DNA of 23,765 bases from a virus: positions 1-23,765 of IMG/VR virus record IMGVR_UViG_3300046468_000044; one strand, written 5' to 3'. This document shows, one piece after another, positions 1 to 23,765 of this stretch. The translations under genes were made by a program, and so were the position numbers. The notes under the pieces were generated by a model. That model searched no databases and was not told where the DNA came from. It saw only the letters and a program-made list of their open reading frames with translations. Position 1 is the first letter of the stretch, and every line of letters starts with the position of its first letter.

Positions 1-165
1 TACGTCAAACTGAAACCACGTTGGTGATCCAGCAAATGCTGTAATTTCGCCAGAAGCGATTGTTGCTGCTCCTAAAGTTCCAAAGTCAGCGAAGTAGATG
101 GTTTTAATTCCACCAACTGCACTTTTACAAGGTACTTTACGACCAGAGGTAATTAGACAAGCCAT
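1..165 (-). CDS. Conserved virion-region protein, truncated at window edge
   Basis: An open frame starts with ATG at 163-165 and runs off the left edge, so only the first 55 residues are visible. It begins MACLITSGRKVPCKSAVGG and has two cysteines (residues 3 and 13). It follows the capsid gene in transcription order but is separated from it by a strong terminator. I recall similar N-termini in marine Bacteroidetes phages, usually annotated as hypothetical. The position after the major capsid protein suggests a virion component such as a tail-tube or head-decoration protein, but nothing visible proves it. The A-rich leader without Shine-Dalgarno matches its neighbours. Confidence 0.75.
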   Translation of the reverse strand, partial: MACLITSGRKVPCKSAVGGIKTIYFADFGTLGAATIASGEITAFAGSPTWFQFDV

Positions 166-179
166 AGGTTATATTTTTT

Positions 180-216
180 TTAATAAAAAAGGGCGAGTTG
201 TTTTACCCACCCTTTT
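180..216 (-). terminator. Rho-independent terminator after the capsid gene
   Basis: On the minus strand an eight-pair stem (212-205 with 191-198, loop 199-204) is followed by six T residues (190-185) and preceded by AAAA, which can extend the stem. Two pairs are G-U wobbles that work only in the minus-strand transcript, which supports this orientation. It lies 22 bases past the capsid stop codon and probably ends the virion transcript before the next gene. Confidence 0.85.
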
Positions 217-237
217 CTAATGATTAATTATTAATTA

Positions 238-1173
238 TTAAGCGTAAAGAACGATATCAGTTACCTGTGCATATTGTACACCAGCAGTAAATCTCATAAT
301 TACACGGATATTTTGAGAACCATCAGTTTCTCCCATATCGATTACTCTTACTTCATTCTGGTCTGATAATAGTCCAGTTCCAAAGAATAAGTTAGATTTC
401 TCAGCAGCAATCATTGTGTTGTCACTCATTCCTTTTGATACTACAACTTGAACACCATCAAAGAATAAACCTCCCAATACTTGGTTTGTTCCTTTGCTAT
501 CGTATCCAGCGTTATCTCCAGCAGCAGCAAATCCTCCTAAAGCTCTTGTATAAGCACGAGCAACATTAGAAGAAACATATAGACGTAAATCTTCTTTTCC
601 GTAAACAGCAGTAGGAATTGCATCAACTACTTTTCCCATTTCAGCAATTACGTTAGCTGGTAATATACCACCACCTACAGCAGCGATTTCTTGTCCAGCT
701 GGTAAATCAGCATCAGCAGCAAGTAATACAGCTAAGCCGTCGAATTGTCCAGATGTAGCGTTAACTCCAGACCAGATGTTTTTTTCCATTCTATCAGCTA
801 CTTTAGCAGATACGTGAGCTAAAACAAAATCAGAGAAAGAAGCAGGAGCATCAGCGAATGCAGAGAATCCCATTTCTAAAGCTTGCCACGATTGGTGTAG
901 CTCTTTCTTACAGATTTCAAGGTTTACTTGAAATTCTTCAGCTAAAAGAACTTTTTCTGTTAAAGTTAAAGTTCCTTGGTCTGTTTTAAATTCACAAGTT
1001 GCATCTCTAACGATATTGTCAGTTGCTGCTTTTTGTAATACAGATTTGTATCTTACGTTTGGTAAGATTGTAATTTCATTGTTTGCTAGAGTATCTCCAG
1101 AAAGTAAAGCGGCTGCTATGTATTTTCCTGCAAATTCACCTGCATAGGTACTGTTAGTGATTACTAAACTCAT
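238..1173 (-). CDS. Major capsid protein (HK97-fold type)
   Basis: This 311-residue protein is Ala/Gly-rich with balanced charge and has the size and composition of a phage major capsid protein. The C-terminal third, with a FFGTGLLSD segment followed by a strand-rich end of the form IRVIMRFTAGVQYA, is typical of HK97-fold capsid proteins of Bacteroidetes phages. Its position, directly after a prohead protease and an acidic scaffold-like gene and before a strong terminator, is the classic maturation-protease/scaffold/capsid order. It would assemble into procapsids and be processed by the upstream protease. The start has an A-rich leader (ACTAAAAATAAATAAAA) and no Shine-Dalgarno. Identification is by pattern and context, not by a database match. 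Confidence 0.85.
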   Translation of the reverse strand: MSLVITNSTYAGEFAGKYIAAALLSGDTLANNEITILPNVRYKSVLQKAATDNIVRDATCEFKTDQGTLTLTEKVLLAEEFQVNLEICKKELHQSWQALEMGFSAFADAPASFSDFVLAHVSAKVADRMEKNIWSGVNATSGQFDGLAVLLAADADLPAGQEIAAVGGGILPANVIAEMGKVVDAIPTAVYGKEDLRLYVSSNVARAYTRALGGFAAAGDNAGYDSKGTNQVLGGLFFDGVQVVVSKGMSDNTMIAAEKSNLFFGTGLLSDQNEVRVIDMGETDGSQNIRVIMRFTAGVQYAQVTDIVLYA

Positions 1174-1192
1174 TTTTATTTATTTTTAGTTG

Positions 1193-1801
1193 TTATTTAT
1201 TAAAATTTGATATTACTCTATCCATTGTGTTAGGCTTTCTGTTTGCACCAATCTTAAATTTAGAAAGTGTTTTAAAAGACTCTGGATTTGAAACAATAGG
1301 CTCAGCACTTGGCTCATTTAATTCAGCTTGTACTTCTTCTGGAATTTCTTGAGATAATTCAACAGTTAAGTTGTTTCCCATTTCAATAGCAGAAAGTTCT
1401 TCTTTCAAATCTTCTTCAGACTTAATATCTGCAATAGCATCTTCTAAGTTCTTGATTCTTTTCTCCATTCCTTTCCAATCAGCTACATCAGCTTCTTCAG
1501 CTAATTCTTCTTCAACTTCTTCTGACTCTGTTTCTTCAGCAGGTACTTCATCAGATACTTCACGAAGATCAGCAATCATACCTTGTTCTTCAATTACTAA
1601 TAGTCTTGAATCTTCTAAGATATACTCACCAACTGGCATTGCTACCATTTCATCTTCAGTAACGATAAATACTTCTTTACCGCTCTCAAAAGAATCAGCT
1701 TCGATAATAGTACCGTTGTCTAGTTTAATTTGCTCTAACTTAACTTCTTCGTTAAGGTTAAGAACGTCTTTGATTTTTTCAATCACATTGTTTGGCTTCA
1801 T
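1193..1801 (-). CDS. Acidic scaffold-like capsid assembly protein
   Basis: This 202-residue, strongly acidic protein has a Glu-rich central stretch (about residues 80-110) followed by a predicted coiled coil (about 110-135) and a basic C-terminus. The first 75 residues form a short strand-rich region with the pattern DNGTIIEADSFESGKEVF. Long acidic helical proteins between the prohead protease and the capsid gene are usually scaffolds or their functional equivalents, and the basic C-terminal tail is where known scaffolds contact the capsid protein. The function is inferred from position and composition. It is preceded by the conserved A/T leader block. Confidence 0.65.
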   Translation of the reverse strand: MKPNNVIEKIKDVLNLNEEVKLEQIKLDNGTIIEADSFESGKEVFIVTEDEMVAMPVGEYILEDSRLLVIEEQGMIADLREVSDEVPAEETESEEVEEELAEEADVADWKGMEKRIKNLEDAIADIKSEEDLKEELSAIEMGNNLTVELSQEIPEEVQAELNEPSAEPIVSNPESFKTLSKFKIGANRKPNTMDRVISNFNK

Positions 1802-1837
1802 ATTAATATATAATTTAGTTTAATTTAATTTGCATTT
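1802..1837 (-). promoter_or_regulatory. A/T leader block (TTATATATTAATATG type)
   Basis: This 36-base gap between two minus-strand genes reads, just before the ATG, as an A-rich stretch and then ATTATATATTAAT. The same arrangement, almost base for base, fills the gaps at 3154-3188 and 10767-10801. It could be a translation-initiation leader of the Bacteroidetes A/T-rich kind, or a late promoter element lying very near the start codon. Recurrence is seen directly; the role is inferred. Confidence 0.5.
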
Positions 1838-1987
1838 TCAAGAACTAGTTTTTCCGATACCTTGATTCATTATGTCTCCTTTACAACACTTTATTGAGTA
1901 AGCATCTCTATCTTTACAAAGACAACCCTTGCGACTTGTTTTTGGACTTGTTCTACTTGGAGTGAAGTATTTAAGTAGTTTATTCAT
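1838..1987 (-). CDS. Cys-rich 49-residue conserved small protein
   Basis: A short gene links the protease and the scaffold-like gene. Its ATG (1985-1987) shares one base with the protease stop (TAATG), a sign of coupled translation. The basic N-terminus (MNKLLKYFTPSR) is followed by GCLCKD and YSIKCCKGD, giving four cysteines that could hold a metal ion or form disulfides. I recall similar CxCK...YSIKCC proteins beside capsid genes in Bacteroidetes phages, but no function is known to me. The virion-gene context suggests a minor structural or assembly role. Coding status is supported by the overlap and the clean frame. Confidence 0.75.
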   Translation of the reverse strand: MNKLLKYFTPSRTSPKTSRKGCLCKDRDAYSIKCCKGDIMNQGIGKTSS

Positions 1988-3153
1988 TATTTAATTTTTA
2001 CACAATTAGGAACTGTTTTACCGTCTAATACTTTAGTTCCCTTTTGTTCGTAACCGTCCCAACAAGGTGATTTTAAATTATGCGATTCACAAGGCATAAA
2101 CCAAGTTTTTCCTTCAAATTCGTGTTCGTGATATTTGTCGCAACCAATATCTTTAGCAGCTTTTTTAGCCGCTTCTTTAGTTGAATACGCTAGTCTATCG
2201 TCAATTATAGCAGTTTCATTATCAATTATATTTGAATCCATTTCTAATTGCTTTAACTTAGATTCAGCCCAAGTTTTTGCAGACTTACCGCCCCATAATA
2301 AATATGAAATAGTTCCGCAAGCTTCTGTATCTTTTTCGTTGTAATATTCTTCAGCTCTTGACAAATAAGAAAACATTCTTTTAATTGTTTCTTTTGTGAT
2401 TGCTTTACCTTGTGCTAATTGTTGAGCCCTTACTTTTCCTATTTGTGTAGCACATTTATTATTTACTTTTTCATTAAGCTCAATACCTCTCTTTGCGTTA
2501 TTCTTTACTGAATCAGGATAATCAGAGTATGATTCTAGATCTACTTCTTCATTCTTTAATATAGCAGTTACTTGAGTTAATAAATATTCAGCTTCTAATT
2601 CATCAATAGCTGCTAGTTCTTCTTCAATAGACTCTTTAGGTCTTTCCATACGATCTGCAAAATATCCTTCTATACTGAAGCCCTTGACTTTGTTTGTGCG
2701 AACAAATTCGTTCCAGATCTTATCGTTGTTTACTTTTACAGAACCAACCCAAGTACCTAGTGGCAAATCCATACCATACTTTACTGACTTGTCGTGAACT
2801 TTATCTTCTACTATCCAAGATTCGACTAAGCTAAGTCCGTTTATTTCATACTGATGTTCTAGTGTAGCGTTGTTTTGTTTGCTATTCATTAAATACATCT
2901 GGCTAGCTTTTAACACAGTATCTTTTGAGAAATATATATAATACTCGTCTTCACCGTTTCGTCTGTATATCGGCTTGTTAGGCACTAATAAAGCACCCAT
3001 AAGTATTCTTCTTTCTTTATCAACTTCAGCTAGTTTAAACTCTTGACTTTTCAAAGCTACAAATTCTTCTTCAATCGCTGGAGATTCTACTACGCTAATA
3101 GCTTCTATCCCTAATTCGCTTTCTTCGTCTAATATTAGTTCAACTATTCTCAT
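1987..3153 (-). CDS. XkdF-like prohead protease with C-terminal Cys/His modules
   Basis: This 388-residue protein has three parts. Residues 1-170 match the XkdF/prohead protease pattern: the SPAIEEEF start, MGALLVPNKPIYR, LEHQ with a candidate catalytic His100, and KGFSIEGYF with a candidate catalytic Ser160. Residues 206-303 form a helical module starting SDYPDSVKNNAKRG and containing GKVRAQQLAQGKAITKET and a GTISYLLWGG segment, which I recall as a recurrent module in phage structural proteins. Residues 320-388 hold Cys and His residues (C338, H342, H344, C355, H358, C364, C384), including CWDGYEQKGTK, and could bind metal. The protease would cleave scaffold and capsid during maturation. Known prohead proteases are usually nearer 200 residues, so the C-terminal half is an addition. 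Confidence 0.75.
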   Translation of the reverse strand: MRIVELILDEESELGIEAISVVESPAIEEEFVALKSQEFKLAEVDKERRILMGALLVPNKPIYRRNGEDEYYIYFSKDTVLKASQMYLMNSKQNNATLEHQYEINGLSLVESWIVEDKVHDKSVKYGMDLPLGTWVGSVKVNNDKIWNEFVRTNKVKGFSIEGYFADRMERPKESIEEELAAIDELEAEYLLTQVTAILKNEEVDLESYSDYPDSVKNNAKRGIELNEKVNNKCATQIGKVRAQQLAQGKAITKETIKRMFSYLSRAEEYYNEKDTEACGTISYLLWGGKSAKTWAESKLKQLEMDSNIIDNETAIIDDRLAYSTKEAAKKAAKDIGCDKYHEHEFEGKTWFMPCESHNLKSPCWDGYEQKGTKVLDGKTVPNCVKIK

Positions 3154-3188
3154 AATAATATATAATTGTTTTTTATTTATTTTGTATT
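3154..3188 (-). promoter_or_regulatory. A/T leader block before the protease gene
   Basis: This 35-base gap contains AAATAAATAAAAAAC followed by ATTATATATTATT directly before the ATG. It aligns closely with the 35-base gap at 10767-10801 and the 36-base gap at 1802-1837. See the finding on leader blocks. Confidence 0.5.
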
Positions 3189-5363
3189 TTATCCTATTGT
3201 AGCTCCTTCAACAATATTGTTTTGTAAACTCTGTGCTGTTGTTACGTCATTAGCAACTACATACGTTTGAATTGGTTGTTGTGATTGTCCTCCTATTGCA
3301 TCAGCTAACTGACTAGATTCGCTAGAGCCAACTATATTAAAAGACGGAGGAGTTGGAACAGAACCACCACCGCCACCACCACCGCCAGCTGGTGCAGAGC
3401 CACTAACAGATTTAGAATCACCTTTAATAGAACTAATAGTTTTAGTTGCACTTGCAACAGTTGAGCCTATTGATAAAGCAGCTTTAGCTGTATTAATAGC
3501 AACGAAAGGCATACCAGCAGTTAATGGTGAAGCAGCTGTTGCCGCTGCATTTGCTCTACCAGTGTCTGAAATAGTTGAAGAAACTGACTTACTAGCAGTT
3601 CTTACAACGTCAGCAATCGCTAGAGCCTTTCCTACTTTCTCCATTTTCTTGCCGCCTATACTTATAATGTTTTGTAAATCTTCAAAACCTTTTCTGTATT
3701 GATCTTCTTTAAATTCTTCTTGTAATTTTACTCTTTCAGTTTCAGCTTCACTAAATTGTTCTTCTAAAGCTTTTATTTGATCATTAGAAAGTGTTTTAAA
3801 AAACATTTTATCTAACAACAACAGTTGCTCACGTTCTCTTAATATCTCTCTTTGCTCTTGAAAAGTTTGGTCTTCAAAATCTTTATCTAATTTAAGTTCT
3901 GATATTAATTGTTCTTGTTGTTTTAACTTGTCAGCAGCATCTTTTATTTGTTTTTTCTTTCTTCTTTCTTCGTCTTTTTTATCAAATTCAGCTTGTTTAG
4001 CTGCTAGTTTTTCATCTAATGAATCTTCAAGCTCTTGTGTTTTTAAGCCAGCTTCTTCTGCTTCTTTTAATAATTTTTCGTTATGTTCTTTTATTTTTGT
4101 TAATTGTAATGCTCTAGCTTCAGCTTCTTTGTTTGCTTCAGCATCTCTAATTTTAGATCTTAAGTCCGCAAGTTTTTTAGCTTCTTCTTTTTCAATATCT
4201 TCTTGTGATTTACCTTTTTTAGAATCTTCTTTTCTTTTCTTAGGCTTACCAAATTCAGTGAAATCTAGTCTTTTTGTTTCTGCATCAATAGTGTCTTGTA
4301 TTAAAGCTCTTTGTTTTGTTAAAGAAGATATGTCTTTAGCTATGCTTTCTTGTTTCATCTTAGAAACTCTGATCTGTCTATCTAATGATCTTTTTTCAGC
4401 TACACTTGTAGATGCTAATTTTTGAGCAAGCAGTTCTGAAAGCTTTGCACTTTCGACCATAAACTTGTTATTCTCTTGACCTATTAAAGTTTGAGCTTGC
4501 AGTTCATCACTATATAATGCTTCTATGTTTGTAAGTATAGCTTTGTTTTTAGCTTGTACTTTTATAGCTTTAACTTGGTCGTCTATAAATGCCAAAGAAT
4601 CTGCTGTAAGTTCGTTGTTTTCGTCTAATTCTAAATTAGCATCTTTATACTTTTCATTTAAACCATCTACAACATTTTTAAGATTCTCTCCTTTTAAAGC
4701 TCCGCTCTCATAAGCTCTTGCAACTGTTTTTAATTCTGTTGTTTGCTTTGCAATAGATTGATTTAATGCTTCTGCTTCTGCTTGTAAAGCCTCTCTAGCT
4801 GCTTTACTTTCTGCTGAAATAAAACCAAACATTTCTTTAATCTTATCAAAATTAGCAACAACTAAACCAATTCCAACAGCTAAAGCACCAATACCAGTAG
4901 CGATTAAAGCACCTCGTAAACCTTTTAAGCCAATAGTAAAACTTTTGATTCCTTTAAAAGCAGAAAGAAAACCTTTTTTAAGTTTTACAACTTTAGTTGC
5001 ATAACCGCCAGTTAATTTGTCAATTCCTCTAATTATGTTAGTGTTGTCTTTTTGAGCATCTTTAAAGTTATTGACAACTTGTGTTGCAGCTCTTTGCTCA
5101 ACTGCTAACTTCTTAAGACCTAAACGTTGATCAGTCAACGCATCTTTACGTGCTGTTAGTTGTTGTTTAAGTTGTTTTTCTTGTGCTAAATTTACTTTAC
5201 CAGAAGCATTGTATTTATCAAGAGCCTGTTTAGCTTTAGCATATTCTTCTTCTAAAAGAACAAGTATTTCTCTTTGTTCGTCAATAGTTACATTGATAGA
5301 CTTAAGATTCTTTTCAGCTTGCTTGCTGTCTACATTTATTTCTATTGTTTTTTCTATCGCCAT
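3189..5363 (-). CDS. Tail tape measure protein
   Basis: This 724-residue protein has long charged coiled-coil stretches (about 1-110 and 380-600), a hydrophobic segment at about 149-171 (GALIATGIGALAVGIG) and a helical Ala/Ser-rich region near 590-650. A run of eight glycines then precedes a Ser/Gln-rich C-terminus. Coiled coil plus one hydrophobic patch is the usual make-up of siphovirus tape measure proteins, which set tail length and help DNA enter the cell. At roughly 0.15 nm per residue this length would suit a tail of about 100 nm. The start overlaps the upstream 46-residue gene by 10 bases. No lysozyme or peptidase domain is obvious. Confidence 0.85.
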   Translation of the reverse strand: MAIEKTIEINVDSKQAEKNLKSINVTIDEQREILVLLEEEYAKAKQALDKYNASGKVNLAQEKQLKQQLTARKDALTDQRLGLKKLAVEQRAATQVVNNFKDAQKDNTNIIRGIDKLTGGYATKVVKLKKGFLSAFKGIKSFTIGLKGLRGALIATGIGALAVGIGLVVANFDKIKEMFGFISAESKAAREALQAEAEALNQSIAKQTTELKTVARAYESGALKGENLKNVVDGLNEKYKDANLELDENNELTADSLAFIDDQVKAIKVQAKNKAILTNIEALYSDELQAQTLIGQENNKFMVESAKLSELLAQKLASTSVAEKRSLDRQIRVSKMKQESIAKDISSLTKQRALIQDTIDAETKRLDFTEFGKPKKRKEDSKKGKSQEDIEKEEAKKLADLRSKIRDAEANKEAEARALQLTKIKEHNEKLLKEAEEAGLKTQELEDSLDEKLAAKQAEFDKKDEERRKKKQIKDAADKLKQQEQLISELKLDKDFEDQTFQEQREILREREQLLLLDKMFFKTLSNDQIKALEEQFSEAETERVKLQEEFKEDQYRKGFEDLQNIISIGGKKMEKVGKALAIADVVRTASKSVSSTISDTGRANAAATAASPLTAGMPFVAINTAKAALSIGSTVASATKTISSIKGDSKSVSGSAPAGGGGGGGGSVPTPPSFNIVGSSESSQLADAIGGQSQQPIQTYVVANDVTTAQSLQNNIVEGATIG

Positions 5364-5494
5364 AGTATCTCTTGTTTTATTGCTTTATAACCTTCTTTTA
5401 ATGTTTTAGGTAATTTATATTTACCTTGTGCTATACGAATCAACTCAGTCTCACCGTCTGCATATTTTAAACTATCAAGTATTAATTTTATCAT
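5354..5494 (-). CDS. 46-residue small protein before the tape measure
   Basis: The ATG at 5492-5494 opens a 46-codon frame that ends with TAG inside the start of the tape measure gene (10-base overlap) and lies 19 bases after the stop of the upstream tail gene. The protein begins MIKLILDSLKYADGETELIR and is slightly basic and helical. In many siphoviruses the gene just before the tape measure encodes a tail chaperone or its extension. This one is too short for a full chaperone, so the role is open. The tight packing supports real coding. Confidence 0.65.
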   Translation of the reverse strand: MIKLILDSLKYADGETELIRIAQGKYKLPKTLKEGYKAIKQEILWR

Positions 5495-5513
5495 AATGTT
5501 TTTTTTATGGTAA

Positions 5514-7805
5514 TTACACGCAACTTATAGATGTTATTACTCCATTAGAACCTATAACCATATTCATTACAGAACCTGTATCACAATATCTTGTGTCGTC
5601 ATTAGTAATTCCAGGCTGTGTATAAGTTGCAGCAGCTTGTAAAGTTATTAGTTGTTTATCATTATACATTACATCACCGACACTTAAATTACCAACCTCT
5701 CCAATAGAAGATCTGTAATATAAAGACCCTGGATTTCCCATTCCATAAAATTGAACATTGTCAATACTATTAGAGTAAATTGCTAAATCGTTTAGTAATT
5801 CTATTTCACTTTTACCAGTCTTAAGATTAGTATTGATTGAGTTTATTGTATATCTACGTCCATTAATATCAAAACTGTCTGCTAGAGTAAAGTTTAACAA
5901 TATCTTTAAAGGTAAAAATGCAGTAACTTTCGTTAATCTGTTTTTACTATTAAATATGCTTGTTATATAATTTTTATAATACTTCTGAAATAAAGTGTCT
6001 GTAAAATCGCTATTACCAGTATATTCGTTTAACTCATTTTTAAAGTTTATATTATCTTTTGAAGTTGTAGCTGATAATGCTAAAGAGTTACTAGGTACGT
6101 TGTAGCTAGATATAGAATCGTGTGTTGTTAAACTACTTCTAAAAGAGATTGTGTTTCCATCACTTACATTTACAGCATAAAATAAAAACGGTGCTCCTAT
6201 GTAAGCCTCTTGGTTATCGTCTACACAATAACCCCATTGAATACCCGTTTCACTACCATCATCAGCATCTAGTATTTTTTCAAATTTAAAATGACCAAAA
6301 GGTAATTGAACTTTATAAATACCACCATCTAAATTCTCACCACCAGTATAATCTTCTTTTGCCCAAGTGTAGCTAAATAATTGCGTATGTATAGCGGCTA
6401 AAAAAGTCTTATTATCTTTGTAGTCAAATACTATTTCTTTATAAGGTAACGCTACATTTACTTGACTGTCTTTTACATCTATGTAACTACTTATGTCATA
6501 GTTTGTGCCTTCAACATAAAAATCATCTAAAGTTTTTACAATTACAGTTCCAGAGTTATCAAGATAAGCAACTAGATTAAACATTTTAAATATACCAGTA
6601 AGAAAGTCTAAAACTTTAATGTCTGGTACTTGTGATGTTATAGTAAACTCAAAAGCTGCTGGTGCTGTATAACTTATAATAGGAAAAATGTCAGCTTCTT
6701 GGTCTGGGTCATAATATTCAAAAGCCCAAGAAATACTTGAGAAAGTTATAGCTGCACTATAATTTAAAGTTGCTGTGTACTCAGAGCCTACGTTTATAAA
6801 TGGTGTTAATATTATTTGCTCGTTTTGACTTGTTATGTTACTTCTTGTTAAAATAGTTTGACCATCTCTTTTAATAACAATTTCATAAGGTGTGGTATTT
6901 GTTCTTATTAACACTAACTGTAAAACACCAACGTTGTCGTCGTTAGTTATTTTGAAAGTTGAATTGTTAACCATCTCAGATACTTCGCCTCCAGATACTG
7001 ACCATCCATTAATTAAATTTGTAAATTCAGCACCAGAGCCACTTTCAACATTTCCCTTCTTTCTGTGAAGCCACATAAACAAACTATAATAAGGTAAGTT
7101 CGTAGAATTAAAAAAATCATTAGAGAATGTTAAGTTGTATTGTGTTTCAATAGCTTCTATTACTTTACTAACTCTAAGTGCAAACTTTAAATCTGTCCAT
7201 AATACTCCGTGTTGATGTGGATTACCTCCTCCACTATGAAACCATAAATTACCAGAAGGCTCAGTATCGTGTCCTCCAGAATCGTAATATAATCTAGAAG
7301 ATGTACCACTGGCTCCAGAAGTAATCAATGGTGTTATAATATTATTAGTTGTTGGGTCTGCTTGTAGTCTAGATTTTATTTCATTTGACTTATAGTCAAG
7401 AGACAAAGAGTTTAAAGAAACTAATTGATTAAGCTTATCTTCACCTATTAAGTCTTTCAAGTCTACTGTATTACCAAAGAAAGTTAGCTTGTATGCGTAA
7501 GCTATATTCTCTTTTAATGTAACACCCTCAAGTTTTATTTTACCTTCTTTAAACGGGTAGCTATTAAGTTCTATTATACCAGCTTTTTTTGTTCTCGCAT
7601 CAAAACCGCTTACTATATCGAAGTTATAATAATGTTTAAATATTTTATTATTCTTCTTAGAGGCTGGAACATTAAACGTTTGAGTAAATGAAGTGAATAT
7701 TTTAGAAACGTCTTTAGCGTTTTTAATTGTTTGTGTTAATGATACAGACTCATCTCCAAATAAATCTAATCTTTGACCTTCAATATATAACTCAATATTT
7801 TGCAT
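5514..7805 (-). CDS. Large tail/baseplate protein
   Basis: This 763-residue, beta-rich protein has a conserved-looking N-terminus (MQNIELYIEGQRLDLF, followed by a segment ending FTSFTQTFNVPASKKNN) and a C-terminal region rich in Gly, Ser and short strands. I recall homologues with the same N-terminus in Bacteroidetes phages. Its place between the preceding tail genes and the tape measure indicates a tail-tip, distal-tail or hub component, but no named domain can be read from the sequence. Its start overlaps the stop of the upstream gene by one base (TAATG), so the two are probably made together and may form one complex. No signal peptide or membrane segment is visible. Confidence 0.65.
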   Translation of the reverse strand: MQNIELYIEGQRLDLFGDESVSLTQTIKNAKDVSKIFTSFTQTFNVPASKKNNKIFKHYYNFDIVSGFDARTKKAGIIELNSYPFKEGKIKLEGVTLKENIAYAYKLTFFGNTVDLKDLIGEDKLNQLVSLNSLSLDYKSNEIKSRLQADPTTNNIITPLITSGASGTSSRLYYDSGGHDTEPSGNLWFHSGGGNPHQHGVLWTDLKFALRVSKVIEAIETQYNLTFSNDFFNSTNLPYYSLFMWLHRKKGNVESGSGAEFTNLINGWSVSGGEVSEMVNNSTFKITNDDNVGVLQLVLIRTNTTPYEIVIKRDGQTILTRSNITSQNEQIILTPFINVGSEYTATLNYSAAITFSSISWAFEYYDPDQEADIFPIISYTAPAAFEFTITSQVPDIKVLDFLTGIFKMFNLVAYLDNSGTVIVKTLDDFYVEGTNYDISSYIDVKDSQVNVALPYKEIVFDYKDNKTFLAAIHTQLFSYTWAKEDYTGGENLDGGIYKVQLPFGHFKFEKILDADDGSETGIQWGYCVDDNQEAYIGAPFLFYAVNVSDGNTISFRSSLTTHDSISSYNVPSNSLALSATTSKDNINFKNELNEYTGNSDFTDTLFQKYYKNYITSIFNSKNRLTKVTAFLPLKILLNFTLADSFDINGRRYTINSINTNLKTGKSEIELLNDLAIYSNSIDNVQFYGMGNPGSLYYRSSIGEVGNLSVGDVMYNDKQLITLQAAATYTQPGITNDDTRYCDTGSVMNMVIGSNGVITSISCV

Positions 7806-8977
7806 TATCTAATGTTATTTATTTTGTTGTTAGCTATATCAAACTCTATTGTATAATCTATTAATTTATCGTTTAGTGATGTTTTATAAGTAACTGATTT
7901 AGTTTTAGGCACTAATGGTCTTACTAACACTTCTGTTTCTGTTACAAAAGTAGACCACACTTGTTCGCTTAGCATTAGTTGCTCGATAACCTCGTTGTAG
8001 TCTTCTGGCATATATCCAGTATTCATTGTATAGCTGTCATTGCCTTGCACCATAAACTGAGTTCTTTGATGTTTATAAGTCTTATAGCTTAACGAATCTA
8101 AGTCAAATACAGAAGACTTAAACTCCTCTCCTTTAACGTCTGTTTTTTCTATTGACTTTTTAAAGAACATTATATCTTGCAATGCACCAAACTTATTTAC
8201 AAACGTAACTTTTATAGGGTCGTATTTGCACTCACTAATATTTTTAACGTTTAGTATTTTAACTTTACTCACACCATTGTCAGTATAAGAAATGTGTATT
8301 GTATCAAAGTCATTTAAAATAAAATCATCTTCAAAACCGATTAAACAAACACTATCTTCAAATGTACCTCCATCTATAATCACTCGGCTTTGAAATGAGT
8401 CAGAACCATTTACACCATTAGTGGCGTATTTAATTTGTTCACCACTATTAGTGTTTGGTGATACTGTATTAGTTTTTACAATTTCATTGTTTAATAAATA
8501 AGCTATTGATTGAACGTTAGAAGTATTTAAAGGTATTGATATTGACGAGTCATCTAATTTTAAAATAGTATTGTTGCTTATAAATACTGGACTAGTTATT
8601 ATTGGATTAGCACCTTCTTCAAAATATCCATATCCATCAAAACCACAAAATCCGTTTGCAGTATCTGGCTGTATTGTAGTAGTACCAGAACCTCCTACCG
8701 CAGTAGATATTACATTAATCCAAACATTTTGTCCTACATATTGTCCATCAAACTCAATCTCTAAATAGTCTCTTATTAATTCGCTAAGTTCAAAAACAAC
8801 AAAGTCTTTAATACCTATTGGTTCTTTAGTTATTTGATATCTCTTTGTGCTATCTGGCACATTTGCATTTGATACAAAAGTTCCAGTATAAACGTGTAAA
8901 TCTAGCCTAACAGATGTTAGATTTGTTTTTTCTACCTTAACATAAAAAGGACTTCTTAAGTTTATGTTTGTTGCCAT
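7805..8977 (-). CDS. Tail/baseplate-associated protein, 390 residues
   Basis: This beta-rich protein starts MATNINLRSPFYVKVEK. It has several strand-turn segments, a Gly/Cys patch (GFCGFDGYGYFEEG, about residues 108-121) and a charged C-terminal region near 250-390 that may be a separate domain. It is coupled to the following 763-residue gene by a TAATG overlap and starts one base after the preceding gene ends. That pairing suggests the two proteins act together at the tail tip or baseplate. I recall homologues in marine Bacteroidetes phages with no assigned function. It could also be an upper-baseplate or fibre-attachment protein; the sequence does not distinguish these. Confidence 0.6.
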   Translation of the reverse strand: MATNINLRSPFYVKVEKTNLTSVRLDLHVYTGTFVSNANVPDSTKRYQITKEPIGIKDFVVFELSELIRDYLEIEFDGQYVGQNVWINVISTAVGGSGTTTIQPDTANGFCGFDGYGYFEEGANPIITSPVFISNNTILKLDDSSISIPLNTSNVQSIAYLLNNEIVKTNTVSPNTNSGEQIKYATNGVNGSDSFQSRVIIDGGTFEDSVCLIGFEDDFILNDFDTIHISYTDNGVSKVKILNVKNISECKYDPIKVTFVNKFGALQDIMFFKKSIEKTDVKGEEFKSSVFDLDSLSYKTYKHQRTQFMVQGNDSYTMNTGYMPEDYNEVIEQLMLSEQVWSTFVTETEVLVRPLVPKTKSVTYKTSLNDKLIDYTIEFDIANNKINNIR

Positions 8978-8978
8978 T

Positions 8979-9575
8979 TTATTTCTTTGTTATATTTACT
9001 TGTATTTGTTTTTCAATACCTACTGAGTAAGCTTCTATTAATTCTTGAGGTAATCTTTTAAAAGCTGCTTCAAACGGTTTAGTAAAAAACATACTAGGCT
9101 TGATACCTCTGTTGTATATGTTGCTAGCTATGATGTATCCTACTGAATCAAAGCCACCTTTTGCAAATCTACCAGTTGATACTTTCTTTCCGTTTACAGT
9201 TTTAGTTTCTCTAAATCTTATATTCTTTTGTTTAGCAAATATTGACATTCGCTTTACAAAATCTTTAAACGTTCCGCTTTTACTGCCACTTCCAAAACGA
9301 TAAGGAGCATTTGGTGCTTGTTGACCCGTTATCTTTGCGTTTGGCGATACTTTGCTTGGATCATCTCCTTTGACACCTTTGTCTTGAAACTTACCATAAT
9401 CTTCCATTTCTAGAATAAGCTTAAAGCCTTTAGATGTCTTACTAACTTGACCACCTATTGTGTTATACAAGTCACCACCAGCTTTGTTGTCTCTAGCTAG
9501 ATTTAATCTGCTTTCATCTATAACAAACTTAGCAAACTGATTTAAAACTTTATCAACTTCTGGATTGACTAGCAT
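8979..9575 (-). CDS. HK97 gp10-like neck/tail completion protein
   Basis: This 198-residue basic protein contains a DYGKFQDKGVKG segment and, near the C-terminus, GIKPSMFFTKPFEAAF. The pattern of a helical N-terminus, a central GxGxxxGTF patch and a late RxKPSxFFTKPF motif matches the HK97 gp10 / head-tail joining group. These proteins act at the head-tail junction or during tail completion. The start overlaps the end of the preceding gene by 7 bases. Basic charge is usual for proteins near the DNA channel. The family call rests on these motifs and on gene position only. Confidence 0.6.
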   Translation of the reverse strand: MLVNPEVDKVLNQFAKFVIDESRLNLARDNKAGGDLYNTIGGQVSKTSKGFKLILEMEDYGKFQDKGVKGDDPSKVSPNAKITGQQAPNAPYRFGSGSKSGTFKDFVKRMSIFAKQKNIRFRETKTVNGKKVSTGRFAKGGFDSVGYIIASNIYNRGIKPSMFFTKPFEAAFKRLPQELIEAYSVGIEKQIQVNITKK

Positions 9576-10039
9576 ATTGTAATATCGTTGTTTACAAATA
9601 CGTTAAACGTTGCACTCCAACCAGCCATCTTGTTTTCAAATCTTTCATAAAAAGGCTCGCAGTTTGCATTACCATCTAATTGATATTGATCATTGTATAG
9701 ATTGCCTTTTCTAAGAACTTGTATTAGTTTATTTACAACTTGAAGCTGAGTGTTCAACACGTCTTGTTCGTTATTGTTACCTCTAAAAATATCTGTTGTC
9801 TTTTCTTTGCTTTCGTCTACAACGTCCATTGCTAAGACACTAACATTAAAAGTCAATACTGATTCGTCAGCTGTTACGTTATTTATTATAATATGACATA
9901 AAGGGAAAATGCTTTGCTTTGATAAGTCAATATCGTATATGTCGCCAGTTGTAACAGTGTTCACGTTTACATCGCTTAGTAGTTGTTGCTCTATTGCTTC
10001 AGTTAATAAATAAAAGCCTCTTATTCCTGTATTGCTCAT
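9569..10039 (-). CDS. Tail-terminator-like protein
   Basis: This 156-residue protein begins MSNTGIRGFYLLTEAIEQ and has a central strand-rich part (FPLCHIIINNVTADESVLTFNV) and a late FERFENKMAGWSATFNV-type segment, a layout like tail-terminator and head-tail connector proteins. Its ATG overlaps the TGA of the frameshift extension of the upstream gene (ATGA), which is strong evidence that the extension is translated. The likely role is capping the tail tube or joining it to the head. I cannot separate these by eye. Confidence 0.55.
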   Translation of the reverse strand: MSNTGIRGFYLLTEAIEQQLLSDVNVNTVTTGDIYDIDLSKQSIFPLCHIIINNVTADESVLTFNVSVLAMDVVDESKEKTTDIFRGNNNEQDVLNTQLQVVNKLIQVLRKGNLYNDQYQLDGNANCEPFYERFENKMAGWSATFNVFVNNDITIC

Positions 10040-10766
10040 TTAAACTTATTTTTTATTTGTCTTTGTTCTATTTCGTTTTTTTCTTTTTCATACGCTAAAT
10101 ATGTCAAGCACTCGTGAACATTTAATTTAGTGATATGTTTAAATCTTGTAATATCACCTTGAGCGATTGCATAGATTGAATTGTACCAACCCCATTTGGC
10201 TGTGAAATTAGATACTGAGCTAAAGTCACCTCGTTCGTTTTCTTGGAAGAGTTCAGTATAATTTTTGATAATTCCGTTCCTAAACTCAAAAAAAAAACTA
10301 TTGAGCCTAGAACTGCATCTAATGGAAATTCTTTGGCAACTTCATAGTTATCTGGATTATATGACTCAATTACATAACGCTTACCTTTTCGCATCTTAAT
10401 AGGTCTATATAACACATTCATAGCTCTATGTAAATTATCGTTATCACCGATGAAAGTATCTAGATCAACATACTCACCGAAGCTCATATCCTCAAGACTT
10501 GGAATGAATCCGTATTCTTGATTATTTATTTTAAATGTATTTATTAATTGATGTTTAGTATCAAACATATTATTAATAGATGTACAAACTTCAGAGACAT
10601 CTGTTGCTTTCATACCTCTAGCTACTAAAGGTGACACTCTGCAAAATATCTCTATCATTCGCAAATGCACTTCTGCTTCGTTGTCAAAGTCTATTTTATC
10701 AAACTCTTGATATTGATATAATGTGATTTCGTTTAAGCTTGTAGGTATGTTTAATTTATACTCCAT
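10036..10766 (-). CDS. Tail assembly chaperone, -1 frameshift product (GT-like, about 243 residues)
   Basis: Ribosomes that slip back one base on the U10 run (10288-10297) after codon 159 would read 84 further codons to a TGA at 10036-10038. The extension includes the compact segment AKWGWYNSIYAIAQGDITRF, then KLNVHECLTYLAYEKEKN and a basic end. This looks like real protein, and I recall the WGWY...GDIT...CLTYL pattern in Bacteroidetes phage proteins. The TGA overlaps the ATG of the next gene. Without the shift, 82 bases would be non-coding in an otherwise fully packed region. A short form plus a -1 extended form is the hallmark of siphovirus tail assembly chaperones (lambda G/GT). An extra base in one copy of the homopolymer would give the same result. 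Confidence 0.7.
10122..10766 (-). CDS. Tail assembly chaperone, unshifted product (G-like, 214 residues)
   Basis: The gene starts MEYKLNIPTSLNEITLYQYQ directly after the terminase gene and is preceded by the A/T leader block. It is helical with acidic patches. The segment VLGSIVFFLSLGTELSKI spans the U10 run and still looks natural in the zero frame for about 15-20 residues beyond it. The remainder up to the stop at 10122 is low in recognisable pattern. This is the expected form of a chaperone whose main product terminates soon after the slip site. Such proteins coat the tape measure during tail assembly. It lies six genes from the tape measure (counting the 46-residue gene) rather than next to it, which is unusual, so the chaperone label is inferred mainly from the frameshift. 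Confidence 0.65.
   Translation of the reverse strand: MEYKLNIPTSLNEITLYQYQEFDKIDFDNEAEVHLRMIEIFCRVSPLVARGMKATDVSEVCTSINNMFDTKHQLINTFKINNQEYGFIPSLEDMSFGEYVDLDTFIGDNDNLHRAMNVLYRPIKMRKGKRYVIESYNPDNYEVAKEFPLDAVLGSIVFFLSLGTELSKIILNSSKKTNEVTLAQYLISQPNGVGTIQSMQSLKVILQDLNISLN
10288..10297 (-). other. U10 slippery run for -1 frameshifting
   Basis: The minus strand reads GTT TTT TTT TTG in the zero frame. This contains the heptamers U UUU UUU and U UUU UUG in the correct phase for tandem slippage to -1. A -1 shift here opens an 84-codon extension ending on the next gene's start. RNA polymerase slippage adding one U would give the same product. I did not identify a convincing downstream stem-loop or pseudoknot by eye. 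Confidence 0.7.
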
Positions 10767-10801
10767 ATTTATATATAAACGTTTTTAATTTATTTTAGTG
10801 A
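10767..10801 (-). promoter_or_regulatory. A/T leader block before the chaperone gene
   Basis: This 35-base gap after the large terminase contains AAAATAAATTAAAAAC followed by GTTTATATATAAAT directly before the ATG. It is nearly the same as the equally long gap at 3154-3188. Two unrelated downstream genes sharing such a gap, length included, suggests a functional element rather than random AT-richness. Confidence 0.55.
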
Positions 10802-11956
10802 TTAAGACACAGCGTATTTACCAAAGTTTGGTCTACTCATTATTGAATATGTAGCGTACCTCACAGCATCTATTATGTGATTGTTTTTATCTACTGGCTT
10901 ATTTGTTAGCTTACCGCTTCTATCTTCAAGCCATTTATAATTTCTAAACTCTTGTATTGCATTATTACTATCGCTTGTTATATGTATCTTAAAACGCTTT
11001 AGTAAGTCTATACCTGCGTTGATACTATCACGACCTTTTAAACTTGGTTGTATATTGTGACCCATTCTTCTAAGTTCATCAATTAATCTTGGTTCAGCTG
11101 CATCGAAATAAATAGGACTTCTTCTTTCTACTTCTTGTTTGAAGTGATCGCTTAAGTCTCTTGTTGTCATCATAGTTCTATACAAGTGTTCTTTGATATA
11201 TAGATTATGATCTTTTTTGTAAACACTCACTAACGTGCTAGGATCGTTTGTGTATCCTGCATCAGCACCATAGCTTATAAGCTCCGCATCGTGTGGTATA
11301 TTTGAAACTTCTGCATAGTTGAATATAGTAGCTTTAGAAACACCTTTCTCTCCTAGTCCGTATATCTGCCAATATTGCTCGTCTGTTTCTTTTAGTCTTT
11401 CAATCTCTCTTACTATGCTAGTGTCTAGAAACTTGTTATCTAAATATGTTGTTTTGTAGAATTCAACATCTTCACGATTAAGAACTTTGTCGTAGATCCA
11501 ATGATATTCATCTGACGGATTATAATCAAGCACCACTTTTTCAGTTGTACGAAATATAAGTTGTTGCCAATCTTCATAGTCAAGTTCGTTAGCTTCGTTA
11601 ATGAATAAGAATTCACGTTTACGACCACGTATCTTTTGCGGTTGATCTACTGAAATAAATTCAACTAGATTATCGTCTAAGTTATATTCGCTATTTGATT
11701 TATTGTGATTTGCTTCGTCATACTTTTTATGTGTTTTAAGTATATCAATAAAGTCACGCATTACAGAAGAACGCACAGCTGGAAAAGTCTTTCTACAAAT
11801 AGTTATTGTTTTGCCTTTGTTTGTTTGACAATAGTGAAATATAATATAAAGTAATATATTAAAAGTCTTACCTGATCTAGTACCACCTTGTTCAACTACT
11901 ATCTTTGAATCACTATCTAGTAAGTGTTCAAATACTACGTTTACATCAACATTCAA
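10802..11956 (-). CDS. terL: Terminase large subunit
   Basis: This 384-residue packaging motor resembles the PBSX/Terminase_3 group. The ATPase half has a Walker A at residues 24-31 (GGTRSGKT) and a Walker B FLFINEANE at 116-124 with the catalytic Glu121. The nuclease half has the expected acidic residues in GADAG (Asp232), YFDAAEP (Asp285) and HIIDAVRY (Asp363). The protein translocates DNA into the prohead through the portal and cuts the concatemer. There is no in-frame ATG before Walker A, and an in-frame stop lies immediately upstream, so the start must be the TTG at 11954-11956. This abuts the stop of the small subunit, consistent with coupled translation. Confidence 0.93.
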   Translation of the reverse strand: MNVDVNVVFEHLLDSDSKIVVEQGGTRSGKTFNILLYIIFHYCQTNKGKTITICRKTFPAVRSSVMRDFIDILKTHKKYDEANHNKSNSEYNLDDNLVEFISVDQPQKIRGRKREFLFINEANELDYEDWQQLIFRTTEKVVLDYNPSDEYHWIYDKVLNREDVEFYKTTYLDNKFLDTSIVREIERLKETDEQYWQIYGLGEKGVSKATIFNYAEVSNIPHDAELISYGADAGYTNDPSTLVSVYKKDHNLYIKEHLYRTMMTTRDLSDHFKQEVERRSPIYFDAAEPRLIDELRRMGHNIQPSLKGRDSINAGIDLLKRFKIHITSDSNNAIQEFRNYKWLEDRSGKLTNKPVDKNNHIIDAVRYATYSIMSRPNFGKYAVS

Positions 11957-12304
11957 TTATCTATGTATTTTAATATTTATCTCTTTGTCTGTTGTGTCGT
12001 GTTTAACTTCTCTCTTTGTACCGTTTAATCTATGTGCTTCATCATCATCTGCTATGAGTTTCATAAGACCAATTTGTAATGTAGCGTTGTCGCTTGCGTA
12101 CCATTTAGCTCTCATCTCTATTTTCATATTGATTCGATTCTTTGCTAATTCGCTTTTTATAGTGTCACTTTTGTGTAAATCGTGATCATAGAAAGTTTTT
12201 CTAACAAATGGTGTATATGCAAATATATCATTAACAAATATTAAATTATGCTTCTTGATTGCTTCTAAGCTTTGTTCAATTAAATCTTCTGTCTTGTATG
12301 CCAT
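11957..12304 (-). CDS. terS: Terminase small subunit
   Basis: This 115-residue helical protein lies directly before the large subunit. The pattern HNLIFVNDIFAYTPFVRKTFY resembles the helix-turn-helix region of Bacteroidetes phage small terminases, followed by the helical oligomerisation part (MRAKWYASDNATLQIGLMKL) and a charged tail (about residues 90-115). It would bind the packaging site on the phage genome and load it onto the large subunit. The assignment rests on that motif plus the position; small terminases are poorly conserved. The gap before it contains a variant of the TTTATATATTAATA leader element placed farther from the ATG than in the virion genes. Confidence 0.75.
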   Translation of the reverse strand: MAYKTEDLIEQSLEAIKKHNLIFVNDIFAYTPFVRKTFYDHDLHKSDTIKSELAKNRINMKIEMRAKWYASDNATLQIGLMKLIADDDEAHRLNGTKREVKHDTTDKEINIKIHR

Positions 12305-12346
12305 AGTTTATGTATTGTATTAATATATAAACATTTCTCTATTATT
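12305..12346 (-). promoter_or_regulatory. Leader with TTTATATATTAATA element before terS
   Basis: The 42-base gap carries GTTTATATATTAATA, the same core as the virion-gene leader blocks, but here about 15 bases separate the core from the ATG. That spacing fits a promoter element better than a ribosome-contact element. The function is inferred. Confidence 0.4.
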
Positions 12347-12715
12347 TTAGTTGTGCATTATATGCTCTATCTTTTCTATTTTATCAGCTGTCATTTTAGA
12401 CATATTTCTTATTATGTATTTTCTAGCATCTACTAAGTTATCATCTATTAAGCACAAGTGAGCTTTTTGAACTGATTCACTATACTTTTTATATATGTCA
12501 TAGTTGTTTAAGCTATGTATTAAAGTAGCGTGATGAATTCGTAATCCATTTCTTTTGTATTGATCGCTTATCTGTCTATATTTTAAACCAGCTACTTTTC
12601 TTAAGTAGTAAGTTGCTACACTTCTAAGCTCAACAACGTCACGTCTTCTGGTTTTCTCAAATATATTTACGTCTGTAACTTCTTTTATCGTGTTTGCTAT
12701 CGTTTCTATTTTCAT
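12347..12715 (-). CDS. DnaA domain IV-like HTH protein
   Basis: This 122-residue protein has residues 20-72 resembling the DNA-binding domain IV of DnaA. A basic TRRRDVVELRSVATYYLRK segment stands where DnaA has its first helices, then LKYRQISDQY, then RIHHATLIHSLNNYD, which parallels the DnaA signature RDHTTVLHACRKI. There is no AAA+ domain, so it is a stand-alone DNA binder. It sits just before the terminase genes and could recognise an origin, a packaging site or a promoter. Its start is coupled to the preceding microgene by a TAATG overlap. The fold call is by motif; the role is unknown. Confidence 0.6.
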   Translation of the reverse strand: MKIETIANTIKEVTDVNIFEKTRRRDVVELRSVATYYLRKVAGLKYRQISDQYKRNGLRIHHATLIHSLNNYDIYKKYSESVQKAHLCLIDDNLVDARKYIIRNMSKMTADKIEKIEHIMHN

Positions 12716-12849
12716 TATATTTTATTATCTATTACTTCTATTAAGTTTCTTAGTTCGCTACGTTCCCATTCTCCTAGATTTACTCCATTGATTAAGAATT
12801 TATAGTAGTCTTTTTTATCTGTATTTTTTAGTTCTATATTTATGTACAT
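12715..12849 (-). CDS. 44-residue small protein
   Basis: The ATG at 12847-12849 opens a 44-codon frame: MYINIELKNTDKKDYYKFLI, then an NGVNLGEWERSEL segment and a helical end. The stop overlaps the start of the DnaA-like gene (TAATG), and the ATG lies one base after the stop of the upstream gene. The protein appears to be a small alpha/beta fold with balanced charge and no known motif. The double tight junction is the main support for coding. I do not recognise it. Confidence 0.7.
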   Translation of the reverse strand: MYINIELKNTDKKDYYKFLINGVNLGEWERSELRNLIEVIDNKI

Positions 12850-12850
12850 A

Positions 12851-13231
12851 TTAATCTATTTTATTAAATTCTGCTGTTTGTGTTTCTATTAGTTCTTCTT
12901 TGTTTTCAAAGTAGTTGTCTACTAAAGCATCTATCATTACTAGTTCGTCAATAGAAGCTGTTTTAATCTTGTGTATTAAACTATCTATTTTGTTTAGTAC
13001 ATTAGTACACATCTCTGGATTGTTGTTATATATCACATTAAATCCTTGTTGATATTCGCTCTCTAGTATCTTAGAAGTTTTGTTTACTTGATGCTTTACA
13101 TTCTGTTTAAATGCTTTACTGCCTTGTAGTTCATCGTTTGCTTCTAGCAATAGCTGACTTATCAAAACACTCTTTAAATAGTTTAAGTGTTTATCGCTTA
13201 TAGTTTCTTTTACTTGTTTTTCTCTATCCAT
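12851..13231 (-). CDS. Helical protein of unknown function, 126 residues
   Basis: This mostly helical, mildly acidic protein has a central segment LLLEANDELQGSKAFKQNV and a Glu-rich end. No catalytic motif, membrane segment or Cys cluster is visible. I recall similar proteins in uncultured marine Bacteroidetes phages without assigned function. It overlaps the preceding DUF3310-type gene by 22 bases, so the two are translated from one message. Being part of the early block, it may assist replication or host takeover, but that is only context. Confidence 0.7.
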   Translation of the reverse strand: MDREKQVKETISDKHLNYLKSVLISQLLLEANDELQGSKAFKQNVKHQVNKTSKILESEYQQGFNVIYNNNPEMCTNVLNKIDSLIHKIKTASIDELVMIDALVDNYFENKEELIETQTAEFNKID

Positions 13232-13437
13232 TTTTCTTGTTCATTTCTTAAATAATCAATTTCTCTTTTTAAATAATCTAAAGCTTTTTCTAAATCTTTT
13301 ACTTCGTCTTCTTTCTTACCCGCTCTAACTAAATATTTTATACAGTTACCTCTGTTAAAATTCAATGCGTAATCTCGAATGAAGTCTATGACATCGTAGC
13401 CTTTGCCATTCTCGTAATGTAAATAAGTTGCTCTCAT
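13210..13437 (-). CDS. DUF3310-like protein (nucleotide-kinase-annotated group)
   Basis: This 75-residue protein carries the DUF3310 pattern: GYDVIDFIRDYALNFNRGN followed by IKYLVRAGKKEDEVKDLEKA and a long charged helix. In this family the conserved core is N-x-(I/V)KYLxRxGxK followed by DLxKAxxYL. The biochemical role is not established to my knowledge, although phage members are often loosely annotated as nucleotide kinases and the helical layout recalls MazG-type pyrophosphohydrolases. Both ends overlap neighbours (ATGA at the start, 22 bases at the end). Acting in nucleotide metabolism near replication genes would fit. Confidence 0.7.
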   Translation of the reverse strand: MRATYLHYENGKGYDVIDFIRDYALNFNRGNCIKYLVRAGKKEDEVKDLEKALDYLKREIDYLRNEQEKWIEKNK

Positions 13438-13892
13438 AATTTTACTTTTAATTGGTCTTTAATTTTATTATGCGTTTCTTGTTGAAAAAATAGTTTTAAA
13501 TGTTCGTCGCTTGTTATTCTATATATTGACTTTATATATTCAGTCTTATTCTTTCTGTCTTTAACTTCTTTTATGTTTTTTATTTCATACACCATTGTCA
13601 CGCCATCTATTGTCTCACAAGTTTCAGTGTTAACATTTGATCTTACTATAAAGCATTGAATCTTTGTTTTGTCTGTTAAATTTACATCTACATAATTAGC
13701 TAGAGTTCTTACAGTATTTATTGAAGTCAAATCACCAGTCTTTTTGTGATCTATAAAGAAAGTATTATAATTGAATTTAGTTAGAACGCAATCTATATCT
13801 ATGATAGAACGCTTCAGGTCTGTTAGTTCGCTTATTAAATAATTAAATTCATTATTGTGATACGTTGGTTTAAATGCTTTTCTTGTTTTCAT
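13434..13892 (-). CDS. Unknown protein, possible PD-(D/E)xK-like fold
   Basis: This 152-residue basic protein has residues 31-54 reading like the core of a restriction-type nuclease: IDIDCVL (Asp34), then after a short loop TFFIDHKKTGD, giving D48-H-K50 and Asp54. This is a D...(D/E)xK arrangement with a His between, followed by a helix (about 56-70). The rest is strand-rich and ends in a basic helix. If real, it would be a small DNA or RNA nuclease, or a catalytically altered relative that binds DNA. It is coupled by ATGA overlaps to the glycosyltransferase before it and the DUF3310 gene after it. The nuclease reading is an inference from one motif. Confidence 0.4.
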   Translation of the reverse strand: MKTRKAFKPTYHNNEFNYLISELTDLKRSIIDIDCVLTKFNYNTFFIDHKKTGDLTSINTVRTLANYVDVNLTDKTKIQCFIVRSNVNTETCETIDGVTMVYEIKNIKEVKDRKNKTEYIKSIYRITSDEHLKLFFQQETHNKIKDQLKVKL

Positions 13893-14746
13893 TTCTTGTG
13901 TTTTTGTTTAATAATCATTGGTGTAGTATGTTTCCACTTTACTGAGTGATGAAGTCTTGGCTTTGTAAAGCCCATCATTCCTACTCTTACACTAGAAGGG
14001 TGCATTAGTACACTCATAAAAGACTTTATGTATGTTCCTGATAGTTGATATATATCAGTCATTCCAGAACTTTGGCTTTGTGTTGCTTTTTGCTCAAGAC
14101 CTATATAAGGCAATGTAAGAAATAAAGCGCCTCTTGAAGCTAAACTCGTGTAAGTATTGACGTCTTCATTTATAGAACCTACAAACTGAAACTCTCTGTC
14201 TGTTGAACATATAAACGAGTTCATACACTTTCTTGAGTTATTGATATAATTTGATATTAGACCGCAACCAGCACCGCCTATGAAGTCACCACCCTGTGCA
14301 AACGCTATACTTTTAGCATCTATTGTTTTATAGAAGTTTAAAAGAAGATCAAAATAAAAATTAAGATTCTTTACACTGCCTTTAGTTGTGTATTTGTCAT
14401 CTACGTATCTATAACGAAAACTTGTATAGTCATCATCTAACTGTATAAAGTATTTTATATTTAATTCTTTAGCTATCTTAAAGCAAACGTTTCTAGCGTG
14501 TACAATTACTTTTCTATTATCAAAATTATTACCTTCATCGATAGAATCAGCCATTTCTTTTTTATCAAAAACAACTACATTGTCATAGCCAAAGTTTTCA
14601 ATATACTTGTTAATGCTTTTGTCTTCATTGTCAACAACAATAACGATTCGACCTGTGTAGCCGCTTCTTATAAGGGTTTTATATGTAATAACATTATCAG
14701 CTCTACCGTGTGATAATATGAAAGCTACGAAGTCTTTATTCTCCAT
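13889..14746 (-). CDS. TET-associated-type DNA glycosyltransferase (TAGT)
   Basis: This 285-residue GT-A-fold glycosyltransferase begins FVAFILSHGRADNVITYKTL. It contains VVDNED (38-42), an ARN segment (84-86), the metal/nucleotide-sugar DxD region IQLDDDY (104-106), FAQGGDFIGG (149-158) and a C-terminal MMGFTKPRLHHSVKWK segment. This combination matches the TAGT family that Iyer, Aravind and colleagues described in phages, where it glycosylates hydroxymethylated cytosine made by TET/JBP oxygenases. The likely role is adding sugar to modified bases in phage DNA to evade host nucleases. No TET-like oxygenase or hydroxymethyl-nucleotide synthesis gene is visible here. Its start overlaps the preceding 130-residue gene by 11 bases. 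Confidence 0.8.
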   Translation of the reverse strand: MENKDFVAFILSHGRADNVITYKTLIRSGYTGRIVIVVDNEDKSINKYIENFGYDNVVVFDKKEMADSIDEGNNFDNRKVIVHARNVCFKIAKELNIKYFIQLDDDYTSFRYRYVDDKYTTKGSVKNLNFYFDLLLNFYKTIDAKSIAFAQGGDFIGGAGCGLISNYINNSRKCMNSFICSTDREFQFVGSINEDVNTYTSLASRGALFLTLPYIGLEQKATQSQSSGMTDIYQLSGTYIKSFMSVLMHPSSVRVGMMGFTKPRLHHSVKWKHTTPMIIKQKHKK

Positions 14747-15128
14747 ACTCTTGTAAGTATTGACTTTTTATTTCTTCAGACAGTTTGACATAGCCAAGCT
14801 GAATAGCTTTCTCAAAGTCTATTATAACAAGAGCTGATTTCTCCATTAAGTTCTGCATCTCTTTGCTTGAGTGTGCATAATAGTCAGCTATCTTTTCATA
14901 ATTAAATACGTTATGCCTACGAGCTGCATCAATTAAGAAAGTTTTTTCATTATAGTCAATGTTTGAGTTTTCTATCTCTCTTATTAATCTATGTGTTTTA
15001 TACTTGTCACATAATTCAAATATATGAGGCTTCTTATTTTTAGGCTCGTATATCGGTGCTTCTACTTTTTTAGTGTACTTATCATCATCTTCTGATAATT
15101 CACCGCTAAACATATTTATTTGTTTCAT
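14736..15128 (-). CDS. 130-residue partner protein of the glycosyltransferase
   Basis: This acidic helical protein has an N-terminal linker (about residues 1-35, with PIYEPKNKKPHIFELCDKYK) and a compact domain with ARRHNVFNYEKIADYYAHSS and SALVIIDFEKAIQLGYV. The sharply conserved-looking second part suggests a specific interaction role. I recall this protein next to TAGT-like genes in marine phages, and here it overlaps the TAGT start by 11 bases. It may help target or regulate base modification, or couple it to replication. No catalytic motif is visible and the function is unknown. Confidence 0.7.
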   Translation of the reverse strand: MKQINMFSGELSEDDDKYTKKVEAPIYEPKNKKPHIFELCDKYKTHRLIREIENSNIDYNEKTFLIDAARRHNVFNYEKIADYYAHSSKEMQNLMEKSALVIIDFEKAIQLGYVKLSEEIKSQYLQEYGE

Positions 15129-15149
15129 CTTGTTTTTTGTTTTAAATTT

Positions 15150-15923
15150 TTAAAGTGTACCGCTTAAACAGTAATTATCTAAGTCATAGCCTTGTATAAA
15201 GAATTTATCATATAAGTCAATCGCTTTAGCAACTTTTTCTTCACCAGCAAAATAGAAATCTTCAGAACATTCCCAGACACCTATGTCAAGACTTCCTTTA
15301 TCTAATACTACAAACTTAAATTGATCGTAAGTTTTACCGAATAGATTACAATAAAGATAACATTGAATGTCATATCCATATTTCTTTGCTGCATAGTTGA
15401 AACCTTTAATGTCACTTGTAGTCTTAAGGTCAACGATTCGATCACTAGCTAGAACGTCAGCTTTACCACGAAATGGCTTACCCATAACTTCACCAATTAC
15501 AGGAACTTCAAACTCAGCGTTTGTTATTGATTGAAGTGCGTGTTCATTTCTATAAAAAGCATCAGCTAACCTTTCAGCATTGTTTTTTTCTTTCATAGTA
15601 AAAACTCTACCAAGTTCTGTCTTTGCTTCTCTAAACTTTTTTGTGTTCTTAGATTGAACATCAATAAATGTCTGAGCTGCAAAAACATCTGGCTCAAGAA
15701 TAGCTGTGTGAAATAGCCAACCATCACGAAGTGGTTGAGATTCTGGACTACCATATTGTTGAACAAACTTATATGTTTTAGGACTTGACAACAGTGTTTT
15801 TAAACTACTAGAACTTAAAGCTAGTTTGTTAAGCTCGCCATAATAGAATTCGTCATTGTCCATCTTTTTAAGTAAAGCATTTTTATCATAAAGTTTACCG
15901 TCTAGTAGTTTTATATTACTCAT
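15150..15923 (-). CDS. RecE/Cas4-like exonuclease (PD-(D/E)xK)
   Basis: This 257-residue protein shows the RecE C-terminal/DUF3799 pattern: LALSSSSLKTLLSSPKTYKF near the N-terminus, LRDGWLFHTAILEP with His72, then FRGKADVL (Asp156), DRIVDLKTTSD (Asp165 and Lys167) and YDIQCYLYC (Gln187 and Tyr191). The GxxD, DxK and QxxxY spacing defines the lambda-exonuclease/RecB-like nuclease core. It would resect phage double-stranded ends to give 3' single strands for annealing. The putative annealing protein and SSB are encoded about 3.5 kb upstream in the same block. It overlaps the preceding gene by 8 bases. Confidence 0.85.
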   Translation of the reverse strand: MSNIKLLDGKLYDKNALLKKMDNDEFYYGELNKLALSSSSLKTLLSSPKTYKFVQQYGSPESQPLRDGWLFHTAILEPDVFAAQTFIDVQSKNTKKFREAKTELGRVFTMKEKNNAERLADAFYRNEHALQSITNAEFEVPVIGEVMGKPFRGKADVLASDRIVDLKTTSDIKGFNYAAKKYGYDIQCYLYCNLFGKTYDQFKFVVLDKGSLDIGVWECSEDFYFAGEEKVAKAIDLYDKFFIQGYDLDNYCLSGTL

Positions 15924-16125
15924 TGTTTCTTATGTTATTTAGTATTATGCCTTCAATCTCATAAAGTTGTTCTATACTAAGAAGATCATATATGTCAACG
16001 TTATTAACTTTAACACTTTCAATAACAGCACTGTCTGGTGATCCTGGATAATCGTACATCTCTGGCTCTATTTCTTCATAATTGTAGTCTACTGTCATAT
16101 CTATGTCACAATAATTAATTATCAT
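15916..16125 (-). CDS. Acidic 69-residue protein of unknown function
   Basis: This strongly acidic small protein begins MIINYCDIDMTVDYNYEEIE, has a YDYPGSPDSAVIE turn region and ends with a helix containing LLSIEQLYEIEG. ATGA-type overlaps on both sides tie it to the exonuclease and to the coiled-coil protein. Small acidic early phage proteins often mimic DNA or bind host enzymes, but nothing here shows which. I do not recognise a family. Confidence 0.7.
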   Translation of the reverse strand: MIINYCDIDMTVDYNYEEIEPEMYDYPGSPDSAVIESVKVNNVDIYDLLSIEQLYEIEGIILNNIRNNE

Positions 16126-16397
16126 ATCTTGTATTGTTTTAATTGATTCTCTAGTTCTTCTATTTGCTTTTGTAAGTCTGTAATCATTGTGTTTTTTTGA
16201 GATCTTATTAAAGAAACTCTTTTTAATAAAACATCGTTTTCTATATGTAATTGATTGACATACTGACCTACTTCACTCATTCCTTTAACAAAGTTTCTTA
16301 AGTCTTTATTTGCTGGCTTTGCATCACGCCACTCTATTACTTTATCAGCAATGTGATTAAACCATAGATTGTACGACTGTCTTTGTAGTAAAGTCAT
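16122..16397 (-). CDS. Coiled-coil protein, 91 residues
   Basis: An N-terminal helical domain with two tryptophans (SYNLWFNHIADKVIEW) is followed by a C-terminal coiled coil (about residues 50-91) ending LQKQIEELENQLKQYKI, with hydrophobic residues in heptad spacing. It probably forms dimers or higher oligomers. Its start overlaps the stop of the preceding membrane protein by one base (TAATG). It could be an adaptor or structural protein of the early region. No enzyme motif is visible. Confidence 0.7.
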   Translation of the reverse strand: MTLLQRQSYNLWFNHIADKVIEWRDAKPANKDLRNFVKGMSEVGQYVNQLHIENDVLLKRVSLIRSQKNTMITDLQKQIEELENQLKQYKI

Positions 16398-16576
16398 TAT
16401 AATGAAACACCTATAATAATACCTATACAGATAAGTAATCCAGAAAGAGTGAATACTATCACAATATCATCTCTCATCATTTCTCTTTCTCTCATCTTTT
16501 GAAGTTCTTTTTCTGTGTAAACTTCAATTCTTTTGTCTTTTACGTCAATGTGTAATCCTGTCTTTGTCTTTTTCAT
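16397..16576 (-). CDS. Single-pass membrane protein, 59 residues
   Basis: The ATG at 16574-16576 opens a 59-codon frame: a basic N-terminus MKKTKTGLHIDVKD, a charged helix and one strongly hydrophobic segment (about residues 37-58, IVIVFTLSGLLICIGIIIG). The charge pattern predicts the N-terminal half in the cytoplasm. The stop overlaps the next start (TAATG). Small early membrane proteins of phages often serve superinfection exclusion or membrane takeover, but position in a DNA-metabolism block gives no firm clue. The coding call is well supported by frame, overlap and composition. Confidence 0.75.
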   Translation of the reverse strand: MKKTKTGLHIDVKDKRIEVYTEKELQKMREREMMRDDIVIVFTLSGLLICIGIIIGVSL

Positions 16577-16587
16577 TTTGTTTGGTT

Positions 16588-16728
16588 TTAGTAAATATTA
16601 TAAATTATACTTTTAATTACTTCTTTTCTCTTAAGTAGTTTTTGTTTTAAATCTTTAGAAACTTCTGCTATAAGTGTTCTTTCGATGTCTTTTAACTCTT
16701 GACTCAAGTCGTGTAGTTGTGTTCTCAT
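16588..16728 (-). CDS. 46-residue basic helical protein
   Basis: The ATG at 16726-16728, with an AACAAAAACAA leader, opens a 46-codon frame: MRTQLHDLSQELKDIERTLI, then a Lys-rich helix (SKDLKQKLLKRKEVIKS). It ends 11 bases before the next start. It appears to be one long amphipathic helix or a short coiled-coil hairpin with net positive charge, which suits nucleic-acid or protein binding. It is the first solid gene after the weak promoter at 16826-16855. Confidence 0.6.
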   Translation of the reverse strand: MRTQLHDLSQELKDIERTLIAEVSKDLKQKLLKRKEVIKSIIYNIY

Positions 16729-16752
16729 TTGTTTTTGTTTTGAAGATTAAAA

Positions 16753-16785
16753 TTAATGTTTCTTTTTAGAGGGTCTTCCTTTCAT
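16753..16785 (-). CDS. Possible 10-residue peptide with AT-hook-like GRP core
   Basis: A minus-strand frame of ten codons reads MKGRPSKKKH, with the Gly-Arg-Pro core flanked by lysines found in AT-hook peptides. It lies in the leader region between the weak promoter and the first small gene. Ten-codon frames occur by chance, and an overlapping frame (MKHKVRYERKTL) also exists, so this is only a candidate micropeptide or leader peptide. Confidence 0.2.
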   Translation of the reverse strand: MKGRPSKKKH

Positions 16786-16825
16786 ACCTTACTTTATGTT
16801 TCATTAATATATTGCAATATAATAA

Positions 16826-16855
16826 AAAACATACTTATAAACAAATTATTAACAA
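16826..16855 (-). promoter_or_regulatory. Weak Bacteroidetes-type promoter candidate
   Basis: On the minus strand TTG (16855-16853) is followed by 19 bases and TATGTTTT (16833-16826), close to the Bacteroidetes TTG / TAnnTTTG consensus with one mismatch at the last base. It lies directly after the stop of the nuclease-like gene and about 100 bases before the next solid gene. It could restart transcription of the second half of the early block. Confidence 0.4.
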
Positions 16856-16857
16856 TA

Positions 16858-17313
16858 TTATTTTTCTGTTATCTTAAAATAACTGTCCCATATACCTAAC
16901 TCAGTATCTTTTTCATTGATGTTGATTATAGCCGCATCTTTTTCTTCAAGTAAATAACAAGGCTTTGAAACTTTCTTATTATTCCACAGTGTAGTATCTG
17001 GACAATACATATTTTTAGTCTTTAAATCTTTAATGTTATTGAGCCAAAACATATAATTGCCTTTAGGATCATTCACTAAATACAAAGCAACTTTACCAGT
17101 CTCAATTAACTTGTCGTATTTAAACTTTTCTATAATCTTAGTGTCATAGTACTTGTTTCGAAATTTCATTTCAATAACACACTCTTGACCTTTTGGTGTC
17201 TTTCCAATGGCATCCCAGCTTTCGCTACCTTCACCTGAATGAGTTAAGTTCCAACCGTCTAAGTTCAGCAGCTTTACAACTGCTTTTTCCCATTTATGTA
17301 TTTCTTTAATCAT
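16858..17313 (-). CDS. PD-(D/E)xK nuclease-like protein (Holliday-junction resolvase/VRR-type)
   Basis: This 151-residue protein has the core SWDAIGKTPKGQECVIEMKF: Asp34, then Glu48-x-Lys50, in the spacing of PD-(D/E)xK nucleases, with a preceding helix (HKWEKAVVKLLN) that supplies the usual acidic residue region. The short length matches stand-alone phage resolvases and VRR-NUC proteins. It may resolve branched intermediates made by the annealing pathway or before packaging. It is coupled to the upstream Cys-containing microprotein by an ATGA overlap. The nuclease fold is inferred from the motif; the exact substrate is unknown. Confidence 0.65.
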   Translation of the reverse strand: MIKEIHKWEKAVVKLLNLDGWNLTHSGEGSESWDAIGKTPKGQECVIEMKFRNKYYDTKIIEKFKYDKLIETGKVALYLVNDPKGNYMFWLNNIKDLKTKNMYCPDTTLWNNKKVSKPCYLLEEKDAAIININEKDTELGIWDSYFKITEK

Positions 17314-17507
17314 ATTTTATTATATAACCTATCAATGTCAGCTATCCACATTTTAATTTCCTTTGGTCGACAACTACAAGGCTCATAATATTTATGATTA
17401 TAATATCGAGCGTGAAGCGTACACAATAACTTATATTCATCTTGTTGCAGTCTAGTACTAACAACTGCTTTAAAGCTCTCCCAAGCTTGTCTGTCTTCTA
17501 CTCTCAT
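17310..17507 (-). CDS. Small protein with CSCRP motif, 65 residues
   Basis: I place the start at the ATG 17505-17507, which overlaps the upstream TGA as ATGA; a longer reading from a TTG at 17529-17531 is less likely. The protein begins MRVEDRQAWESFKAVV and has LLCTLHARYYNHKYYEPC followed by SCRPKEIKMWI and a helical end. The His, Tyr and Cys residues could form a small metal site (C..H...H....CxC). I recall the HxxYYxHKYYxPCxC pattern in many Bacteroidetes phages as an unassigned small protein. Function unknown. Confidence 0.75.
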   Translation of the reverse strand: MRVEDRQAWESFKAVVSTRLQQDEYKLLCTLHARYYNHKYYEPCSCRPKEIKMWIADIDRLYNKI

Positions 17508-17638
17508 AAGTCTATGTTTATATCGTTCCAATCATCTCGACGTTGATCACAACCGCAATCATCACCCCAAATCTTTTTAACTAGCCAACGAATACCTGTG
17601 TAATAAGTAATGTAATAAACTAAATCTCCTAATTTCAT
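17504..17638 (-). CDS. 44-residue conserved small protein with GDDCGC motif
   Basis: The ATG at 17636-17638 overlaps the stop of the sigma-like gene (ATGA), and the stop overlaps the next gene in the same way. The protein starts MKLGDLVYYITYYTGIRWLV and continues with KKIWGDDCGCDQRRDD. I recall the TGIK..VK...GDDCGC pattern as a recurrent small protein in Bacteroidetes phages. The CxC pair with flanking acidic residues might bind metal. No function is known to me. Two exact overlaps make the coding call strong. Confidence 0.8.
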   Translation of the reverse strand: MKLGDLVYYITYYTGIRWLVKKIWGDDCGCDQRRDDWNDINIDL

Positions 17639-18126
17639 AATTTCTCTTTTATATGTTTTTTAGCGTTTGTATATGTATTATATAATGAATAATAACTAAT
17701 ATTAGTTTCTCTTGACAAACTAGCAACTGATTTTCCAGAAGCACATATCTCAAATATTTTTCGATCATACCAATACAAATCTTTTAATATGTTTTCTATT
17801 TGTTCTTTACGTGCTGCATATTCAACCTCATCTATACCCAAATCTTCAGCTTGTTTAATTTCATCAATATCATCAAGATACAGTTTAATAATTCTAGCTT
17901 CTTTTTTATATATGTTGCAATAAATGCCTCGAAGAACCTTGTAACAATAATAATGATTAATATCGTCATTGTAAGATAAATCTAAACCTTTCATTATATC
18001 AAGATGAATTTGTATATACATTTCCTGAACAATATCTTCAGCTGTGCTTGGATTACAACCAAAAGATTTAACTATATTTATCCAATCTTTGTGTTTATTA
18101 TACGCAATCATCAAAAGAGTTTTCAT
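17635..18126 (-). CDS. Sigma-70-like RNA polymerase sigma factor
   Basis: This 163-residue protein has a region 2-like part (about residues 10-75) with STAEDIVQEMYIQIHL, the conserved helix that contacts the polymerase clamp. It also has a region 4-like helix-turn-helix (about 115-160) with YDRKIFEICASGKSVASLSR and NISYYSLYNTYTNAKKHIK. No region 1 or 3 is present, so its layout resembles ECF-type sigma factors. It probably redirects host RNA polymerase to phage promoters, perhaps the virion-gene leader blocks. It starts 3 bases after the ATPase stop and is coupled to the following microgene. Confidence 0.75.
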   Translation of the reverse strand: MKTLLMIAYNKHKDWINIVKSFGCNPSTAEDIVQEMYIQIHLDIMKGLDLSYNDDINHYYCYKVLRGIYCNIYKKEARIIKLYLDDIDEIKQAEDLGIDEVEYAARKEQIENILKDLYWYDRKIFEICASGKSVASLSRETNISYYSLYNTYTNAKKHIKEKL

Positions 18127-18129
18127 TTA

Positions 18130-19032
18130 TTAAGTGTTAAAATTAGCTTCTATTTGTTCATTCATATCTTTATTAATTGTTTTTTTTATTACGAAATCTT
18201 CTAATGGATCATAAAGATTACCTACAACATAGGGCAAACCAAAATCATTAACACTAAAGCTAAATGTTTCAAAACTGTAACCTCTTGAACGTTTACAAAT
18301 AGCTGTAATCCATTCTTTGTTTGTTGTGTTTGTTTCTAGTTGTATAACAGTCTCAGCTTTTTTCTCTAAGAACGATCCAAGATGACCAGTCCCAAGCTTT
18401 GCACTACCAAAGTTTTGGTGAATTACAGTCATTATGTGGCAATTATGTTTAGCACTTAACTGCATAAGTTTTTGTACGCAAAGATTTGATTCTTCAATAT
18501 TGTTGACGTCCGAAACGAGATCAGCAATTCCATCAATCAAAACTAAACCGTTTTTATCTTTATTCTCTTTTAATATATATTCAATAAACTCAAGTCGTTG
18601 TTTGTAGTTTATAGTTCTTAAAGCATAAGTTTGATAACAACCTAGTTGTTTGTTGCTTGACATATCTTGAACACGTTTAAACACTCGTTGTGCGTGCCAG
18701 ACGCCTTGTTCTGTATCAAAGTGGACTAGACAATTTTCATCACGATAACCTCTAATATCTGCACCAAAGCTGTTTTTATCACTTAAGTAAACAGAAGCTA
18801 ACAAAGACATAAAGAAAGTTTTCTTTGTCTTCGGAGGAGCTGTTACCACGCTTAAATTACCCATTGTAGCTATTGGAATTGGAAAAGTTAAGTTGCCAGA
18901 TTTTGTTTGTATTGTAGTATTACCTAGGCTTAATGCTAATGGCGGATATTCTAAAATGTCAGCTGTATCAACACTACATTCTTCTTTAATTAGTTCCATT
19001 AACATATTCTCGGTAGTTTCTTTTTCAGTCAT
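18130..19032 (-). CDS. RecA/RepA-like ATPase with unusual P-loop (AAA_25 type)
   Basis: This 300-residue RecA-fold ATPase has a P-loop at residues 65-72 reading APPKTKKT, where the usual glycines are replaced by Ala65 and Lys70. It is followed by HFDTEQG (105-110), a Walker B LVLIDG with Asp167, HQN (205-207) and a C-terminal HLGSFLEKKAETVIQL segment typical of RepA-like helicase ATPases. It probably acts in replication as a hexameric helicase or helicase loader, next to the SSB and annealing genes. The altered P-loop keeps the Lys-Thr pair, so activity is plausible. It has an A-rich leader and lies just past the SSB terminator. Confidence 0.75.
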   Translation of the reverse strand: MTEKETTENMLMELIKEECSVDTADILEYPPLALSLGNTTIQTKSGNLTFPIPIATMGNLSVVTAPPKTKKTFFMSLLASVYLSDKNSFGADIRGYRDENCLVHFDTEQGVWHAQRVFKRVQDMSSNKQLGCYQTYALRTINYKQRLEFIEYILKENKDKNGLVLIDGIADLVSDVNNIEESNLCVQKLMQLSAKHNCHIMTVIHQNFGSAKLGTGHLGSFLEKKAETVIQLETNTTNKEWITAICKRSRGYSFETFSFSVNDFGLPYVVGNLYDPLEDFVIKKTINKDMNEQIEANFNT

Positions 19033-19069
19033 TTATCTCTTTGTTTTGTTTACATATTTATATTTTTTT

Positions 19070-19096
19070 TAAAAAAAAGAGGGCAATAAAGCCCTC
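19070..19096 (-). terminator. Rho-independent terminator after the SSB gene
   Basis: Minus-strand GAGGGC, a six-base loop TTTATT and GCCCTC form a perfect six-pair GC-rich stem (19096-19079), followed directly by eight T residues (19078-19071). It lies 10 bases past the SSB stop. Because no clear promoter is visible before the ATPase gene, it may attenuate rather than fully stop early transcription. Confidence 0.9.
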
Positions 19097-19106
19097 GTTA
19101 ATTCAA

Positions 19107-19415
19107 TTAAAATGGTAGTCCATCTGACTCAGCTTCAACTGGGTGAGTTTGAACTTCTTGAACTACTTCTTTTTCAGCGTTTACGATCGTTCCGTTATTC
19201 CAAACAACCTTGCCGTTTCCTAAGTATTGCTTTTGTTTTTTAGCTTCACGTTCTTCTTGTGTTTGTGAAACATAAACACCGACATTGTTTCCGTATCGTG
19301 TATCATCATTGACACTCATTGTTAGATTGACGTAAAACGCACCATCTTTTCCTGCGATAAATTTCTCCTTTGGAAGCTTATCTACTCTTAAACTGTAATT
19401 AATTAATGCACTCAT
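19107..19415 (-). CDS. ssb: Single-stranded DNA-binding protein
   Basis: This 102-residue protein has a short strand-rich N-terminal part (INYSLRVDKLPKEKFIAG, then GAFYVNLTMSVND) that fits a minimal OB-fold. A flexible linker and the C-terminal tip SDGLPF follow, matching the acidic-hydrophobic tail (DDDIPF type) by which SSBs recruit replication and repair partners. It would protect single-stranded phage DNA and work with the adjacent annealing protein and the RecE-like exonuclease. The OB-fold is shorter than in bacterial SSBs (about 110 residues). Start chosen at the ATG after the TATATATAAAT leader. Confidence 0.75.
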   Translation of the reverse strand: MSALINYSLRVDKLPKEKFIAGKDGAFYVNLTMSVNDDTRYGNNVGVYVSQTQEEREAKKQKQYLGNGKVVWNNGTIVNAEKEVVQEVQTHPVEAESDGLPF

Positions 19416-19436
19416 ATTTATATATATTAAAGGGTT
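19416..19436 (-). promoter_or_regulatory. TATATATAAATATG leader before ssb
   Basis: The short gap and the end of the preceding gene read TTTAATATATATAAAT directly before the SSB ATG, a variant of the leader block seen before the virion genes. It may favour strong translation of an abundant protein. Confidence 0.4.
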
Positions 19437-19834
19437 TTAAATGTTGTTTCTTTTTTCTTAAATGACTCTGATTCGTCTTCTCCAAAGACTCCTAATTCAT
19501 AGAATCCTGTGAGTTTTAGAACTGCTCTACTCATAGCTCTTTTTTCTGCCATCTCTGCAACATACCAACTGTTAGTGTTGGATTCTTTGTAACTATCACC
19601 TTTTAAGGCACTACCAAATGTTTCGATTGTTTTATCGTTTTTAGTTGCTATTGCTTTAAATACAGCAAAGTTTGTCTCACATCTAATTACTTCATAAGTT
19701 ACTTTCATTTGTTCTGAAGCTTGAATCTTGTCAATTCCAGCCCTGGTTATGATCGTGTAATGTTGATGTTTAAAAAAATCTTCTTTTGATAGATTGTATT
19801 TTTTATACAACTCCATTAATTTGTCTTTGTTCAT
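19427..19834 (-). CDS. Putative single-strand annealing protein (Rad52/Erf-like)
   Basis: This 135-residue protein begins MNKDKLMELYKKYNLSKEDF. It has a beta-rich central part and a helix AEKRAMSRAVLKLTGFYELG (95-114) that resembles the conserved helix of Rad52/Erf-type annealing proteins (xxKRAxxRAxxxLG). The SNTNSWYVAEM stretch just before it may be part of the DNA-binding groove. It sits directly before the SSB gene and shares a replication block with a RecE-like exonuclease, the usual partners of phage annealing proteins. It would anneal single strands during recombination-dependent replication. The family call is tentative because the length is short and the match rests on one motif. Confidence 0.5.
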   Translation of the reverse strand: MNKDKLMELYKKYNLSKEDFFKHQHYTIITRAGIDKIQASEQMKVTYEVIRCETNFAVFKAIATKNDKTIETFGSALKGDSYKESNTNSWYVAEMAEKRAMSRAVLKLTGFYELGVFGEDESESFKKKETTFKTL

Positions 19835-19971
19835 TGTTGTTTATTTAAGTTATTAATTTCTATTTGTGCTTCTAAAAAGTCTATTCTTTTTTCAAGTGCG
19901 TTAATTCGCATATTTAAAAAATCAATAGTATCATTACTTGCTATCCTGTTTATATCTTCTGAATAAGTCAT
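19831..19971 (-). CDS. 46-residue coiled-coil microprotein
   Basis: The ATG at 19969-19971 opens a 46-codon frame with MTYSEDINRIASNDTIDFLN, followed by a heptad-like stretch NALEKRIDFLEAQIEI. It ends in ATGA overlap with the annealing protein and starts one base after the stop of the upstream gene. It probably forms a short parallel coiled coil. Translation coupling suggests that it acts with, or at the same level as, the annealing protein. No known family is recognised. Confidence 0.75.
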   Translation of the reverse strand: MTYSEDINRIASNDTIDFLNMRINALEKRIDFLEAQIEINNLNKQQ

Positions 19972-19972
19972 A

Positions 19973-20176
19973 TTATAATTCATTAAATAGTTCGTAAGGG
20001 CTTCCGTAATTGTTTAATAAAGTATGCAAACTCATAACAACACCATAAGTCAAGTCACTTACTTTTTTTTTAGCCTCTAGTTCTTCTGTTACTTGTTCAA
20101 CCACTAAAGGAAAAGAAAAGTTCTCTTTTTTTAGCTTTGCTATATGCTCAGCTTTTAATCGTTCTTTTAAATACAT
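19973..20176 (-). CDS. First early gene, 67-residue protein
   Basis: This is the first gene downstream of the clear promoter at 20203-20232. It has a basic N-terminal helix (MYLKERLKAEHIAKLKKENF), a short loop, a charged helix (EELEAKKKVSDLTYG) and a C-terminal helix (MSLHTLLNNYGSPYELF). Being first in the early operon, it may act on the host soon after infection or regulate the operon, but no HTH or other motif is clear. A-rich leader AAAAACAAAGACAA precedes the ATG. Confidence 0.7.
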   Translation of the reverse strand: MYLKERLKAEHIAKLKKENFSFPLVVEQVTEELEAKKKVSDLTYGVVMSLHTLLNNYGSPYELFNEL

Positions 20177-20202
20177 TTGTCTTTGTTTTTAATTAATATT
20201 AA

Positions 20203-20232
20203 CAAATATAATAAAAAATATTTAATAAACAA
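20203..20232 (-). promoter_or_regulatory. Bacteroidetes-type promoter of the early operon
   Basis: On the minus strand TTG (20232-20230) is followed by exactly 19 bases and TATATTTG (20210-20203), a full match to the TTG / TAnnTTTG promoter of Bacteroidetes (primary sigma factor). It lies just downstream of a terminator and about 27 bases before the first early gene, so the leader would be about 20 bases. This is the best promoter in the window and the main clue to the host group. Confidence 0.8.
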
Positions 20233-20240
20233 ATAACAAA

Positions 20241-20267
20241 CAAAAAACCACCCCGTTAAGAGTGGTT
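20241..20267 (-). terminator. Rho-independent terminator separating lysis and early blocks
   Basis: Minus-strand AACCACTC (20267-20260) pairs with GGGTGGTT (20253-20246) over eight pairs, one of them G-U, with a six-base loop, and is followed by a T run (to 20242). It ends the transcript of the lysis/NinG block just before the early promoter. A weaker upstream hairpin (AGCTA/TAGCT, about 20273-20289) precedes it. Confidence 0.85.
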
Positions 20268-20323
20268 ATATGCAGCTAGTTAGTAGCTAAACAAAAACAA
20301 AGATATTCCTTAACAAATATACA

Positions 20324-20719
20324 TTAAATATCAAGTTCATTAATCAAATCTTGATACTTAGTTATCAACATTTCTAAATCTATGTTATCAAGTTTAACTG
20401 TTTTGTTTGATTCTATGTGAAGTTCTTCAGCTAGACCATCATAATAATTTAAGTCTAGATTTTTAGAAAATTTATATTGCTCGCCATATCTAAAAACATT
20501 ACAACCAGCACACTGAACTTGACAATTAAGTTCGTGCCAACGAGTTGCATAGTGTTTTCGTGATTGAAAGTGACCGTTTTGAAGCTTTTTCCAATGATCT
20601 TTTTTGCCACAAGTAAAGCATTGAGCTATATCATTTTTAGCAAATCTACGTCTAATATAAACACTAAAAACTTTATCAAGCTTTTCAATTAATCTCTTTC
20701 TTTTTGTTTTCTTTGCCAT
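20324..20719 (-). CDS. ninG: NinG-like recombination endonuclease
   Basis: This 131-residue protein matches the lambda NinG pattern: a basic N-terminus, CFTCGKKDHWKKLQNGHFQS (Cys34, Cys37, His50), RKHYATRWHELN, and QVQCAGCN (Cys70, Cys73, Asn74). This is an HNH-like zinc-bound nuclease layout. NinG helps Red/RecE-type recombination and can replace RecFOR functions. In this window it lies apart from the exonuclease and annealing genes, between the holin-type gene and the early promoter, so it may be transcribed with the lysis block or from its own promoter in the AT-rich gap upstream. Confidence 0.85.
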   Translation of the reverse strand: MAKKTKRKRLIEKLDKVFSVYIRRRFAKNDIAQCFTCGKKDHWKKLQNGHFQSRKHYATRWHELNCQVQCAGCNVFRYGEQYKFSKNLDLNYYDGLAEELHIESNKTVKLDNIDLEMLITKYQDLINELDI

Positions 20720-20859
20720 TGAATATATTTCAAATATCTTATATTTATCTAGTTTTTTATATTTTAATATATCTATATTTTTATAAATATGTTTTAAAAC
20801 AATTCTAGTATTAAATAATACAAAGTTATATATTTAATTTTAAATAAAAAAAAGAAATT
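20720..20859. other. Very AT-rich 140-base gap with weak promoter candidate
   Basis: This is one of the two longest gene-free gaps in the window (20177-20323 is similar) and is almost only A and T. On the minus strand TAACTTTG (20828-20821) matches the -7 consensus, but the expected TTG 19 bases upstream reads TTT. No hairpin terminator, ORF or repeat of note was seen. It may drive ninG or serve as an easily melted site. Confidence 0.35.
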
Positions 20860-21255
20860 TTATTTTTTAGTAATCGTGACGCTTTTTGCGATCTTTTCAG
20901 CACTACGTCCAACAACGTAACCACCTATGCCTAATTGTAGTAAATTCCAAAACTCATTCTCTAATGGTGGAATTGTAAAGCCAAATAAAGGTGCTAAGAA
21001 CTTTACATATATAACTATAAACCCAAAAGCAAGCATAAGAATAGGTCTCCAAGAGCGTTGTAGCCAGTTTCCTTTAGCTTCTGCTATGATTATATCAGTC
21101 TGCATTTTTTGAAGCTCTAACTCTTTCTCTTGTATTACTTGAAATATCTTGTTTTTAGCTTCTATGCGTTCTTCATCAGTAGTAAATAAGTTGTCAATTA
21201 CTTGACCTATTTCTTTGATTACAGTACCAGTTAAAAAGTCTAATATCTTCTTCAT
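20860..21255 (-). CDS. Holin, GTA_holin_3TM type
   Basis: This 131-residue protein has a charged N-terminal helical part (residues 1-60), the marker NWLQRSWRPILML (63-75), a membrane segment (about 71-94) and a second hydrophobic segment ending LGIGGYVVGRSAEK (108-121). The WLQRSWRP and GGYxxGRSxEK elements are typical of the GTA_holin_3TM family. It would permeabilise the inner membrane so that the amidase can reach the peptidoglycan. Its start overlaps the end of the amidase gene by 4 bases (ATGA-type), forming a lysis cassette. Confidence 0.8.
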   Translation of the reverse strand: MKKILDFLTGTVIKEIGQVIDNLFTTDEERIEAKNKIFQVIQEKELELQKMQTDIIIAEAKGNWLQRSWRPILMLAFGFIVIYVKFLAPLFGFTIPPLENEFWNLLQLGIGGYVVGRSAEKIAKSVTITKK

Positions 21256-21683
21256 ATATTTTTGTATTCTTCATAAGCATCAAAGCAAGGGCAAGACTTC
21301 GCTGCAAATTCTCTATGTCCGTGAATAGTTACATCATCTCCGTAAATAGACTTAAGAGTTGTAAGTAGATTAAGAAGACTTCTTTTTTGCTTATCAGTTC
21401 TTGTGTCTTTAGCTATCCATTTACCATTGTCTCCTCTTTCTGATTCTACACCTCCGATATAACAAATACCTATGCTGTCTTTATTCTCTCCCTTAGTGTG
21501 AGCTCCAGACCTTTCAATAGGACGACCAACTTCTGTTAGTCCATCTAAACTAATAATATAATGATAACCGATGTCTGACCATCCTCTACCATCAACGTGC
21601 CAACCTCTAATGGTATCAACTGAAATGTCTTTACCTTCTTGTGTAGCTGAGCAATGTACTATTATTTTATTTATTTTTCTCAT
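21252..21683 (-). CDS. N-acetylmuramoyl-L-alanine amidase (endolysin)
   Basis: I place the start at the ATG 21681-21683, giving 143 residues; a 20-residue longer reading from 21743 overlaps the preceding gene and has no conserved character. The protein is a T7-lysozyme-like type 2 amidase: KINKIIVHCSAT (zinc ligand His10), GYHYIISLDG (Tyr41), HGHREFAAKSCPCFDA (zinc ligands His123 and Cys131, catalytic Lys129). It cuts the amide bond between muramic acid and the stem peptide. No signal peptide is seen, so it depends on a holin. The start lies inside the end of the 57-residue membrane gene (17-base overlap). Confidence 0.92.
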   Translation of the reverse strand: MRKINKIIVHCSATQEGKDISVDTIRGWHVDGRGWSDIGYHYIISLDGLTEVGRPIERSGAHTKGENKDSIGICYIGGVESERGDNGKWIAKDTRTDKQKRSLLNLLTTLKSIYGDDVTIHGHREFAAKSCPCFDAYEEYKNI

Positions 21684-21840
21684 ATCTCTTCTTTCTTTTA
21701 TATCCTTCGTATATCTTCTGAAATGTATATATAATAGAAGCAAGAAGCAGTATAATCTTTAAACTGTTTTCGACGTGCGTAAAGCTAACCATCAATGAGG
21801 TGGCATTAAATACTCCTAACTTGAAATCTTCCATACTCAT
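21667..21840 (-). CDS. 57-residue membrane protein of the lysis cassette
   Basis: The ATG at 21838-21840 opens a frame of 57 codons: MSMEDFKLGVFNATSLMVSF, a short polar turn (THVENS), a hydrophobic segment LKIILLLASIIYTF (residues 28-41) and a Lys/Arg-rich tail. It could be a second holin, an antiholin or a lysis regulator. I recall similar EDxKLxxFN...F(T/S)HIE..LKI small proteins in marine phages. It overlaps both the preceding 32-residue gene (ATGA) and the amidase. The first hydrophobic stretch may also enter the membrane. Confidence 0.75.
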   Translation of the reverse strand: MSMEDFKLGVFNATSLMVSFTHVENSLKIILLLASIIYTFQKIYEGYKRKKRYEKNK

Positions 21841-21935
21841 AACTTGATTCTATCTAAAAAGCGATTCCAGCTTACTATACAGAAAAACTGAAACGCTTCT
21901 ATTTTGTCCGCTAAATATCTTAATACTCTAACCAT
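21837..21935 (-). CDS. 32-residue microprotein
   Basis: The ATG at 21933-21935 shares one base with the stop of the 109-residue gene (TAATG), and its TGA overlaps the next ATG (ATGA). It encodes MVRVLRYLADKIEAFQFFCI, then VSWNRFLDRIKL: a basic amphipathic helix with several aromatic residues. Exact coupling at both ends is the reason to call it. It may be a short membrane-surface peptide that tunes the lysis genes after it. No family is recognised. Confidence 0.6.
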   Translation of the reverse strand: MVRVLRYLADKIEAFQFFCIVSWNRFLDRIKL

Positions 21936-22264
21936 TAGATTTTGTATGAGTCATATTCTAAACCAAAGAAACTGTGTACTCCGTTTCCACTTAAGTCAAC
22001 AGCAGCAGACTTCCATCCGTATGGGTGTCCTTCATCATCAGACCATAGAGCATCGATATGCCACTTAGCAGATAATACTGGTGCTTTAGTTTCTTCTCCT
22101 TCTTCGTCATACTCTCCAGCTTCTAAGACGATATGTCCTAAGTGTACTAAAGTGTGCTTGTGAGTTGGATACTCGTTTCCGTCTTCGTCTTCAGCAGTTC
22201 CTAAAGCTTTGATTTTAGACTCTGCTACTTCTCTGCTGTCAAATTCGTACTTTCCTATTTTCAT
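21935..22264 (-). CDS. Acidic 109-residue protein upstream of the lysis cassette
   Basis: This acidic protein has a MKIGKYEFDSREVAESKI start, a His-containing strand region (THKHTLVHLGHIVLEAGEYD), a Trp/acidic loop (KWHIDALWSDDEGHPYGW) and an end of GVHSFFGLEYDSYKI. It appears to be a compact beta-rich domain. I recall similar sequences in marine Bacteroidetes phages, always unassigned. Its position between the fibre gene and the lysis genes suggests a virion tail accessory or fibre chaperone. Histidines and acidic residues could bind metal, but this is speculative. An A-rich leader without Shine-Dalgarno precedes it. Confidence 0.7.
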   Translation of the reverse strand: MKIGKYEFDSREVAESKIKALGTAEDEDGNEYPTHKHTLVHLGHIVLEAGEYDEEGEETKAPVLSAKWHIDALWSDDEGHPYGWKSAAVDLSGNGVHSFFGLEYDSYKI

Positions 22265-22311
22265 AATTTATTTATTTACTCTTGTTAGTTTAATGTGTGT
22301 ATTTATTACTC

Positions 22312-23556
22312 TTATATTGTTGTCAATGCAATTAGTTCTTGGTCTGTTAATGCCGTGTTGTATAATCTAAAATCTCTGTTTTTTACTGAATTATTTACTG
22401 GACTTGGAGCAAGCCCTCCACCAGAAATATTTAAGTTATTTAAATTTGATGCGATAACTGTATTTTCACTTGATGCTCTTTGCACTCCATTTACAAATAC
22501 TTTTGTATCGTTTGGTGCAAATCTCATTGCTATTTTATAAACTCCAGCAGTTGGAAAACCATTGTTTAAAACATAATCAAAACTTGTACTATCATTTGCT
22601 CTTACATATACTCTTAAATTATCTCCACCCTCAACTCCAAAAAATATCCAATTACCAGAAGAAATATTTTTGTTTATACCATATCTTATAGCAGTACTTG
22701 ATGTGTCTAAAACAGAGTTAAAAAGTTCTATTTCAGCATAAATTACTCCAGATGTAGGTACTGCACTTGGTAAAGTTTGACTTGTACTTTCTGCTACCCT
22801 CGTTACTGCACTACCAGAGGTAGGAATATACGATGTAGCGTAACTGCCAGCTTCTAATTGTGCTCCCCAAGCGTAAATACCCTTAACCCCATCTGCGCCT
22901 GAAAGAGCTTGACTACCATCTGAATTTGCAATATAAATATGTGGCTGACCTGTAGTTGATGTCGTAGTAATTGTAAAAGAACATCTATACCACCCATTAC
23001 CAAAATCTTCTATTGAAGATGAGCCACTTCCTGTAATGGAGCCAATAGCACCTGAAGATAAATCAAACCAAGCATATTGTCCACCATCAATACGTATCAC
23101 TCCAAAATCATAGCCACCTGACTTTAAGAATACGCTATATGTATAAACAGTAGAGTTTGATAAAGTTAAATTTTGATACACACCACCTGAAGAAGTTTGC
23201 CCTGACTGTTGTATTATTTTTTCAGCGTTTTGTGAACCATCAGGAGAAACAATATCGTTTGCTGTTACAGAACTTCTAAAAGTTGTCCAAGTGCTAAAAT
23301 CTTCTGAATAAGTAATCAAATTAGTCCTCTGTGGCTCTAACAACAAAGCACCTTCAGTATTATCCTTAAAGTCAATTCTTGGCTCTCCACTACCAACTGT
23401 TTCTATTAAACCAGATTGATTAACAACAGTAGCACTTGATGCTCTACTGAATGAGAATGGCAGCGGCTTAAAGTTATTATTTTCGTCATTGAACGATAAA
23501 ACTGTATCTTTACCAGTTGCCCATTTTCCAGCTCCTAATTTTAGTGTATTAGCCAT
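22312..23556 (-). CDS. Tail fibre/adhesin with carbohydrate-binding and LamG-like domains
   Basis: This 414-residue protein is built of modules. Residues about 30-75 carry the widespread phage tail motif SFSRASSATVVNQSGLIETV and LLLEPQRTNLI. A jelly-roll CBM-like region follows (about 78-245; YSEDFSTWTTF, AWGAQLEAGSYATSYIPT). A Concanavalin A/LamG-like domain (about 260-414) ends NRDFRLYNTALTDQELIALT. Such modules bind surface polysaccharides, so this is a likely host-recognition protein. Its start overlaps the end of the preceding fibre gene by 8 bases, and both end with a similar LamG tail, suggesting tandem duplication. No peptidase or lyase motif was seen. Confidence 0.8.
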   Translation of the reverse strand: MANTLKLGAGKWATGKDTVLSFNDENNNFKPLPFSFSRASSATVVNQSGLIETVGSGEPRIDFKDNTEGALLLEPQRTNLITYSEDFSTWTTFRSSVTANDIVSPDGSQNAEKIIQQSGQTSSGGVYQNLTLSNSTVYTYSVFLKSGGYDFGVIRIDGGQYAWFDLSSGAIGSITGSGSSSIEDFGNGWYRCSFTITTTSTTGQPHIYIANSDGSQALSGADGVKGIYAWGAQLEAGSYATSYIPTSGSAVTRVAESTSQTLPSAVPTSGVIYAEIELFNSVLDTSSTAIRYGINKNISSGNWIFFGVEGGDNLRVYVRANDSTSFDYVLNNGFPTAGVYKIAMRFAPNDTKVFVNGVQRASSENTVIASNLNNLNISGGGLAPSPVNNSVKNRDFRLYNTALTDQELIALTTI

Positions 23557-23765
23557 TGTATATTATATTTAAATTTAATTCGTTTACCATTGATTCCCAG
23601 CTTCTGTAACTTGTAAGCGTTTCAAGCTCTAAATCCGTCAAAATTGTATTGTAGTAACCTATTTCTTTTGTCTTACCATAGAAATCAGCACCACCAGCTC
23701 CATCATTAAAATTTAAAGTATTTAAGCCAGTTGGCAGTAATCCACCATCAGCATCTAAAGCATAA
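23549..23765 (-). CDS. LamG-type tail fibre protein, 5' part beyond window
   Basis: Only the last 71 residues and the stop (23549-23551) are visible; the frame continues past the right edge. The segment GKTKEIGYYNTILTDLELET is the closing part of a Concanavalin A/LamG-like domain, parallel to the end of the next gene, and is followed by TSYRSWESMVNELN, a tail I recall in marine Bacteroidetes phage fibre proteins. It probably works with the 414-residue fibre in receptor binding. The two genes overlap by 8 bases (ATGGCTAA), indicating coupled synthesis. Confidence 0.75.
   Translation of the reverse strand, partial: YALDADGGLLPTGLNTLNFNDGAGGADFYGKTKEIGYYNTILTDLELETLTSYRSWESMVNELNLNIIYNG

Follow-up and report, generated by a model that had tools for sequence, protein, structure and literature searches.

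A conserved T9–T11 run and a long dual-coding overlap point to a two-form tail assembly protein probably produced by transcriptional slippage

Frame switching in the genes of tail assembly chaperones is among the most widespread recoding events of phages and is treated as ribosomal. In phage lambda, G and G-T are made from one start, the long form being in the minority; the two frames overlap by ~6 codons, and it is the ribosome that slips, at a signal other than a homopolymer run. In phage P2, E and E+E' (Phage_TAC_7, phrog_103/phrog_166) depend on a T run, GGTTTTTTG, which is a T6; the zero-frame tail is ~6 codons long and the tape measure gene follows immediately. Averaged over one large set of annotated phage tail assembly chaperones, slip and stop are 26 nt apart (PMC10885494). 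A transcriptional solution is represented by the cellular dnaX gene of Thermus thermophilus and other slippage genes, where nine identical A or T bases give two product lengths (PMC5009743); for Thermus dnaX the slippage was shown by experiment. The potyvirus P3N-PIPO also combines a dual-coding overlap with a second frame reached by polymerase slippage, but it depends on an RNA virus replicase and a GA6 signal and has no homology to the gene considered here. A literature search, with subscription journals mostly outside its scope, returned no description of transcriptional slippage in a gene of the tail assembly chaperone type.

The gene analyzed here is located in an IMG/VR virus record of 23,765 bases and 32% G+C, referred to in its entirety as the window, whose minus strand carries nearly all genes. 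Its main features are as follows.

10766..10122, minus strand: zero-frame ORF (short product), 214 aa, with an N-terminal domain at ~1–158 and an alternative tail of ~55 aa
10297..10288, minus strand: slippery T10, codons GTT TTT TTT TTG, the proposed site of the change to the −1 frame
10036..10296, minus strand: −1 frame extension, 86 codons plus TGA, predicted helical C-terminal domain of the long product
10125..10287, minus strand: dual-coding overlap, 54 codons with selection on both frames; zero-frame stop at 10122-10124
10286..10288, minus strand: third-frame stop TGA, directly at the end of the run
9569..10039, minus strand: next gene, 156 aa, its own ATG overlapping the TGA of the extension as ATGA
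10802..11956, minus strand: terminase large subunit, directly upstream (Pfam Terminase_3 and Terminase_3C; PHROG terminase families)
3189..5363, minus strand: putative tape measure protein (phrog_9483 tail length tape measure protein, E 1e-5)
10767..10781, minus strand: AT-rich ACGTTTATATATAAAT-type motif immediately ahead of the start codon, similar to the ACGTTATATA element that precedes this gene in relatives

As in lambda, a tail-region gene would yield two nested products from one start through a −1 change close to where the first frame ends. Yet no sequence similarity to G or G-T has been shown, and the overlap, mostly 53–86 codons among relatives, begins at a run of at least nine T's. 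The likeness to P2 extends to a −1 change at a T run and to a small extension at the C-terminus, with a stop that overlaps the start of the next gene. With ~165 nt from slip to stop, compared with the mean of 26 nt in annotated chaperones, the long overlap is unusual for this type of gene. The nine or more identical bases and the two product lengths are shared with Thermus dnaX, although here slippage is deduced from sequence alone.

The T10 is the longest homopolymer of the window; the only other run of at least nine is an A9 (sense) at 20063-20071, within a 67-codon ORF. A sequence-only reading of the window had proposed that the zero frame ends at 10122, leaving 82 bases unread, and that a −1 shift on GTT TTT TTT TTG opens an extension ending on the next start codon. 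These coordinates hold: between the end of the zero frame and the next ATG (10039) lie 82 bases (10121..10040), and the −1 frame, already open ahead of the run, meets no stop until the TGA at 10038..10036. With the first re-read Phe codon taken as codon one, the extension comprises 86 codons (10296..10039), 83 of them past the three Phe codons of the run.

The same arrangement recurs in relatives. Eighty loci with 63–100% identity, nearly all matching all 214 residues, have G-T9 (or T10) at the same place and an open −1 frame, which ends in the strongly conserved KWGWYNSIYxIAxGDITRFExITKLxVHECLTYLTYTKEKNEIE. T10 is also present in L002 and L003, independent contigs with an identical zero-frame protein, and in L004 and L005 (90% amino acid identity), so that a single assembly error is unlikely. 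A profile scan extended the family to loci with 28–56% identity to the Nonlabens phage P12024S, and two scans with other seeds added further loci. When the two halves were scored with separate profiles, 319 loci held both; 317 of these need a −1 change, none needs +1, and two are fused. Since 317 of the 319 need the same −1 change at a run of at least nine T's, the frame change is not a matter of chance, and the earlier proposal of two nested products is strongly supported. Among the 317, the run is T9 in 260, T10 in 55, and T11 in two, and is never shorter than nine. Conservation of the extension begins at the run itself (FFLxFR), its TGA overlaps the next ATG as ATGA in 158 of 271 relatives, and the third frame is closed within 0–7 codons past the run in all 277 sequences. 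Elsewhere in the same loci, 47 runs of at least nine T's occur in 1.6 Mb; a check of other T9 runs for a second slippage gene found nearly all of them to be terminators or leader sequence just upstream of the frameshift gene. As far as the compared sequences go, the run, both frames, and the need for a −1 change are thus all conserved.

The cultured relatives are the Nonlabens phages P12024S/L. Their gp38, at 30% identity, contains CTT TTT TTT TAT, and its −1 frame encodes a homologous extension, although the record gives gp38 and gp39 as two separate hypothetical proteins without recoding. Although annotated with its own start codon, gp39 (L082 14525-14692) is the −1 extension of gp38. The site is the same T9 one, but the zero-frame tail reaches only ~24 codons past the run. 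Likewise, phrog_32199 and phrog_38404 appear to be two halves of one long product. The carriers form a large group of phages from marine and fresh waters, and those in culture infect Flavobacteria-type hosts. A tblastn search with four different query proteins against 50,697 phage records returned nothing beyond chance except the Nonlabens phages, and a prophage search of 84,980 genomes gave one contig, from a Winogradskyella MAG. Separately, Flavobacterium phage 6H (L166 10048-10927) encodes a 191-aa structural homologue of the N-terminal domain. This homologue is followed by an unannotated gap of 304 nt that codes further in other frames, while the PHROG profile spans 293 aa; this gap reflects either sequencing errors or another recoding site.

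The short product ends in a tail that is conserved dual-coding sequence in its own right. Column entropy by zero-frame codon position, calculated from 68 distinct close relatives, is 0.49/0.31/1.26 upstream, where only the zero frame is read, and 0.21/0.76/0.24 downstream, where only the −1 frame is read. In the overlap it is 0.27/0.42/0.43; therefore, neither wobble position is free. Silent differences among 25 non-redundant relatives are correspondingly depressed in both frames, to 0.168 in the overlap versus 0.349 beyond it for the −1 frame (P 2e-4), and to 0.157 versus 0.442 upstream for the zero frame (P 1e-11). The extension thus evolves as coding sequence, as the sequence-only reading had expected. 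Amino acid identity in the overlap is 0.69 in the zero frame and 0.72 in the −1 frame. When synonymous codons were randomized under a fixed −1 protein, the probability that the zero frame stays open over the observed length was ~0.003 per lineage, taken as the geometric mean of 34 lineages. A zero-frame 'GxG' motif was also considered as independent conservation and rejected, being forced by the −1 'WGW'; the dual-coding claim therefore rests on the silent-site rates and on stop avoidance. Taken together, these measures indicate purifying selection on both frames over ~55 codons past the run. The zero-frame tail mostly has 53–86 codons, with a mode of 58 from the first run codon. In the branch of P12024/L085 it has only 19–28 codons, which indicates that the full length of the short-form tail is not needed in every lineage.

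The sequence-only reading had left open whether the ribosome or RNA polymerase slips, and the conservation of the run now favors the polymerase. An in-phase U UUU UUU heptamer is found in every sequence, whatever the run pattern, so that ribosomal slipping is possible. However, an in-phase U UUU UUN is all that the ribosome needs, and a break in the run would then be expected to be allowed at the last base of its second Phe codon. Replacing T by C at this base leaves the zero-frame protein unchanged (TTT/TTC) and, in most sequences, the −1 protein as well (TTR/CTR, Leu). At such doubly silent sites within the run, 227 T and no C were counted, equivalent to 87 : 0 cluster-sites at 80% clustering, as opposed to 344 T and 197 C (176 : 112 cluster-sites) at sites with the same type of Leu codon elsewhere in the overlap. 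A looser length filter gave 233:0 in the run and 347:198 elsewhere. Moreover, TTC is absent from the two Phe codons of the run (0/284 and 0/265), in comparison to 14–41% at six other conserved Phe positions. These results indicate that the unbroken run itself is selected. Across lineages the run is found in all three codon phases, always with a length of 9–11.

In E. coli, the shift tetramer U_UU.C outperforms U_UU.U, and heptamers of the form H_HH.U_UU.Y rank with the most efficient ones (PMC4066793). Ribosomal slipping would therefore be expected to tolerate C, although Flavobacteria-type ribosomes may differ. A stretch of nine A or T bases, for its part, causes efficient slippage of bacterial RNA polymerase in vivo (PMC5009743), and the E. 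coli enzyme prefers T runs for slippage (PMC6260861). The stimulators typical of the ribosomal mechanism were sought near the site. No stable downstream RNA structure was detected (mean z +0.17 versus −0.39 in controls, pseudoknots being outside this test), and an upstream SD-like element showed no enrichment (5.4% versus 6.2%). Known ribosomal frameshift sites do not all have a stimulator. Of the marks of programmed −1 ribosomal frameshifting, the locus displays the heptamer but revealed neither a stimulator nor tolerance of U UUU UUC, whereas it shows the mark of transcriptional slippage, an A/T homopolymer of about nine or more that is conserved as a run. Because the run is conserved at doubly silent sites, no stimulator was detected, and RNA polymerase slips at such runs, transcriptional slippage is the better supported mechanism, and the compared sequences favor it over purely ribosomal frameshifting.

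Purely ribosomal −1 frameshifting at U UUU UUU (in the window, alternatively at U UUU UUG), with the extra T's kept only by the encoded amino acids, is possible though somewhat doubtful. Besides the heptamer in phase in every sequence, it would agree with the tail assembly chaperone switches in PMC5009743, which are ribosomal, and with P2 E/E', which uses T TTT TTG. The flanking residues are also hydrophobic or aromatic, all with T-rich codons, and these amino acids (Val/Leu/Ile, then Tyr/Trp/Leu) may themselves hold the outermost T's at the two ends of the run. Such a mechanism hardly explains why the last heptamer position is C in 0 of 227 cases, compared with 36% elsewhere, although C is silent there in both frames and functional in E. 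coli; nor does it account for the lack of any run below nine among the 317 loci or of a conserved structure or SD stimulator.

Two further explanations dispense with a frame change. That two separate proteins are made, the extension being started internally as annotated for P12024S gp39 with its own ATG, is very improbable: the extension of the window lacks an ATG and its frame continues without a stop upstream into the run, conservation sets in at the run rather than at a later start, and L103 and L121 join both parts as one chain. These two fused loci appear to be run-length variants, either real or sequencing errors. L103 has T10 and L121 has T11, in each case one T more than in their relatives: the sisters of L103 (90–96% nucleotide identity) carry T9, and the nearest ones of L121 carry T10. 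In both contigs the short-form tail is still open in the other frame. The sequence-only reading would have given way to relatives with both parts in one frame and no slippery run; none was found by sequence, and L103 and L121 do not count as such since both retain the run. That the gene is truly one uninterrupted frame broken by a homopolymer sequencing or assembly error is scarcely credible, for although one extra T fuses L103 and L121 and long single-chain homologues exist in a predicted-structure library, the same −1 state occurs in 317 loci and two cultured phage genomes, the zero-frame tail is under selection not expected from an error, and the closest sisters of L103 are T9 and unfused.

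We consider it rather probable that the gene encodes a tail assembly protein, most likely a chaperone, in two forms, with the long form produced mainly by RNA polymerase slippage on the T9–T11 run. Both forms would share one N-terminal domain (~158 residues) and differ in their C-termini. In most messages the number of U's would equal that of T's in the DNA, and the short form of 214 residues with its own conserved tail would result. In a fraction of messages RNA polymerase would slip on the run, leaving one U more (or two fewer), and ordinary translation would then continue in the −1 frame to give the long form of ~243 residues, which carries the helical domain and ends on the start codon of the next gene. 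Messages slipped the other way would meet a stop right after the run. Both machines may contribute, with ribosomes slipping on the in-phase U UUU UUU adding to the long form. We infer that RNA polymerase is the main slipping machine, that the protein acts as a chaperone, and that the ratio of the forms matters for tail assembly.

For the clade as a whole, whose cultured members grow on Flavobacteriia, there is about an even chance that the ratio of chaperone forms is set by RNA polymerase slippage and not by the ribosome, and that the ~55 dual-coding codons give each form a functional C-terminus. If so, these tail genes would be the counterpart of the split between E. coli and Thermus dnaX into ribosomal and transcriptional solutions. 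A clade that keeps an unbroken run of at least nine T's, which the ribosome would not need, offers a natural test of whether transcription can do the frame switching and whether tail assembly tolerates a different product ratio. The long protein is also missing from the annotation of hundreds of phage contigs and two reference genomes.

The long form gains a helical domain of 82–95 residues, and the short form keeps its own tail of ~55 residues. Because the fused alignment A3 contained partial rows misaligned by MAFFT, the two halves were modelled separately. In the short-form model, pLDDT is ~90 at residues 10–160 and below 50 at 174–214, suggesting a confident N-terminal domain and a disordered tail. 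The extension was modelled as helices with a pLDDT of 75, i.e., moderate confidence (alignment A7 of 39). The predicted-structure library contains single chains of 226–267 residues that match both halves, indicating that the two halves belong to one protein. Long homologues in this library, BFVD, include A0A516L611 and A0A6J5N0W0.

The window protein has no significant match in Pfam, and a search of the PDB gave nothing by sequence or fold, with no fold match at E <0.1. Within the family, 17 of 40 members match phrog_166 'tail protein' (best 1.4e-4), and the frameshifted tail assembly protein gpE of P2 matches the same region of this profile at 4e-7, so that the N-terminal domains of both reach phrog_166. 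Two of the 40 members match Pfam Phage_TAC_7 (best 0.0034), and two weak fold matches are to proteins annotated as tail assembly chaperones. Direct profile comparison by hhalign was not significant and close to shuffled controls, both with P2 gpE or Mu gp41 (E 0.14) and with GpE' (E 0.33). A role as tail assembly chaperone is therefore put forward as likely, on the weak profile link to P2 gpE through phrog_166.

The sequence-only reading had regarded two nested products as the hallmark of siphovirus tail assembly chaperones. At the sequence level, the gene agrees with G/GT-type chaperones in encoding two products with a common N-terminus through a −1 change. The position of the gene does not fit: it adjoins the terminase gene and lies neither directly before the tape measure gene nor between the genes for the major tail protein and the tape measure protein. 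In the window, the order is terminase, frameshift gene, genes of 156, 198, 390, and 763 aa, and putative tape measure gene. The last of these is the fifth gene after the frameshift gene, and none of the products could be identified as a major tail protein. Owing to this non-canonical position, the protein is likened to a tail assembly chaperone in the way it would work, but is not classed as one.

Some minor observations concern the surrounding genes. A putative XkdF-type protease (Peptidase_S78_2) with a C-terminal DUF3721 match is encoded at 1990-3153, after the tape measure gene, which is an unusual order of head and tail genes. In many relatives (e.g., L167, L144, and L100), a hairpin followed by T9, a terminator, lies between the terminase and the frameshift gene, ~500–550 nt upstream of the slip, and the ACGTTATATA element is conserved just before the start codon of the frameshift gene; the terminator followed by ACGTTATATA possibly marks the start of a late transcription unit. 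Similar AT-rich TTTATATAT elements stand in the window before the frameshift gene (10767-10781) and before the 115-aa gene preceding the terminase (~12305-12335), and may represent a phage promoter motif.
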